64,000 nt of DNA from Pseudomonas saponiphila (GTDB lineage: Bacteria > Pseudomonadota > Gammaproteobacteria > Pseudomonadales > Pseudomonadaceae), in assembly GCF_900105185.1 (NCBI RefSeq), contig NZ_FNTJ01000003.1, positions 1 to 64,000 on the forward strand, given 5' to 3'. This document shows positions 1 to 64,000 of this stretch, piece by piece. The notes under the pieces were generated by a model. It was not told where the DNA came from. It made no database searches and saw nothing but the letters and a program-made list of their open reading frames with translations. How positions within the stretch are numbered: the stretch's first letter is position 1; each line of letters begins with the position of its first letter. The translations under genes were made by a program, and so were the position numbers.

Positions 1-1039
1 GCATCCCAGCGTTGCTGGTGTTTGGCTTGCCGATCAGTGATACGGGGCGAATGTAGTATTCGCGGTTGTGGTCATGAATAGTCCAGCCAGTAGGTTCAGT
101 CTCTATCACAGAGAACATAACCGAGTTCCCTATGCGATCACTGCGCGCTACTGATCCAGTATTCGAAATGGCGTCCAATACCGGTAGGTCTGGTCGATAT
201 GCCGGCGCTTCCATCAGGTAAGAACGGATGGGGTTCATGATCTGGTACGCGAGATTCATGAAGCCACGACCAGTAATGATTTCCGGCTGGAAGTTGAACG
301 CTGCCATGGCTTGCGAAACGTCGTAGCAGACCTGGTGGAACTGCTTTACATGCTTGTTGTAAGCCTCATGCGCCACTTTGTTCGGATCGATCAAGCCGAC
401 AGAAGACAGAGTTGTCTTGATCACGGAGTCCATCATCTTGCCGAACAGGTACTCAGGGCTCCAATAGATCACCATGTACAGATCTGTTACGAAGGGGAAA
501 CGACCTTCGCGCAGTTCTCTTTGAATGGTAACGCTGGCGTGTTCACGAATTTCTTCGTCATCCATTTCCTCCAGCATGTCCTTCTGCATCTTCTCAATGG
601 TTGCAGTGGAGAGCCGCGAGAAAAAGCCATTTGGTGAAATGGCAGCGTCAGACTGACGGTTGACAATGGAGTCTGCGATCTCCAGGGCGAACTCACCGGC
701 TTCTGGGTCAACGCCATTTCTGAATAGGGACAGGATTGGGCGAATGTCACGATGGGTGTGACGAATGAACTGGCCAGATGAGCCCTCAGGGTACTTGTTG
801 AGCACCTCGGCGAATTGCCTAGAAATGACCGTGAAGTCGTCGTCGTTCAACAGTGCATGGTCAATGCCAGAGATGCGCCAAATCTTCGCAAAACGACCGT
901 CCACTGTATGGAAGTATTCGCCTTCGGGCTCGTACAGGAATGCGTCGCTCAGCAGCTCAATCGGCATGCCGCCCTGGTAGCCTCGCCGAGCAAGGCCCTC
1001 AAGCTCCGAATCGAACAAGTGCAGGTGTTCAACGGACAT
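1..1039 (-). CDS. traC: TraC (VirB4-type conjugation ATPase), N-terminal part
   Basis: The reading frame opens at the ATG at 1039-1037 and stays open to the window edge, so about 346 N-terminal residues are visible and the C-terminal ATPase half is missing. The protein starts MSVEHLHLFDSELEGL, has no signal peptide, and is followed by the kind of N-terminal domain seen in F-type TraC, the ATPase that powers pilus assembly at the inner membrane. Its ATG overlaps the stop of the gene before it by one base (TGATG), so the two are translationally coupled. The call rests on position after TraB/TraV and overall character. No Walker motif is in view because that part lies outside the window. Confidence 0.7.
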   Translation of the reverse strand, partial: MSVEHLHLFDSELEGLARRGYQGGMPIELLSDAFLYEPEGEYFHTVDGRFAKIWRISGIDHALLNDDDFTVISRQFAEVLNKYPEGSSGQFIRHTHRDIRPILSLFRNGVDPEAGEFALEIADSIVNRQSDAAISPNGFFSRLSTATIEKMQKDMLEEMDDEEIREHASVTIQRELREGRFPFVTDLYMVIYWSPEYLFGKMMDSVIKTTLSSVGLIDPNKVAHEAYNKHVKQFHQVCYDVSQAMAAFNFQPEIITGRGFMNLAYQIMNPIRSYLMEAPAYRPDLPVLDAISNTGSVARSDRIGNSVMFSVIETEPTGWTIHDHNREYYIRPVSLIGKPNTSNAGM

Positions 1040-1506
1040 CAGCGGACCTTCCTAGTGACGGTGATGGTGCGGGAATCCGGATAGAGCATCACGTGAGCAT
1101 CTGTTACTCGCGTCAGATACTCGGCAATGTCTGAGAGGCTGTTGGGGTGCGAGTTGAGCTTGACCAGTTGGTTCTGGTTGACCTGCGGATCAAACTTCGG
1201 GTCATAGCCAGAGGCCCCACCAACAAGGCTGATAACTTCGCCCAGGGTTAGATCGCTCCCCTTGAAGAGTTGCGCCCAAGGAACAGGATCTGGCGGAAGG
1301 GTCTCCCGGCGATCAACCACGTTGGGCTTCTTGAACAGTTCACGGTAGAGCCTTACGTCAGGCTGAAGATTGGTGATCTCTTCAGACGTACCGAGGATGC
1401 GCTGCGTGTGGTGCTCCCGTATCCCGTCCTTGTATGCCTGTGGCAAATCGCTGGCCAGGCACGACAAGGGCAGGATGATCAGGGTCGCAAAAGTCAGTTT
1501 GCCCAA
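1039..1506 (-). CDS. Small exported protein with a secretin N0/STN-like domain, in tra operon
   Basis: 155 residues with an N-terminal export signal ending near LSCLAS. The C-terminal half (about residues 85-155) has the pattern of a secretin N0/STN domain: DLTLGEVISLVGG, then SLSDIAEYLTRVTDAHV and a final TITV strand, as in DotD and secretin N-terminal domains. The best start is TTG at 1506, because GAGGAAG lies a few bases upstream and no ATG is available; it overlaps traV by 13 bases. Lying between traV and traC, it is probably an accessory part of the outer-membrane core complex. That role is inference. Confidence 0.6.
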   Translation of the reverse strand: MGKLTFATLIILPLSCLASDLPQAYKDGIREHHTQRILGTSEEITNLQPDVRLYRELFKKPNVVDRRETLPPDPVPWAQLFKGSDLTLGEVISLVGGASGYDPKFDPQVNQNQLVKLNSHPNSLSDIAEYLTRVTDAHVMLYPDSRTITVTRKVR

Positions 1507-1811
1507 TCTGCTTCCTCAACCACGATGTAGTCCCAACGGCCGCCATGCTTGATGCCGGTCTTTTTGTCCGCGTAGGGGACCACCCACACCGGGGCCACTA
1601 CGTCCGGCTGACGGATCGGGTAGTAGGGTTCATTGGAGCCGAGTTCGGGGCGGGCTCGAAGGCCTTCACGCAGTAGCGAGACCGTTTCTCGGGAAGCGGT
1701 TCCATGGACTGCGTTGTAGATCTCGTCAATCGATGCAGCATTACGGAATGGCTCTTCTTGGGCACAGCCTGTCAGAAGGGCGAGCAGGGCAAGGGCAGTG
1801 ATCGTTCTCAT
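1494..1811 (-). CDS. traV: TraV, outer-membrane lipoprotein of the F-type secretion system
   Basis: 105 residues with a lipoprotein signal (MRTITALALLALLTGC, cysteine at about residue 16). The C-terminal motif APVWVVPYADKKTG resembles the conserved aromatic APY/D segment near the C terminus of F TraV. TraV is the VirB7 counterpart that anchors the TraK ring to the outer membrane. It is shorter than F TraV (about 170 residues) because the variable middle is nearly absent. It lies directly downstream of traB, as in F-type operons. Confidence 0.75.
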   Translation of the reverse strand: MRTITALALLALLTGCAQEEPFRNAASIDEIYNAVHGTASRETVSLLREGLRARPELGSNEPYYPIRQPDVVAPVWVVPYADKKTGIKHGGRWDYIVVEEADWAN

Positions 1812-1829
1812 GGTCGGTTCCAGTAAGTC

Positions 1830-3347
1830 TTAGATCAGCACGTCGTAGCGGCTTGCATCGATATCGAAGGGTTCGGAGGGCTTGTAAACCTCGATCGGTT
1901 GTTCAGTGATGAACTGGAGCTTGATGCCAGGCTCAACAATGATGGTGTCGACCATAGCGTTAGCCTCGCGCTCGAAGCGCTCCGAAATCTTGGTGAACAT
2001 TGCTGCAATACCCTGCTGAACAGCCGCCTTGCTGGCATCGCCGGTAAGGGTCGACTGGCTGGTGGTGCTGCCTTCGTTACCGATGGTCGTGCTGTTGGTG
2101 AACTCGGCTTGGGAGAGGGTTGTTGCATAAGCCGCTGCGGCAGCCGCTGCTGACTGAAGGGCAAGCGTTCTGCCGCTCGCTTGATCCAGTCGGCCATAGA
2201 CATCCTGTGCGTTATCGCGGGTATCCACGATGTAGCCGAGCGCAGCTACATGCTGAGGCTCGCCGTATTCATCCCAGTAGCTCAGTTGCTCGACACGGAT
2301 GGTGGCGCGGCCAGTGCTGGAACTGCTGGTGCGATTACCCGAGCAGAGTCCTGCGAGGTGGATATTCCCCAGGTCTCTCTCCGCACCGTTTGGACCGCGG
2401 AAAATGCCACGGACAGGGAGGACAATTGGGCGAGCAAGCAGGGCGGTCTCGTTATCAGCGCTTCGCGCATTTGGCGAGCTGGCACCAATCGGGCAGGCCG
2501 CGCCATGGAGCGTGGTGACCTCTACATAGGAGAAGGCCGGAATAACGTACTTCTCGCGCTGAACGAGATTACCGTCTGCGTCATAGGTGACCGGGGCGGC
2601 CTCAGGGAGAGGCTTTGCGGCCTGCTTCGGGCGATTGTGGATCTCATCCATGGCCTCGGTCATTTTGTTGTCCGAGTTCACTGCGGCGCGCTCAAAGGCT
2701 TTGGTGTCCGGAGCTGAGAACGAATTGAAGAGGTCGTCCTCGGTCGCGGTGATCTCCGAACCCCCTGCTGGGGTGCTCTGGAAGCCCTGGCGCTTTGGGT
2801 TCAGGATGAAGTAGTTCGGGCCGTAGGGATTGCTCAGGACCTGCTGTTGACCAGCATCTTGTGAGCCGTCATTCAGGTTGAAGTCATCGATGCTCAGGCC
2901 AGAGTCCGGGATGCTGCCAGGTGTATCGATGTTGGTACCGCCATCAACCTGGTTCAGCGCGTTATACGCATCGTCTACACGCTCTTTACGCAGAGCAGCC
3001 ACTTCGTCGGCCAGTGCTCTGACTTCAGTGTTGTTCTGCTGGGACTGCTCTCTGAGGCGCTTCTCAAATTCCTTGCGGTCTTCTTCGTTGCGCCGCTCAG
3101 CGAGTTGCAACTGTTCCTCAAGGGACTGGAACTTCTTCGCGAACTGGGCGAGTGCAGCGTCACGGTCAATGGAAGAGATGTCAGTATCGGGTTCTGAGCC
3201 GCGCTCAATTGCTACTGGAGCACCGCCCTCGGAGCCTTTCTCATCGCCGCTATCATCGAAGATCATGCTGTACACGAGGAATGCGATGCCGATGCCTGCC
3301 AGAGCAAAGATGACCTTCTTGTTTGGTGGGTTCTGCTGATCGGCCAT
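1830..3347 (-). CDS. traB: TraB, VirB10-like scaffold of the conjugation channel
   Basis: 505 residues: a short cytoplasmic tail, one membrane span (about residues 10-28, VIFALAGIGIAFLVYSMI), a charged coiled-coil (about 60-125), a low-complexity linker and a C-terminal beta-barrel domain beginning near YVIPAFSYVEVTTLHGAACP. This is the TraB/TrbI/VirB10 architecture that spans the envelope and connects the inner-membrane ATPases to the TraK/TraV core. An alanine-rich helix (QSAAAAAAAYATTLSQAEF) sits where VirB10 proteins carry the outer-membrane antenna. The gene lies between traK and traV and its start codon overlaps the traK stop. Confidence 0.88.
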   Translation of the reverse strand: MADQQNPPNKKVIFALAGIGIAFLVYSMIFDDSGDEKGSEGGAPVAIERGSEPDTDISSIDRDAALAQFAKKFQSLEEQLQLAERRNEEDRKEFEKRLREQSQQNNTEVRALADEVAALRKERVDDAYNALNQVDGGTNIDTPGSIPDSGLSIDDFNLNDGSQDAGQQQVLSNPYGPNYFILNPKRQGFQSTPAGGSEITATEDDLFNSFSAPDTKAFERAAVNSDNKMTEAMDEIHNRPKQAAKPLPEAAPVTYDADGNLVQREKYVIPAFSYVEVTTLHGAACPIGASSPNARSADNETALLARPIVLPVRGIFRGPNGAERDLGNIHLAGLCSGNRTSSSSTGRATIRVEQLSYWDEYGEPQHVAALGYIVDTRDNAQDVYGRLDQASGRTLALQSAAAAAAAYATTLSQAEFTNSTTIGNEGSTTSQSTLTGDASKAAVQQGIAAMFTKISERFEREANAMVDTIIVEPGIKLQFITEQPIEVYKPSEPFDIDASRYDVLI

Positions 3348-4138
3348 TAGTTCTTCTCCGACACAATGAAGAGCAGGCCGCGATGCGAGTCGCCGTAGAC
3401 CTCGGTGATGAACTCAGGGGACGGTCCGAGAATGCGCGAGGTCGGCAGCATGCTCACTTGGCGAGCTACACCCAGGCTTTCGCGGATGGCCTTATTGGAG
3501 TAGTCGATCTGGTCTGTAGCGATTTTGGTCGCTGTACGCCCGGTGTTGACCACTTCGTAGGTTGTACCGATGTACTTCGGGCCAACCACTTGAGACTGTA
3601 GGTAGAACTCAACAGACCCTTGGCGGAAAACCAACTTGTCTTCCTTACTGAGGCTCTTGAAATCAACCGCTCGATAGCCAGAAGGAGTCTTACCGTCGAA
3701 GAGGTAGTTCATCAGGCCTTTGATTCGGCCCTTGCCGTCCCTATCCAAGCTGGATCTATCCGCCAGGGGCTGATGCTGGATGGTCACTTGGCTATCAGCA
3801 CAACCAGGGCGAGTCACCAGCTTGATGATGTATGTAGCCTTGGAGGGGCCATCGATAGTCACCAGACCGGTATAGAGAGGGTCTGATGACTGAAATGCCA
3901 GCTTGTTCTGAATGGGGGTGCGATAGAAATTCATCCCATCAGGAACTTCGACGTAAATGCCTTCCAGAAACTCTTCCGGGAAAGTCACCTCGGCCCGCTG
4001 GCTGTCATTTGAGATGAACACTTCGACAGGGGAGTTCTGATAAATAACGGTGCGAGGCGAGCGGTTGCATTCCTCTTCGGCGTAACTGTTCGTGGCTATG
4101 GCCGCGGCAACCAGCGCGGCCAGGGTGACTGATTTCAC
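3347..4138 (-). CDS. traK: TraK, VirB9-like core complex protein
   Basis: 263 residues with a cleavable signal peptide (cleavage likely after TNSYA, mature protein starting EEECN). The rest is beta-rich, fitting TraK/VirB9, the periplasmic ring protein that contacts TraB and TraV. Gene order traE-traK-traB matches F. Start ATG at 4138 overlaps the end of traE by 4 bases. Confidence 0.8.
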   Translation of the reverse strand: MKSVTLAALVAAAIATNSYAEEECNRSPRTVIYQNSPVEVFISNDSQRAEVTFPEEFLEGIYVEVPDGMNFYRTPIQNKLAFQSSDPLYTGLVTIDGPSKATYIIKLVTRPGCADSQVTIQHQPLADRSSLDRDGKGRIKGLMNYLFDGKTPSGYRAVDFKSLSKEDKLVFRQGSVEFYLQSQVVGPKYIGTTYEVVNTGRTATKIATDQIDYSNKAIRESLGVARQVSMLPTSRILGPSPEFITEVYGDSHRGLLFIVSEKN

Positions 4139-4773
4139 TGATTTGTTTCCTCAATCTGGAAGTCGTCGACAACGACGGCCCATTCAAAATGCTTGGAAGG
4201 CTTCACTGGTTTGATCAGCAACTTCACGACGTATGTGCGCTTGTCGTACACATCGTTCAGCGTCACGCGATGTCGCTTCGCTGGAAAAGACAGAACGTAA
4301 CCAAGGTTCTTGTAGGGCTCGATCTTGTACTCGCCCGTTTTAGCAAATACCTGGGTGATCTGCTGCTCAAATGCCTGCTTTGAAAGTGTCTTTAGCTTGT
4401 CCTCCTGCAAGGCTCGCAGGCGACTCGACATCATCCGCAGTGCTTCTTCGGCATTGGTATGCGCAGACTCGGGTGTGAAGTTGAAGTAGTTGTCCACGAA
4501 GACGCTTGCAAACCCCTTCATGTGCGTTTCGGGGATTTGCTTGGAGCTAACAAATACGCCTTCCGCCGTTGGGAAACCGTACATGACCCTTTCGTTTTGC
4601 AGAGTCCTGTTGGTCTCTTGCAGATCCATATTCATCTTGGCGAGCTGGTAAATCACGAGGCCCAGAACCACAGAGACGGCAATCAAAGTCACAACTGCTC
4701 GGTTAGAGCGAAGTTCGCTCGCACCAAGGAGGTTGAAGAATTTGAGAGGGACTTCCGGATGCGTATTTTTCAT
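4135..4773 (-). CDS. traE: TraE, VirB8-like inner-membrane assembly protein
   Basis: 212 residues with one N-terminal membrane span (VVTLIAVSVVLGLVIYQL, about residues 28-45) followed by a periplasmic domain, the layout of F TraE. TraE is a small bitopic protein needed for pilus assembly. The motif FASVFVDNYFNFTPESA and the position between traL and traK support the call. Confidence 0.82.
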   Translation of the reverse strand: MKNTHPEVPLKFFNLLGASELRSNRAVVTLIAVSVVLGLVIYQLAKMNMDLQETNRTLQNERVMYGFPTAEGVFVSSKQIPETHMKGFASVFVDNYFNFTPESAHTNAEEALRMMSSRLRALQEDKLKTLSKQAFEQQITQVFAKTGEYKIEPYKNLGYVLSFPAKRHRVTLNDVYDKRTYVVKLLIKPVKPSKHFEWAVVVDDFQIEETNQ

Positions 4774-4774
4774 A

Positions 4775-5158
4775 TCAAGGCTCGTATTTGTTGCAGAAGG
4801 TAGGGGAGGGAATAAGCCCCACCTCTAGCCAAATAGAGGCAAGTAGCTTGTTCAGCTTTCTGAGAGTTACCTTGAGTGGGGGCGTTCTGGTCACGAAATC
4901 GGACTGCTCCCATTCCCCCATCTTCAAAGAGATGCTCAGGATCAAATGCCCCTGAGGCTTGTCGGCAGTCGCCTTTTTGTAGAGCCACAAGCAGAAGAGG
5001 CCAACCCCGAAAGCAAGGATGCTGCCCTCGGTTATTTGCTTGGTGATCCCCATTGGGATCATCCAAAACAAAAGGTCCTCTTTGGAAATCCCGCCAAAAC
5101 TGAGTGGCGAGGTTGCCATCGCGTATGTGTCTGACTCGCTGGTGACATTCAGGCGCAT
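4775..5158 (-). CDS. traL: TraL, VirB3-like pilus assembly protein
   Basis: 127 residues with hydrophobic segments near LLFWMIPMGITKQ and EGSILAFGVGLFCLWLYK, matching TraL, a small inner-membrane protein needed for pilus biogenesis. The ATG at 5158 is preceded by a purine-rich AAGGGAAGGAA. It lies directly between the pilin gene and traE, as in F. Confidence 0.78.
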   Translation of the reverse strand: MRLNVTSESDTYAMATSPLSFGGISKEDLLFWMIPMGITKQITEGSILAFGVGLFCLWLYKKATADKPQGHLILSISLKMGEWEQSDFVTRTPPLKVTLRKLNKLLASIWLEVGLIPSPTFCNKYEP

Positions 5159-5595
5159 GCCGACAAGTTCCTTCCCTTAGCTCAGGTCAGCCCATTCGGC
5201 GACTTTGGTAATTGCCGGCTCGCCGAACAGGCAGATGAGCATCACAGCGACCGGAATCCACCACCAGCGGCCGCCGGCGAAAATGATCGAGAACAGGAAG
5301 CCAGCGATGCTGAGCCACAGACCCCAGGTGGCGATTGCCTTCCACCAACCTTTCAACGAATCGGAGGTATTAGTCACCAGCGTGGTGTCAGGGCCGAATT
5401 GGCCGTTGAAGCCGCCGCCTTTGCCACCGGTGGTAGCGGCTTCAGAAACGCCGGGTACCAGGGTGAACAGAGCAGTCAGCAGCAGGAAGAACGCAACTTG
5501 TGTGCGGATTTCGGTGAACGTGACCGAGCGTTTCGCTAATACGTGACCGGTGCTTCCACCCCGGTTGCGCGGGTTCTGGATTGTAATCGCATCGG

Positions 5596-6345
5596 TCACG
5601 ATGCGGCTTGTTCCTCGGCTTTTTTTCGGCGCAGCGACTCGCCTTTCATCGTCAGTCGGTAGGCGTTGTGCACCAGGCGGTCGAGGATGGCATCGGCCAG
5701 GGTCGGGTCGTTGATCCAGCCGTGCCAGTGCTCGATGGGCAGTTGGCTCGTCAGGATGGTGGAGCGGCTGCCAGCGCGGTCGTCGATCACCTCCAGCAGG
5801 TCATGCCGGGCTCCTTCCTCCAGCGGGGCTAGCGCCCAGTCGTCCAGCACCAGGACGTCGACCTTTGCCAGCTGTTGCAGGGTACGGCCGAAGCTGCCGT
5901 CGCCATGAGCGATGCGCAGTTGTTCCAGCAGGCGCGGGGTGCGCAGGTACAGGGTGCTATAGCCCTGGCGGCAGGCCTGGTTGCCCAGGGCGCAGGCCAG
6001 CCAGGTTTTGCCGGCACCGGTCGGGCCGGTCAGCAGCAGGTTGTGCTGCTGGCGGATCCAGTCGCCACTGGCCAGGGTGGCGATCAGACGCTCGTCCAGG
6101 GCGCGTCCGGTGCGGCGGTCGAGATCTTCCAGGCAGGCGTTGGCGTACTTGAGCTTGGCCTTCTTGCGCAGCCGTACCAGGCGCTGGTTGTCACGCCAGG
6201 CCAGTTCGCGGTCGAGCAGTAGGCCGAGGCGTTCATCGAAGCTCAGGCTGTGGCTGGCCGGCAGCGTCCATTGCTCTTCCAGGGCGCGGGCCATGCCGTC
6301 CAGGCGTAGCTGGTGCAGTTGATTCAGGGTGTGTTGCGGCATCAT
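5596..6345 (-). CDS. istB: IstB, IS21-family transposition helper ATPase
   Basis: 249 residues starting [10 protein letters not shown]. It has a DnaC-like AAA+ core with Walker [12 protein letters not shown] and Walker B VLVLDDW. IstB forms ATP-dependent assemblies on target DNA and activates IstA. A longer in-frame extension to 6546 lies inside istA and is unlikely to be used. The stop codon overlaps a GTG (GTGA) that opens the frame leaving the element. Confidence 0.93.
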
Positions 6346-7918
6346 CGAACAGCTCCTGTTGCGGGGGTTGGTAGTAGTCGGCGCCACGGACGTTCTCGTG
6401 GTCGCCGGGTAAGGTCGTTTCGGCGGCACGCTGGGGCAGCGGCTGTTGATCCAGGCCTTGCTGGAGCAGGTTGCGCACGCTGCGCCCGGTGAAGGCGCGC
6501 AGGTGTACGGCACGTTCGGCAGCGGCTTCCAGGCGTGCATTGCCATAGCGCCGGGCCAGCGAGAGCAGGCCGAGGCAGGCGCGGTAGCCCATCTCCGGGT
6601 GCGGCTTGTGGGTCAGTTGGTGATCGATCAGTTGGCGCGTGTAGGGGCCGATCCGCGCGCCCCAGTCGAGCAGGCGTTGTGGCGTCCATTCGCGATGCGC
6701 CTGGTGCGCCGCGGGCATGTGCTCGCGCTGGGTACTGTAAGCGCCGCGTCGCCCCAGCAGCAGGTGGCTGGCCACCCGCCGGTTGCCATGCAGCACTTCC
6801 AGGGTGTGTGCCGTCAGTCGCACGTCCACGTTCTGCCGGGCCAGGGCGGAGGGCACGCTGTAGAAGCTGCCATTGACCTCGATGTGGTAGTCGATGCTGA
6901 CCTTGCAGCGCTTGAAGGTGGCGACCTCGTAGGGATGCACCGGCAGCGCTCGCAAGGCCGGGCGATCCAGGCGCTCGAACCAGTCGCGCCGGCAGCCATC
7001 GAGCCGCTTGAACGGGCGCCGATTCAGATCCTCCAGCAGCTCGGCGATGGCCTGGTTAAGCGCATGCAGGCTGAAGAACTGCCGATGGCGCAGCCGCGCC
7101 ATGATCCAGCGCTCGACCACCTGCACCGCCACCTCGGCCTTGGCCTTGTCCTGAGGCTTGCGTGGCCGTGCCGGCAGGATCACCGTCTGGTAATGACGCG
7201 CGCACTCCAGCGTGGCCCGGTTCAGGCCCGGCTCGTAGCGATCCGGCTGGGCGACCAGGGCGCGCGGATTGTCCGGCACAACCATTTCCGGCACGCCGCC
7301 AAAGTAGGTCAGAGCCTGGCCCAGCGAGGTCAGCCAGTCCACCTGGGTTTCGCCTGGCGTCGCGCAGGCATAGGTGTAATTCGAGGCGCCCAGGGCGGCG
7401 ACGAAGATGTGCGCCCGGCGCACTTCGCCGGTGGCCGGGTCGACCACCGGCAGCGTCGGCCCGGCATAGTCGATGAATAGCTTCTCGCCCGCACGGTGCA
7501 GCTGACGCATCGAACGTTTGAGCGTCTGGGCGTAGCGCCGGTAGTGCTCGACGAACTGGGTGTAGCGGTAGGTCGGCTGGCCCGCATGCGCGGCGAGATA
7601 TTCCTCCCACAGCAGCTGCAAGGTCACGCCCTTGCGTCGCAACTCGCGGTGGATGCTCAGCACATCGGGCAGCACTCGCTCACCGCGCGGCTTGTTCGTC
7701 GACGTCGGTGCAAACAAGGCGGCCGCCAGCGCGGCCTCGTCCATGGCCACCAGCGCCGGCCAGTCCAGCCCGGCCACCCGCGCCGCCGCGATGTACTTGC
7801 TAACCACGCCCTTGGACAGCTGCAAGGCACGGGCAATCTTCTCGTGGGACAAGCCGGCCTCAAACTTGAGGCGCAGACATTCTTTGATGTTTCGCATGGC
7901 TACTCGCGGCGCCGCCAT
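6233..7918 (-). CDS. istA: IstA, IS21-family DDE transposase
   Basis: 561 residues: N-terminal helix-turn-helix ([20 protein letters not shown]), then an RNase H-fold integrase core with [10 protein letters not shown] and VVPDN carrying catalytic aspartates, then a C-terminal beta domain. GAGAGGAAG lies directly upstream of the ATG. The last ~110 bases overlap istB in another frame, a longer overlap than the few bases seen in many IS21 elements. Confidence 0.93.
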
Positions 7919-8210
7919 CTTCCTCTCCCGAAATCGGTCGAGGATGGCGGCGCATCAGGTCATGCGCAACGAAGGGGAAGGCTTTCGCTAAGTCGTGACC
8001 GGCGATTTCGGTAAGCCGTGACCACCTGTTTCGGAACAGGCGGAAAATCGGTCACGTTGCTACCGAAATGAGCGGTCACGCGTTAGCGAAATGACCGGTC
8101 ACGATCAACCGAAACGGCCGGTCACGGTGCTCCGAAATCCGCAACTTGTGCGAAGCGACGGAAGTCCGCGCTCTGCGTGTTTATCCAGCCAGGATAGGTT
8201 TGAATCATGA

Positions 8211-8555
8211 TCACTTTTCTCCAGCGCGAGTGGGGGTAAAAAACAGCCCATCAGGAGTGGCCGTCTGGTACTGCAAGCGTTTCTGCTCAGGCCAGATAAT
8301 CACGCTGATGGTTTCCTCCACGGGCTTGATCTGGCTAAGCATCCTTACAAGATCAAGCCCAGGAAGTGGGTGCTGCGCCTCAGCCAGTTTCAGTTCGGCC
8401 TGGGCGACAGCCAGAGCACGCTGCGCATTGGCAAGGTGCTCGGTAGCCTTTTGGTATTTGCTGTCACGCTGATCGATCACGTATTCACTGGCAGTGCAGG
8501 TGCCTGCTAGCGCAAACGTGATGGCGAGGGTGCAGCTGAGACGGGATTTGTTCAT
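8211..8555 (-). CDS. Small secreted protein of unknown function in tra operon
   Basis: 114 residues when started at MNKSRLSCTL, where AGGAGG sits about 10 bases upstream; an upstream in-frame extension to 8639 has no such site. A signal peptide is likely cleaved near CTAS/EYV, followed by a helical region rich in Ala, Gln and Glu (LANAQRALAVAQAELKLAEA). It ends two bases before the pilin ATG, so it is probably co-expressed with the pilin. No family recognised. Confidence 0.65.
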   Translation of the reverse strand: MNKSRLSCTLAITFALAGTCTASEYVIDQRDSKYQKATEHLANAQRALAVAQAELKLAEAQHPLPGLDLVRMLSQIKPVEETISVIIWPEQKRLQYQTATPDGLFFTPTRAGEK

Positions 8556-8713
8556 TCGGATTCGTCCTCCTACAGGTAATAGCGAGAACGAACTGAACAA
8601 AAACGGGCAGGTATTCGAAAAAAAGTCAGCAGAAGGCACCCTGGCCTGAAAGACCAGAGATAGACGGAGAGGTGAGAGGGGGTTGCGGGCTGTGAATGAC
8701 AGCCCGCAGAGGA

Positions 8714-9046
8714 TCAGCGGCTGCCGACGTGATCAGCAAACCAGCGCTTGAGGCGGTTGAGCTGAGAGAGGAATACCTTTGCCAGGTAACCGGCCAGCTG
8801 AACAGTTAGCAGGGAAACGACGATCTGGATGTAGGTAAAGACCATGCGAATGGTCCCGCTGACGATAAGAGCCGTCATGCCGCGGGTAGCTGGGATAGCG
8901 AGGCCGATCCCGATGATGGTCAACGCAATGCCGAGATACGCCGGCCAGCCGATTCGGGTGACGTGGAACTCGGTGATGTTAAGGAACCACTCCCAGATAG
9001 GGCCAAGGTCGTAGTTCCAGTTTCTAAGCTTGTCCTGCCAGCCCAT
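8714..9046 (-). CDS. Small inner-membrane protein in tra operon
   Basis: 110 residues with two or three hydrophobic segments (AYLGIALTIIGIGLAIP and MVFTYIQIVVSLLTVQLAGYLA) and a basic C terminus. It lies 12 bases downstream of the coupling-protein gene and is probably part of the same transcript. I do not recognise the family. A role in coupling-protein docking or pilus assembly is only a guess from position. Confidence 0.6.
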   Translation of the reverse strand: MGWQDKLRNWNYDLGPIWEWFLNITEFHVTRIGWPAYLGIALTIIGIGLAIPATRGMTALIVSGTIRMVFTYIQIVVSLLTVQLAGYLAKVFLSQLNRLKRWFADHVGSR

Positions 9047-9058
9047 AAGGCATCCTCA

Positions 9059-10861
9059 CTATCGTTCTGCAAGCAAATGGCGGTTCTTCTCATAAAGCCT
9101 GTCCCAAGCGTGAATGCCTGGGCGTGATCGCGAAGGCCTCTTCACTAGGCGCATCTCGGAGAAGTGCGGTGATGGGAAGTCGTTACGAACCAGTGGCATA
9201 CGGACGCGGTAGGTGCCGGATTTGGCGACAATGATCCCGTCGCCCTGGTCCAGAGTGGAGAAGTCCTCCGGTTGCAGGATTTCCTCTCGCGTTGCCTTGT
9301 ATCCGGTCGAGACGCTGGCGCTTTCACTGTCATTGGTGAGTGCACCTGTCTGGTCTGATCCATAGCTTTGCCCCGTGCTTGAGCCTGTGGACTCCGACTC
9401 AAACCGTTTGACCATTGTGCCGGCGAGCTCAATGGCGAATTTCCGTGTCTTGGAATCGCGGATGTCGCAGTACACGTGGGTCCAGCAGTTGCCCAGCACC
9501 ATCTCAATGAAGGGGGCTGAAATGTTCTCCAGGAAGCCCACGCCCTGGAACGCGATGATAATCGGCACGTTTGCGCTTCGAGCGAGCTGGAACAGCGATA
9601 CCTGGCCCTCGTCCATGAAGCTCGGGTATTCGTCGAAGATAGCCGGGCACATGGTCAGTGGCTTCTCTTTGGAGAGCTGGATTTCACCGACTGCTCGGGC
9701 CAGGTCAGCAATGAAAAGCTTGCCGAACAACTCCACGCCGTCCTTGTCAGCCAGAGATGACATCGACAGCACGACGACTTTGTTGGAGAGGATCGATTCC
9801 TTGATGTCTACATCTGGGCTGTAGGTATTCACGATCCGCGAGTATTCGGAGTGTGCGAACGCCGAGAGCTTGGAAACCAGACCGCCCAGCAGGTTCTTGA
9901 ACTGGGTTAGGTTCCACTGCTCCTTCACCTCGTCACGCCAGTAGCGCAAGTACGAGTGCAACCATTCCTTGCCGTCAGCATGAGCTGGTGAGTCGGATTC
10001 GCGGATGCTTCTGATCATGTCCAGAAGAATGTCGAAATCAGACAGCAGCGCGATGATGTCCTTGATGTGGAAAGCCGGAGCGCCTGGCTGAAGCTTCATA
10101 GTGAGGATCGCCGCAGTCAGGGAATAGCGGGCGATGTCCTTCCAGAATTCTTCTTTGGAGTTGGCCTGTAGGCGCATTGCCGTCGAGATCGAGGCCCGCG
10201 TGCCGCCGTAGAAGAACGGGTTGTAGGTGTGTGATACCTCGGGGAACTCGAAGTTGATCAGCTGGAGTTCGTCCAGCCGATTCGCTTCCTTCATCATCGC
10301 GTAGATGGCACCTGAAAGGTCGGAGTCTGATTTTGCTTCGACCAAAATTAGGCCGGCACCCTTGCGAATCTGCTGTTGGATGATCGCCAACAGCAGCTCG
10401 GTCTTACCGGTACCCGTGGCAGCCAGAAGCGCCATATGCCGCGTCATGATGTCGTCGGTGAGCATGAAGGGGATCATGCTCGGATACGCCTCAATGAGGG
10501 TCTTGCGCACGGAGTCGGCCGTTGCGGCACCCTCTACGTTGTTGATTTCCTCGATCTTGGATTTCCACTCAGACCAGGGCATAGCACGCCCAAGAAAGGT
10601 TGAGCGGCGAATGTCGCAGTCGGGGATCTCGTCCTCTGTGTAGGACTTGTCCCAAACGACCGGCTTCTCGGCTTCCGCCTGTTTCCGGTCCAGCACCAGA
10701 ACCCAGAACGCTGTGGCGGCGGCAACGGCCAGGGTGATAGGGAGGGGCAGGAACGGGACTGCCGCACCGACCAGAGGCAAGCTGATTGCGATATTGCGCT
10801 GGCGATTGAGTTCCGCCAGTTCCTTATTCAGCGTGTCTTTGCGTACCGACTTGATCGACAT
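9059..10861 (-). CDS. traD: Type IV coupling protein (TraD/TraG-like ATPase)
   Basis: About 600 residues from MSIKSVRKDTLNK. Two hydrophobic spans near residues 25-57 are followed by a cytoplasmic ATPase with Walker A AATGTGKTELLL (about 147-158) and Walker B PAIFDEYPSF. This is the TraD/VirD4 plan: a hexameric pump that brings the relaxase-DNA complex to the secretion channel. A serine/threonine/glycine-rich insert follows the ATPase core. An upstream ATG-like extension to 10957 would overlap the neighbour further and is less likely. No relaxase gene is in the window. Confidence 0.8.
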   Translation of the reverse strand: MSIKSVRKDTLNKELAELNRQRNIAISLPLVGAAVPFLPLPITLAVAAATAFWVLVLDRKQAEAEKPVVWDKSYTEDEIPDCDIRRSTFLGRAMPWSEWKSKIEEINNVEGAATADSVRKTLIEAYPSMIPFMLTDDIMTRHMALLAATGTGKTELLLAIIQQQIRKGAGLILVEAKSDSDLSGAIYAMMKEANRLDELQLINFEFPEVSHTYNPFFYGGTRASISTAMRLQANSKEEFWKDIARYSLTAAILTMKLQPGAPAFHIKDIIALLSDFDILLDMIRSIRESDSPAHADGKEWLHSYLRYWRDEVKEQWNLTQFKNLLGGLVSKLSAFAHSEYSRIVNTYSPDVDIKESILSNKVVVLSMSSLADKDGVELFGKLFIADLARAVGEIQLSKEKPLTMCPAIFDEYPSFMDEGQVSLFQLARSANVPIIIAFQGVGFLENISAPFIEMVLGNCWTHVYCDIRDSKTRKFAIELAGTMVKRFESESTGSSTGQSYGSDQTGALTNDSESASVSTGYKATREEILQPEDFSTLDQGDGIIVAKSGTYRVRMPLVRNDFPSPHFSEMRLVKRPSRSRPGIHAWDRLYEKNRHLLAER

Positions 10862-13043
10862 CGTTTTCAATCCAATCAGGGATGCGTGTGCGGCATCGAG
10901 GTGTTTTGCGATCGGCAAAACCAACTTCCAACCCATCGAGCTCGCCGATGACGACAAGGCTTGTTTTCGTGGTGTTGATCAGGGATGCCAGAAGCTCGGG
11001 GCTGATAAGCGGGTGGTGCTCTTTGAGCACGACAAGGATGACCACTTCATAGATCCGGCCACGGACGAATTTCGGAGGGACAACAGCGCCCTGGAATACG
11101 TCGACTCGCTTGCGCACCGAGAGGTCAAACTGTTGGCCGTTGCTGTCAGAAAGGCTGATAGCTTCGCCGGTGATCGAATTTGCTTTGAATACCGAGAAGG
11201 CCGGGTGGTTCTCATGGCAGAACACCTGCTTCACGACCACAGGCAAGCCTTGGAAAAGCTCCTTTCCATTGAAGGCAATGGGCGTGTCGTTGCTGGTGAA
11301 TGCCTTGGCGATTGGCCTCGCAAGCCACTGCGTGAGGTCGCCACCGACTGACTGTGCCTTCGCGCTGGGTACGACAGTTCGAATGTCGAGCAATGGGTCG
11401 CACCCTAGCTGATCGGCAAATGCCTTGAGCAGCTCTGGGATGACCTCTGGAATCAGGTCGGCTTGGGCCTCAATCCAGCTGAGTGGCCGGCGTGGGTCAA
11501 ACTCGCCACCGGTTTGCCCAAGTGCACCACTCCAAAGACGGTTTGCAATCAGCCTTCTATCCGATCTGGCCGGCAGCCAAAAGCTCGCCTGGAGCGTCTT
11601 GTACTTGGGCTGCTCGAAGATCGTCTCGAACGGTTGGCCAATCGTCGGAGCTGGCAAATCGCGGGGGAGGCCCAGCATATAGATGCGGCCGCTTATGGGC
11701 ATCGCGAGGATGGTTCTGTAGAGCTCTTCGGTACCGAAGGAATCAGCTCCCACGAGAAGCAGAACATCGGTTTCGACTGGGCGCTTGTCGTGAAATGCAG
11801 GAACCCCTGATGTCGGGTCTAGTCCGACCAGTGCGCCATAGGTGACAACCGGCGCGTCATCGCCGACCTGGCTGCTCAACTCTCGGGCCAGTTCGGAGGT
11901 ATATGTGGCTATCGTCAGGTCAGCGCCATAAGCCTTCATCCAGAGAGTCATGCCGCGGGCAATCGCGAACTGGTCCTCGATGGTTTCACACTGAACCAAC
12001 GCAAGGCGTTCGCTCAGCATCGTCTTGAGACCGGCGGCGAGAGATTTTGCAGCTGCGCCCTTCATCAGGGGTTCGAGAAGGGAGATTGCCATGTTGTTCG
12101 AGGGAACAAGGTCGTCGCAGTCTTCTGTCGTGAATGTGCTCCATTCATCGAGCAGGGCAATCAGGCCTCTCTCTGCTTGGTAAATCTTCTTCAACTGGCA
12201 CTTGCTGTCAGCCACGGTGATCACGCCAGCCACTGCAAGCTCTTTCACGGCATCAGCAATCAGCGGGCGCACCTGCTCGCGCTTGAGGTTGAGCAACTCC
12301 ATCACGCCGGCGATCAGTGGATGGGCCTCGACGTAGCTATGACCGGCCCAGGTGTCACGGCGAAGGACAGCAACAACGGCTCCCTTCACTGCCGAAAGCG
12401 AAGCGTTAGGCACGCCAAAACGGTGAGCCAGGCGAAGTGCAGTCGCGAAGAGGATGTCGTCGAAGTGGACGTAGAGCAGGTACGGGTCAGCTCTGAGGCG
12501 CTCATTGAGGTCTTCTGTAAACCCGATAATCCGCTGTAGGCCCGTCAGCTTATCTTCCGGTATGCCTTCGATATCGATCTTGGCCTGCGCCAGTTGATCC
12601 GCCTTCTGATCGCGCCAGATATCACCAAGCTTTCGGGCGTCTGCTTCGGATATCCCCGCCTCAGTGAGTCTTTCCGGGTGGCGGTCGAGAATGTTGATCA
12701 CGTCTTCGCCGAAGAACCCGACGACTTTGTTCGTCACTGAGCGCGAGAGCTTGGCCAGTGAAGAAAGGTACCCTGGCAAGGATTCCACCGAAGACGGTGG
12801 CATGGAGCTGAAGCGACGTGCATTGAAGTCGGCATTCGGCGCGTCAGGTTCGAACTTGCCTTGCAGCACAAAGTCCTCGTAGAGGATTGGCATGCCGAAA
12901 TCACCAATGGCGGTGAAGGTGCTGCCGTCAGTGCGCTTGAAGCGGCATATCGACCACGGGCTGTCAGGGTCGCTGTAGATGATCTCAACCAAGGTGCCAC
13001 GCTCCTGCGAAAGCTCAGCTCCAATGCCCCCGATATCCGACAT
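10824..13043 (-). CDS. RecD2-like helicase homologue that has lost its ATPase motifs
   Basis: 739 residues from MSDIGGIGAEL. The N terminus matches RecD2: an OB-like strand set (YSDPDSPWSICRFKR), helix-hairpin-helix repeats (VVGFFGEDVINILDRHPERL) and a segment like NPYRL...GFKTADRIA (DPYLLYVHFDDILFATALRL). The helicase region can still be followed (TIATYTSELARELSS, then VLLLVGADSFGTEELYRTIL, then GLPRDLPAPTIG). However, the Walker A Gly-Lys-Thr is absent (ALVQCETIEDQ stands there) and the DE of motif II is replaced by GA. It therefore looks like a non-catalytic relative kept for DNA or protein binding. It overlaps the coupling-protein gene by 38 bases. Confidence 0.65.
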   Translation of the reverse strand: MSDIGGIGAELSQERGTLVEIIYSDPDSPWSICRFKRTDGSTFTAIGDFGMPILYEDFVLQGKFEPDAPNADFNARRFSSMPPSSVESLPGYLSSLAKLSRSVTNKVVGFFGEDVINILDRHPERLTEAGISEADARKLGDIWRDQKADQLAQAKIDIEGIPEDKLTGLQRIIGFTEDLNERLRADPYLLYVHFDDILFATALRLAHRFGVPNASLSAVKGAVVAVLRRDTWAGHSYVEAHPLIAGVMELLNLKREQVRPLIADAVKELAVAGVITVADSKCQLKKIYQAERGLIALLDEWSTFTTEDCDDLVPSNNMAISLLEPLMKGAAAKSLAAGLKTMLSERLALVQCETIEDQFAIARGMTLWMKAYGADLTIATYTSELARELSSQVGDDAPVVTYGALVGLDPTSGVPAFHDKRPVETDVLLLVGADSFGTEELYRTILAMPISGRIYMLGLPRDLPAPTIGQPFETIFEQPKYKTLQASFWLPARSDRRLIANRLWSGALGQTGGEFDPRRPLSWIEAQADLIPEVIPELLKAFADQLGCDPLLDIRTVVPSAKAQSVGGDLTQWLARPIAKAFTSNDTPIAFNGKELFQGLPVVVKQVFCHENHPAFSVFKANSITGEAISLSDSNGQQFDLSVRKRVDVFQGAVVPPKFVRGRIYEVVILVVLKEHHPLISPELLASLINTTKTSLVVIGELDGLEVGFADRKTPRCRTRIPDWIENDVDQVGTQRHAE

Positions 13044-13049
13044 GCTCAA

Positions 13050-13541
13050 TCAGTCCTCGTGCCCATCGCCGAGCAGTCTGCCGCTGTTCACGCTGCGGGC
13101 CGCTTTCTTCGTCGATTTGATCGCGGAAAACACGGCTCGTTGAGCTGAATCCAGTACGGCCGCGTTATCGGCATGCACATCGGGGTAGCGGCGAATGAGC
13201 GCGACCAGGATGTCGTAGTCCGCTACCAGATCAACAGCCGGCATGACCAGGTGGCTAATCACGAGGTGATCATCAAAAGCGGGAATCCCACTGAGCCCGT
13301 CAAATAGCCCGTCACCATTGGCGAACAGGAATGGTCGGAGCAGGCGGAGAATGTGGTCATGCCGGTCTTCAACCTTGCACATAACCTGTGAGGCGATGAC
13401 CTTCTGCTCTTTCAGCGGTTTACGACTCATCAGGCCAGTCGCTGAGCTGAGGAAGTATCCGAGCATTGGCGGCCGGCTCTTTTCATCTTCAAAGCGCGGC
13501 AATACGAAGGCTTGAGCTTCTGGCGTATAGATCAGTTGCAT
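13050..13541 (-). CDS. Unknown protein, first gene of the tra-side operon
   Basis: 163 residues from MQLIYTPEAQAFVLP. A TTG-started extension to 13592 runs through the likely promoter and is rejected. The protein is soluble with no signal peptide, and has a basic C terminus (SAIKSTKKAARS). It ends seven bases before the RecD2-like ATG. No family recognised. Confidence 0.6.
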   Translation of the reverse strand: MQLIYTPEAQAFVLPRFEDEKSRPPMLGYFLSSATGLMSRKPLKEQKVIASQVMCKVEDRHDHILRLLRPFLFANGDGLFDGLSGIPAFDDHLVISHLVMPAVDLVADYDILVALIRRYPDVHADNAAVLDSAQRAVFSAIKSTKKAARSVNSGRLLGDGHED

Positions 13542-13564
13542 GGGTGCGTTACCAGACTTGGTTA

Positions 13565-13592
13565 ATCTTAATAGTGTCTTTGTAGTGTCCAA
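13565..13592 (-). promoter_or_regulatory. Likely sigma-70 promoter for the tra-side operon
   Basis: On the minus strand TTGGAC (13592-13587) is followed after 16 bases by TAAGAT (13570-13565). It sits between the HU terminator and the first gene of the block, the right place for an operon promoter. Inferred from sequence only. Confidence 0.5.
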
Positions 13593-13610
13593 AACGACCC
13601 ATGTTGAACG

Positions 13611-13637
13611 AAAAAACCCGCCGAAGCGGGTTTTTTC
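13611..13637 (-). terminator. Rho-independent terminator after hup
   Basis: Hairpin ACCCGC-CGAA-GCGGGT with A-run and T-run on either side, so it can work in both directions. It separates hup from the tra block. Confidence 0.85.
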
Positions 13638-13661
13638 TTGATGACCGGCGAGGGTGTGAAG

Positions 13662-13934
13662 TTACGCCAGAGCGTCCTTCAGGGCCTTGCCGGCTTTGAA
13701 GCCAGGCACCTTGGCGGCGGCGATGGAGATCGGCTTGCCGGTGGAGGGGTTGCGACCCTCGCGAGCTGCGCGCTCTTTGACATGGAAGGTGCCGAAACCG
13801 ATCAGCGTGACGGAATCGCCGCTCTTCATGGCATCGGTGATTACGTCGATCAGGGCGGTCAGAGTCTCGCCAGTGGCAGATTTGCTCTGCTGGGTCTTGG
13901 CCGCGACGGCATCGATCAGTTCGGACTTGTTCAT
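13662..13934 (-). CDS. hup: HU-family DNA-binding protein
   Basis: 90 residues starting [20 protein letters not shown], with the conserved HU beta-arm region [10 protein letters not shown] and C-terminal [11 protein letters not shown]. It has the full HU length. HU bends and compacts DNA, and plasmid copies may limit the cost of a large plasmid by restoring the HU:DNA ratio (inference). AGGAGT precedes the ATG. The gene stands alone, with its own promoter and terminator. Confidence 0.95.
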
Positions 13935-13972
13935 AGGGGTAACTCCTGAGTGTTTGTGTTGAACGAGGGTGA

Positions 13973-14000
13973 GTATAACGAGCAGGCCGAGAAGTCCAAC
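13973..14000 (-). promoter_or_regulatory. Likely hup promoter
   Basis: Minus strand: TTGGAC (14000-13995), 16 bases, TATACT (13978-13973), about 40 bases upstream of the hup ATG. Both boxes are close to the sigma-70 consensus. Confidence 0.6.
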
Positions 14001-15509
14001 TCAAATAGCCCTTCCGGAAGCCAAGGCTCTGCGGGTGTGGTAAAGGATCAGATACACCCCGAGGATCAGCCACGAAGTCGAGAAGACTGTGATGATCAAG
14101 TTGAAGGTGACCTTCATGTCCAGGGTGATTGAGCTGAAGCTTGGAGGCGTGGTGGTCATTCGCATCTGCCCATCCCGGTAGGTGATGGCGCGAAGAAACT
14201 CCGGGCGATCAATGTATTTGACCGGGTTGCGGGAGAGGGCCTTATCAACCCATGGCAGATAGAGTGGCTGATACGTCCCTGCCGCTACCGTGCGTGCGAG
14301 GTCGCGCAGGCCAGGGCTTATCCCTGTAGCGACCGAAAGGCTTTCGGCCTCGGCTGATTTGCATCTTGAACCGTCACAGTCGCTGCTGGTGTGTGATGGG
14401 AAGATGGGGGTATGTGCGGCCAGCGGGGTCGATACCAGTCGGAACTGATCATCAACTTTACCGAGAATGCGGAGCCAGAGACCGGCATCCTCACCTTCCA
14501 TTCCTTCGATCCAGGCGTGCGCAAAGAACTCAGTTTGAGCAGCTGTGTCGAGCGTCGCCAGTAGCCTGCTCGATGCACTTGCTTTCATGTCCGCCACGTC
14601 ACCGTGACAAACGGCCCCAGCAGGGCAGGTTGCACCGTCTAGTGCATAGCGCTCCATCGGCATGGTGAGCGAGACAGGAAGCGGGTCTTCGGAGTAACGG
14701 ATCTGCTTGCCATTCACTGAGGCCAGTCCCGCATGCATGACACCATCAGCGTCTCGTGTTACCCACATGTGGTCGATTGCAAGAATGCGCAGCGCATAGG
14801 GGAGGTGGATTCGCAACTGCGGATCTAGGGCCCAAGCCTCTTCGAACTTGGCCTGATCGACGGGGCTGGCAGCGCAGGCCGAACGCATGGTTTTGCAGGT
14901 CGCTGCATAGTCGTCGGCAGTGGCGGTACGTTCGAGCATGTCAGCAAATACTGTCTCCACCGGCTTGTATGAGACTTCGACGATCGATAGGTGGAACATG
15001 AGGGTGCTGATCAAGCTGCCCCAGATCATGATCGTTGCGAAGACCCGCGAAGTCGTCTTGGTCGAGCGCTTCAGGCACAGGCAAAGGCCGGCGATGGCGA
15101 TCGCGACCTGGATTGGCACGACGAAGAGCTGTGCGTTCAATTCATGGAGGTTCACCCGGTAGTTCTGTGAGTACCACTCGGAGAAGTCATAGACATCAAT
15201 TGCCTGCCACAGGATAAATGTCGCCGGTGGGATCGCCGCGAGTAGCAGCAGGGTGGTCTGCCTGGCTATCAGGTGCGCAACCATGAAGACCACGAATGCG
15301 CGCAGTAGATAGTCGCGCAGGTCGAAGGTGATCGATACAAGCGATGCATCCCGAAGAATGCCGGGGATAAGGCCAAAGAGGGCGAGATATGCACCCCAGG
15401 CTAAAGCGAAGAGGAAAAGACGGCCGGGGCTTTGGGCCAGGTACGCTGTGATTGTCGCAAGTTTTGGGCTGCTGGAAGGTGCCGCAGAGGCCGGGGCTTT
15501 GGCGTTCAT
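14001..15509 (-). CDS. Large membrane protein of unknown function
   Basis: 502 residues. The N-terminal third has about four hydrophobic spans (LFLFALAWGAYLALFGLIPG, TTLLLLAAIPPATFILW, VVPIQVAIAIAGLCLCL, FATIMIWGSLISTLMFHL). A central soluble domain has paired cysteines (CKTMRSACAAS, CPAGAVCHGD, DCDGSRCKS) and is probably periplasmic. A last span lies near the C terminus (LIITVFSTSWLILGVYLIL). The gene stops where the hup promoter begins. Family not recognised. The cysteine pairs suggest disulphides and an envelope role. Confidence 0.6.
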   Translation of the reverse strand: MNAKAPASAAPSSSPKLATITAYLAQSPGRLFLFALAWGAYLALFGLIPGILRDASLVSITFDLRDYLLRAFVVFMVAHLIARQTTLLLLAAIPPATFILWQAIDVYDFSEWYSQNYRVNLHELNAQLFVVPIQVAIAIAGLCLCLKRSTKTTSRVFATIMIWGSLISTLMFHLSIVEVSYKPVETVFADMLERTATADDYAATCKTMRSACAASPVDQAKFEEAWALDPQLRIHLPYALRILAIDHMWVTRDADGVMHAGLASVNGKQIRYSEDPLPVSLTMPMERYALDGATCPAGAVCHGDVADMKASASSRLLATLDTAAQTEFFAHAWIEGMEGEDAGLWLRILGKVDDQFRLVSTPLAAHTPIFPSHTSSDCDGSRCKSAEAESLSVATGISPGLRDLARTVAAGTYQPLYLPWVDKALSRNPVKYIDRPEFLRAITYRDGQMRMTTTPPSFSSITLDMKVTFNLIITVFSTSWLILGVYLILYHTRRALASGRAI

Positions 15510-15581
15510 TCAATGTCCGGGGCAGGGGTGCGCCCGGATGATAAATGGCAGCCTTATGTCATCCCAGCCAAGTCGGACTCG

Positions 15582-15908
15582 TCAAATCACGGCAGAGAGG
15601 ATGCTACCGGCGAACAGTCCTACACCCATGAGCCGGATGGCTTGCGGGTAGAACTCCATCTCAGCCTTCTTGCACAGGTGGGCAATGGGCAGGCAGAAGC
15701 ACATGACCAGGAAGGTCCAGATCACGTTCGTAGCGGTCAATTGCTCGATCAGGGAGCCGTCAGCTCCTGCCGGAGAACCGAGCATCTGGGCGATCACCAG
15801 CGCGAGCACACTCAAAGCGCCAATCAGGGCCATGATCAGGTTAGGCGTAAAACTGAAAGGACCAACCTGAACGACCGGGGTGGAATCATCTTCAGTGTGT
15901 TGATTGCG
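15582..15908 (-). CDS. Small membrane protein of unknown function
   Basis: 108 residues from MRNQHTEDDSTP, chosen because GGAG lies about nine bases upstream (an upstream extension to 15953 lacks this). Three hydrophobic segments: LIMALIGALSVLALVIAQ, VIWTFLVMCFCLPIAHL and AIRLMGVGLFAGSILSAV. It lies about 70 bases upstream of the large membrane protein and in the same direction, so the two may work together. Confidence 0.55.
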   Translation of the reverse strand, partial: RNQHTEDDSTPVVQVGPFSFTPNLIMALIGALSVLALVIAQMLGSPAGADGSLIEQLTATNVIWTFLVMCFCLPIAHLCKKAEMEFYPQAIRLMGVGLFAGSILSAVI

Positions 15909-15965
15909 CATGTCTGTTCTCTCCTGCATGGAGCGGTTCTTCAGCAACATCATAGCACTCGCAAG

Positions 15966-16304
15966 TCATGCTGAATCAGGTTTGGACGCCTGGCTGTTTG
16001 CCAGCTTGGTCGCCGCTTCCCACAGGGCCGGGCAGTCTTCCGCAGTGCAGCCTACAGAGCTCATTGCTTCGATAGATCGCTGAACCGCCTTCCGGAAGTT
16101 CAGGGTGTGATTCAGGGTTTCGAATTTTTCTTTGGCCTCAACGGTCGACGCCAATGGCACGATCACGCTGACGCCGCTGTCGTCGACAACCACGTTCCAG
16201 GCTGTCGGGCTGATACCAGTCTGTCGCGTGGTCAGGAAGTCGAGGTGGTCAACCAGGCTGTGTGCTGCTGGCCCATAAATCGAATCGATTGCGGCGTTTC
16301 TCAT
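15966..16304 (-). CDS. Small soluble protein of unknown function
   Basis: 112 residues from MRNAAIDSIYGPAA. Mixed alpha/beta character, one closely spaced cysteine pair (VGCTAEDCPAL), no signal peptide. It lies between the CRISPR array and the membrane-protein pair, reading away from the array. TTACACT at 16344-16338 (minus strand) may be its -10 box. No family recognised. Confidence 0.5.
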   Translation of the reverse strand: MRNAAIDSIYGPAAHSLVDHLDFLTTRQTGISPTAWNVVVDDSGVSVIVPLASTVEAKEKFETLNHTLNFRKAVQRSIEAMSSVGCTAEDCPALWEAATKLANSQASKPDSA

Positions 16305-16427
16305 CTTCAAACTCTGCGTTGTGGTGTCGGTAGATTCAGTGTAACGGCGCAATGTGAAGTGTTTTCCTCTGCGTTCTTTGACATCACCGCATGTTCGAAC
16401 ATGGCAATCGTCAATCGCCCACCTTGA

Positions 16428-17693
16428 TTTTCATACCACCTACACGGTGGCGAGTAGGTGAGGATCGAGACGAAGCGCACCCTTGATACTTCAAGCCGCC
16501 TACACGGCGGCAAACGGACAGGCGCTCAGCCAGTCATTTAGCACTGCCCTTCAAGCCGCCTGTCCGGCGGCAAACTACGGCGGCGAGGTGAGGCCTTCGC
16601 AGGTCTGCCTTCAAGCCGCCTGTGCGGCGGCAAATGATGAGCGTCGGCAGGTGCTAGGCCGAATTCACCTTCAAGCCGCCTGTGCGGCGGCAAATTTCGA
16701 TACAGGCTAGCTGGCAGCCCTGCGGGCCCTTCAAGCCGCCTATACGGCGGCAAACTTCCTCAGCTCCATTAGCGTGAACTGGTTATACCTTCAAGCCGCC
16801 TATACGGCGGCAAACGGTGCATGTCCCCCGCGACAAGCGCAACAACTCCTTCAAGCCGCCTATACGGTGGCAAACCCGAGTCAAACACTCGTGCAGTAAC
16901 CCATATACCTTCAAGCCGCCTGTGCGGCGGCAAACTCGACCTCAACACGCTGTTGCCCGCGTATGTCCCTTCAAGCCGCCTATACGGCGGCAAACCGCAG
17001 GTTGTCAGCAAGCAAATCGCACTTCCAGCCTTCAAGCCGCCTATACGGCGGCAAACGTGCCGACTTGGCGTGCGTGAGTCGATGCGGCCCTTCAAGCCGC
17101 CTATACGGCGGCAAACTCAGAGCAAGCTGCGCGCGAGCGTGAGGCACACCTTCAAGCCGCCTATACGGCGGCAAACCATTTATGCGGGTTTTGGGGCGTA
17201 TGCTTTGACCTTCAAGCCGCCTATACGGCGGCAAACGCGAGCGGGCGGCGGGTGAGCGCTCCTGGTGGCCTTCAAGCCGCCTATACGGCGGCAAACTCGA
17301 ACGCATCGAGGTCGCGATGCAGAACTCTCCTTCAAGCCGCCTATACGGCGGCAAATTGCATATACGTGAAGTGATGCGTGAGATTGAACCTTCAAGCCGC
17401 CTGTTCGGCGGCAAATGGATGTTTACGCCGACGTGGCGGGGTACGACTCCTTCAAGCCGCCTATGCGGCGGCAAATCCTGGCAGCGTACGCGGCAGCGCA
17501 CCTTCAATCCTTCAAGCCGCCTGTACGGCGGCAAAACCTCAATCGATGCAGTTGGGACCCTATGATCAACCTTCAAGCCGCCTGCGCGGCGGCAAACAAT
17601 CAAGGATATTCGGGTAGACATGATCAACTGCCTTCAAGCCGCCTATACGGCGGCAAAGCCCTCAGCCTTCAAGCCGCCTGTCCGGCGGCGAAT
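16428..17693 (-). CRISPR. CRISPR array, 22 repeats of 28 bp, type IV-A
   Basis: Repeats start at 16428, 16488, then every 60 bp to 16968, 17029 and every 60 bp to 17509, then 17570, 17631 and 17666. Twenty spacers are 32-33 bp; the last gap (17659-17665) is only 7 bp. Read on the minus strand the repeat is GTTT, stem GCCGCC, loop GTATA, stem GGCGGC, then TTGAAGG. Cleavage at the base of the stem leaves an 8-base handle, so the array is probably transcribed in the same direction as csf5. The plan resembles type I-F repeats. The copy at 16428 is degenerate and marks the far end. No leader separates the array from csf5: the last repeat touches the csf5 stop codon. Confidence 0.97.
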
Positions 17694-18373
17694 TAAGCAG
17701 ATACGTCGGTTGGGTAAACCGCTGGAACCAGATCACCTGACCAGTACGGCACCTGCACCGTCAGTTCAGCTACTGGAACTTTGCGGTGGCCGCTGATCCG
17801 GTTCCAAACGTCCAGGGGGAGTGGCCGTGCAGGCGTGCCGTTCGGCATGATCCATGAGCAGTCACGCTCAGCAGGCATCTTTACCCAACTCACATCAAGG
17901 ATCTCGCCCGCGCCGGCGTTGGCCCTCCGGCCGAGCCCTGGGATGTTGTTTCGTATCATCTCGACGACTCGTTCAGGGTCGCCCTTGCCGAAGAAAACAA
18001 CAGTCTTTGCGTCAATGCCGGCGTAACTGCTCATGTTTGCTTTGTACGGGCCGCGCTGAGTAGTAACTGCAAGGTAGCGCTTCACCTTGCCGCGTGACTG
18101 GGGAGCGAAATGCTCGTCAGTCATGTCGGCCAGGCCCCGCAAGTTCATGATGCGCTGAACAACCGTGTGGCTGTAGCCGCCGGAGACGAAGGCGCAGCTC
18201 GCTTTGAAAATGCCGTCCTCGCGTTCAAGCGGAATATGCGCAATGGTGTCAGCCCCCATCAGGCCCTGCTCGCGAAACACAGCTGCGGACAGCAGGCTAT
18301 CGAGAGTTGTCCGTGGGCGGCTCATGACAAAGGGGGTGGCCAGCTTGATCACGAGTTTGAATGCAGTCGACAT
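17693..18373 (-). CDS. csf5: Csf5, Cas6-like crRNA-processing nuclease of type IV-A
   Basis: 226 residues starting MSTAFKLVIKLATPFV, a ferredoxin-like beta strand as in RAMP proteins, with a glycine-rich loop near the middle (IPGLGRRANAGAGEI). Csf5 cuts the repeat at the base of its hairpin and stays on the mature crRNA. It lies between csf4 and the array, the usual type IV-A place. Its ATG overlaps the csf4 stop (TGATG), and its own stop overlaps the first array repeat by one base. Confidence 0.85.
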   Translation of the reverse strand: MSTAFKLVIKLATPFVMSRPRTTLDSLLSAAVFREQGLMGADTIAHIPLEREDGIFKASCAFVSGGYSHTVVQRIMNLRGLADMTDEHFAPQSRGKVKRYLAVTTQRGPYKANMSSYAGIDAKTVVFFGKGDPERVVEMIRNNIPGLGRRANAGAGEILDVSWVKMPAERDCSWIMPNGTPARPLPLDVWNRISGHRKVPVAELTVQVPYWSGDLVPAVYPTDVSA

Positions 18374-20583
18374 CAGACCAGCTCCGCAGTGTGAAGTGAC
18401 CCGTCCGTGAGGAATATCCGGGAGGCATTGAAGCTGTCTTCAAAGCGCTCGGGGATGCAACCGGAGAATGCTTTGAGCACCCGCGGCCGACGAATCATCA
18501 GCACGTCATCAAGTGCCGTCGCGAACGACGCGGGGTAGGGGAAGCGGGGGTCACCGATCCAAACTTCAACCCGGTCGCTTCGCTGGCGAATACCACGACC
18601 CAGACCTTGCACAAGGCGACGACGGGCGTCAGCGTTTAGCTCTGCGAATTTGATGCTCTGGATCTTGTCATCGCTGTAGCCACGATGGCGCAGCACCGCT
18701 TCTTTGAGGCTCAGGCGGAAGCTGTTGATCGAGCCGAACGGGAGCCGGGTGATCACCAGATTCTGAACTTCACCGGGCAGGTCGAGGCCTTCCCAGCCGC
18801 CTGGCGTAATCATGACGGCGTTATCGCGCGACTGATATTGCTGCTTGAGCATGCTCATGTTGTCACCTGGTTTGGCAACAATCAGGCCGTCGAGGTCTTT
18901 GAGCCTTTCGCCGATGGCTTGCGTGTCGGCGTGGCTCAATGTCAGGACCAAGGTTTTCCCGTCGCCGGCGGCAGCTTCACGAACCATTGCTGCGGCGTAA
19001 TCGAGCCAAGCGGGGTTGGAGGCGGTGGCGTAATCCTCATCTTCTGCGGCCAGCCCTGTCGGGAGGGGGGCGTTCGGCGCTGGCAGCACAAAGAACATCT
19101 CACCGAAGTCAGGCGGCGCATCGAAGATCCGGTAAAGATCAGCAGTGACGTTGTGAATCGGGCGAGTCATGCCACGTTTGCAATGGCGCACCACGCCGAT
19201 CGAATCGGCAAAAGCGTCGAAAGCGATTGGCAAGCTTCTGCCTGGAGTCGCGAGTGTCGCCGAAGTGAACAGCGCAGCTCTCAGGTAACTGCGTGGCGGC
19301 ATCACGTCTTCATTGTCTTCGCCATCCCACTGCATAGGGGCGAGCATGCGCGTGATGATTCGCGCGGGCTCTGGATGGCCAACGCGCAGTGAAGGGAAAT
19401 GCCGGACAGGCGACCAGCTGATGATGCTTGTATTGCCTTTCGACCGGCTTGCTTTCTGCACATTGGCCAGATCGTTATAGCTGTCGCAGAAATCAGCAAG
19501 CAGCGCCTTCGAGTGGTCTTCTAGCTCGCCCTGTGGAGAGGAAAGCATGCCGGCAAACTTGGCGACGTGCGGCTCAAGAGCGGACAAAACACCATCGATG
19601 CGCTTCGCGATATTTTCGTTGAGCGCGGCCATCTTCGCGGTCCCTGGATCAATAGATTGGACCGCCGAGTAGAGGTTTCCGACGCAGCCAGTTATATCGG
19701 GCAGGTTGAAAGCGTCGGCAACGGATTGGGTCAGCCCATTGAAGCGGTGCATCGAAACGTCAGCGCCCAGCACCGACTCCGCAGCATCCGTCATCCGGTC
19801 AGCCTCGTCGCAGATCAGGATGCTCGCCGGGCGCGACGGGTTGAGGATCTTCGTCCAGCGCGAGGCGTCAAGCATTACGAGTGCGTGGTTGACGATCAGA
19901 ACGTCTGCGTTGTGGCTTTCTTCGAGAGCCAGCTCGTAAGCCTCGATTTCCTCAGTCGGTGAGTCGGCGCACAGGCAGAGCGACTTGGCATCCAGGCCGG
20001 CAGGCAGCTGACAGCCATTGCCCACTTCTGAAAGGTAATCTTCGACTGTCGGCAGGGTGTGATGATCGCGTTTCAGCCATTCAGTCAGGTCATTGACGAA
20101 TGCCTTTACATCGTCGTCATCTTTACTGTCGAGCATGCTTTTTAGGTTGAGGCACGACGACAGCGAAAGGTAGTTGCTCCGGCCGACACGGCGCGCATAG
20201 CGAACTATTACACCCAGCTCGTCATTCACCCAGCGCTGCGCACGAGGCGCATCATTGTTGATGATCTGCTGCTGCAATGCCTTCGTGAAGGTAGAAACGA
20301 TCACGCGCTCGCCGGTAAGCGCGGCGTAAGCAAAAGCGGGCACCAGGTAGCCAAGCGTCTTGCCCGTACCGGTAGCGCCTTGCAGCATGTTCACCGCAGC
20401 AGCTTTCTCGGCTTCGTCGTATCGGCAGAAGCCGCGGGCGGCGACCTTCGCGAACTCGTGTTGCTTGCTGTTGTAGCGATAAGTGCGTTTTTCGCCGTCA
20501 CCAGACCGGCCGCGCACCATTCTGCCGTTCGGTCCCAGCACGCTGTCGACGACGTGCAGCAGTCTCTTCTCAAGATCGTCCAT
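18373..20583 (-). CDS. csf4: Csf4 (CasDinG), DinG-family helicase of type IV-A
   Basis: 736 residues from the ATG at 20583; a TTG one codon upstream is unlikely. It has the superfamily 2 XPD/DinG motifs: Walker A GATGTGKT (about 69-76), motif II LICDEADRM, and motif VI QGLGRGIRQRSDRV. Cysteines occur between motifs I and II (SSCLNL, NGCQLP, LCLCADS), but a full iron-sulphur set is not clear. CasDinG is recruited to the crRNA complex on DNA and is needed for type IV-A interference. Its presence separates IV-A from IV-B. Both ends overlap neighbours as TGATG. Confidence 0.95.
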   Translation of the reverse strand: MDDLEKRLLHVVDSVLGPNGRMVRGRSGDGEKRTYRYNSKQHEFAKVAARGFCRYDEAEKAAAVNMLQGATGTGKTLGYLVPAFAYAALTGERVIVSTFTKALQQQIINNDAPRAQRWVNDELGVIVRYARRVGRSNYLSLSSCLNLKSMLDSKDDDDVKAFVNDLTEWLKRDHHTLPTVEDYLSEVGNGCQLPAGLDAKSLCLCADSPTEEIEAYELALEESHNADVLIVNHALVMLDASRWTKILNPSRPASILICDEADRMTDAAESVLGADVSMHRFNGLTQSVADAFNLPDITGCVGNLYSAVQSIDPGTAKMAALNENIAKRIDGVLSALEPHVAKFAGMLSSPQGELEDHSKALLADFCDSYNDLANVQKASRSKGNTSIISWSPVRHFPSLRVGHPEPARIITRMLAPMQWDGEDNEDVMPPRSYLRAALFTSATLATPGRSLPIAFDAFADSIGVVRHCKRGMTRPIHNVTADLYRIFDAPPDFGEMFFVLPAPNAPLPTGLAAEDEDYATASNPAWLDYAAAMVREAAAGDGKTLVLTLSHADTQAIGERLKDLDGLIVAKPGDNMSMLKQQYQSRDNAVMITPGGWEGLDLPGEVQNLVITRLPFGSINSFRLSLKEAVLRHRGYSDDKIQSIKFAELNADARRRLVQGLGRGIRQRSDRVEVWIGDPRFPYPASFATALDDVLMIRRPRVLKAFSGCIPERFEDSFNASRIFLTDGSLHTAELV

Positions 20584-21146
20584 CAAGCACCTCGTCCGTC
20601 GAAGCGTGGAATAAGCACACCCAGCCCGTATGAGCAGGGGTTGCCTTCAGTAAGGCTGGCTGCCGGTACGCGCTTGATGAAAAGGTGGAAGTTCTGGCCG
20701 GAGGTTCGGCTTTGCATCGGTACCGCGTACCGCGCTTGAATCCAGTCGCAGCTGATGTCTTGACTGGGTTCCCCGCGAGCGAGAGCGCGACGCTCAAGCC
20801 GGCGCAGGTGGCTGGGAGAGCCCTTGTCGGCCTTGCGGCTGCGGCGATAGCCGTAGGTAAACGTGGCATCAGCTGGCACTGGCTCAGTCCCGCTGAGCTT
20901 GATCACGAGACCTGCCGTAACCAGCGGAGAGAGACAGCCCAGGCAGCGCTCAACTGCGTCCTGCTCACCGAGAAGGCGCATAACCGGCCCGAAGCCGCCC
21001 CGTTGATCCTTCATCATCGGCCAGTCCACGACTACGGGGAGTCCAGCTTTCGCGGTCAGGTGAACGACCATGAGAATTCGCCCGTAGACCTCCAACAGAA
21101 TCCGGCCAGAGCCGGGGGCAAGGTCAGCGTAGTGAGTTATTAGCAT
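20583..21146 (-). CDS. csf3: Csf3, Cas5-like subunit of type IV-A
   Basis: 187 residues from the ATG at 21146 (MLITHYADLAPGSG), which overlaps the end of csf2. A later start at MVVHLTAKAGLPVVV (about 21071) also fits a Cas5-like protein, since the first RAMP strand begins there. The fold cue is VVHLTAKAGLPVVVDWPMM, like the opening of Cas5 proteins that cap the 5' handle. The further in-frame extension to 21212 lies inside csf2 and is unlikely. The order csf2-csf3-csf4-csf5 supports the call. Confidence 0.82.
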   Translation of the reverse strand: MLITHYADLAPGSGRILLEVYGRILMVVHLTAKAGLPVVVDWPMMKDQRGGFGPVMRLLGEQDAVERCLGCLSPLVTAGLVIKLSGTEPVPADATFTYGYRRSRKADKGSPSHLRRLERRALARGEPSQDISCDWIQARYAVPMQSRTSGQNFHLFIKRVPAASLTEGNPCSYGLGVLIPRFDGRGA

Positions 21147-22234
21147 GCGGCTGCGCTCGGAATCGACAGGTTGAACTGATCCCCTGCCAGGTAGTCTAGG
21201 AATGCCTGCCAAGCACTGAAAATCTCGCTAGTAGGAGGCGCGTCGACATTCAGTCCGACGAAAGGCTCCAGCACCAGCACCCCCAGTGAGGTTTTGCCAG
21301 CACCCGGCACTACCTCGAAGAGCTCCCAGCGTGCGCTGATCAGACCGCAGCCTGCTGCGATGTGAGCGCCCAGTGTCGGCATCGCAGCAAAACGGTCGAG
21401 GCTCACGAGCAGTGCGCCCAGTTCGACTTCATTCGCATTGTTGATCATGAAGCGGTGACGCATCACAGCGCCTTCTGGGATTGCCTGCCAGCCTGCCAGT
21501 GGCATGCCTACCGAATTTTTTGCTCCGGTTTCAACCTTGACGGCTTCAATGCTGGCTTTGAGCTGCTCGATCTTGTCGCTCAGCTCATTAACGCGGTCAG
21601 TGTCTTTCGCAGCGCGAGCGGTTTTTCGCGCCTTGTCGAGCGTAGCGATCTCCTTCTTGATCGCTGAGGCATCACGATTGCCCTCAGATTGAGCAATCAA
21701 GGCATTGATGTCTTCGTGAGACAGGAAAGCCACTTGGCTGCGGTCACGGTAGAGGTCGTCCGAGCGAACACCGCTGAATACGTGAGGCTGGCTGACCGAC
21801 TCACAGATAGCGTTACCGACAGCCAGGCGGCCATGGACCATGCCCATATAGCCCGCATCACCCGCGCCGAACAGGCTCAGCAGTACATTGCGCTCGCGCC
21901 ACATGGCCTCCTGATCGACAGTGGCCTTATCTTTCTTGTCCTCTCCCATAATCCCGCCGAGGGTCAGCAGATAGTGCTGATCAAGTGACAGGGGCTTGTC
22001 ATTACCTGTGCGCTTGATTTCGTTCTCGCGAAGAACATCGCGCAGGGCCCGGCGCAGCTTTCCGCGAATGCCGGTTGCGGGGAAATACAGACGGTTGCCC
22101 TCCGGAGTCATCATGTGCGGTACCGGGATTGGCAGATCGCTCCCGCCTTCAGCATCTTTCAGTGCTTTGCTGCAAGTGGCGAGCGGCTGCTCTGCTTTGA
22201 TTTCGCCTTCGAGTACATAGTGAGTCACGGTCAT
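21140..22234 (-). CDS. csf2: Csf2, Cas7-like backbone subunit of type IV-A
   Basis: 364 residues. YFPATGIRGKLRRALRDVL near residue 50 is typical of Cas7-group RAMP proteins, and the C-terminal GAHIAAGCGLISARWELF matches the last conserved strand. A lysine/glutamate-rich helical insertion lies around residues 190-235. Several copies of Csf2 coat the spacer part of the crRNA. It is the first gene of the minus-strand csf operon, and its start faces csf1 across 74 bp. Confidence 0.9.
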   Translation of the reverse strand: MTVTHYVLEGEIKAEQPLATCSKALKDAEGGSDLPIPVPHMMTPEGNRLYFPATGIRGKLRRALRDVLRENEIKRTGNDKPLSLDQHYLLTLGGIMGEDKKDKATVDQEAMWRERNVLLSLFGAGDAGYMGMVHGRLAVGNAICESVSQPHVFSGVRSDDLYRDRSQVAFLSHEDINALIAQSEGNRDASAIKKEIATLDKARKTARAAKDTDRVNELSDKIEQLKASIEAVKVETGAKNSVGMPLAGWQAIPEGAVMRHRFMINNANEVELGALLVSLDRFAAMPTLGAHIAAGCGLISARWELFEVVPGAGKTSLGVLVLEPFVGLNVDAPPTSEIFSAWQAFLDYLAGDQFNLSIPSAAAC

Positions 22235-22308
22235 TTGTTCGTTCTCCAGGTGGACAGTGTGGGAGTCGGTGAGTAATCTAACAGCAAATTATCCCCTAGA
22301 GAAGTGAT

Positions 22309-22977
22309 ATGCAAGAAATAGAACTCTGGTACGAATGCATCGGACAGTACCTGGCCCCTGAAAGCGACCCAGCAAGTTCCACCAAAGCTGGCGTCATGAC
22401 TCGGATGACAAAGGGTGTTGGACAGCACACGCTCGGAGCGGGTATCGATGCTTACTACATCGCCAGCAAGAGGAAGAGCTTTCTGATCGGCAAGATCGAA
22501 ATGCCTAACCTGCCGGGCCTTGAATTCGTCCCGAGTGAAGATGTCAGCGGTGAGAAGTACATCGCGCAGTGGCTTGTGAACCACGCTCCAGAGGATGAGC
22601 CCTGGATGATTGGCGTGATCGGAAACGCCAGCCCGAACGCAAGCATGAAGGTGTCACACCCGCTCGCGCTCTGTTGTTTTTGCGAGGCCAGCTCCGGCTT
22701 CGATTTTGACTTGGGCATTGTTCGCCAAGCCGTAGCCATCATTGGCGAACTGGACTGGAAGAAGGACATTGCGACTGCGCTCCACACATTCCAGTCGCGG
22801 CAACTGGCCAGCAGCATCGGCGACGAAGCCAAAATGGAGCGTGAGAACAAAAAGCTGCAAAAAGCTTTTGAGAAGACCCCTGAACTCAAGCCCGCGCTGC
22901 TTGCCCTGTGCAGACTGCCTCTGAAGGTGGGCTCCGGCGAGTACGAGGTTCTTTCGTGGTATAACCGCGTTCGCTGA
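22309..22977 (+). CDS. csf1: Csf1, Cas8-like large-subunit homologue of type IV-A
   Basis: 222 residues, divergent from csf2-csf5. Csf1 is expected to read the target-adjacent motif and the crRNA handle. The call rests on position, size and the rest of the locus being complete. In the sequence I see an alpha/beta N-terminal domain with a short cysteine cluster (LALCCFCEASSG) and a helical C-terminal part with a coiled stretch (KMERENKKLQKAFEKTPELK). AGAGAAGTGA precedes the ATG. The 354-base minus-strand frame opposite its 5' part is a shadow. Confidence 0.75.
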   Translation: MQEIELWYECIGQYLAPESDPASSTKAGVMTRMTKGVGQHTLGAGIDAYYIASKRKSFLIGKIEMPNLPGLEFVPSEDVSGEKYIAQWLVNHAPEDEPWMIGVIGNASPNASMKVSHPLALCCFCEASSGFDFDLGIVRQAVAIIGELDWKKDIATALHTFQSRQLASSIGDEAKMERENKKLQKAFEKTPELKPALLALCRLPLKVGSGEYEVLSWYNRVR

Positions 22978-22980
22978 TCA

Positions 22981-23055
22981 TCTTGCCGCCGAACAGGCGG
23001 TTGATAGCTAGAGAAGTGAGATGCACAGCACGCCGCCGCATAGGCGGTTTGGAAC
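22981..23055 (+). repeat. Two degenerate CRISPR repeats flanking a copy of the csf1 start region
   Basis: Repeat-like unit 1 (22981-23008) has TCTT, stem GCCGCC, loop GAACA, stem GGCGGT. Unit 2 (23028-23055) has stem GCCGCC, loop GCATA, stem GGCGGT, then TTGGAAC. They match the array repeat at about 19 and 20 of 28 positions and point along the plus strand, the direction of csf1. Between them, CTAGAGAAGTGAGATGCA (23008-23025) matches the csf1 translation start at 22296-22313 in 17 of 18 bases. The layout is that of a crRNA-like unit with a short (~19 nt) guide. The same stretch can also be read as a ribosome-binding site and ATG for a 42-codon frame (23021-23149). Confidence 0.7.
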
Positions 23056-23093
23056 CGTCAGCAGGTCGAATGCTTCTATTCTTCCTGTTGACT

Positions 23094-23132
23094 TCATCCT
23101 GGGAGTCCCAGTCATTGGGGCTTCCAGGATGA
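23094..23132 (+). other. Long hairpin downstream of csf1
   Basis: TCATCCTGG...AGTCCCA (23094-23110) pairs with TGGGGCTTCCAGGATGA (23116-23132), about 17 pairs including G-U. No T-run follows, so it is not a simple terminator. It may stabilise the 3' end of the csf1 / mini-repeat transcript. Confidence 0.5.
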
Positions 23133-23159
23133 CACTGCTGAACTGGTAACGTACTTACC

Positions 23160-23516
23160 TCAACTGACCTTGCTGGCGCTGAACAGAACGCGGAATACCA
23201 CTTGAAGGTCCGTCTGGCCGCGCACCGGCTCCCAGCCTGAAGAGGTTGGTGTCTCTGAGGCGATCGACACCCCTTCGCGCGTAACCAGAAAGGTGTTTTG
23301 GGTTTTAAGACTAAACAGCGCCGCCGCTGGCCCGGCTTTATGCTGAGGTCGTAGGGCGCACAGCGATAGACCCTGCTTCATCCCTTCGAGGATCACGACT
23401 CTCATTGCGCGGTCGCGATCAGGCGCTTCACCAAACGCCTCGATGAATGAGTCGCCCAGAATGCCCAGCAATGGCATATCCACATCTCTTGAGGCGTGCG
23501 CCTGGCAGGCCCCCAT
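23160..23516 (-). CDS. Small protein of unknown function
   Basis: 118 residues from MGACQAHASRDVDM, with GAGGGG six bases upstream of the ATG at 23516; the extension to 23579 overlaps the neighbour and is rejected. Mixed alpha/beta, no signal peptide or membrane span. It starts only four bases after the stop of the zinc-ribbon gene, so the two form an operon that converges on csf1. Not recognised. Confidence 0.55.
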   Translation of the reverse strand: MGACQAHASRDVDMPLLGILGDSFIEAFGEAPDRDRAMRVVILEGMKQGLSLCALRPQHKAGPAAALFSLKTQNTFLVTREGVSIASETPTSSGWEPVRGQTDLQVVFRVLFSASKVS

Positions 23517-23520
23517 CGAG

Positions 23521-24069
23521 TTACCCCTCACTGCTGTCTGCATCGAGCAATTCGTCCTCAGACATTTCGATATCTGCATCCTCTGCCACGTAGAGGCTGA
23601 CCTTGCAGTTAGTGCACGTCACTTCCACCCCGCGGAGCTTGTCTCCGGCTAGCTTTGTGCGAGCGCCACACTCCGGGCATTCGACCTGGGCGGCCCCAAC
23701 ATAGAGGACATCAACTTCCATCGGTCTCATGTGCTCTTGCTCCTTTTGGCCGGGGCACTGGATTTGAGTGATCAGGATAAGGGCAGCCTCCAGCATTGCC
23801 AGCCAAAGTGGGGTGTCGAAACAGTGCCTCGGTACCAGATCTGTCGCTAGGGGAGTGTGGTGATGAACGAGTGCTTGCATTGGATAGACGCGCACCAGGC
23901 GGCTGATATACTCAAACCGTTCTCTGCCTCTGACGTATGTCTTGGCACCCAGTGTACGGACTAGCTCTCTAGGGCTGTTCACTGGGACCCGATGATTCCG
24001 CGCACTCGCGTCGTCAAACGGGTCGACAACAAGGTCCAACCAAAAGCTCATCCGTTTCGGATCGAGCAC
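23521..24069 (-). CDS. Unknown protein with a C-terminal zinc ribbon
   Basis: About 182 residues if GTG at 24069 is used, which has GAGGGAG at good spacing; ATG at 24051 is the alternative. The C-terminal part has two CxxC knuckles, CPECGART and CTNCKVSL, about 20 residues apart, a zinc ribbon of the kind seen in DNA- or RNA-binding and adaptor proteins. The tail is very acidic (EDADIEMSEDELLDADSSE). Divergent from the methyltransferase gene, sharing a 130-bp region with two hairpins. Confidence 0.6.
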   Translation of the reverse strand: MLDPKRMSFWLDLVVDPFDDASARNHRVPVNSPRELVRTLGAKTYVRGRERFEYISRLVRVYPMQALVHHHTPLATDLVPRHCFDTPLWLAMLEAALILITQIQCPGQKEQEHMRPMEVDVLYVGAAQVECPECGARTKLAGDKLRGVEVTCTNCKVSLYVAEDADIEMSEDELLDADSSEG

Positions 24070-24083
24070 AACCAACTCCCTCT

Positions 24084-24107
24084 ATGGCGAGACTCATATC
24101 TCGCCAT
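24084..24107. promoter_or_regulatory. Inverted repeat between the divergent zinc-ribbon and methyltransferase genes
   Basis: ATGGCGAGA (24084-24092) and TCTCGCCAT (24099-24107) are perfect 9-bp arms around a 6-base loop. It may be an operator or an RNA hairpin just ahead of the zinc-ribbon gene. Confidence 0.45.
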
Positions 24108-24135
24108 TCGGCTAGGTATTTGAGTTCTCGCACTC

Positions 24136-24161
24136 AACACCTGGCCCCGAGCCCAGGTGTT
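24136..24161. promoter_or_regulatory. Second inverted repeat, in the methyltransferase 5' region
   Basis: AACACCTGG (24136-24144) and CCAGGTGTT (24153-24161), 9-bp arms, 8-base loop, about 40 bases upstream of the methyltransferase ATG. It could be a leader hairpin, a weak terminator or a regulator site. Confidence 0.45.
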
Positions 24162-24203
24162 TATCAAACCTGTGTCTGTGCTCGGCAGACGGAGTAACAA
24201 AAA

Positions 24204-25742
24204 ATGGCAACGTCCATCATCAATACGAAACTGGGTGAAAACCGCAACGTGGCTCGTGTCTGGCTGGAAGGTCAGAAATTATCCCGCGGTGGTGTCAATG
24301 TTGGTGCTCGCTATGCCCTGCACATGCAGGAAGGCTTCCAGCGTTTTGAGCTTCGCCCCGTTCCGGAAAACTACGTTGGCGAGACCTTCACGGTCAGTCG
24401 GCGTGAAAAGAACGGCATCGTTTTCCCGCTGTTCGAGATCCGTTCCGAAACTTTCCGTAAGTTGTTCGAGGTGTCGGCTAAGTTGAGGGTGATTATCCGG
24501 GATGCTCGGATCATCATTACTCGTTCGCAAATCGACATTAAGATTGCAGAGCGCGTTAAGCGCTTTATGGAAAAGTTGAAGAATGGCCAGAAGCTCGCAA
24601 CCGTAAGTTTGTTCCACGGCGGCGGGGTGCTCGACAAGTCCATTCATAGCGGCTTACAAAAAGCCGGTGTGGGTTCTTTTATCCAGGTTGGTGTTGAACT
24701 GGAAGATGCTTATCTGGAGTCTTCACTCCGGAATAACAAAGAACTTTGGAGCGAGGAATCGATCGCTATTTGTGGCGACATTAAGGAGATCAATCTGCAA
24801 GGTGGAAACATCCCGCAGGCGGATATCCTGGTGGCCGGTTTGCCCTGCACAGGAGCTTCAGTCGCAGGTCGCTCAAAAAATAAGATCAGTTGTGCTGAGG
24901 AACACTCTGCTGCTGGTTCTATGTTCGTCGATATGCTGGATTGGGTCAAGGCTAGTAATCCTGCAATGGTTATCTTGGAGAACGTGAAGCAATATGCGTC
25001 CACGGCATCCATGATGGTTATTCGCAGTGTTCTGACTTCGCTCGGTTATCGAATTAAAGAAGCAGTTCTCCAGGGTACCGATTTCGGTTCTCTTGAAAGT
25101 CGCGAGCGGCTAGTTGTGCTTGCCACAACTCCGGGAATTGCTGATGAGTTTGAGTTCGATAATGTGGTGCCTCTTCGCAAGAAGCCGGAAACCCTGAAAG
25201 CGATTATGGAGGACATTCCTCTGGATTCTGATCGCTGGAAGGATCTGACTTATCTGGCGGAGAAGGAAGAGCGCGATAAAGCCGCAGGGAAAGGATTTAC
25301 CCGTCAGCTGCTGACTGGTGATGAAGCTTCTTGCGGAACAATCGGGAAGTCCTATGCCAAGTATCGGTCTACCGAGCCGATGCTGATCCATCCCCTTCAG
25401 TCGGCGCTTAGCCGTCTGTTCACGCCGCAGGAGCACGCAGCGGCTAAGACGATCCCGTACGGAATGGTGGAGGGTAATTCCGAAACCGTGATGCACGAGA
25501 TCCTGGGCCAAAGCGTGATTTTCGCGAAGTTCGAGGCGTTCGCCTTTGCTGTAGGGATGATGCTCCAGTACACCCTGAACTTCGGTGAGCTAACCAGCTA
25601 CTGTGGTCAGGTGTGCGGTGATCTCGGCAAAAACTGTGGTCTTGGCAATATCTGCCAGCTAGGCGTTGATGCGCAAACCGAAATGCCTGATCCGGCAAGT
25701 TGGATTGCTGCTCACGCCGAAGACTATCTGTTGGCGGCGTAA
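24204..25742 (+). CDS. Solitary C5-cytosine DNA methyltransferase
   Basis: 512 residues. The catalytic part starts near residue 132 (ATVSLFHGGGVLDKSIHSG, AdoMet site), followed by LVAGLPCTGAS with the catalytic cysteine at about 215, LENVKQY (ENV motif) and SLESRERLVVLA (motif VIII-like). PCTG replaces the more common PCQG/PCPG. An N-terminal domain of about 130 residues has no match I can name. The C terminus has a four-cysteine cluster (YCGQVCGDLGKNCGLGNIC). No restriction enzyme is nearby, so it may protect plasmid DNA from host restriction. GGAG lies about ten bases before the ATG. Confidence 0.88.
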   Translation: MATSIINTKLGENRNVARVWLEGQKLSRGGVNVGARYALHMQEGFQRFELRPVPENYVGETFTVSRREKNGIVFPLFEIRSETFRKLFEVSAKLRVIIRDARIIITRSQIDIKIAERVKRFMEKLKNGQKLATVSLFHGGGVLDKSIHSGLQKAGVGSFIQVGVELEDAYLESSLRNNKELWSEESIAICGDIKEINLQGGNIPQADILVAGLPCTGASVAGRSKNKISCAEEHSAAGSMFVDMLDWVKASNPAMVILENVKQYASTASMMVIRSVLTSLGYRIKEAVLQGTDFGSLESRERLVVLATTPGIADEFEFDNVVPLRKKPETLKAIMEDIPLDSDRWKDLTYLAEKEERDKAAGKGFTRQLLTGDEASCGTIGKSYAKYRSTEPMLIHPLQSALSRLFTPQEHAAAKTIPYGMVEGNSETVMHEILGQSVIFAKFEAFAFAVGMMLQYTLNFGELTSYCGQVCGDLGKNCGLGNICQLGVDAQTEMPDPASWIAAHAEDYLLAA

Positions 25743-25770
25743 CACCGGAAGCTTTCCCTCAGTAACCTAC

Positions 25771-25800
25771 CAGGCCTGCCCGCAGGCCTGGCTTGGTGTG
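25771..25800 (+). terminator. Probable terminator after the methyltransferase gene
   Basis: CCAGGCCTGC pairs with GCAGGCCTGG (25771-25792); the following bases are T-rich but not a clean T-run. Confidence 0.55.
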
Positions 25801-25884
25801 TCTTTAACCCAACACACCAAGCCCTTGAGCACTTGGTGATCCCCAAAAAATTACCTGCTGCTCAACAGGTGCTGGAGCTGATCG

Positions 25885-26184
25885 ATGGACGACAAACTGG
25901 AGAGTCAATCTCCAACCAAACCTAGTTCTACCCTGTACTGCCGTTTGAAGGTCCGTCTGCTCCAGCAGGCGTATTTCACCGGCTATGCCAAGAAGCAAAT
26001 CCCACGAAGCATCCGCAGACTTCTGGCGCGCACCGAGATTCATCGTGCGTGGCTGGATGGCTACAACGGCTGCTTCACGCAAGATGGGATCAAGTACGGG
26101 CCGGCCAACCCATACAGCGCAGAGAAGCACGATAGCGCGCTGATGGAGCGGTTCGGAGCAGCAGAGTTCGAGCTTCCCTGCTGA
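25885..26184 (+). CDS. Small basic protein of unknown function
   Basis: 99 residues. The central part is basic (KKQIPRSIRRLLARTEIHRAW) and could bind nucleic acid. No membrane span. GGAG precedes the ATG. It sits between the methyltransferase and the small gene split by the transposon, all on the plus strand. Not recognised. Confidence 0.5.
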   Translation: MDDKLESQSPTKPSSTLYCRLKVRLLQQAYFTGYAKKQIPRSIRRLLARTEIHRAWLDGYNGCFTQDGIKYGPANPYSAEKHDSALMERFGAAEFELPC

Positions 26185-26227
26185 CTGTAAGCACTCGACA
26201 AACCAACTCTTCGGGAAACCGAACAAC

Positions 26228-26251
26228 CCATTGGGACAGCCGCCCAATGGG
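26228..26251 (+). other. Hairpin upstream of the transposon-split gene
   Basis: CCCATTGGG (26228-26236) and CCCAATGGG (26243-26251), perfect 9-bp arms, about 24 bases before the ATG at 26275. No T-run follows, so a leader structure or operator is more likely than a terminator. Confidence 0.4.
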
Positions 26252-26798
26252 GTGGCTCCCTCAGGAGCGAGAAAATGCAATTAGCTATAGCTGCGAGTGA
26301 AAGCCAGTTCAACGAAACCCCTAGCCTCTTCCAGGGATTCTTTGAGCGCCGTTTGAAGGGGTTGTAAGCCGGAACCCCAGAAATTTCCGTCACCGTCGCA
26401 TTACCCGCTCGCAGGGGTAGACCTAACAGTCGTTTCACCAGCCGCCATTGAGTTAATCCGTGCTATTGACTCCAAACAAGTGGGTTGTTTCAGAATACGG
26501 GAAATATAGAGCATTGAAAGCTAATGGAATTTTATATTGTGCAATGCGATAGAGAGTGACACTTGATATTGGTCGCAGCCCGAGCGTCGCTTCGGTGCCC
26601 TTAACGGCCTGATGATATTTTCATGGGCTACGGCAGGTTTCTGAACCTAAACCAGCCGCTCACCTGAACCAGTAATCCGTCAGCACCTCGGCCAAAGCGG
26701 CCTGTCGCGGTGACAATCGACGACTGCCGCTATCGACTCAAAGCGGAAGCTGCTGTGTTCAAAATCAGAGCCGCAAAACGGACGGTGCATTTACCGAA

Positions 26799-27359
26799 TT
26801 ACTTGTTCGATACCCTGAGCGAAGCCGATTCAATGACGCTCACGATTTGCGCGGCAATAGCATCCCTGATCTGGTCTGGCAATTTCTTCCCCGTCAATGA
26901 CTCATATACCCAGAGTCCATCCGCTGCGAGTCGCGCAATGAATCGATCAAGAACGGCCTGGTCGTCGAGATGCTCCGGCGCTGGAGAAGCCCAGCCTTCA
27001 AGCACCGTGTCCCAGGCAGCCGCTGTCGCAGTGCTTTCACTCGATTGAAGTGCAGAAAGCAATTCCGCGCGATTAGCGCTTCGTGCGCTAGTACGTGCAT
27101 ACGCAATGGCCCGCTCTGTGGGTGTTGCCTCTGACTTCGGTCTGCCTGCGACTGATTCCAGGCTGGCCTCCCATTGCGCGGCCAAGTGCTCGTGGATTGC
27201 CTGAACAAGCGCTTCCCGCGAAGGGAAGTGGTACATCATTCCGCCCCGCGTCACGCTGGCCTCCGCCGCAACGGAATCAAAGGTGACGCCGATCAAGCCG
27301 TCACGATGAATGACGCGTACGGCGGCATCCAAAATTTTGCTGCGATTGCTGGGGCGCAT
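26799..27359 (-). CDS. TetR-family repressor next to the MFS efflux gene
   Basis: 186 residues with a typical TetR N-terminal helix-turn-helix (residues about 5-50: RSKILDAAVRVIHRDGLIGV, then GGMMYHFPSREALVQAI) and a helical C-terminal ligand domain. It lies 15 bases downstream of the efflux gene in the same direction, like smvR/smvA-type pairs that respond to cationic biocides. The 24-bp palindrome upstream of the efflux gene is its likely operator. With the efflux gene broken, the pair is probably not functional as a resistance unit. Confidence 0.85.
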   Translation of the reverse strand: MRPSNRSKILDAAVRVIHRDGLIGVTFDSVAAEASVTRGGMMYHFPSREALVQAIHEHLAAQWEASLESVAGRPKSEATPTERAIAYARTSARSANRAELLSALQSSESTATAAAWDTVLEGWASPAPEHLDDQAVLDRFIARLAADGLWVYESLTGKKLPDQIRDAIAAQIVSVIESASLRVSNK

Positions 27360-28318
27360 GGTCTTCTCTTTCTTTCAGTGTGAATCGCTGCTGAAGGCTG
27401 ACGACCCCGGTCCGTGGTTTCGGAGCAAGACAGACGTCACCAATGCGCTGATGCTCAGTACGGCGGCAATGACAACGATAACAATCTCAAAACTGCGATC
27501 AAACGCTGTGGAGGCGGCTGCAATGAGGGCGGCACTATCTGTGCCGTTTTGGGCCGCTATCGCGAGCGCTTGGTCCATGCTGTCACGCGCATTATCGGAG
27601 ACGCCTGCGGGCAAAACCACGCCAGAAGAATAAAGACCCGCCAACAAGCTGCCAAGCAGTGCGACCGCCAACAACGCGCCGAATTCATAGGAAACGCCTT
27701 CGACTGAAGAAGCCATGCCTGCTCTCGAAGAGGGTGCATTACCGACGACCGCGCTGGAGGCGACTGACATCACCGAACCCAGTCCAAACCCGGTCACTAC
27801 CAGGCCGGCAATGACCCATCCCAGGCTGACATGCAAGCCGAAGCTGGTCAAGAAGACACCTACAGTACCCAACGCAAGACCACCACCGATGAGCACAAGC
27901 AAGCCGATCCGGTGCACAAATGCGCCACCGAGCACTACGCTGGGCAGTGCTCCTAGTGCAACGGCTGACACCAACAGTCCAGCCTCCAGAGGGCTAAACC
28001 CTGCGACAAGCTGAAAACGCTGGGTAACGATCAGTTGCAGACCGGCAACGCCGAACAAGGCAGATGCACAGGCCAACACACCTGCCATAAGCGCTGAATT
28101 GCGAAAAATAGCGAAATCCAGCAGAGGGTAAGTAAGACGCGCCTGGCGACGGACGAAGAGCATGCCCGCAACAACGGTGACGGCCAAAGCCGTCCCGGCA
28201 AGTGCCCAGGAAGAAGGTGCATGGGTGCGGATTTCGGTGAACGTGACCGAGCGTTTCGCTAATACGTGACCGGTGCTTCCACCCCGGTTGCGCGGGTTCT
28301 GGATTGTAATCGCATCGG

Positions 28319-29068
28319 TCACGATGCGGCTTGTTCCTCGGCTTTTTTTCGGCGCAGCGACTCGCCTTTCATCGTCAGTCGGTAGGCGTTGTGCACCAGG
28401 CGGTCGAGGATGGCATCGGCCAGGGTCGGGTCGTTGATCCAGCCGTGCCAGTGCTCGATGGGCAGTTGGCTCGTCAGGATGGTGGAGCGGCTGCCAGCGC
28501 GGTCGTCGATCACCTCCAGCAGGTCATGCCGGGCTCCTTCCTCCAGCGGGGCTAGCGCCCAGTCGTCCAGCACCAGGACGTCGACCTTTGCCAGCTGTTG
28601 CAGGGTACGGCCGAAGCTGCCGTCGCCATGAGCGATGCGCAGTTGTTCCAGCAGGCGCGGGGTGCGCAGGTACAGGGTGCTATAGCCCTGGCGGCAGGCC
28701 TGGTTGCCCAGGGCGCAGGCCAGCCAGGTTTTGCCGGCACCGGTCGGGCCGGTCAGCAGCAGGTTGTGCTGCTGGCGGATCCAGTCGCCACTGGCCAGGG
28801 TGGCGATCAGACGCTCGTCCAGGGCGCGTCCGGTGCGGCGGTCGAGATCTTCCAGGCAGGCGTTGGCGTACTTGAGCTTGGCCTTCTTGCGCAGCCGTAC
28901 CAGGCGCTGGTTGTCACGCCAGGCCAGTTCGCGGTCGAGCAGTAGGCCGAGGCGTTCATCGAAGCTCAGGCTGTGGCTGGCCGGCAGCGTCCATTGCTCT
29001 TCCAGGGCGCGGGCCATGCCGTCCAGGCGTAGCTGGTGCAGTTGATTCAGGGTGTGTTGCGGCATCAT
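28319..29068 (-). CDS. istB: IstB helper ATPase, copy 2
   Basis: 249 residues, same protein as the istB at 5596-6345. The overlapping GTG at its stop starts the frame that runs out into the 3' half of the MFS gene. Confidence 0.93.
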
Positions 29069-30641
29069 CGAACAGCTCCTGTTGCGGGGGTTGGTAGTAG
29101 TCGGCGCCACGGACGTTCTCGTGGTCGCCGGGTAAGGTCGTTTCGGCGGCACGCTGGGGCAGCGGCTGTTGATCCAGGCCTTGCTGGAGCAGGTTGCGCA
29201 CGCTGCGCCCGGTGAAGGCGCGCAGGTGTACGGCACGTTCGGCAGCGGCTTCCAGGCGTGCATTGCCATAGCGCCGGGCCAGCGAGAGCAGGCCGAGGCA
29301 GGCGCGGTAGCCCATCTCCGGGTGCGGCTTGTGGGTCAGTTGGTGATCGATCAGTTGGCGCGTGTAGGGGCCGATCCGCGCGCCCCAGTCGAGCAGGCGT
29401 TGTGGCGTCCATTCGCGATGCGCCTGGTGCGCCGCGGGCATGTGCTCGCGCTGGGTACTGTAAGCGCCGCGTCGCCCCAGCAGCAGGTGGCTGGCCACCC
29501 GCCGGTTGCCATGCAGCACTTCCAGGGTGTGTGCCGTCAGTCGCACGTCCACGTTCTGCCGGGCCAGGGCGGAGGGCACGCTGTAGAAGCTGCCATTGAC
29601 CTCGATGTGGTAGTCGATGCTGACCTTGCAGCGCTTGAAGGTGGCGACCTCGTAGGGATGCACCGGCAGCGCTCGCAAGGCCGGGCGATCCAGGCGCTCG
29701 AACCAGTCGCGCCGGCAGCCATCGAGCCGCTTGAACGGGCGCCGATTCAGATCCTCCAGCAGCTCGGCGATGGCCTGGTTAAGCGCATGCAGGCTGAAGA
29801 ACTGCCGATGGCGCAGCCGCGCCATGATCCAGCGCTCGACCACCTGCACCGCCACCTCGGCCTTGGCCTTGTCCTGAGGCTTGCGTGGCCGTGCCGGCAG
29901 GATCACCGTCTGGTAATGACGCGCGCACTCCAGCGTGGCCCGGTTCAGGCCCGGCTCGTAGCGATCCGGCTGGGCGACCAGGGCGCGCGGATTGTCCGGC
30001 ACAACCATTTCCGGCACGCCGCCAAAGTAGGTCAGAGCCTGGCCCAGCGAGGTCAGCCAGTCCACCTGGGTTTCGCCTGGCGTCGCGCAGGCATAGGTGT
30101 AATTCGAGGCGCCCAGGGCGGCGACGAAGATGTGCGCCCGGCGCACTTCGCCGGTGGCCGGGTCGACCACCGGCAGCGTCGGCCCGGCATAGTCGATGAA
30201 TAGCTTCTCGCCCGCACGGTGCAGCTGACGCATCGAACGTTTGAGCGTCTGGGCGTAGCGCCGGTAGTGCTCGACGAACTGGGTGTAGCGGTAGGTCGGC
30301 TGGCCCGCATGCGCGGCGAGATATTCCTCCCACAGCAGCTGCAAGGTCACGCCCTTGCGTCGCAACTCGCGGTGGATGCTCAGCACATCGGGCAGCACTC
30401 GCTCACCGCGCGGCTTGTTCGTCGACGTCGGTGCAAACAAGGCGGCCGCCAGCGCGGCCTCGTCCATGGCCACCAGCGCCGGCCAGTCCAGCCCGGCCAC
30501 CCGCGCCGCCGCGATGTACTTGCTAACCACGCCCTTGGACAGCTGCAAGGCACGGGCAATCTTCTCGTGGGACAAGCCGGCCTCAAACTTGAGGCGCAGA
30601 CATTCTTTGATGTTTCGCATGGCTACTCGCGGCGCCGCCAT
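28956..30641 (-). CDS. istA: IstA transposase, copy 2
   Basis: 561 residues, same protein as the istA at 6233-7918; reading frame intact. Confidence 0.93.
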
Positions 30642-31559
30642 CTTCCTCTCCCGAAATCGGTCGAGGATGGCGGCGCATCAGGTCATGCGCAACGAAGGGG
30701 AAGGCTTTCGCTAAGTCGTGACCGGCGATTTCGGTAAGCCGTGACCACCTGTTTCGGAACAGGCGGAAAATCGGTCACGTTGCTACCGAAATGAGCGGTC
30801 ACGCGTTAGCGAAATGACCGGTCACGATCAACCGAAACGGCCGGTCACGGTGCTCCGAAATCCGCACATGGGCAACCTCTTTGATGGTGACAACCAGACC
30901 GGACAGTGCAAACAAGGCCTGCACTGCAGAGATCAGATCCCATGGTTTGGATGTATCTGGCTTCACTCGCGGCGTCACGACCAATGCACTGACGAGTGCA
31001 GCGATGACCACCGGTACGTTGAGCAGGAAGACCGAGCCCCACCAGAAGTGATTGAGCAACAATCCACCCACGATGGGGCCGAGCGCGCTTCCGACAATGG
31101 CCATGCACCCCCATATGGCGAGCGCCAGATTCCTCTCGCGCTCATCCCTGAAAGTGATGAAGATCAGAGCTAGCGTGGAGGGCATCATGGCTGCCGCACC
31201 CACAGCCAGCAACGCACGCGCACCAATCAGCACGGAGGCAGTTGGCGCGAACGCGGCTATTATTGACGCAAGGCCGAACACGCACAGCCCGCCCAAAAAC
31301 ATCTCCCGGTGCCCGATGCGGTCACCAAGCGTTCCGGTGCTGAGCAGCATCCCGGCCATCACCAGTGGATAGGCGTTGATGATCCACAGCGCTTGCAGGC
31401 TGCTGGCCCCCAAGTCACGCGTCAGAGTGGGCAACGCGGTGTACAGGATCGAGTTGTCCAGGGTAAGCAGAAGAAGCGCTGCTGCGACGGTCACAAGGAG
31501 GGTCCACCGTCGGCCTTTTGGGGTTGTCATATTTAGTGCCAAGAGTTGCAGAGTCATTT

Positions 31560-31583
31560 AGTATACATTCTAGAATGTATACT
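31560..31583. promoter_or_regulatory. Perfect 24-bp palindrome, likely TetR-type operator
   Basis: Each half reads AGTATACATTCT toward the centre. It lies 3 bases upstream of the first possible start codon of the MFS gene, the standard place for a TetR-family operator. The remaining intergenic DNA to 31971 shows no gene or further repeat that I can support. Confidence 0.75.
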
Positions 31584-31971
31584 TATCAATCAATCATTCA
31601 GGGACTACGGCGCAGGTTCGGTAACGATGAGTAGGGCAGGCACATCCGAGCGGATATGGCCTAACAGTGGTTGGACACCGACGGGCCGTCCCTGAACTCA
31701 AACGTAGAGCCAACCCTCTTAGTCGGTGACAGGCTGCTTCTTGAGCGAGAGCGGACGCTGTCGGCTATTGCCGTGACTGACCACTTTGGCCGACCAAGAG
31801 ACTGACAAATAAAGTGATTGATGGCGGCTTAGGGATCAGTTACCTGTCGTTCGAGCTTGACGATTTTTCACTGTCGCTATGTCCGCAGCTGGCCGATTGC
31901 CGAAGTTAGACGAATAATCTCATTGGCATCCAACCCTGGGTATCTATTGCATTGCAGCATTTCCGATGCTC

Positions 31972-32388
31972 TTATACTTTCCACGGATTGATGACGGCCA
32001 CGGTGGCAGCTTCATAAGGTGCTGTGTCACGTGACGCCACGATGAACCCTCGCGAAGCCGCAATCGCGGCGATATAGCCATCAGGCGTTGGGAATCCTCG
32101 CCCACCGTTCTTGGCTGTCACAGCTAACTCGGCAAAGCGTCGTGCTGCATCGGTATCGAATGGTAATACCCGATCCCTGAACAGCCCCATCAGACCGTCA
32201 AGGGTTTGTGCCAGCATGTCCTTGCGTTTACCGGCTGGAAGCGCACCGATGCCAAACAGCAGCTCGGCCAGTGTTACGCTAGTCAGGTACAGTGTTTCGG
32301 CGGCTTGATCGTTCAACCATGCTCGCACGGCCGGGTGCGGCTCGGGCTTCATCGCTTCGGAAACAACGTTGGTATCGAGGACGATCAT
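31972..32388 (-). CDS. vapC: VapC/FitB-type PIN-domain toxin
   Basis: 138 residues with the PIN-domain acids in place: MIVLDTN (Asp5), LAELLFG, and TPDGYIAAIA followed by VASRD. PIN toxins are Mg-dependent RNases. It overlaps the antitoxin gene by 4 bases. On the transposon the pair probably stabilises the element or its plasmid. Confidence 0.9.
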   Translation of the reverse strand: MIVLDTNVVSEAMKPEPHPAVRAWLNDQAAETLYLTSVTLAELLFGIGALPAGKRKDMLAQTLDGLMGLFRDRVLPFDTDAARRFAELAVTAKNGGRGFPTPDGYIAAIAASRGFIVASRDTAPYEAATVAVINPWKV

Positions 32389-32639
32389 TCAAACCCCAGC
32401 GGCTTGGCCGGCGTCTTGTCTCTCACTTGGTCGAATACCTCGAAATCCTCGTTTGTCAGACTGATTGTACGACCCAGTGCTGCGAGGGCTTCACCCATGC
32501 GAACACGTGACTCTGGCTTGACCGCTACCGCCAGAATCTCCCGCACCTCAGCTTCGGTGCTATGCCCATGTAGTGCGGCCCGCACCCGTAATGCGCGGTG
32601 CACGTCGTCGGGCAAATTGCGTACTGTCAGCATCGCCAT
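32385..32639 (-). CDS. vapB: VapB/FitA-type antitoxin
   Basis: 84 residues from MAMLTVRNLPDDVHRAL, a ribbon-helix-helix DNA-binding domain, with GAGGTGA five bases upstream of the ATG. The C-terminal part should bind and block the toxin. The longer frame to 32675 lacks a ribosome site. It begins next to tnpR's control region and reads the other way. Confidence 0.88.
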   Translation of the reverse strand: MAMLTVRNLPDDVHRALRVRAALHGHSTEAEVREILAVAVKPESRVRMGEALAALGRTISLTNEDFEVFDQVRDKTPAKPLGFE

Positions 32640-32714
32640 AGAATCACCTCGCAATAATGCATTCGATGCAATCATTATTCGACAACGACTGCATTAACGC
32701 AAGGCGCATTTGTG

Positions 32715-32742
32715 GTGTCGTAAAACACTTGTTTTACGACAC
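32715..32742. repeat. 12-bp inverted repeat in the tnpR upstream region (possible res subsite)
   Basis: GTGTCGTAAAAC (32715-32726) and GTTTTACGACAC (32731-32742) around a 4-base centre, about 110 bases upstream of tnpR. Tn3-family res sites lie here and contain such dyads. A control site shared by vapBC and tnpR is possible. Confidence 0.55.
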
Positions 32743-32850
32743 ACCCTCAACAGTCGTGTGCACCTCCCGCTGAATGGCCTCAAAATTGTGCGGAAAACCA
32801 TGTCGCCATGCACTACCATACGGAAACCTATTTTTGATGGTTATCCGCCT

Positions 32851-33453
32851 ATGTTGGTTGGTTACATGCGCGTGTCGTCGGATTCCGACCGCCAAAGCAC
32901 GGACTTGCAACGTGATGCGCTGCTCGCCGCTGGCGTCGATGCTCGGCACCTGTTCGAGGATCGAGCCTCTGGCGCAAAGGATGACCGCGCAGGCTTGGCT
33001 CGGGCCCTCGAATTCGTCCGATCCGGCGATGTGCTGGTAGTTTGGAAGCTCGACCGGCTCGGCCGCTCGCTGTCGCATCTGCTCGGTATCGTGACCTCGC
33101 TCAAGGATAATAAGGTTGCGTTCCGCTCGCTGACGGAGAACCTGGACACCACGACGCCATCGGGCGAGTTCCTGTTTCAGGTGTTCGGCGCCCTCGCACA
33201 ATACGAGCGCGCCTTGATCCAGGAGCGCGTCGTCGCGGGACTAACCGCCGCCCGCAAACGTGGCCGGATCGGCGGACGCCCACCCGCCATCGTCGGCGAG
33301 AAGCTGGATGCTATCGTCGCCGCGCTCGATGGCGGCATGTCTAAGGCAGCGGTGTGCCGTAATTTCAGCGTCAAGCGCACCACCTTGATCGAAACCTTGG
33401 CGCGAGTGGGCTGGCGTGGCGCGGGAAAGGCTGCCGATGAGCAACAAGAATAA
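32851..33453 (+). CDS. tnpR: TnpR, serine resolvase of the Tn3-family transposon
   Basis: About 200 residues from MLVGYMRVSSDSDRQS, with the catalytic serine in YMRVSS, the conserved WKLDRLGRS region and a C-terminal helix-turn-helix (MSKAAVCRNFSVKRTTLIETL). It resolves cointegrates at res. The upstream extension to 32710 would run through the res region and is rejected. It overlaps tnpA by 17 bases. Confidence 0.93.
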   Translation: MLVGYMRVSSDSDRQSTDLQRDALLAAGVDARHLFEDRASGAKDDRAGLARALEFVRSGDVLVVWKLDRLGRSLSHLLGIVTSLKDNKVAFRSLTENLDTTTPSGEFLFQVFGALAQYERALIQERVVAGLTAARKRGRIGGRPPAIVGEKLDAIVAALDGGMSKAAVCRNFSVKRTTLIETLARVGWRGAGKAADEQQE

Positions 33454-36400
33454 GCTGCTCACCGTCCTCTCGGACGCCGAGCAGGAAGCCCTGTACGGTT
33501 TGCCAGATTTCGATGACGTCCAGCGGCTGGAATACTTGGCGTTGACTGAAACGGAACTGGCGTTTGCCAGCAGCCGTCCCGGCCTTCCTGCCCAAGTCTA
33601 TTGCATCTTGCAGATCGGTTACTTCAAGGCCAAGCACGCCTTCTTTCGCTTCGCCTGGAGCGAAGTTGTGGACGATTGCGCCTTCGTACTGAGCCAGTAT
33701 TTCCACAGTGAGCCATTCGAGCACAAGCCGATCACCAAACACGAGCATTATGCCCAGCGCGAGCGGATCGCGGAGTTGTTCGGCTACCGGTCGTGGGTGG
33801 CCGGTTTCCTGCCCCAGCTCGCGCAACAGGCCGCCCAGACCGTGCGGCGCGACGTGATGCCGGGGTTCATCGCCGCTGAACTGATCGTCTGGCTCAATGA
33901 GCACAAGATCATCCGGCCGGGCTACACCACCCTGCAAGCGCTGGTCAGCGAAGCCCTGTCCGCCGAACGTCGGCGCTTGGGTGGCCTGCTGGCGGAGGTG
34001 TTGGACGAACCGGCCAAGACTGCGCTTGGCCAGCTCCTGGTACGAGATGACACCCTTTCGCAACTGGCAGCGCTCAAGCAGGACGCCAAGGACTTCGGCT
34101 GGCGGCAGATGGCCCGCGAACGGGAAAAGCGCGCCACGCTGGAACCGCTGCATAGCATCGCCAAGGCGCTGCTGCCCAAGCTCGGCATCTCGCAGCAAAA
34201 TCTGCTTTACTACGCGAGCCTGGCGAACTTCTACACCATCCACGACCTGCGCTACCTGAAGGCCGATCAGACCCACCTCTATCTGCTGTGCTATGCCTGG
34301 GTGCGCTACCGGCAGTTCTCCGACAACCTGGTCGATGCGATGGCATACCACATGAAACAACTGGAGGACGAAAGCAGCGCGGGCGCGAAGCAGTCCTTCG
34401 TCGCCGAGCAGGCGCGCCGGCAGCAAGACACACCGCAGGTTGGCCGCCTACTGTCACTGTACGTCGACGATAGCGTGACTGATCCGACGCCGTTCGGTGA
34501 GGTGCGCCAGCGCGCGTACAAAATCATGGCCAAGGACGCGTTGCAGAGCACCGCGCAGCGCATGAGCGTCAAGCCTGTGAGCAAGCTGTCGCTGCACTGG
34601 CAGGCAGTGGACATCCTGGCCGAGCGCATTCGCCGCCATTTACGGCCGCTGTACGTCGCGCTTGACTTCGCCAGCACTGATCCGGACAGCCCGTGGCTCG
34701 CAGCGCTGGCCTGGACTAAGGGCGTGTTCGCCAAACAGCAGCGCCTGTCGCAACGGCCGCTCGCCGAATGTCCAGCGGCCACACTGCCGAAACGCTTGCG
34801 GTCGTACCTGCTGACATTCGATGCCGATGGCAAGCCAACGGGCCTGCACGCCGACCGCTACGAGTTCTGGCTGTACCGCCAGGTCAGGAAGCGCTTTCAG
34901 TCGGGAGAACTCTATCTCGACGACAGCTTGCAGCACCGACATTTCTCCGACGAGTTGGTTTCGATGGACGAGAAGGCCGACGTGCTCGCTCAGATGGACA
35001 TCCCATTCCTGCGGCAGCCGGTCAATTCCCAGCTCGATGCGCTAGGGGCTGAGCTGCACACGCAATGGCTGGCCTTCAATCGCGAACTAAAGCAGGGCAA
35101 GCTGACGCACTTGGAATACAACAAGGACACGCAGAAGCTGACCTGGCGCAAGCCCAAGGGTGAGAACCCGAAGGCGCGCGAGAAGGTGTTCTACGAGCAA
35201 TTGCCGTTCTGCGACGTGGCCGACGTGTTCCGCTTCGTCAACGCCCAGTGCCAGTTCCTGTCGGTGCTGACGCCCTTGCAGCCGCGCTATGCGAAGAAGG
35301 TCGCCGACGCAGACAGCCTGATGGCGGTCATCATCGCGCAGGCGATGAACCACGGCAATCAGGTCATGGCGCGCACCAGCGACATCCCGTATCACGTGCT
35401 GGAGAGCACCTACCAGCAGTACCTGCGCCACGCAACGCTGCACGCGGCCAACGACGGCATCAGCAACGCCATCGCCGCGCTACCAATATTCCCTCACTAC
35501 TCGTTCGACCTCGATGTGCTGTACGGTGCCGTCGATGGTCAGAAATTCGGTGTCGAGCGCCCGACCGTGAAGGCACGCTACTCCCGAAAGTATTTCGGGC
35601 GCGGCAAGGGCGTGGTTGCCTACACGCTGCTGTGCAACCATGTGCCGCTCAACGGCTACCTGATCGGCGCGCACGACTACGAGGCCCATCACGTGTTCGA
35701 CATCTGGTATCGCAACACGTCGGACATCGTGCCGACTGCGATCACCGGCGATATGCACAGCGTCAACAAAGCCAACTTCGCCATCCTGCATTGGTTCGGC
35801 CTGCGCTTCGAGCCGCGCTTTACCGACATGGAAGGCCAGTTGCAGGAACTGTATTGCGCCGACGATCCGGCGCTGTACGAGAAGTGCCTGATCCAGCCGA
35901 TCGGCCAAGTCGACCGGCAACTCATCGTCAGCGAAAAGCCAAACCTCGACCAGATCGTGGCTACGCTCGGGCTGAAGGAGATGACGCAGGGCGCGCTGAT
36001 CCGCAAGCTGTGCACCTACACCACGTCGAACCCGACGCGGCGGGCGGTGTTCGAGTTCGACAAGCTCATCCGCAGCATCTATACGTTGCGCTACCTGCGC
36101 GATCCACAACTGGAGCGCAATGTGCACCGCTCACAGAATCGGATCGAGTCCTACCACCAGCTACGCGGGGCCATTGCCCAAGTTGGCGGCAAGAAGGAGC
36201 TGACCGGGCGCACCGACATCGAGATCGAAATCAGCAACCAGTGCGCAAGGCTGATCGCCAGCGCGGTCATCTACTACAACTCGGCCATCCTGTCGCGGCT
36301 GCTGATGAAGTACGAGGCGAGCGCCAATGCCAAGGTACTCGCGCTCATCACCCAGATATCGCCAGCGGCATGGCGGCACATCCTGCTGAACGGGCACTAC

Positions 36401-36466
36401 ACCTTCCAGAGCGATGGCAAGATGATCGACCTCGATGCTCTCGTGGCGGGGCTTGATCTTGGGTGA
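33437..36466 (+). CDS. tnpA: TnpA, Tn3-family transposase
   Basis: About 1,009 residues from MSNKNKLLTVLSDAEQEALY, the normal size for Tn3-family transposases. The C-terminal DDE domain shows DGQKFGVERPT, ITGDMHSVNKANF and the last conserved stretch RSQNRIESYHQLRGAIAQVGGKKELTGRTD (broken here as RSQNRIESYHQL, then GKKELTGR). The stop codon lies within the right inverted repeat. Intact, so the element may still move. Confidence 0.93.
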   Translation: MSNKNKLLTVLSDAEQEALYGLPDFDDVQRLEYLALTETELAFASSRPGLPAQVYCILQIGYFKAKHAFFRFAWSEVVDDCAFVLSQYFHSEPFEHKPITKHEHYAQRERIAELFGYRSWVAGFLPQLAQQAAQTVRRDVMPGFIAAELIVWLNEHKIIRPGYTTLQALVSEALSAERRRLGGLLAEVLDEPAKTALGQLLVRDDTLSQLAALKQDAKDFGWRQMAREREKRATLEPLHSIAKALLPKLGISQQNLLYYASLANFYTIHDLRYLKADQTHLYLLCYAWVRYRQFSDNLVDAMAYHMKQLEDESSAGAKQSFVAEQARRQQDTPQVGRLLSLYVDDSVTDPTPFGEVRQRAYKIMAKDALQSTAQRMSVKPVSKLSLHWQAVDILAERIRRHLRPLYVALDFASTDPDSPWLAALAWTKGVFAKQQRLSQRPLAECPAATLPKRLRSYLLTFDADGKPTGLHADRYEFWLYRQVRKRFQSGELYLDDSLQHRHFSDELVSMDEKADVLAQMDIPFLRQPVNSQLDALGAELHTQWLAFNRELKQGKLTHLEYNKDTQKLTWRKPKGENPKAREKVFYEQLPFCDVADVFRFVNAQCQFLSVLTPLQPRYAKKVADADSLMAVIIAQAMNHGNQVMARTSDIPYHVLESTYQQYLRHATLHAANDGISNAIAALPIFPHYSFDLDVLYGAVDGQKFGVERPTVKARYSRKYFGRGKGVVAYTLLCNHVPLNGYLIGAHDYEAHHVFDIWYRNTSDIVPTAITGDMHSVNKANFAILHWFGLRFEPRFTDMEGQLQELYCADDPALYEKCLIQPIGQVDRQLIVSEKPNLDQIVATLGLKEMTQGALIRKLCTYTTSNPTRRAVFEFDKLIRSIYTLRYLRDPQLERNVHRSQNRIESYHQLRGAIAQVGGKKELTGRTDIEIEISNQCARLIASAVIYYNSAILSRLLMKYEASANAKVLALITQISPAAWRHILLNGHYTFQSDGKMIDLDALVAGLDLG

Positions 36467-36732
36467 CGGAAATTTCTGGGGTTCCGGCTTACAACCCCTT
36501 GAAGCGGCAAGTCGACCTCACCGTAAACGGCCGTCTCTACACAGTGACCGCGCGAGGATTACTGGTTAGCAGAAAGCCGCTTGGTGATGGTAAGAACTGG
36601 TACAGCTACCTGAGTTCTGATGCGGAGATTTTCCCGTCCAGAGCCGAACAGGAAGCTTGGATCAAGTCGCTTACAACGGGCCGAGATCACATCGGGCTGA
36701 CATTCAAGTAACACTGGTTGGACCAATAAAAG

Positions 36733-36769
36733 AAACGCACCGGGGGGGGACCCTCGGTGCGTTTTTTTC
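36733..36769 (+). terminator. Terminator after the transposon-split gene
   Basis: AACGCACCG pairs with CGGTGCGTT around a G-rich loop, followed by a T-run. It may also act on the minus-strand gene that ends at 36795. Confidence 0.8.
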
Positions 36770-36794
36770 TTCCGCATTGCGGAAGATTGGCACA

Positions 36795-37109
36795 TTAGAG
36801 GCCGCCGCAGGCTTCGTGCTTCAAATCCTGATCGCCAGAATAATCTGGAGCGGTGGCGCGTCTGAGGGCTCTGAGCTTCCCTTCAACCTGGTTGCCAGAG
36901 TCCATGATCATTGCGAAGGCATACGCCATAATTACGTGTGCGACCGTTGCCACTCCAAAGAGCATGCCGGATTTGAGCATGCCCATGGAAACCCCGCAGA
37001 CAATCGCCAGGCAAGCAGCTGCCGTTGCCCATATGTCATGCCGTAGGCGCGACTGAAGCAACTCTTCCTTGGATTGGGTGGCTACCGCTAACTGAGATGA
37101 AGTGGTCAT
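36795..37109 (-). CDS. Small membrane protein of unknown function
   Basis: 104 residues with two hydrophobic spans (WATAAACLAIVCGVSMGML and MLFGVATVAHVIMAYAFAM). It follows the LprI-like gene after four bases in the same direction, so the two are probably co-expressed. Not recognised. Confidence 0.6.
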   Translation of the reverse strand: MTTSSQLAVATQSKEELLQSRLRHDIWATAAACLAIVCGVSMGMLKSGMLFGVATVAHVIMAYAFAMIMDSGNQVEGKLRALRRATAPDYSGDQDLKHEACGGL

Positions 37110-37113
37110 CGTT

Positions 37114-38154
37114 TTAACCTTGTTGCTGATTACGGCCTGCCAGGTAGTCTCCCAGCGGGGAGAAGTACCTGTCTCGACAAAGCCACGCAGATAGCCAAGT
37201 GAAGAGGGCGGTGATGGCGATCATCGCCGCGGTGCGCTCTCGTGACTCACGTCGACTGCGGCTCTCGAAAGCGCGTCTCGACTCACCCGGCTTACGCGCA
37301 GAATTGCCAGCCATCAGGGCGATCATCAGTAGATAGAACAACGAGATCATGGTCGTCTTGGTGATCAGTGCCATGACAAACCAGAGTGAGGGCCCATTCG
37401 CGAGATAGGTCGCTCGGATCACCACTATCGCCATGATGATGCCCAGGCCGTACCCCGCGTACGTGCCGTAAGGTGAAGGCACTTCGAGCCAGCCCAGGAG
37501 CCACATTAGGGCGACTGACAGAAGAGGGATAAGGCTTGTGAAGGTAGCGTCCGTGTAGTCCTGATAGATGGTCAGGCGGCCCTGGTGGTGCAAGATAATC
37601 GAGGCAATAGAGACCACCGCAATGAAGACCAAGAATATCTTGAGCGCCAGCGGCATCTTCTCTGATTGGTGTCCTTCCGGAGGAAGGTTTGATGAGTAGC
37701 CGTAGTCCTGACCCTCACTGATTGCAGGTGCCTGGTATGGACTGGGTGTCGGCTGGTGGGTTTCTACAGGCTGCTCTTGTTCTGGCATTGGGGGCGCGAT
37801 CTCAGGCTCGGTCACTACAGGCTCAGGTGCCGGTTGCTTCATTGCCACCTGACGCTCAAGCGTTCCTATGCGCGACTCCATTACTTGCCGAAGGCAAATC
37901 TCGTTGAAGCACTGATCGCGCTCAAGAAGCCAGCCGCGCTGAGAGCTTTTCAGGGCCTCTGGGTCATCACTCACCGCCAACGCATTTTTGAACGCGGCGC
38001 TGAGTTGTTCGTCCAGGCGGCTGAGAGTCTCGATTTGGCAAATCGTATCTTCCTGAAAGGTTGATGCTTTTGAGCAATCAAAGCTGGCTGCCTGGAGATG
38101 GCCGCACAGAGCTACAAGGCCTGCCAGAGCAATTGAGTAACAGAATCTGGACAT
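37114..38154 (-). CDS. LprI/DUF1311-like N-terminal domain fused to a membrane domain
   Basis: 346 residues from MSRFCYSIALAGLVALCG. A signal-like segment is followed by a cysteine-rich domain (FDCSKAS, DTICQIETLSRLDEQLS, QCFNEICLRQ) that matches the DUF1311/LprI lysozyme-inhibitor family. A proline-rich linker then leads to about five membrane spans (IFLVFIAVVSIASIIL onwards). The fusion suggests an envelope protein. The ter operon terminator lies just upstream, so this is a separate unit. Confidence 0.65.
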   Translation of the reverse strand: MSRFCYSIALAGLVALCGHLQAASFDCSKASTFQEDTICQIETLSRLDEQLSAAFKNALAVSDDPEALKSSQRGWLLERDQCFNEICLRQVMESRIGTLERQVAMKQPAPEPVVTEPEIAPPMPEQEQPVETHQPTPSPYQAPAISEGQDYGYSSNLPPEGHQSEKMPLALKIFLVFIAVVSIASIILHHQGRLTIYQDYTDATFTSLIPLLSVALMWLLGWLEVPSPYGTYAGYGLGIIMAIVVIRATYLANGPSLWFVMALITKTTMISLFYLLMIALMAGNSARKPGESRRAFESRSRRESRERTAAMIAITALFTWLSAWLCRDRYFSPLGDYLAGRNQQQG

Positions 38155-38165
38155 TGCGTACTCCC

Positions 38166-38199
38166 AAAAAAAACTCCCCCGGTGTGGGGGAGTTTTTTG
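38166..38199 (-). terminator. Terminator at the end of the ter operon
   Basis: AACTCCCCC-GGTG-GGGGGAGTT with A-run and T-run on either side, immediately after terE. Confidence 0.9.
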
Positions 38200-38211
38200 T
38201 ACTTCAGGCAA

Positions 38212-38790
38212 TTAGCCGAGGTTCACACCGTAGGACGAAGCCAGTGGGCCGAGGCCGCCAGCAAAGCCCTGACCAATGGCCTTGAACTTCCACTCATCAC
38301 CGTTGCGATACAGCTCACCGAAGACCATCGCGGTTTCCAGAGCGGAATCTTCGGACAGGTCGAAGCGAGCCAGTTCCTTGCCGTCAGCCTTGTTCAGGAC
38401 GCGGATGGCAGCGTTGGATACTTGGCCGAAGGACTGCTTGCGAGCTTCTGCTTCGTGGATGGTCACGGCGAAGACCAGGCGCTTAACGTCAGCAGCGAGG
38501 CCGGAGAGCTTCACGTTGACCTGCTCGTCGTCACCGTCGCCGGCACCCGAGCGGTTGTCACCCATGTGCTCGACGTTGCCGCACGGGGACTTCTTGTTGT
38601 TGTAGAAGATGAAGGAGCCGTCGTTCAGTACCTTGCCGCTTTCGCCGACTACGAACACGGAAGCGTCCAGGTCGAACTCAGCGCCATCGGTGGAGCGGGC
38701 ATCCCACGCCAGGCCAACGACCACTTCGGTCAGGCCAGGGGCTTCTTTGGACAGACTTACGTTACCGCCTTTGCTCAGACTTACTGCCAT
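38212..38790 (-). CDS. terE: TerE, TerD-family stress protein
   Basis: 192 residues starting [18 protein letters not shown], with [19 protein letters not shown] and the Ca-binding [13 protein letters not shown] motif. The ending [20 protein letters not shown] is closer to TerE than to TerD. TerD-family proteins bind calcium and take part in tellurite resistance, phage inhibition and colicin tolerance. Last gene of terZABCDE. Confidence 0.92.
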
Positions 38791-38820
38791 TGTTGTTGCT
38801 CCTTGTTGAGTACGGTTGTG

Positions 38821-39396
38821 TTACAGGTTCAGGCCATAGCGAGCGCACATGGCTTTCAGGCCGCCGGCATAACCTTGGCCAACGGCACGGAACTTCCACT
38901 CGCCGCCATGACGGTACAGCTCGGCGAACTCCATGGCGGTCTCGGTTGCATAGTCCTCAGCGAGGTCGAAGCGAACCAGTTCGGCACCGCCTTGCTGATT
39001 CACGACGCGGATGAACGCGCCGCCTACCTGGCCGAAGTTCTGACGACGGGCATCAGCGTCATGGATAGTAACGGTGAAAACGATCTTCTCAACATGAGCC
39101 GGAACCTTCGGAAGGTTGATCACCAGGCTTTCGTCGTCACCATCACCAGCACCGGTACGGTTGTCGCCGGTATGGATCACCGACTTACAGACCGATTCTT
39201 TCTGGTTGTAGAAGATGAAATCGGATTCAGCGGTAACCTTGCCGTTCGCGCCGAGCATGAATGCACTGGCGTCGAGGTCGAACTCCGCACCATCAGTGGC
39301 GCGCGGGTCCCAGCCAAGGCCGACCATGATCTCTACGAGGCCAGGGGCAACTTTATCAAGCGACAGGTTGCCGCCTTTTTGCAGGGAAAGTGCCAT
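38821..39396 (-). CDS. terD: TerD, calcium-binding stress protein
   Basis: 191 residues with the TerD fold motifs [19 protein letters not shown] and [14 protein letters not shown]. The ending [19 protein letters not shown] fits TerD. It sits between terC and terE, as in classical ter operons. TerD is thought to work with membrane TerC. Confidence 0.93.
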
Positions 39397-39426
39397 AGAA
39401 ACAACTCCTTTACATGGCTGTTGTGA

Positions 39427-40467
39427 TTAAGCGTTTTCTTTCGCTTCTTCTTCGCGCTCTGGGAACAGAACGCTTGCAACGATACCGATCGCCAGTACAC
39501 CCATGACAATTGCGAGACTGGTATTCGGATCAATGCTGTAACCGTGGTGCCAGATGTGATTGGTTGCGTTCAGCGCCAGCTTGCCAGCGATGAAGAACAG
39601 CAGGGCGATCACAGCCTTCTCCAGGTGCACCAGATAGCGCTTCAGAGCTTCCAGCACGAAGTACATGGTACGCAGGCCGAGGATCGCAAACAGCATGGCG
39701 CTGTAAACAATCAGCGGTTCCTTACTGACGGCAATGATTGCCGGTACCGAGTCGAAGGCGAACAGTACGTCCGAGATCTCAACGACGCAGACACAAAGGA
39801 ACAGCGGGGTAGAGAACCAGAAACCCTTCTGAACCAGGGTCATGCCCTTGTTCTCAGGCTTCTGAAGCTCAACCTGAAGCTGGTTGCGGTTCACGAAGAA
39901 GTTGTGTCCGTAGAGCTTCGGCCATACCGGGAACAGCTTGCTGGCGAAACGGTAGGCAATGTGCTGCGAGTAGTCTTCTTCTTCGTCTTCATCATCGCCA
40001 GAGCGAAGCATCATGACCGCAGTCCAGGCGACGATTGCCGCGAAGACAATCTCGACCCACGGACCGAAAGCAAGCAGCCCGGTACCGATGGCCACAAAGA
40101 TCCCACGGAAGACAATTGCGCCGATGATGCCCCAGTACAGGACACGATGACGCAAGCCGTCAGGGATCTTGAACCAGGCGAAGATTGCCATAAACACGAA
40201 CAGGTTATCGACGGACAGCACTTTCTCAAGGGCATAGCCAGTGACGAACAGGCTCGCGACTGCCGGCCCGTGAGTCATGTAGAGATAACCGGCAAAGACC
40301 ATCGAAATGGCAACCCAGAAGATCGACCACATCGAGGCGTTGGCAAGAGTGACGGGCTTGTCCTTGTTGTGCGTCAGCAGGTCGATCGCAAGAGCGATCA
40401 CAGCCAGGCCGATGAATACCGCAAGGGTCGCCGGCGGAAAGCCGATAGCGGTGCTAGTTGTTTCCAT
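39427..40467 (-). CDS. terC: TerC, integral membrane tellurite-resistance protein
   Basis: 346 residues with about nine membrane spans. Conserved acidic residues lie in the membrane (GYALEKVLSVDNLFVF and VEISDVLFAFDSVPAI), as in all TerC proteins. TerC is the membrane core of the ter system; some relatives act in metal (Mn) export. Confidence 0.95.
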   Translation of the reverse strand: METTSTAIGFPPATLAVFIGLAVIALAIDLLTHNKDKPVTLANASMWSIFWVAISMVFAGYLYMTHGPAVASLFVTGYALEKVLSVDNLFVFMAIFAWFKIPDGLRHRVLYWGIIGAIVFRGIFVAIGTGLLAFGPWVEIVFAAIVAWTAVMMLRSGDDEDEEEDYSQHIAYRFASKLFPVWPKLYGHNFFVNRNQLQVELQKPENKGMTLVQKGFWFSTPLFLCVCVVEISDVLFAFDSVPAIIAVSKEPLIVYSAMLFAILGLRTMYFVLEALKRYLVHLEKAVIALLFFIAGKLALNATNHIWHHGYSIDPNTSLAIVMGVLAIGIVASVLFPEREEEAKENA

Positions 40468-40476
40468 GATGAGTCC

Positions 40477-40926
40477 TTAAAGTCCAAAGTCAGCGGGGTT
40501 AAGACCCAGCTCTACACAGATGCCGCGGCAGACAGTTTTCTCGCTTTCGTCGAACTGTCCATCAGAGCTACCAATGGCGCAGCAAACCCGCACAAGCAGG
40601 CGAGCGGCGTCAGGCTTGTTACGGATCTTGCCTACAGCACGGAGCGCTTCAGCCTTGCCAATCTCGGCGTCGAACTCGAACTTCTGGCAGAAGCCATTGA
40701 AGGAAGTGATTACGTCCTTCAGATCGAAGACCTTGAGCTCATCCGAGTTTTGAATGAACCCGGCCATGCGCTGCTTTTCGATTGCGCTGATGTTCCCGTC
40801 AGCAGCAGAGACCAGAGCACAACCGGCAACCAAAGCATCCATGAAGTCACGGTTCTTAAACTTAGTGACCTCAAGGGCGAGCTTGGAGCGGGCCGATTCG
40901 ACGTTGTTTTTCAGCCAATCGAGCAT
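40477..40926 (-). CDS. terB: TerB, cytoplasmic tellurite-resistance protein
   Basis: 149 residues, all-helical, with the TerB signature KNRDFMDALVAGCALVSAADGNISAIEKQRM. TerB binds metal through conserved acidic residues and contacts TerC at the membrane. It lies nine bases before terC. Confidence 0.95.
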   Translation of the reverse strand: MLDWLKNNVESARSKLALEVTKFKNRDFMDALVAGCALVSAADGNISAIEKQRMAGFIQNSDELKVFDLKDVITSFNGFCQKFEFDAEIGKAEALRAVGKIRNKPDAARLLVRVCCAIGSSDGQFDESEKTVCRGICVELGLNPADFGL

Positions 40927-40977
40927 GTTTCTTCCTCATCATCCGAAAGGGGATGAGCTCCCCTTTCAGCAGTTCAG

Positions 40978-42209
<1,232 letters not shown>

Positions 42210-42210
<1 letters not shown>

Positions 42211-42797
42211 TACGCAATCAACCGGCGAGCGTCAGAGGCCATTTCCTGGACAGTGAAGCCAGAAGCCACATTGCCGAGGGCGGTCAGCTGCCAATCGCCA
42301 CCATTGCGCGACAGGTAAGCCATCAGGACGCCGGTGTGGCTGCCTTTCTGGCTCAGATTGAAGCGGGCAAGCTCGGTGTTGTTCGAGCGATTCATCAGGC
42401 GGCAGTAAGCGTTCTCTACTTTGTCGAACGTCTGCCCAGTGAAACTGTTGACCGTGAACATCAGGTACTGAACGCCGGCCGGGAGACGGCTCAGATCCAC
42501 ATGGATCGTCTCGTCGTCACCGGAGCCTTCACCAGTGCGGTTGTCGCCGCTGTGCTTGATGGAGCCATCCTTAGAGGCCAGCTGGCGGAACCACACAACG
42601 TCGATCGGGTCTTTGTTGCCATCCAGCAGCAGGCAGGAAGCATCCAGGTCGATCTCACCGCCACCGCCCAGCAGTTTGCCCAGAAGCCCCTTGCTTTTCA
42701 CTGGGTCCCAACCCAGTCCCATGCTGACTTGTGTCAGAGAAGAACCAGCGGTTTTGGCCAGCGAGATCGACTGATTTTTGGTCAGAGTAAGTGCCAT
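42210..42797 (-). CDS. terZ: TerZ, TerD-family protein
   Basis: 195 residues from MALTLTKNQSISLAKTAG. GLGWDPVKSKGLLGKLLGGG followed by EIDLDASC and GDNRTGEGSGDDE are TerZ features (the glycine-rich insert is typical). The upstream extension to 42875 overlaps the HAD gene and is rejected. Confidence 0.92.
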
Positions 42798-42862
42798 CTT
42801 TATTGCTCTCCATTGCGTGGGACGATGCAAGTGCCGCTTTCCCCACATAAAAGCAGCGGTAT

Positions 42863-43474
42863 TCAGTGAAACCACCTGTAATAAGGCTCGTCTGCGGCTT
42901 CAAGCAATTGCTTGTCGCCGGCAGAGTCTCCCCAAGCCCGAATATGGAAACTCTTCAGGTCACCATAAGCCGAAATTAGACGCGATACTTTCTCACTTTG
43001 CCGGCAATTCTGCCCGTCAATTAAGCCCGTCAGAATTCCATTACTCACTTCCAGGCGGGTTGCAATTAACTCAACCCCAAGTCTTCGTGCAAATGGCCGA
43101 AGGATAATCTCTGGTGAGGCAGAACACAGGGTGACAGTTGCCCCCGCGTTCACCTGTTCGCTAACACCAGCGCAAGCCTTGCTGCGCATGAGAGTCGGCC
43201 AAGATTTCTCGCAAAAATCCTCAGCAAGCTGAGCCAGGCTATCGGCCGAAATGCCGCATAGAAAGGTATTGATCAGCCGCTGCTTCAATTCATCCCGACT
43301 TGAAATACCTAGTAAAAACTTCAGCGAAGGCAATGTCATTCGCAGCAGCCCAATTGCATAAGTGCGGATGCCAAATTCCCTCCTGAGAAACAGCGTAAAG
43401 CTATCTCTGTAGGTCAGTGTCCCATCGAAATCGAACACCGATAGAACCGGCTTATTGGGCTGCTGATACTGCAT
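42863..43474 (-). CDS. HAD-family phosphatase (SerB-like) of the ter block
   Basis: 203 residues. Motif I VFDFDGTLTYRDS, motif II TLCSASPEI, and WGDSAGDKQLLE as the acidic motif IV, all typical of HAD-IB phosphatases. In ter loci such enzymes accompany a set of genes proposed, from comparative genomics by Aravind and colleagues, to make a nucleoside-like metabolite. The gene overlaps the CitE-like gene by one base. Confidence 0.85.
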   Translation of the reverse strand: MQYQQPNKPVLSVFDFDGTLTYRDSFTLFLRREFGIRTYAIGLLRMTLPSLKFLLGISSRDELKQRLINTFLCGISADSLAQLAEDFCEKSWPTLMRSKACAGVSEQVNAGATVTLCSASPEIILRPFARRLGVELIATRLEVSNGILTGLIDGQNCRQSEKVSRLISAYGDLKSFHIRAWGDSAGDKQLLEAADEPYYRWFH

Positions 43475-44427
43475 TAGCCAGCTGCCTCGATCAGAGTCAG
43501 GGGTGCGCCCGAGAGATTGGCAGTCTTATCCGTCCGGAGCCCATGCCAGCGGGCACGCTCAACGATATTTTCTGCCCACTTCAGATGAGTCGCTGGCTCG
43601 CACATCGCCCCGTTGAACTGGAAGACGGCAGGCGCAGCATCGCTGAGGATCGCCTTCGCGCTGTTCAAGTCATCAATGCTGACTTGCAGGGCGCGATGGA
43701 TGATGGCTACTTGGCTCGGATGAATGGCGGTCTTGCCTACCAAGCCGTGTGCCATATCCAGGTCGAGTTCCGCCTTGAGCAGGTCCTGGGAGTGAATCTG
43801 CTCGAACACCGGGGCGGTGAGCGCGAAGCCGGCTGCCCCCATAACACCAGCCAGCATGGGAATGACATAACCCATCGGGGTCTGGTAGAGGGTGGTGGAC
43901 TGCGGCCGGCGCAGGCCAAGGCAACCCATCAGATCGTTCCCGCCAATGCGGAGAGCGATGACGCGATCAGCAATGGTTTCCAGAAGCGCATTTCGGAGTT
44001 CTACCATTGCGGTTGGGTCAAACACCTCCTTGGTTTCCAAGGTAGGCATCAGATACAGATCGGTGCCTTCGACCGACTTTGCCCATGCGTCAATGTTGTT
44101 GAGGTTCAATTTCGGCATGACGTAGCCATCTGCATGGCGCATGAGCGGCCAGGCGGAGAGCTTCGCAGCCATATCAGCATTCCGAGGGCGGACGAACATC
44201 ATCGGACCATCCTCTGGACGCCCGCCGCGGCGGTCAATATCCATCAGGAGCGTTCCGAGGTTCGCCAGAGCTACATCCAGGTCGATCTCAGATACGGCAT
44301 CTTCCAGGCAGACAACCAGTGAGCGCAGGCCTTGCAGCTTTTCACCCATCACCACGCTGAGCAGGTCGGTGCGAGTAGCGGGCATGTACAGGGTGGCACC
44401 CAGTGCAAATGGGGATACCTTCTTCAT
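43474..44427 (-). CDS. CitE/HpcH-like aldolase-lyase of the ter block
   Basis: 317 residues, TIM-barrel of the HpcH/HpaI-CitE family: GATLYMPATRTDL at the start, LVVCLEDAVSEID for the conserved acidic metal site, and PTLETKEVFDP. Probably makes or breaks a C-C bond in the metabolite pathway of this block. It overlaps both neighbours by one base. Confidence 0.85.
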   Translation of the reverse strand: MKKVSPFALGATLYMPATRTDLLSVVMGEKLQGLRSLVVCLEDAVSEIDLDVALANLGTLLMDIDRRGGRPEDGPMMFVRPRNADMAAKLSAWPLMRHADGYVMPKLNLNNIDAWAKSVEGTDLYLMPTLETKEVFDPTAMVELRNALLETIADRVIALRIGGNDLMGCLGLRRPQSTTLYQTPMGYVIPMLAGVMGAAGFALTAPVFEQIHSQDLLKAELDLDMAHGLVGKTAIHPSQVAIIHRALQVSIDDLNSAKAILSDAAPAVFQFNGAMCEPATHLKWAENIVERARWHGLRTDKTANLSGAPLTLIEAAG

Positions 44428-45506
44428 CAGTTCACCTTCCTTATGATCGTCACTGCCCGGTAAGGCCCAAGCTGTTCACCGGCTTCTTCGACCGCGATCC
44501 CCGCGTTTTCCGTCAGGTGCATCAGCAGTTGAACGTCTTCATCATCTCGGCTCCGGACCAGTACATGGTCAGGAACGCGACGGAGGACGGCTCGCGTAGC
44601 TTCAGCGATGCCCGGCTTTACGCGATTGAGGTTCGTGATGCCATGGTTGGCAGCCAGGCCATTAACGACGCCTAGCGCACTGGCTTGGAGTGCTTGAGCT
44701 TGCTCGGCAGTCCACGGCATCGATACGGGAGCGCTCTCTACCTTCTCGGTCAGCGCATGGATGTCATCAACGAAGCCGCGGGTGACATCGCAATCTTTCA
44801 GGTGCTCATAGACCACACACCCATGAAGGCCACCGTCCTGTGGCCAGATCGAACGCGACACCAGACCTGAGACAGTCGCCCCCAGGATGCCAGACGGAAT
44901 AATCCAGTCTTCAGCAGATGCCGACAGCCAGGCCTTACCGCAAGGATCAGCCAGCACAACGAGGCGTGGATCGGCAGGGAAACGGGCGTCACCCGCGAGG
45001 CTGCGGCGAATTTCGCCAGAGATAGCTCCCTTCCCGGTCCACCCGTCTACGAAGACGATGTTCTCGGCACCATGCTTCTTGATGACCGCTTCGAGGGCTA
45101 CCGTGTCGATGCCACGGTCCCGAATGATGCTCAACCCATAGTGAGAGGCATCGCGGCCCAGATCATTGAGGCAGCGCTTCAGAAGCACGCCCAGCGGGAG
45201 GCCAGCACGCACAAAGGAGACCAGTGCAATCGTGGGCCCGGTGTATAGCGCGTTCAGCGCCATAGCGAGGGATACCACATCGGTCGCCATTCTCTGCCCA
45301 TTCTGGGCAAGGGCTCGGGCATAGAGGTCCATGTGAGTCTGCGTAGGGGCAGACTCAGTGCTGATCATTTCCGAGTAGTGGCGCTGATTGGTCTGGATCA
45401 GGCGTTCCTTTTCCTCAACCGGCGTTGCGTCGATCTGCATCGGACGCAGCAGAAAGTGAACGTCAGACGGGTGATAGGAGCCGGAACCCACAGTTGCGAA
45501 TTCAAT
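44427..45506 (-). CDS. StiP-like protein with C-terminal PELOTA-like domain
   Basis: 359 residues from MIEFATVGSGSYHPSD. The main part has a phosphoribosyltransferase-like core (LVSFVRAGLPLGVLLKR and FVDGWTGKGAIS) as in the proteins annotated StiP. The C-terminal part from about residue 275 (RVKPGIAEATRAVLRRVPDHVLV) is like the small PELOTA RNA-binding domain found in ter loci. It could be a base- or nucleotide-modifying enzyme; the cysteine-protease label given to StiP is not evident here. Confidence 0.75.
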   Translation of the reverse strand: MEFATVGSGSYHPSDVHFLLRPMQIDATPVEEKERLIQTNQRHYSEMISTESAPTQTHMDLYARALAQNGQRMATDVVSLAMALNALYTGPTIALVSFVRAGLPLGVLLKRCLNDLGRDASHYGLSIIRDRGIDTVALEAVIKKHGAENIVFVDGWTGKGAISGEIRRSLAGDARFPADPRLVVLADPCGKAWLSASAEDWIIPSGILGATVSGLVSRSIWPQDGGLHGCVVYEHLKDCDVTRGFVDDIHALTEKVESAPVSMPWTAEQAQALQASALGVVNGLAANHGITNLNRVKPGIAEATRAVLRRVPDHVLVRSRDDEDVQLLMHLTENAGIAVEEAGEQLGPYRAVTIIRKVN

Positions 45507-46260
45507 CATGGATAAGCGCCTCCACAACTCGGCTTGCAAGCTGGCCAACACGCGGCGTTGCCCACCAGTGGCATTCGGTCATGAAACCAAGATCAGAAAC
45601 GGAGTCACCGAAGCCCAGTCGAGGGCGTTCACCGTTGATCTTCAGATCACGGGAAATCCACTCTTGAACTGCGCGTTGCTTTTGCAGGGCATGGGGAAGG
45701 AAGGCCAGGTTGTTGCCGTTGCCATGGACATAGAAATCTTCCAGGAGCCCGCGGGACTTAACGACCCCTAGTACCTCAGTAAGCACTGCATCGTCATCGC
45801 CATTGCGCTTGGTCACTACGTAGTGCTCAAGGCCTGCTTCCTCAACCACCCAGCCACGCAGTGAATGGCCCAGATCGGTACCAATCTGCAAGGTGGTGTC
45901 GCTGAGCCCTTGCAGGCGACCTTGGATGTGCGCGAGGTCGCTCTCCATCTGGGCGTGCCACTGCTCGTCCAGCTGGTTATCTGGAGTAAGGATCACCCCA
46001 CCATGAGAACAGATGGCACCTTGTGTAAATGGCAGCTTGACGCGGCTGTAGGCCTCAACGCTACGGGCTGTTACAGGAACAACATCAGCGCTGGCGATCA
46101 GCCACTCAACGAATTGCTTCTGCACCGAACTCATGTAGCCGTTGGGGTTGCCATCAACGTCCAGAGTTGCCGGGAAACGCTCTCCCTGGCCCATCTTCCG
46201 GGCGGTTTGGAAAAGGGTATCGTCCAGGTCGACGAAAATGAGCGGTTTGTTATTGGCCAT
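45502..46260 (-). CDS. Cof-type HAD hydrolase of the ter block
   Basis: 252 residues from MANNKPLIFVDLDDTLFQTA. Motif I FVDLDDTLF and the late motif LGFGDSVSDLGFM define a Cof/sucrose-phosphatase type HAD enzyme. It overlaps the StiP-like gene by 5 bases and the phosphoribosyltransferase gene by 11. It is the second phosphatase in the block. Confidence 0.85.
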   Translation of the reverse strand: MANNKPLIFVDLDDTLFQTARKMGQGERFPATLDVDGNPNGYMSSVQKQFVEWLIASADVVPVTARSVEAYSRVKLPFTQGAICSHGGVILTPDNQLDEQWHAQMESDLAHIQGRLQGLSDTTLQIGTDLGHSLRGWVVEEAGLEHYVVTKRNGDDDAVLTEVLGVVKSRGLLEDFYVHGNGNNLAFLPHALQKQRAVQEWISRDLKINGERPRLGFGDSVSDLGFMTECHWWATPRVGQLASRVVEALIHD

Positions 46261-47380
46261 CAGAAATAACCTCGGCTTGGAGTGTCTCAACAAGTCGCGG
46301 ATCGACTGATTGCACAGGGGTTTCGCAGCAAATGATCACCCTGTCGTACTGACCGGGTGCCACGTTGTAAATGAAGTTCGGAATGCCCAGCCCATAGTTG
46401 TCGGAGAACGACAGCGCATGGCCAATGGCGTGCCCCAGGGCAATAGGGGAACGGGTTGTGGAACCGAAGTGAACCTGTGCACCTTGCTTCTCAAGGCGCT
46501 CTGCCAGCAGGAATGGCCGCCAGACGTATTCACTGGTGCCGATCACTAGGATGCGTTCACCGGACGCTGCACGAAAATCAGGCGCGAGGGTGTCCATGTG
46601 CTGGGTAACACCAAGACGGCCCCAGTCTGTTGATGGGACCAGCGGCCATTCCCCGGCTGCAACCGTCCCAACCTCGGGCATCTCCGGCATTGGTGCTTCC
46701 GGATCTTCGTCGAACTGGAACGAGCCCGACATCAGGGACACCGATTCGGCATGAGAGCCGATACGGCGAGCTACAGCGCCCTCGGACCAGTCCGTCAGGG
46801 TGACGGTTACCACTCGCTCTACCTGAGAGAGCCCCGCCTCCTGAAGTGCCGAGAGCAAGTTGATGAAGGTGTTGCCAGTTGAGGCTTCATCATCGACCAG
46901 AACGACAGACCGGGCTGACATCAGCAACTCACGCTGCTCGGGATCGATCGGCATGTGGAGCAGGTGAGCACTCGCATGGCTGTGCTCTTCTTCGAATCGA
47001 GCGAACAGCTCAGTCCCTACCGGATGGCGGGTGCTGACCCAATACAGAGTGTCATCTCGACCTTTGGAATATGCGCGATGAACACCTGCACCAAGGCCAA
47101 CGGCAGTTTCTGCCATGCCGATAAACAGAACAGGGCCAGGGAGGTCAGATGGGATCTTCTTCGCCAGCGATTCGAAGCTCGATTGCATTACCGAAGGCGC
47201 GACCGGGATATGGCGGCCAAGCACTTTGGACACGAATAGAAAGGCACGCTTTGGATTGCGGCGCTCAGCGAAACCGAACAGGGCTTCAGGCGAAGCATCT
47301 GCGGCGGTGACTCGCACAGAGAGCCGGCCTCTCAAAAGGTCGGCGCTTAGCACTCGTGCGTTGTGGGAAACTTCATTCAT
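46250..47380 (-). CDS. Phosphoribosyltransferase with C-terminal TRSP-type domain
   Basis: 376 residues from MNEVSHNARVLSADLL. The PRPP-binding loop is VVLVDDEASTGNTF. The C-terminal third contains SSTDWGRLGV-like PSTDWGRLGVTQ and GTSEYVWRPFLLAERLE, as in the TRSP domain that pairs with this enzyme type in ter loci. It probably attaches ribose-5-phosphate to a base-like acceptor. Confidence 0.83.
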   Translation of the reverse strand: MNEVSHNARVLSADLLRGRLSVRVTAADASPEALFGFAERRNPKRAFLFVSKVLGRHIPVAPSVMQSSFESLAKKIPSDLPGPVLFIGMAETAVGLGAGVHRAYSKGRDDTLYWVSTRHPVGTELFARFEEEHSHASAHLLHMPIDPEQRELLMSARSVVLVDDEASTGNTFINLLSALQEAGLSQVERVVTVTLTDWSEGAVARRIGSHAESVSLMSGSFQFDEDPEAPMPEMPEVGTVAAGEWPLVPSTDWGRLGVTQHMDTLAPDFRAASGERILVIGTSEYVWRPFLLAERLEKQGAQVHFGSTTRSPIALGHAIGHALSFSDNYGLGIPNFIYNVAPGQYDRVIICCETPVQSVDPRLVETLQAEVISDGQ

Positions 47381-47448
47381 ACAGCAGACATCCAAAATGG
47401 GTGTTCAATGAACGTAACGGCGGCCAATCTCAATTCAAGGGAGGCTAC

Positions 47449-48591
47449 TTAAGCCTGAGCCTCGATCATCCAGAGAGATGACTGAACCTTCCGGACCAGC
47501 TCATGGGCGGCCATGCTGGGCCCAGAGTGTGATCGCTGAGGTACAAGATGTGCCGCTTCGAGGAAGGACATCGCCAGGCAGGCTTTCACGGCGAAGTTCA
47601 TGTTCTGCGCATCAGTCACAGCCGATGTGACCATCCCCGTGACCTGGCCAGCCATATCGAACAGAGGACTCCCACTCGACCCAGGCTGGATGGGCGCTGT
47701 GAATTGCAAGACGCTGGAGTCAGAACGGACGCCGGTCAGGGCCGAAATTCCGCCCTGAGTCACGGCAACAGATCCACCAGTGAGCCCAGAGAGCGGATAG
47801 CCCACGGCTACCACTGCCTCGCCCAGATTGATGCTAGGCCCATCTTTGAACACGACAGGTTCAAGGTCCACCTTGCCAACGACTCGAAGCAGTGCGAGGT
47901 CGTTGGTTTCATCAACCATGACGTATTCCAGGTCATAGTTGCCAGCCAGAGAGCGCATCCGGTAACGGCGCATATCTCGTATGACGTGGGCGCACGTCAT
48001 GATGTGGTTCTTGGAGACGGCGAAACCAGTGCCTGTAGCAGAGGCGCAGCTTTCGTTGTCGCGCGGTCGGCCTGGGCCAGAGCTGCCTTTAGAGGGATGC
48101 GAGTCATCCACACTCAGGCCAATCCGGCGACCAAAGGCAGCAAGGCCATAGGCGCTGGCCTCATGCAGCGATCTGACTTTCCACTGGTCGTTGCGCAGGT
48201 AGAACTCAGCAATGATCAGCGCAGCCTCGCCCATCCCTTGTAGCGAGTTCTGGATGCTGATGGTTTCATTGATTTTGAGTTCGAGGCTTCGAACAAACTC
48301 CAACGGGCATGCAGCGTCGTAGGTGTAGACCACCACCAGAACCCGGCTGGCTTCAGCAGGCAGCTCAGCCAGGCGCAAGTTGCACCCGACGTTGCCAGCA
48401 CTCTCGAACCAGTCATTCCAATGCGCCTCGGAGGCGAGCAAAGCTGCCGGCCCACAGGGGTTACGCTTCTCATCCACAGGGATTAGGGCGACCCCAGCTC
48501 GATCCCAGGCTTGGGGATCTTGGCTGCTCAGCGTAAATGTTATGGCAGAGGTGTTGACTGGCGCATTTGCGCCGGCAGGCAAATTGAGCAT
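47449..48591 (-). CDS. TerD-like domain fused to a trypsin-like serine protease
   Basis: 380 residues. The N-terminal ~165 residues resemble a TerD-type domain (VLVVVYTYDAACPLEFVRSL, then AEFYLRNDQWKVRSL). A short linker leads to a chymotrypsin-fold protease with the triad visible: TCAHV (His202), NDLALL (Asp231) and PGSSGSPLF (Ser308). There is no signal peptide, so the protease is cytoplasmic. It may be a stress-triggered effector of the ter system. TerD-domain fusions to enzymes are known; what this one cuts is not. Confidence 0.85.
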   Translation of the reverse strand: MLNLPAGANAPVNTSAITFTLSSQDPQAWDRAGVALIPVDEKRNPCGPAALLASEAHWNDWFESAGNVGCNLRLAELPAEASRVLVVVYTYDAACPLEFVRSLELKINETISIQNSLQGMGEAALIIAEFYLRNDQWKVRSLHEASAYGLAAFGRRIGLSVDDSHPSKGSSGPGRPRDNESCASATGTGFAVSKNHIMTCAHVIRDMRRYRMRSLAGNYDLEYVMVDETNDLALLRVVGKVDLEPVVFKDGPSINLGEAVVAVGYPLSGLTGGSVAVTQGGISALTGVRSDSSVLQFTAPIQPGSSGSPLFDMAGQVTGMVTSAVTDAQNMNFAVKACLAMSFLEAAHLVPQRSHSGPSMAAHELVRKVQSSLWMIEAQA

Positions 48592-48649
48592 CTTCCCTGA
48601 ACTCTCTAGCTAATCGAATTAGACACGATGGTGCCAACCTGTACTGGCA

Positions 48650-49690
48650 TTATGCAGTCAAAGTTGACTTTGGAAACAGGTTATCTACGCGAACAGGCGT
48701 AGGAATGCCCTTAAGCATCACCCCGGTGAGCATTTCGACAGGCGGGTGATCGAACCCCAGCCGAGAGGCCGCGAAGATGCCTGGCAGGTTGATACCGGCA
48801 AGCCGGGTATAGCCGATACCACCCGAGTAACGCGGGTTGATCTCCAGGAGGTGGGGAGTGCCCTCGCTATCATCACGGGTCTGGACGTTGATAATCCCAT
48901 CACACCCGAAGTGCTCGGCAGCTTGAATCGCAAGTTCTACGGCCGGGCCTTCGAAGCTGAAGGTTTGGTACATGCCTTCCTTGCGACGCCCGCAATAGGC
49001 GATGACCTTCCCTTTGTGCAGCACCATGTCCACAGAGCACTCGGAACCAGCCATATAGGGCATGACCAGCAGAGGCTTCTGGTTGGCACTGTCACCATAG
49101 GCCTGTACGAAGACCGACTCATTGACGGTGTGATCGCCGGCGTTGGCAAAGCAACGGAAAGGATCAGCCTCTGCGTCGAGCCGCCAAAAGCCCATGCCAT
49201 AGATGCCGCGAGCTGGCTTTACGCACACCTGGTGCTTGCCCCGCATGCTATCAATTGCAGCCTTGAGCTCAGCAGCATTGCTGACGGTCACTGCCGGGAT
49301 GACGGCCAGCCCAGCGGCTTCGGCTTCGGCAGTGAATACCGACTTGTCATCAACCTGATCGAATGTCTTGATCGAGAGCCCGCCAGTTACCAGATCAATC
49401 CCCAAGGATTCGAACTCGCCCCGGCGATCTTCAAACTCACGCCCTGCGCGACCTACGTGCATGACCTTCACGCCGCGGTGCTTGGCGACATCGATGGCCC
49501 ACTGGACGCGATCACTGTCGCTGTCAGGCTCTTTAAGGACGATATCCGCACCTTCGGTTACCTCGGGGCGGACTTGGCGGTGCGATGCCATAACGGGGAC
49601 GCGCCCCTGAATGGCCTCCATGGCACCAGCAATAACATCACGCTGACTCGATTGTCCCTGTAGAAACCAGATCATTTCATCCGCTCGCAT
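48650..49690 (-). CDS. ATP-grasp ligase of the ter block
   Basis: 346 residues from MRADEMIWFLQGQ, with the ATP-grasp signals CVKPARGIYGMGFW (nucleotide loop), MPYMAGSECSVDMVL and HLLEINPRYSGGIGYTR (metal-binding Glu/Asn). ATP-grasp enzymes join a carboxylate to an amine or thiol. It is the first gene of the ter block after IS21 copy 3, which lies 47 bases upstream. A frame from GTG inside the IS (49834) also continues into this gene in phase. Confidence 0.87.
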   Translation of the reverse strand: MRADEMIWFLQGQSSQRDVIAGAMEAIQGRVPVMASHRQVRPEVTEGADIVLKEPDSDSDRVQWAIDVAKHRGVKVMHVGRAGREFEDRRGEFESLGIDLVTGGLSIKTFDQVDDKSVFTAEAEAAGLAVIPAVTVSNAAELKAAIDSMRGKHQVCVKPARGIYGMGFWRLDAEADPFRCFANAGDHTVNESVFVQAYGDSANQKPLLVMPYMAGSECSVDMVLHKGKVIAYCGRRKEGMYQTFSFEGPAVELAIQAAEHFGCDGIINVQTRDDSEGTPHLLEINPRYSGGIGYTRLAGINLPGIFAASRLGFDHPPVEMLTGVMLKGIPTPVRVDNLFPKSTLTA

Positions 49691-49830
49691 AAAAAACCCT
49701 ACTTTTCTAAGTATCTCACGCTTTGACGGCGATCCACTGCGGATTTCGGTGAACGTGACCGAGCGTTTCGCTAATACGTGACCGGTGCTTCCACCCCGGT
49801 TGCGCGGGTTCTGGATTGTAATCGCATCGG

Positions 49831-50580
49831 TCACGATGCGGCTTGTTCCTCGGCTTTTTTTCGGCGCAGCGACTCGCCTTTCATCGTCAGTCGGTAGGCG
49901 TTGTGCACCAGGCGGTCGAGGATGGCATCGGCCAGGGTCGGGTCGTTGATCCAGCCGTGCCAGTGCTCGATGGGCAGTTGGCTCGTCAGGATGGTGGAGC
50001 GGCTGCCAGCGCGGTCGTCGATCACCTCCAGCAGGTCATGCCGGGCTCCTTCCTCCAGCGGGGCTAGCGCCCAGTCGTCCAGCACCAGGACGTCGACCTT
50101 TGCCAGCTGTTGCAGGGTACGGCCGAAGCTGCCGTCGCCATGAGCGATGCGCAGTTGTTCCAGCAGGCGCGGGGTGCGCAGGTACAGGGTGCTATAGCCC
50201 TGGCGGCAGGCCTGGTTGCCCAGGGCGCAGGCCAGCCAGGTTTTGCCGGCACCGGTCGGGCCGGTCAGCAGCAGGTTGTGCTGCTGGCGGATCCAGTCGC
50301 CACTGGCCAGGGTGGCGATCAGACGCTCGTCCAGGGCGCGTCCGGTGCGGCGGTCGAGATCTTCCAGGCAGGCGTTGGCGTACTTGAGCTTGGCCTTCTT
50401 GCGCAGCCGTACCAGGCGCTGGTTGTCACGCCAGGCCAGTTCGCGGTCGAGCAGTAGGCCGAGGCGTTCATCGAAGCTCAGGCTGTGGCTGGCCGGCAGC
50501 GTCCATTGCTCTTCCAGGGCGCGGGCCATGCCGTCCAGGCGTAGCTGGTGCAGTTGATTCAGGGTGTGTTGCGGCATCAT
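49831..50580 (-). CDS. istB: IstB helper ATPase, copy 3
   Basis: 249 residues, same protein as the istB at 5596-6345; frame intact. Confidence 0.93.
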
Positions 50581-52153
50581 CGAACAGCTCCTGTTGCGGG
50601 GGTTGGTAGTAGTCGGCGCCACGGACGTTCTCGTGGTCGCCGGGTAAGGTCGTTTCGGCGGCACGCTGGGGCAGCGGCTGTTGATCCAGGCCTTGCTGGA
50701 GCAGGTTGCGCACGCTGCGCCCGGTGAAGGCGCGCAGGTGTACGGCACGTTCGGCAGCGGCTTCCAGGCGTGCATTGCCATAGCGCCGGGCCAGCGAGAG
50801 CAGGCCGAGGCAGGCGCGGTAGCCCATCTCCGGGTGCGGCTTGTGGGTCAGTTGGTGATCGATCAGTTGGCGCGTGTAGGGGCCGATCCGCGCGCCCCAG
50901 TCGAGCAGGCGTTGTGGCGTCCATTCGCGATGCGCCTGGTGCGCCGCGGGCATGTGCTCGCGCTGGGTACTGTAAGCGCCGCGTCGCCCCAGCAGCAGGT
51001 GGCTGGCCACCCGCCGGTTGCCATGCAGCACTTCCAGGGTGTGTGCCGTCAGTCGCACGTCCACGTTCTGCCGGGCCAGGGCGGAGGGCACGCTGTAGAA
51101 GCTGCCATTGACCTCGATGTGGTAGTCGATGCTGACCTTGCAGCGCTTGAAGGTGGCGACCTCGTAGGGATGCACCGGCAGCGCTCGCAAGGCCGGGCGA
51201 TCCAGGCGCTCGAACCAGTCGCGCCGGCAGCCATCGAGCCGCTTGAACGGGCGCCGATTCAGATCCTCCAGCAGCTCGGCGATGGCCTGGTTAAGCGCAT
51301 GCAGGCTGAAGAACTGCCGATGGCGCAGCCGCGCCATGATCCAGCGCTCGACCACCTGCACCGCCACCTCGGCCTTGGCCTTGTCCTGAGGCTTGCGTGG
51401 CCGTGCCGGCAGGATCACCGTCTGGTAATGACGCGCGCACTCCAGCGTGGCCCGGTTCAGGCCCGGCTCGTAGCGATCCGGCTGGGCGACCAGGGCGCGC
51501 GGATTGTCCGGCACAACCATTTCCGGCACGCCGCCAAAGTAGGTCAGAGCCTGGCCCAGCGAGGTCAGCCAGTCCACCTGGGTTTCGCCTGGCGTCGCGC
51601 AGGCATAGGTGTAATTCGAGGCGCCCAGGGCGGCGACGAAGATGTGCGCCCGGCGCACTTCGCCGGTGGCCGGGTCGACCACCGGCAGCGTCGGCCCGGC
51701 ATAGTCGATGAATAGCTTCTCGCCCGCACGGTGCAGCTGACGCATCGAACGTTTGAGCGTCTGGGCGTAGCGCCGGTAGTGCTCGACGAACTGGGTGTAG
51801 CGGTAGGTCGGCTGGCCCGCATGCGCGGCGAGATATTCCTCCCACAGCAGCTGCAAGGTCACGCCCTTGCGTCGCAACTCGCGGTGGATGCTCAGCACAT
51901 CGGGCAGCACTCGCTCACCGCGCGGCTTGTTCGTCGACGTCGGTGCAAACAAGGCGGCCGCCAGCGCGGCCTCGTCCATGGCCACCAGCGCCGGCCAGTC
52001 CAGCCCGGCCACCCGCGCCGCCGCGATGTACTTGCTAACCACGCCCTTGGACAGCTGCAAGGCACGGGCAATCTTCTCGTGGGACAAGCCGGCCTCAAAC
52101 TTGAGGCGCAGACATTCTTTGATGTTTCGCATGGCTACTCGCGGCGCCGCCAT
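50468..52153 (-). CDS. istA: IstA transposase, copy 3
   Basis: 561 residues, same protein as the istA at 6233-7918; frame intact. Confidence 0.93.
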
Positions 52154-52554
52154 CTTCCTCTCCCGAAATCGGTCGAGGATGGCGGCGCATCAGGTCATGC
52201 GCAACGAAGGGGAAGGCTTTCGCTAAGTCGTGACCGGCGATTTCGGTAAGCCGTGACCACCTGTTTCGGAACAGGCGGAAAATCGGTCACGTTGCTACCG
52301 AAATGAGCGGTCACGCGTTAGCGAAATGACCGGTCACGATCAACCGAAACGGCCGGTCACGGTGCTCCGAAATCCGCAATCCACGACGTAAGTGGGGGTT
52401 GCCAAATCGCGGTGAGTCCTAGTCCTAGCCATACAGTAACGGCAAGGGATTCAGGCGCAGGGGCGGATTGGGATGGCGCGGGGTAGAGAACCTGCTGCCA
52501 AGTGGAGGCAGCAGGGCGCTTGTAGATGGCGCTGAGAATTGAGCGCTTGCTGGC

Positions 52555-53745
52555 TCAGGCGTAAGAGTCGGACATCTCGAACGGCGTGATCTCTTGCAGC
52601 CGAGATGACCGATCCAGCTTCACGCGCAGCGGGAACATCCCAATGGTAGAGGCCGGGTCGATATCACTCAGTTGGCTGAAGTTGATCAGGCTCCAACCAT
52701 CTCGGTCGATGATGGTAGACATGACGTACTCGTCGCGGATTTGAGCGGTACCGGTGCACTGGCGCTGGACGTAGCTGGAGATAACGACCTTATCGATGGT
52801 CGGCAGTCCGGCAAAAAGCTCGCCAGCTACACGGAATGCAGAGGCATAGGCGAGGAAAACGAAATCACGCCGGGATTGAGCTTCTGAGCGCTTCTTGAAG
52901 TTGAGTCGGTCTTTTCCTACCACAGCTGAGGTGGCTGGGATCTCGTCTTCATCCGGAAGGTCAAGGTCGATGCCTACTACGCGGCCACAAGCTGAAATCC
53001 CGAAGCCGATGTTTGTCACTCTCGGCCAGGTGATCCGGTCTAGCAGGTACTCAGCGACGACTTCCATTGCCGGAACATCATTCTGAGGTAGTCGCTTCAT
53101 CGCATCTACGATTTGAGCCCGGCGCGTTTCATGCGCCCGCTGCTCCTGATACCACTCAGAAAGATTCTCCTGATAGCCCTGGGAGATTTGACGATTAAGC
53201 TCTTCGATGGCAGCAGCCTTGCCGAACAATCGATCGAAGAAGCCAATCTTCTGGTGCGGAGGCTCTACCGGTTTGCTCGATTCATCGAAGGCCGCTGGAG
53301 CCGGGACGACGGAGCCAGGGGCCGGGGTGCCCATGTGGATATTCAGGCAGGCTTCGAGGTCTTCATTCATCCGCACGGCAGCAGCTTCAAGCATGCCCTG
53401 GAGAGCATCCCGATTCTCGGCCTTGAACTGCTTAACGATTGCTGGTGGTACCGGCGCACCAGTCTCGTCTCTGAAACTGAGTTCGCCATCATCGCTGAGT
53501 GTGACGATGACCTGAACCGGCTGAGTGGCTTGCCTGGAGGAAGAGCGTCCCTGAGCAGCGCCGCCCGATAACTTGGTACGGTAGGAAAGGCCTGTTCCTG
53601 GGATGCCAAGGTTTCCATAAACCCCGCTTCGCCCGACGCTTACAGAAGCGCCGCGAGGGCCCAAAGAAAGCCCAACTCCAGAGCCGCTCAGGTTGACCCG
53701 CACACCTGGCAGCAATGTCACTCGCTTGGAAAAGCGCAAACCCAT
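52555..53745 (-). CDS. DUF4236-domain protein of unknown function
   Basis: 396 residues. The first ~60 residues (MGLRFSKRVTLLPGVRVNLS, then GVGLSLGPRGASVSVG and GIPGTGLSYRT) are the glycine-rich DUF4236 beta module. The rest includes a helical region around 180-215 and a C-terminal alpha/beta domain. It reads toward the ter block, which it may have preceded directly before the IS arrived. The 170 bp between its end and the IS hold no gene. Confidence 0.75.
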   Translation of the reverse strand: MGLRFSKRVTLLPGVRVNLSGSGVGLSLGPRGASVSVGRSGVYGNLGIPGTGLSYRTKLSGGAAQGRSSSRQATQPVQVIVTLSDDGELSFRDETGAPVPPAIVKQFKAENRDALQGMLEAAAVRMNEDLEACLNIHMGTPAPGSVVPAPAAFDESSKPVEPPHQKIGFFDRLFGKAAAIEELNRQISQGYQENLSEWYQEQRAHETRRAQIVDAMKRLPQNDVPAMEVVAEYLLDRITWPRVTNIGFGISACGRVVGIDLDLPDEDEIPATSAVVGKDRLNFKKRSEAQSRRDFVFLAYASAFRVAGELFAGLPTIDKVVISSYVQRQCTGTAQIRDEYVMSTIIDRDGWSLINFSQLSDIDPASTIGMFPLRVKLDRSSRLQEITPFEMSDSYA

Positions 53746-53886
53746 GTCGATACTCCCTATCCGATAAGACTGATGCTTCAGCGTGGCACCAGGCGAAAGC
53801 TTTCTGAAAACGCAACTTTACAGTAACGAACGAGCATGCATAACCGGTGTCAGACATTACGGATATTCAGGAAGGAGTCTTTGTTG

Positions 53887-54243
53887 ATGCTGCGCTTAAT
53901 TAGCCTTGCCATGCTGGTGTGCGCTATGTCGTTGCCCACATTCGCTGCGGACGTTGACCTCGATAACGATGGTCGCACGGACTATCAGTTCGGCGGCTCA
54001 GACCGTGACCTCGATAATGACGGGAAGACCGATCACGGGGCAGGAGGAAATGACCGCGACCTCGACAATGATCATAAGCAGGATTTTGGGGCGGCGGGTA
54101 TGACCGTGACGTTGATAACGACAATAAAATCGACAAGGACAAGGGCGGCTGGGATACGGACTTGGACAACGATGGGAAGAAAGACGCGAAGTTTGGAGGC
54201 CCTGATCGAGACATAGATAACGACAAACAACGTGATTTCTGAA
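53887..54243 (+). pseudogene. Exported acidic repeat protein (DxDNDG repeats) with a frameshift
   Basis: Starts MLRLISLAMLVCAMSLPTFA with a clear signal peptide, then repeats of the type DRDLDNDGKTDHGAGG, calcium-binding EF-hand/thrombospondin-3-like loops. The frame is lost near 54085 (GATTTTGGGGCGGC), but the same repeats continue in another frame (YDRDVDNDNKIDK, then DTDLDNDGKKDAKFGG) to a stop at 54241-54243. One missing base in the GGGGC run explains it. A terminator follows directly. It may be a pseudogene, a phase-variable gene or a sequence error. Confidence 0.7.
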
Positions 54244-54247
54244 TAGA

Positions 54248-54270
54248 AAAGGGGGGCATTGCCCCCCTTG
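54248..54270. terminator. Bidirectional terminator between the repeat-protein gene and recA
   Basis: AAGGGGGGCA-TTG-CCCCCCTT hairpin with an A-run on one side; serves both converging genes. Confidence 0.75.
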
Positions 54271-55272
54271 TCACGCTGCTTCCTTGAGATCGCCGGTGAT
54301 CCCAGCTCGATCTCGAATATCCATCTCGATTTGGGTGGCCACCTGCGGGTTTTCAGCCAAAGCAGCCCGCATCTCGCTTGGTTTGCTGCCCAGGCACACG
54401 TCCCCGTAGTAGAGCACGCCGTGCTTCTTGGTCAGCACCTCGTACTCAAGGCCGATACGTGCCAGCTCGACCTCACGCACAACCCCATAGTTGAGGTACA
54501 GCGTGGCCTCGGCAAACTGCGGTCCAAGCTTGTTCTTCACGATGGTGCACAGGACTTCGGAGCCAGGCAGAGGTTTGTTGTGCTGCTGTGTATTTGCGCG
54601 CATGCAGATTCGCATGCTCAGGTAGTGCTTCAGCGCGTGACCGCATGGGGTCACCTCTGTCTCTCCGTCGATACCATCGAAGTGCGAGCGGATCTGGTTT
54701 GTGAAAATGACCAGAGTGTTGTGCCGTGCCACCAACGGGGTCAGGCGTTTGACGGCGAACCCGATCATGGTTGCTTGAGCTGAACTCATCTCGGGGGTGA
54801 TGTGCATGGCCTCCGACTTGGGCAGCAGGGCGGCAGCACTGTCGACCACGATAATGTCCACGCTACCCGAAAGGATCAGGGTCTCGATGATCTGGAAAGC
54901 CTGCTCACCAGTATCAGGAGCAATGACAGGCATTTCTTCCAGGTTCACACCGATTCGCTGGGCATAGCTGGGTTCCAGAGCGTGTTCGGCATCAATGAAG
55001 GCGCACGTTGCGCCGAGGCGTTGTGCATGAGCGATTGCTTGGAGGCACAAGGTAGTCTTGCCACTGGATTCGCCCCCATAGATTTCCACGAAGCGCCCGG
55101 CAGGTAGGCCGCCGCACTCGGTAGCAATGTCCAGAGAGAGAGAGCCGGTGGAGTACACCAGCGGACGCTTTACTGACCCATCGCTGGTCGTGTAACGGAT
55201 GGGGGCTTTGCCCAGCTGTTTCTCGACAGCAGACAGTGCCGCTGCCAGGCCTTTCTTGCGCATGTCATTCAT
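54271..55272 (-). CDS. recA: Plasmid-encoded RecA recombinase
   Basis: 333 residues with Walker A GGESSGKTT (about 66-74), IIVVDSAAALLPKSE (Walker B), and TNQIRSHFDG as the L2-side motif. It has normal core length but shows differences from chromosomal RecA (GGESSGKT instead of GPESSGKT, a short C-terminal tail). It may repair or recombine plasmid DNA in recipients or take part in SOS signalling. The ATG is preceded by AGAGGG. No obvious LexA box was found upstream. Confidence 0.93.
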   Translation of the reverse strand: MNDMRKKGLAAALSAVEKQLGKAPIRYTTSDGSVKRPLVYSTGSLSLDIATECGGLPAGRFVEIYGGESSGKTTLCLQAIAHAQRLGATCAFIDAEHALEPSYAQRIGVNLEEMPVIAPDTGEQAFQIIETLILSGSVDIIVVDSAAALLPKSEAMHITPEMSSAQATMIGFAVKRLTPLVARHNTLVIFTNQIRSHFDGIDGETEVTPCGHALKHYLSMRICMRANTQQHNKPLPGSEVLCTIVKNKLGPQFAEATLYLNYGVVREVELARIGLEYEVLTKKHGVLYYGDVCLGSKPSEMRAALAENPQVATQIEMDIRDRAGITGDLKEAA

Positions 55273-55484
55273 GGTCGTGCCCTCTGGCGTTTATGACTGA
55301 AGTGATAGTCACTGTAACGGCGGAATCGAGCGGTGCAGGGCGGGCGAAACTGGTAGCGCTTCAGCGTAGAAGGCAATCGCGAGAGGGAGCGAGGCGGGGG
55401 AGTGTGGGTGACGCTTGGGGGATGGGACTGACTGTCTCAACGCATCGAGAACAGTCAGTATCCGGTGCTGGCGCTGGTGCTGCG

Positions 55485-55874
55485 TCAGGCCTGTGGTTGG
55501 TAGCTGCGCAGTAGCTTCAGCTCGCTGCGGGTAATGCTACGGTCTTTGGATAGACGCTGGATGTGCTCTGACAGAAAGCTGTCTGCTGTTGCATTCAGCT
55601 CCGCAACCTTGCTGGCGGGGGCTGGTAGTGTTTGCCAGCTGAAAAGACCCAATAACAGGAGCGTGATCGCAATTACTCCCGCCACGACTATTTGCATCCA
55701 AATTGGGAAAACGCCGATGGCGTGCTTGTAGATCTCCGTCCCTTCCGGTTGAACTGCAATAGTAAAACCCAGGTAGGTCACTGAAGCCACCATCAAGATG
55801 AAGAGCGTGCAGTAGGTTGCTCGCAGGGCGGTCGTAGTCGGGCGCAAATTCTTGATCGTGTATTGATTTGCCAT
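55485..55874 (-). CDS. Small two-span membrane protein of unknown function
   Basis: 129 residues with spans near LRATYCTLFILMVASVTYLGF and MQIVVAGVIAITLLLLGLFSW, and a charged C-terminal helix. The 210 bp between its end and recA hold no gene that I can support. Not recognised. Confidence 0.6.
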   Translation of the reverse strand: MANQYTIKNLRPTTTALRATYCTLFILMVASVTYLGFTIAVQPEGTEIYKHAIGVFPIWMQIVVAGVIAITLLLLGLFSWQTLPAPASKVAELNATADSFLSEHIQRLSKDRSITRSELKLLRSYQPQA

Positions 55875-55933
55875 CTTTAGTCCTTGTCAGAAGAGATGTT
55901 CACTTGTGTGAGGTACCGGAGGCACAGCGACCG

Positions 55934-56728
55934 TCAGAGTGTAACCTCAGACCATGCAAACCAACGCGACTCGGCGTAGCCGAAAACAACATCGTCATCA
56001 GCATCCACCCGCATATTGATCAGGCAGTCACTGAAGGTCTCACTGCCTGAAACGTCAGGGTGCAGAGAATGGAACTTACCCTCTGCGATCGCGCTGCTTG
56101 GGAACGTCCCGGCCGTTGCGCAGCCTGCATAGAAATAGCAATTGTGGCTGTAGGCCAAGTTCCGCAGCTCTCGAAGGGAAGCGGTCAGGGTGCAATCCGG
56201 AAGCGGTGCCAGCGCGTGGACGTTCTCCAGGAAGAACACCGAGCCCTCTGGTGCCTGCTTTATGGAGTGAACCAGCGCTGTGAACGTGAACACCTTGTGG
56301 TCGAAGTGCAGCGGCGGAAAACCGCTCTGCGCCTCATCAGTGCCATCCACCCGCTCTGCCGAGCAGACAATCCCCAGAGCCCCAAGCCTCTCGAATGACT
56401 GAGGTGCCGTTCTGAATAGAACGTGACTCGAAAGATCGACCTCATTTGCATCAAACAGCGAGTCGAGGCTCATGAGCGCGAGTGCCATGTCTTGTGCATC
56501 GCCGTTCGCGAGGATGCTGATGCTCTTGGCGCTGTTCGCTGAGGAATCAGCCTGCCGGCGAATCTCGACGGAGGCCATGCATGCCAGCAGCCGGCGGCGC
56601 AGGAGAGCGTCATCGGAGGCGATCAGGCACAGCCCAGGGGAGTTGAGCATCATGCGCTCAAGATTGGACGATGGCTCAGCCTCAACTTTGCCAAAGAACT
56701 TGGACGCGGCTGTTTCAAATGAGGACAT
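55934..56728 (-). CDS. Unknown soluble protein, possible degenerate ATPase fold
   Basis: 264 residues from MSSFETAASKFFGKVE. GSVFFLENVHAL looks like a Walker B strand with adjacent hydrophobic residues, and LYSHNCYFYAG-type strands follow (LAYSHNCYFYAGCATAG), recalling AAA+/RecA-like folds. No Walker A lysine motif is present. It overlaps the downstream partner of 160 residues by 14 bases. The closeness to recA suggests, without proof, a DNA-related role. Confidence 0.55.
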   Translation of the reverse strand: MSSFETAASKFFGKVEAEPSSNLERMMLNSPGLCLIASDDALLRRRLLACMASVEIRRQADSSANSAKSISILANGDAQDMALALMSLDSLFDANEVDLSSHVLFRTAPQSFERLGALGIVCSAERVDGTDEAQSGFPPLHFDHKVFTFTALVHSIKQAPEGSVFFLENVHALAPLPDCTLTASLRELRNLAYSHNCYFYAGCATAGTFPSSAIAEGKFHSLHPDVSGSETFSDCLINMRVDADDDVVFGYAESRWFAWSEVTL

Positions 56729-57194
56729 CGGGCACCTCTGATTGGGTTCTGTGATCTGGAGTGTGGGCAACCTGGCCAGAGGCGAACTGCCAGCGGCCGG
56801 GAGGGGTAGGGAGTTCTTGTGCTGGCACCGGTGCCGCCAACCTGAGCCGGTCGATGACCAGACGATTTGCCCGGATCAGGATGATCGATACCTGATCGCT
56901 GGCCTCGAAAGCCTCAAGTCGGCACTTCGCCGCGTCCACCAGGTTCATCGGAACGCTGCCGCTATATGCCCAGCCTTCTACAACAGAGATGGCCAGGCCG
57001 ATCGCGCTCGATTTGCTCGCGGTGACGACTGATCCGCTGGGGATATGGCAATCCTCTGTCTGGCCAACAGCCCCCTTCCAGATCAGTGAATAGCCAAGTG
57101 CTGCTGAGTTGAGGTGTGGGACGATGGCCAGAAGCTGAAACCGCACCGGGGCGTGATGGGCAGTAACGGTTTGTTTTGATGGGTTGGTCAGCAT
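56715..57194 (-). CDS. Small protein of unknown function
   Basis: 159 residues from MLTNPSKQTVTAHHAP. Mostly beta/alpha with SDQVSIILIRANRLVIDRL near the C terminus. The extension to 57269 has no better start signal. It overlaps the preceding-pathway partner (55934-56728) by 14 bases, so the pair is co-translated. Not recognised. Confidence 0.5.
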   Translation of the reverse strand: MLTNPSKQTVTAHHAPVRFQLLAIVPHLNSAALGYSLIWKGAVGQTEDCHIPSGSVVTASKSSAIGLAISVVEGWAYSGSVPMNLVDAAKCRLEAFEASDQVSIILIRANRLVIDRLRLAAPVPAQELPTPPGRWQFASGQVAHTPDHRTQSEVPDVLI

Positions 57195-57329
57195 GGGGCC
57201 TGGCTGCAAGCGATATCGGTGATGATCGCCGAGTCTAAACGAGGGCCTCACGATTCTATGGCCAAACATGGCCCGTGAACTTCGGGGGCGAACTGATGCG
57301 GGAGGGAAAGGGAGGGCGTGCCCTGAAAT

Positions 57330-57358
57330 GAAAAAGCCCGTCTCTCGACGGGCCTTCT
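57330..57358 (-). terminator. Terminator after the vWA-like gene
   Basis: AAGCCCGTC-TCTC-GACGGGCCTT hairpin with flanking A-run; ends the OmpA / membrane / vWA operon. Confidence 0.8.
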
Positions 57359-57359
57359 G

Positions 57360-58193
57360 TTACTCCACCGCGATGGTGAGCTCGGGGTTCCCGAAGCCTG
57401 CCAAATCGGCGTTTGACTTGCTGAAGTAGGTTTTCCAGAAAGATTCGAGGTTCTGGATCATCTTGCCGCTGCGGTACCCGTTCTTGTTCTGCGTCGGCAC
57501 GAATGCTGCCCCGTGAACGTAGACGCGCGCACCGCTGAAGTCGGCCAGCAGGTTCTGCTTCTCGACCTTGGCCATCTCGGTAGCCGGGTTGATGTCCCGG
57601 ATGCCGTTGGCCTGGTAGAAGCTGCCGAAGTCGCTGTATTCGAGCATGTCCGACATGAGCAGGATGACGTGCTCATTCACGCCCTCGGCCTTGCTGATGT
57701 CTTCGCCGATCGACTGCATGCTGAACAGGATTTCGCTGCGCGGGATGTCTGAGCTGGACTTGCCCATTGTGCCGGCGAACGCTTTGCCAAAGCGCTGGAA
57801 CAGCACCTTGGGCTGGCTCTTGAGGCACTGGTCCAGCTTGCGTGCTCCCATCATCGGCACGCTGCCGAGGATGTCCTCGCTGATCGGGTTTTCCAGCTCG
57901 CCGGCGAATTGCAGGCGAGTGTAGTGACCTTCCAGGTAGGCGCTGAAAGAGTACAGGCGGATCTTGTCGCCGGGCTTCATGAAGCGCTTGATGTGACCCC
58001 AGGCAGTTCGCTGAAGGTCTTGCGTCAGTGGCGTGGTCTGATCGACGACGACCGTCAGCATCCGGCCCGAAGGTTCGGCCCGGAACTCACTGATCTTCGC
58101 TTGCGCATAGCAGCTCGGGACTTCATTGCGCTCCGCTGCCACGAGGGCGGCGGGCGCAATAGCCAGAGCCAGCAGGAGGCTCTTGAGTTTCAT
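57360..58193 (-). CDS. Exported vWA-like protein
   Basis: 277 residues with a cleavable signal peptide (MKLKSLLLALAIAPAALVAA). The mature part follows a von Willebrand A pattern: MLTVVVDQTTPLTQDLQ (MIDAS-like DxT), a long helical middle and HVILLMSDMLEYSDFG (second MIDAS acidic loop). Probably periplasmic. It shares a start/stop base with the large membrane protein upstream, so it is last in a three-gene operon. Confidence 0.65.
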   Translation of the reverse strand: MKLKSLLLALAIAPAALVAAERNEVPSCYAQAKISEFRAEPSGRMLTVVVDQTTPLTQDLQRTAWGHIKRFMKPGDKIRLYSFSAYLEGHYTRLQFAGELENPISEDILGSVPMMGARKLDQCLKSQPKVLFQRFGKAFAGTMGKSSSDIPRSEILFSMQSIGEDISKAEGVNEHVILLMSDMLEYSDFGSFYQANGIRDINPATEMAKVEKQNLLADFSGARVYVHGAAFVPTQNKNGYRSGKMIQNLESFWKTYFSKSNADLAGFGNPELTIAVE

Positions 58194-60100
58194 CAGGCCC
58201 CCTGTTTGTCGAGCAGCTGGAGGCGGCGAGCGCGCTGGAGCAGGGCAACATCCACGCCCTTCTTGCCAGCAACGTATTCCATGTCGTCAGCCTCAAACAC
58301 CGTCAGGTCACCCCAAGCGTTGTGGTTGAAGGCTGCTTCAGGTGCTGGTGCTGGCGCTGCGGCCGGAGCCGGAGCTGCTGCAACCACCGGCGCAGGCTCG
58401 GCAATCGGCTGGGGTGCTGGTGCTGGGGCTGCTACTGCCGGGGCCGGCTCAGCAACAGGTTGAGGTGCTGGTGCTGGTTGGGCGACAGGCTGGGGTGCAG
58501 CTGCTTGTACCGGGGCCGGTGCAGGAGCGGGGGCAGCGGTCGGCACTGGTTCATCCAGAGTTGCGCCGAATACATCTACCACGCCTTTGAATTGCTTCTG
58601 GTAGGCCACAACCGAAGGATCAGTCGCGTTTGCAAAGCGAGGACGCGCCACACGGATGATCTCGGCGATACGTGCGTTGTCGTTGACTGCAATCGCGGCG
58701 TTGAGGTCTTCGATGGTCTTCTTCATGTAGGTTTCGATGACAGCCAACCCTTCCTTGCTCAGGGCGTCCAGCTTTTCCTTCTGGGCCTTGAATGCGGCTT
58801 CACCCTCGCGCTCGGCTATGAACGTCATGAAAGTGCGGCTCAGCATGTCTGCACGCAGCTTCTCGCGATCTTCGCCATTCGCGCGGAATACGTTCACCTG
58901 CATCGCCTGGAGTTTGCCAAGAGAGGACTGGGCATCATGAGCGATCGAGCGGGCACGGCTCTCGTGATAGCGCACGAAGTCAGCAGCACTGGCGAACTTG
59001 TGGGTCAGCTCCCAAGCCTTACGCGAATGGGTGCCGGCGAAGCCGAACATGTAGGCCAGGAAGGTCGAAGTCACCTGGATGAAAATGAACAGGACCGACA
59101 GAACAGCGAAGGTGACCAGCGAGGCGCGGTGCATGGCATCGATCTGATCCTGAGCAGACTTGCCGGCGACGCTTTCGGACATGCTGTTCATGTCAGATGG
59201 CATCGGGAAGTCGTCTTCAGCAGCACCGGAAACCGGGAAGTCGTCTGCCGATTGGCTGACCGCAGGCGGGTTCTCGACCAGCTGGGCTTCCTGAGCATTC
59301 AGGGTTTCGGTACGCACCCAGAAGGCCGCCACGGCGAGCACCGTAATGAAGATGCCGTAGGCGATCAGGACGCCATAGCGCTTGGCCGGCATTTCGCCGT
59401 TTTTCGGCACCTTCACGCGGTTCAGCATCTGCTGGAAGGGCTGCATCTCATCATCGGCATGGGTGTTGTCGATGGTGATGATGTGGGTCTTCATCATGTC
59501 CTGGCCGCGGCGCATGTTCTCGTAGGACATGATTTTGCCGACGACGCTGTTCAGGTAGAGCTGACGGCCAGCAAACTCGCTCAGGAACAGGCCAATGATA
59601 CTGATGACCAGGCCGATGGCGAATGCGCCGCCCAGAGCAGTGTTGGGGGTGGCGAGCGTCAGCGCGAACGGTGCCAAGGCGAAGCCGAATGCCGAGGCCT
59701 CGATCAGCATCAGGACGATGATCAGCGTCCACAGGCCCCAGCCTTTCTCGCGGCGACCGTCTTCGTCGATCTTGGCCAGATAGTCCTGGTTGCGACGGAA
59801 GTTGGCTTCCGAAGGAAGATGGTCCTGGTAGTAGGTGTTGTATGCCCCGCAGAGCTCGCTCTCGGAAGTGTTGAAACCAACGGCGTTGGGGTTCTTCTCG
59901 CTAGGCTTCTCGCGCTCGCCAGGGTTCTTCACCCAAGTCGCGATTCGGCCGATGCCGGGAAAGCGCAGACGCACCTTCATCATCCAGTAACGGAACTCGT
60001 ACCAGTTCACGATGATGGCGATGGCGAGGAACATCGTGGCAACAACGGCCAGGAGGATGTGCCAGTACAGGGAGAAGAACGTCGGGATAAGTTCGCTCAT
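58193..60100 (-). CDS. Large membrane protein with Pro-Ala-rich tail, in OmpA/vWA operon
   Basis: 635 residues. Hydrophobic spans near residues 10-30 (YWHILLAVVATMFLAIAIIV), 125-145 (WTLIIVLMLIEASAFGFALA), 160-175, 245-260 and 345-370. The central cytoplasmic part is helical. The tail (about 525-600) is made of Pro-Ala-Pro-Val/Gln repeats, ending in a short conserved-looking domain (HNAWGDLTVFEADDMEYV). No family recognised. Its partners suggest an envelope-spanning machine. Confidence 0.6.
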   Translation of the reverse strand: MSELIPTFFSLYWHILLAVVATMFLAIAIIVNWYEFRYWMMKVRLRFPGIGRIATWVKNPGEREKPSEKNPNAVGFNTSESELCGAYNTYYQDHLPSEANFRRNQDYLAKIDEDGRREKGWGLWTLIIVLMLIEASAFGFALAPFALTLATPNTALGGAFAIGLVISIIGLFLSEFAGRQLYLNSVVGKIMSYENMRRGQDMMKTHIITIDNTHADDEMQPFQQMLNRVKVPKNGEMPAKRYGVLIAYGIFITVLAVAAFWVRTETLNAQEAQLVENPPAVSQSADDFPVSGAAEDDFPMPSDMNSMSESVAGKSAQDQIDAMHRASLVTFAVLSVLFIFIQVTSTFLAYMFGFAGTHSRKAWELTHKFASAADFVRYHESRARSIAHDAQSSLGKLQAMQVNVFRANGEDREKLRADMLSRTFMTFIAEREGEAAFKAQKEKLDALSKEGLAVIETYMKKTIEDLNAAIAVNDNARIAEIIRVARPRFANATDPSVVAYQKQFKGVVDVFGATLDEPVPTAAPAPAPAPVQAAAPQPVAQPAPAPQPVAEPAPAVAAPAPAPQPIAEPAPVVAAAPAPAAAPAPAPEAAFNHNAWGDLTVFEADDMEYVAGKKGVDVALLQRARRLQLLDKQGA

Positions 60101-60115
60101 GCTTGAAAGCCTCTC

Positions 60116-61681
60116 TTAGCGGCGAATTGGTTGGAACTGAGCGACGTAGGCGTCACCCTGTTTCGGGTAATAGATCTCGCCAGCCACCGCATTACCGGCG
60201 CGCTTGTCGAAAACGATGTCCATGCAGCTGACCGGCGACTTCTTCTGGTCGACGGCGAAGACGCGGTACAGGACCTGGGTTTCACCTTCGTAGGTGTTGG
60301 CCAAGGCCTGATAGGGCTGGGTCTGCTTCTTGTTGCTGGACTTGTAGTTGCTGATGAACTGCATGGTCGGGTTCTGGGCGACCTGTGCCTCATCGCGCAG
60401 GATGGCCACCGGGCCGACCGACGCCACATGGCCATTCACCGCAGCACCCCACGGCTTGCCGTTCAGGCCGGGGAAGAACTCAGTGGTGGCGTACTCATTG
60501 AGCGGCTGGCCAGTCGAGAGGTTCTTCACCTCACCCTCGACGCGCGGCATGTCGCCCACGCACGAACTGACCGGCGCACTGGCGTAGGCGGTGCTGATCA
60601 GTTCGAAATCCGAAGTCTTCGGCTGGATGCCGCTGGCCAGGGTCGAATTGGTGGTGGTGACCAGTTTGCCGCCGAAGTCGATGCCGCCTTTGCCGTCGAG
60701 CGCGATGGTGGCCGGGGCGGATACCGGGGCCGGGGCTGGAGCGGTGACTGCTGGTTCCTGAACAGCCGGTGCTTTAACGACCGGAGCCTGTACAGCTGGC
60801 TCGCTCTTCACCACCGGTGCCGGCTTGGTCGGGGCAGGCTTGACCTTGGTTGCCGGCGCGGTGCCGTGTGCCAGGTACTTCGAGTTGTTGCGCTCATCCT
60901 GCACGCGCTTGACCAGCAGCTCTTCGTTCTCGACCTCGATGAACTCGACGCGACGGTTGTCGGCGCGACCTTGCTCAGTGGTGTTCGAAGCGATCGGGCG
61001 GGAAGCGCCAGCGCCCTGATAGTAGATGTCGGACTTGGCAACGCCGGCCGCCGCCAGAATCTCACCAACGGCACGAGCGCGCTGCTCGGACAGTTTCTGG
61101 TTCAGCTCAGCCGGGCCGGTCGAGTCGGTATGGCCAACGACCAGAACCTTCTTGCGGGGCAGCTGTGCCTGACCGGGTTGAGCCTGAGCAGCCGCCTCGC
61201 GCTTCTCGACGAACTCACCCGCAACACGGGTTAGCTTGCGGTAGCCCTCGGGAGTGATCACGGCAGAACCTACCTGGAACATTTCCTGAAGCTGAAGCTC
61301 GGCCTCGATGCCCACCGGCTTGAACTTGGCAGCCTGGCCAGCGGTGGCGGGAGTTTCTACCGCCTTCAGCTCGCGCACCTTCATTTGCAGGCCTTCTTCC
61401 TTGGCGATGGCCTGCAAGCGGTCAACCCGCTTCTTGTAGAGCAGGCCAGCGCCACACCCGACAGCAGCGCCAGCTACCGCGCCAATAGCAATGGCCTTGC
61501 CATCGCCCTTTGTCGCAGCACCAACCGCTGCACCAGCCAGTGCGCCCATCAGGCCGCCACCCACGCAGCTAACCCAGCTGTCGTTCTCGGCGACGGTACG
61601 ATCAATCGTGGCACAGCCACTCAGGCCCACAGCAACGGCAACAGCCAGCGCGGTGGGACGCATCACACGGGTGCTAAGCAT
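60116..61681 (-). CDS. Lipoprotein with OmpA-type peptidoglycan-binding domain
   Basis: 521 residues from MLSTRVMRPTALAVAVAVGL, with a lipobox (LSGCA). A glycine-zipper region (GALAGAAVGAATKGDGKAI) is followed by an OmpA-like domain with VVGHTDSTGPAELNQKLSEQRA and RADNRRVEF (peptidoglycan-binding Asp and Arg), about residues 160-290. A Pro-Val-Ala linker leads to an extra C-terminal domain. It is first in the operon. It could tether the plasmid-encoded envelope complex to the cell wall. Confidence 0.8.
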   Translation of the reverse strand: MLSTRVMRPTALAVAVAVGLSGCATIDRTVAENDSWVSCVGGGLMGALAGAAVGAATKGDGKAIAIGAVAGAAVGCGAGLLYKKRVDRLQAIAKEEGLQMKVRELKAVETPATAGQAAKFKPVGIEAELQLQEMFQVGSAVITPEGYRKLTRVAGEFVEKREAAAQAQPGQAQLPRKKVLVVGHTDSTGPAELNQKLSEQRARAVGEILAAAGVAKSDIYYQGAGASRPIASNTTEQGRADNRRVEFIEVENEELLVKRVQDERNNSKYLAHGTAPATKVKPAPTKPAPVVKSEPAVQAPVVKAPAVQEPAVTAPAPAPVSAPATIALDGKGGIDFGGKLVTTTNSTLASGIQPKTSDFELISTAYASAPVSSCVGDMPRVEGEVKNLSTGQPLNEYATTEFFPGLNGKPWGAAVNGHVASVGPVAILRDEAQVAQNPTMQFISNYKSSNKKQTQPYQALANTYEGETQVLYRVFAVDQKKSPVSCMDIVFDKRAGNAVAGEIYYPKQGDAYVAQFQPIRR

Positions 61682-61776
61682 TCCAGTCCTCTCCATTTAT
61701 TCGGGCCTCTCTCAGGCCTGATTCCAGCTGGCGTGCTCAATAGGAGAGCGCGCCAAGATATTCGGGTGGCGTTCGC

Positions 61777-61786
61777 ATTGTAACGG
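61777..61786 (-). promoter_or_regulatory. Possible -10 element upstream of the OmpA-like gene
   Basis: CCGTTACAAT on the minus strand, about 95 bases before the ATG; similar CGTTAYANT strings occur upstream of several minus-strand genes here. The divergent region 61,682-62,065 otherwise holds no gene. Confidence 0.35.
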
Positions 61787-62065
61787 GGCGATTTCGACGA
61801 CCAGGATGAAGTGGGGCCGGTGAAGCGGGGGTTTGCGAAGCAGCAGGCTTGCGAAGTTCCCTCTTCGAAGATGCCCAGTGATGTTCCCTGGCAGTCAAAG
61901 TGCTGATTACGCCACAAAATGGGCCACTTGCCATCATCAATTAAGAAATTGGCGGCATAAATTTGGCAACCAACCCAGTCCGCCAGCATTCACGCAGCCC
62001 ACTTGGAGTGCCCGAGCAGAGGGGCAGCCATAGAATCGGGGCATTCAAGCGGATTGGGAGTAGGG

Positions 62066-62806
62066 ATGAACCACAACACAGTCGGCATGGCCATGTGCCG
62101 GATTACCGAAGACCTCCTGTGGAAACCACGGATTGGCTGGGCCTTAAAACACAACCCCAATGCCAGTCTTACGGTGCGTCTTGGGAGTGGCCGCAAGACC
62201 TGCCTCACCCATGCTCGGGATGTGCGGCGCAATGCTGATATGACCCTGACCTATGGGATCAAGATGATCGCCAGCAAGTCGGACCCGGAGAACATTTGCA
62301 AATGGCTGACCGCAAAAGAGGTGCATCAGCGCAAATACTTCCAGGGAGAGATCAACCTCCTGAATGTCCTGACGCACACCATGGCCCACGAGTTCGGCCA
62401 CTTCGTCCAGGTCATCCTCGGCCGCAGATACGACGGCTCGGTACACAATCCCGAGTTCTATACCATCCTCGATCGGATTCACCAGAGCGGTGAGGCGGAT
62501 AAACTCCGCGACGCCCTCCATCGACATTGCTTGAACAGAGGGATCGACCTTACCAAGTTTGCCGCCAGTACGGCCGCACTCAATGAGCTCAAAGGCCTGC
62601 GGGAAGATGGGCAAAAACACCTGAACATTCGTCAGCTGCGCAGACGCCAGTTGGTCATGTTCCGTGACCCGGCTATGAAGCATGTCGGACTGCTGCGCGT
62701 CGTGGAAACCAAGCGAACCCGCGTTATCGTCGAGCAAGTTTCACCACCAAACGGCAAGTGGAGTACCTATCCGCAAAGCCTCGTTATTGCTGAGGAAGAG
62801 TTTTGA
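62066..62806 (+). CDS. Zinc metallopeptidase-like protein (HEFGH)
   Basis: 246 residues from MNHNTVGMAMCRITED, with GGGAGTAGGG just upstream. TMAHEFGHFVQVILGRR (HEFGH at about 108-112) is a zincin-type site, as in SprT-like or plasmid anti-restriction-like metallopeptidases. The third ligand cannot be fixed. There is no signal peptide, so it acts in the cytoplasm. It overlaps the next gene (TGATG). Confidence 0.7.
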   Translation: MNHNTVGMAMCRITEDLLWKPRIGWALKHNPNASLTVRLGSGRKTCLTHARDVRRNADMTLTYGIKMIASKSDPENICKWLTAKEVHQRKYFQGEINLLNVLTHTMAHEFGHFVQVILGRRYDGSVHNPEFYTILDRIHQSGEADKLRDALHRHCLNRGIDLTKFAASTAALNELKGLREDGQKHLNIRQLRRRQLVMFRDPAMKHVGLLRVVETKRTRVIVEQVSPPNGKWSTYPQSLVIAEEEF

Positions 62807-63444
62807 TGAAGCTTTGCGCCCTGCAACTGGCAACCCAGCTGGTCGATACGCTGCCGGTCGGTAGGCCGGGACTGTTTAACCCTTGGCGGCAAAGCTGCCC
62901 ACATGACCTGCCCATCAACACCATAGAGAACAAGATCGCCCGTCTGGCCGCTCACCTCGATTGCGATGCCAAGCTGATCCTCGTAGGTGAAGCTCCTGGC
63001 TATCAGGGGTGTCGGTACAGTGGCGTTGCATTCACCTCCGAGCGGCTACTGCTTGAAGGGAAGATTCCGCGGATGCCGGAGTTGCAGGGCCGGCTCACTG
63101 ATCGAGGGAAGCCATTCAGCGAACCTTCAGCCACTATCGTGTGGGGGAAACTCAGTGAGCTGGGGATCGCCGGCGACGTGATTCTCTGGAACTCAGTTCA
63201 ACTCCACCCTCATCACCCTGGCCAGCCACACACCAATCGCACACCGTCCGATGAAGAGGTTCTGCTTGGCCTTCCAGCGCTCAACCTGCTCCGGCTGCAT
63301 TACCCGACTGCTACCTTTGTGGCGGTTGGCAACAAGGCAGACGACATCCTCCGGGCAGCGGGTATTTCCGCGACCAAAGTTAGGCACCCAGCTAATGGTG
63401 GGGCCAACAAGTTCCGTGATGGTCTTGAGGCCATCATCCACTAA
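62806..63444 (+). CDS. Uracil-DNA glycosylase superfamily protein
   Basis: 212 residues. LILVGEAPGYQGCRYSGVAF (motif 1, GEAPG at about 61-65), ILWNSVQLHPHHPG, and KVRHPANGG near the end match the UDG fold (families 4/5-like). The catalytic residue cannot be assigned with confidence. UDG proteins remove uracil or other damaged bases. Cotranslated with the metallopeptidase-like gene. Confidence 0.72.
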   Translation: MKLCALQLATQLVDTLPVGRPGLFNPWRQSCPHDLPINTIENKIARLAAHLDCDAKLILVGEAPGYQGCRYSGVAFTSERLLLEGKIPRMPELQGRLTDRGKPFSEPSATIVWGKLSELGIAGDVILWNSVQLHPHHPGQPHTNRTPSDEEVLLGLPALNLLRLHYPTATFVAVGNKADDILRAAGISATKVRHPANGGANKFRDGLEAIIH

Positions 63445-63515
63445 CTAAGTTTCCAGAGTGTGGTTGGCCAGGCGGAATGCGTGCGTGAGCGTCATGACAA
63501 AGCAGAGGGGAGGAA

Positions 63516-64000
63516 ATGCAGAACGAAGTTAGGCTGGCTCGGGCCGAGATGACGAAAGCACTGGTGGCTATGTGCGCCAGGCTCGACGAATCCGGTGTAA
63601 GCCATGCTCAGTACACGCACGAGTACGCAGGCGATGTCATCTCTCTCTTCACGCCTGCCAGGCTCTGGGTCTTCGGTTCCTATGCCAGAGGCGCTACGGA
63701 GTGTGGTGACCTGGATGTACTGATCGAACTCGACTACCAAGCCGGCCCATGCCCTCCGGCAGAAGTGGTGGCCAATGTCCTGTTCGGTGAGGTCGGCCGG
63801 CTATCTCTATTCCTGGGAACGCCAGAGCAGAACAAAGCTGGGTTCGACATTACCGACGCTGTGCTGATCTGGTCAGGGAAGGGTAGCGATTGGCGGGGTG
63901 CCATTGACTCGATCAATGTCGATACGGATGCCGGGCGCTTTGAGCGTGAACATGACCAGTTGCCACTCCGGCCACAACAGTTTGCTGCCGGTATGGATAC
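63516..64000 (+). CDS. Nucleotidyltransferase (MNT/Pol beta superfamily), N-terminal part
   Basis: The frame starts at ATG 63516 (MQNEVRLARAEMTKALVAM) after a strong AGAGGGGAGGAA and is open at the window edge, so 161 residues are visible. VFGSYARGATECGDLDVLIELD is the nucleotidyltransferase signature (GS...R...DxD). Small MNT proteins can be antitoxins with HEPN toxins or tRNA/antibiotic nucleotidyltransferases. The partner, if any, lies outside the window. Confidence 0.75.
   Translation, partial: MQNEVRLARAEMTKALVAMCARLDESGVSHAQYTHEYAGDVISLFTPARLWVFGSYARGATECGDLDVLIELDYQAGPCPPAEVVANVLFGEVGRLSLFLGTPEQNKAGFDITDAVLIWSGKGSDWRGAIDSINVDTDAGRFEREHDQLPLRPQQFAAGMD

Follow-up and report, generated by a model that had tools for sequence, protein, structure and literature searches.

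A putative self-targeting mini-CRISPR unit beside csf1 in a type IV-A locus of Pseudomonas saponiphila

Does a type IV-A CRISPR-Cas system carry a guide directed at one of its own genes? The question is raised by a short segment just past csf1 in a 64,000-nucleotide stretch of Pseudomonas saponiphila DNA (the window), for which the original prediction proposed a degenerate mini-CRISPR with a guide-like copy of the csf1 start region. The surrounding locus has the content expected of type IV-A, with csf2, csf3, dinG and cas6 next to a CRISPR array, and a Csf1 (Cas8) subunit by predicted fold, Csf1 being the Cas8 of type IV. The features of the locus are as follows.

16428..17699, minus strand: main CRISPR array, units mostly 60 bp, repeat about GTTTGCCGCCGTATAGGCGGCTTGAAGG, 8-nt handle CTTGAAGG
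17693..18373, minus strand: csf3 (Cas5); PADLOC typeIV_Cas5, E 4.5e-52; NCBIfam TIGR03116, E 1.4e-11, under the curated cut-off
18373..20586, minus strand: dinG/csf4 helicase; PADLOC typeIV_DinG, E 1.9e-240
20583..21212, minus strand: cas6/csf5, Csy4-like crRNA endonuclease; Pfam PF09618, E 2.3e-9; PADLOC typeIV_Cas6, E 2.6e-82
21140..22234, minus strand: csf2 (Cas7), divergent from csf1; PADLOC typeIV_Cas7, E 1.1e-78
22251..22279, plus strand: promoter-like TGGACA-17-TAATCT upstream of csf1, found by eye
22294..22296, plus strand: CCC, 5' flank of the putative self-target
22297..22313, plus strand: putative self-target, comprising the csf1 ribosome site, start codon and first two bases of codon 2, paired with guide positions 1-17
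22309..22977, plus strand: csf1 (Cas8-like subunit by predicted fold), 222 aa
22985..23000, plus strand: hairpin of degenerate repeat 1, 7 bp past the csf1 stop
23001..23008, plus strand: crRNA-like handle TTGATAGC
23009..23027, plus strand: 19-nt guide TAGAGAAGTGAGATGCACA, between the handle and repeat 2
23021..23149, plus strand: 42-codon ORF from the ORF list, judged incidental
23032..23055, plus strand: hairpin and tail of degenerate repeat 2, 47 bp after repeat 1

Spacers of the main array are ~32 nt in most units of the window; at the csf3-proximal end (17638-17688) two repeats follow each other at a distance of 35 bp, with room for a spacer of only about 7 nt. An Rfam search gave CRISPR-DR4 matches below threshold for the main array, plus one sRNA match at chance level, and nothing at the mini-CRISPR unit. 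A C-5 cytosine DNA methylase gene (24204-25742, Pfam PF00145) adjoins the CRISPR locus, and at 27375-31557 transposase-like ORFs (istA/istB type, read by eye from the ORF list) lie between two ORFs resembling parts of one transporter gene.

The identity of csf1 had been taken as given. It stands insofar as the product has a predicted Csf1 fold, by which it is probably Csf1 (Cas8); no Pfam, NCBIfam or PADLOC model names the gene, and annotated plasmid relatives label it 'hypothetical protein'. HMM libraries would score csf1 as absent here, though a gene with the Csf1 fold exists in the locus. Subtype IV-A2 is marked by the absence of Csf1 (PMC11519345, extract). The present locus, which we do not assign to that subtype, is an example of how a divergent csf1 can escape detection, and type IV-A loci regarded as 'csf1-less' may need re-examination. 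Upstream of csf1, a consensus scan found no standard promoter; read by eye, the promoter-like pair follows a pattern, TRGACA-17-TARKCT, that recurs upstream of csf1 in three Pseudomonas relatives.

Two repeat-like hairpins in the orientation of csf1 had been predicted behind the gene. Outside the main array, which lies on the minus strand, the repeat-hairpin pattern occurs only at 22985-23000 and 23032-23047, both times in the csf1 orientation, and the unit has the form of CreR-type regulators, a degenerate repeat-spacer-repeat inside a cas locus whose guide is in part complementary to the beginning of one of that locus's own cas genes, here csf1. The predicted 18-mer copy is also found: CTAGAGAAGTGAGATGCA (23008-23025) and CTAGAGAAGTGATATGCA (22296-22313) agree at 17/18 bases, the first 12 unbroken. 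We number the spacer on the assumption that the handle has 8 nt, like that of the main array, which places the handle end at 23008, the spacer start at 23009 and the mismatch at spacer position 12; the six-base mismatch spacing considered below is independent of this assumption. In these terms spacer positions 1-17 are identical to 22297-22313, position 12 excepted.

Raw identity alone is a weak test of this match, because 261 of 2810 sampled 18-mers match equally well (at least 17 positions) somewhere in the window; 256 of these are exact 18/18 copies, presumably duplicated stretches. When 18 kb were scanned for 17-mers identical at 15 positions, with positions 6 and 12 free, two diagonals appeared beyond those of the array with itself, one joining the guide to the csf1 start and the other the repeat to the array. 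With the same two positions free, the guide pattern has just two mismatch-free occurrences in the 7.38-Mb genome, its own copy in the unit and the csf1 start, and two further sites match it with 2 mismatches.

The relatives in which this csf1 can be read are a plasmid of P. paraeruginosa (NZ_CP027167, L001), P. rhodesiae (L003), P. chengduensis (L004) and a plasmid of Halomonas sp. KO116 (L002), whose Csf1 is 27% identical (alignment A1). With the window these make five distinct loci, L001 and L003 being close kin. Searches with csf1 gave three plasmid records and two loci on genome contigs, and none in phages or viral contigs; csf2 and dinG, searched in viral contigs, likewise gave nothing. 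A search with the csf1 alignment matched 2/398 in the genus, 2/398 in the family, 1/390 in the order, and 0/56 and 0/13 in two further genera, all genome matches being the window, L006 (identical to L003) or L011 (csf1 DNA identical to L004). The product has 18 protein homologues. The degenerate two-hairpin unit with its 47-bp spacing lies 7-64 bp past the csf1 stop in the window and in 4/4 readable relatives, as against main-array units of about 60 bp in the window, L001, L004 and L002, and the TTGATAG of the handle is unchanged across the four Pseudomonas loci. Minimum-energy folds keep both repeat hairpins in the window, L001 and L003, and the first alone in L004 and L002; the folding z-scores are modest (window -2.1, L001 -2.8, L003 -2.4, L004 -1.7, L002 -0.8). 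In P. rhodesiae one extra near-canonical unit stands in front of the mini-array (L003:6009-6066), and its spacer resembles a spacer of the L001 main array (86% over 46 bases, E 3e-6), which suggests that main arrays and mini-arrays exchange material.

If the unit is a guide, it should follow its target from locus to locus, and alignment of related type IV-A loci shows the guide changing together with the csf1 start across the window and three other Pseudomonas loci. The target is variable in 10 of 17 columns among these four, and in each of the 8 that remain when 6 and 12 are set aside the guide carries the same changes. Compared with its own csf1 start over positions 1-17, minus 6 and 12, the guide scores 15/15 in the window, L001, L003 and L004; 35 main-array spacers taken as controls reach at best 11 (20 spacers), 12 (14) or 13 (1) of 15. 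These controls come from the window (19), L001 (9), L004 (3) and L002 (4), the L003 stretch being without a main array, and the extraction pattern missed some spacers. Guides paired with the targets of other loci differ at 4-7 of 15 positions, L001 and L003 being interchangeable. The same 17-mer scan returns the guide/csf1 pair as the sole diagonal, or one of two, in each of the four Pseudomonas loci.

The mismatches themselves are not scattered. Within the 17 nt, 6/6 guide-target mismatches in the four Pseudomonas loci fall at positions 6 or 12 (P 7.5e-7 for random placement, and 6.4e-6 without L001, the close kin of L003), and an extended comparison shows that guide and target differ only at subsets of positions 0, 6, 12, 18 and 19, where 0 is the last handle base. 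In solved IV-A1 and IV-A3 complexes every sixth target nucleotide is deflected by the Cas7 thumb, and CRISPRi by the P. oleovorans IV-A1 system is unaffected by a mismatch at position 6 (PMC11519345, extract). The mismatch pattern would thus be the footprint expected from a Cas7 filament reading the guide; neither a duplicated ribosome site nor translational selection would produce a six-base spacing. The reading of the segment as a self-targeting guide therefore appears supported, through the covariation and through the confinement of mismatches to the positions that Cas7 flips. Binding through a 17-nt match is not assured, because mismatches farther along the spacer weaken binding in IV-A1 and IV-A3: in the extract of PMC11519345, changes at 17-20 abolish IV-A1 interference and lower its binding in vitro, changes at 13-17 or 21-24 likewise lower IV-A1 binding, and changes at 13-17, 19-23 or 25-29 strongly reduce DNA binding by IV-A3, all in tests that, in that extract, used no guide as short as 19 nt.

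The flank of the target is also shared, with CC at -2,-1 in all five self-targets. From searches with the main-array spacers we read the flanks of four matches, of which 2/4 have CC and 4/4 have C at -1. These are an AAA ATPase gene of pBYT5-1 (E 5e-3, flank GCC), kfrA of pMBUI6 (E 0.2, flank TCC) and the Alcaligenes plasmid pNY11312-NR, matched by the last main-array spacer (16457-16487) at 29/31 (E 3e-2, flank GGC), each match beginning at the spacer start, and Halomonas PA16-9 (E 2e-2, flank AGC), where it does not. A 5'-CC PAM is possible on these sequences. A match in Nitratireductor was dropped since it spans the repeat. The pNY11312-NR match lies about 0.7 kb after trfA, which fits plasmid targeting.

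Halomonas is the weakest of the five cases. Its unit is doubled. The guide, GTATATAATTTTTAG, is complementary to the opposite strand of the csf1 leader, at 12/12 of positions 1-14 minus 6 and 12, a score that 0/1000 intergenic shuffles reach; the mismatch at position 12 recurs, and the guide fails at 15 and 17. Over positions 1-17 its 13/15 equals the best of the 35 control spacers and is reached by 1/1000 intergenic shuffles, and the 17-mer diagonal scan did not recover the pair. If real, the opposite-strand match would suggest that DNA is the target and that the guide is independent or renewed.

Eight other type IV loci (L007-L010 and L019-L022; four plasmid, four genomic) were scanned for self-matching 17-mers, covering the best six diagonals per locus and, for L010 and L022, the remainder in bins of which one short-distance bin each was inspected by letter. 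Within this scope 7/8 loci gave no comparable unit. Self-matches in L007 and L010 were set aside as chance, being without flanking repeats, as were the pairs in the remaining loci, L022 alone having a repeat-flanked match. This locus, from a distant type IV-A genome of the same class, has I-E-like repeats in a short array directly before csf2, and the last array unit (L022:9242-9315) measures 46 bp, where the others measure 59-61. The 17-nt guide of this last unit, CGTCATCGGCCGAATAC, matches 17/17 on the minus strand at the predicted start of cas6 (8406-8422); 17 other spacers reach at most 13/17. The cas6 gene (PADLOC Cas6_0_IVA3/Cas6e, E about 1e-12) precedes that array, and its predicted start is the ATG of the ORF list. 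The case suggests that the device may occur in more than one lineage, yet it is not general. A loose motif scan of viral contigs gave at least 120 matches, which we took as chance and did not use.

Other explanations of the segment have to be set against this evidence. The 18-mer could be a second translation start, with a copied csf1 ribosome site serving the small ORF and the hairpins of no significance; the 42-codon ORF is present where it had been predicted, and an ATG with an upstream purine stretch lies within the guide in the four Pseudomonas loci. Were this so, relatives would keep the 18-mer only inside a translated small ORF, but the ORF is not conserved across those loci: its counterparts have 42, 45, 45 and 31 codons and are alike only in the near-identical L001 and L003 and through the guide and repeat. 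The Halomonas guide is moreover antisense and without an ATG, and duplication followed by drift would not restrict mismatches to positions 6 and 12, all of which makes a second start scarcely credible. Nor do we favour a vestige, in which the end of a former second array has decayed and its accidental self-spacer has lost its function, although the repeats are degenerate, most of all in L004, and P. rhodesiae retains the extra near-canonical unit with a spacer in common with the L001 main array. Decay would not keep co-varying guides, the 47-bp spacing in 5/5 loci and the TTGATAG handle in four, and functional ectopic units commonly have degenerate repeats (PMC9458426, extract), so we regard loss of function as very unlikely.

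A crRNA for plasmid competition, silencing the csf1 of incoming kindred plasmids and not the system's own, would agree with the matches of array spacers in these systems to an AAA ATPase gene on a plasmid (E 5e-3) and to kfrA (E 0.2), although both E-values are weak. Each guide, however, fits its own csf1 best and is 4-7/15 off the others (L001/L003 excepted), as expected of a target in cis, and none of the 35 main-array spacers tested exceeds 13/15 in its own locus; this explanation is improbable. We also considered membership in the CreTA or CrePA class, in which the guide acts against an adjacent toxin gene, and rejected it: the sole mismatch-free site in the genome besides the unit itself is the csf1 start, and the product of that gene has the Csf1 fold.

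What we consider probable is that the segment is a self-targeting, CreR-like autoregulatory mini-CRISPR of the type IV-A system. Its anatomy, the covariation, the mismatch periodicity, the conserved length and position of the unit and the predicted Csf1 fold are what the analysis shows; from them we infer transcription, processing, complex formation, repression and a physiological role, as follows. The unit would be transcribed together with csf1, the simple reading because it shares the orientation of csf1 and follows closely behind it. Cas6/Csf5 would cut after both hairpins and release a short crRNA of 8-nt handle and 19-nt guide, on which Csf2 (Cas7), Csf3, Csf5 and Csf1 would assemble. 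Since the Pseudomonas guide has the sense of the csf1 mRNA, it can bind only the template DNA strand, and the complex would do so over the csf1 ribosome site and start codon, beside the 5'-CC, hindering csf1 transcription; the TRGACA-17-TARKCT pair, read by eye in four loci, would put it immediately downstream of the transcription start. With Csf1 and free complex in abundance, csf1 and the unit would decrease, and when main-array crRNAs absorb the subunits, repression would relax. The brake would act on csf1 first, because the other csf genes run divergently, and csf1 would be a sensible control point because Cas8 with Cas5 touches the PAM in solved complexes (PMC11519345, extract). The short guide (19 nt, 17 of them in the target register) may permit binding without full DinG-driven interference on the system's own replicon.

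Mini-arrays with two repeat-like elements and a spacer partly complementary to cas promoters, often that of cas8, were reportedly described by Shmakov et al. in 2023, mostly in type I and also in V-A, type IV reportedly not being named; the unit here likewise has two repeat-like elements and a spacer directed at its cas8, csf1. CreR, a crRNA-like regulator of cas operons, has been described in types I and V-A (PMC12737573, extract). The present putative unit is of the same kind in anatomy and logic, although its effector would be a type IV-A complex with DinG, its guide is only 19 nt, its target is the start of a csf1 divergent from the other csf genes, and the Halomonas guide reads the opposite strand. 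CreA of CreTA combines one or two degenerate repeats with a partly complementary spacer-like guide for Cascade (PMC9458426, extract); degenerate repeats and guide are in common, whereas here the target is a cas gene and there is no toxin. A type IV-A spacer of Pseudomonas oleovorans targets host pilN, a natural case of gene repression by a type IV-A complex (PMC11656645, extract), and differs in that a host gene is its target, whereas here a dedicated unit would act on the system's own gene. Among the matches listed in openly licensed literature (titles and abstract openings), none reports that a type IV system regulates itself through a unit of its own. The apparent novelties are a type IV effector, a guide of 19 nt, targeting of the csf1 start and the change of strand.

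We give an even chance to a wider reading, in which type IV-A systems would use dedicated short-guide crRNAs (17-19 nt) to form a reduced complex that binds without interfering and only gauges the supply of Cas8. The trait would have more than one origin, with a sense guide against csf1 in Pseudomonas, an antisense guide against the csf1 leader in Halomonas and one against the cas6 start in L022, and the type IV-A subtype called 'csf1-less' would be so named because its csf1 is divergent and under separate control.

Sequence evolution by itself retraces the six-nucleotide base-flipping of Cas7, which indicates independently that a Cas7 filament reads the guide, and the locus brings to light a probable Cas8 subunit missed by current profiles. 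If the self-targeting reading is true, type IV, in which the complexes for the most part act by repression and not by cutting, joins types I and V-A in having RNA-guided self-control of cas genes, and the unit is a candidate natural CRISPRi feedback circuit that is directly testable.
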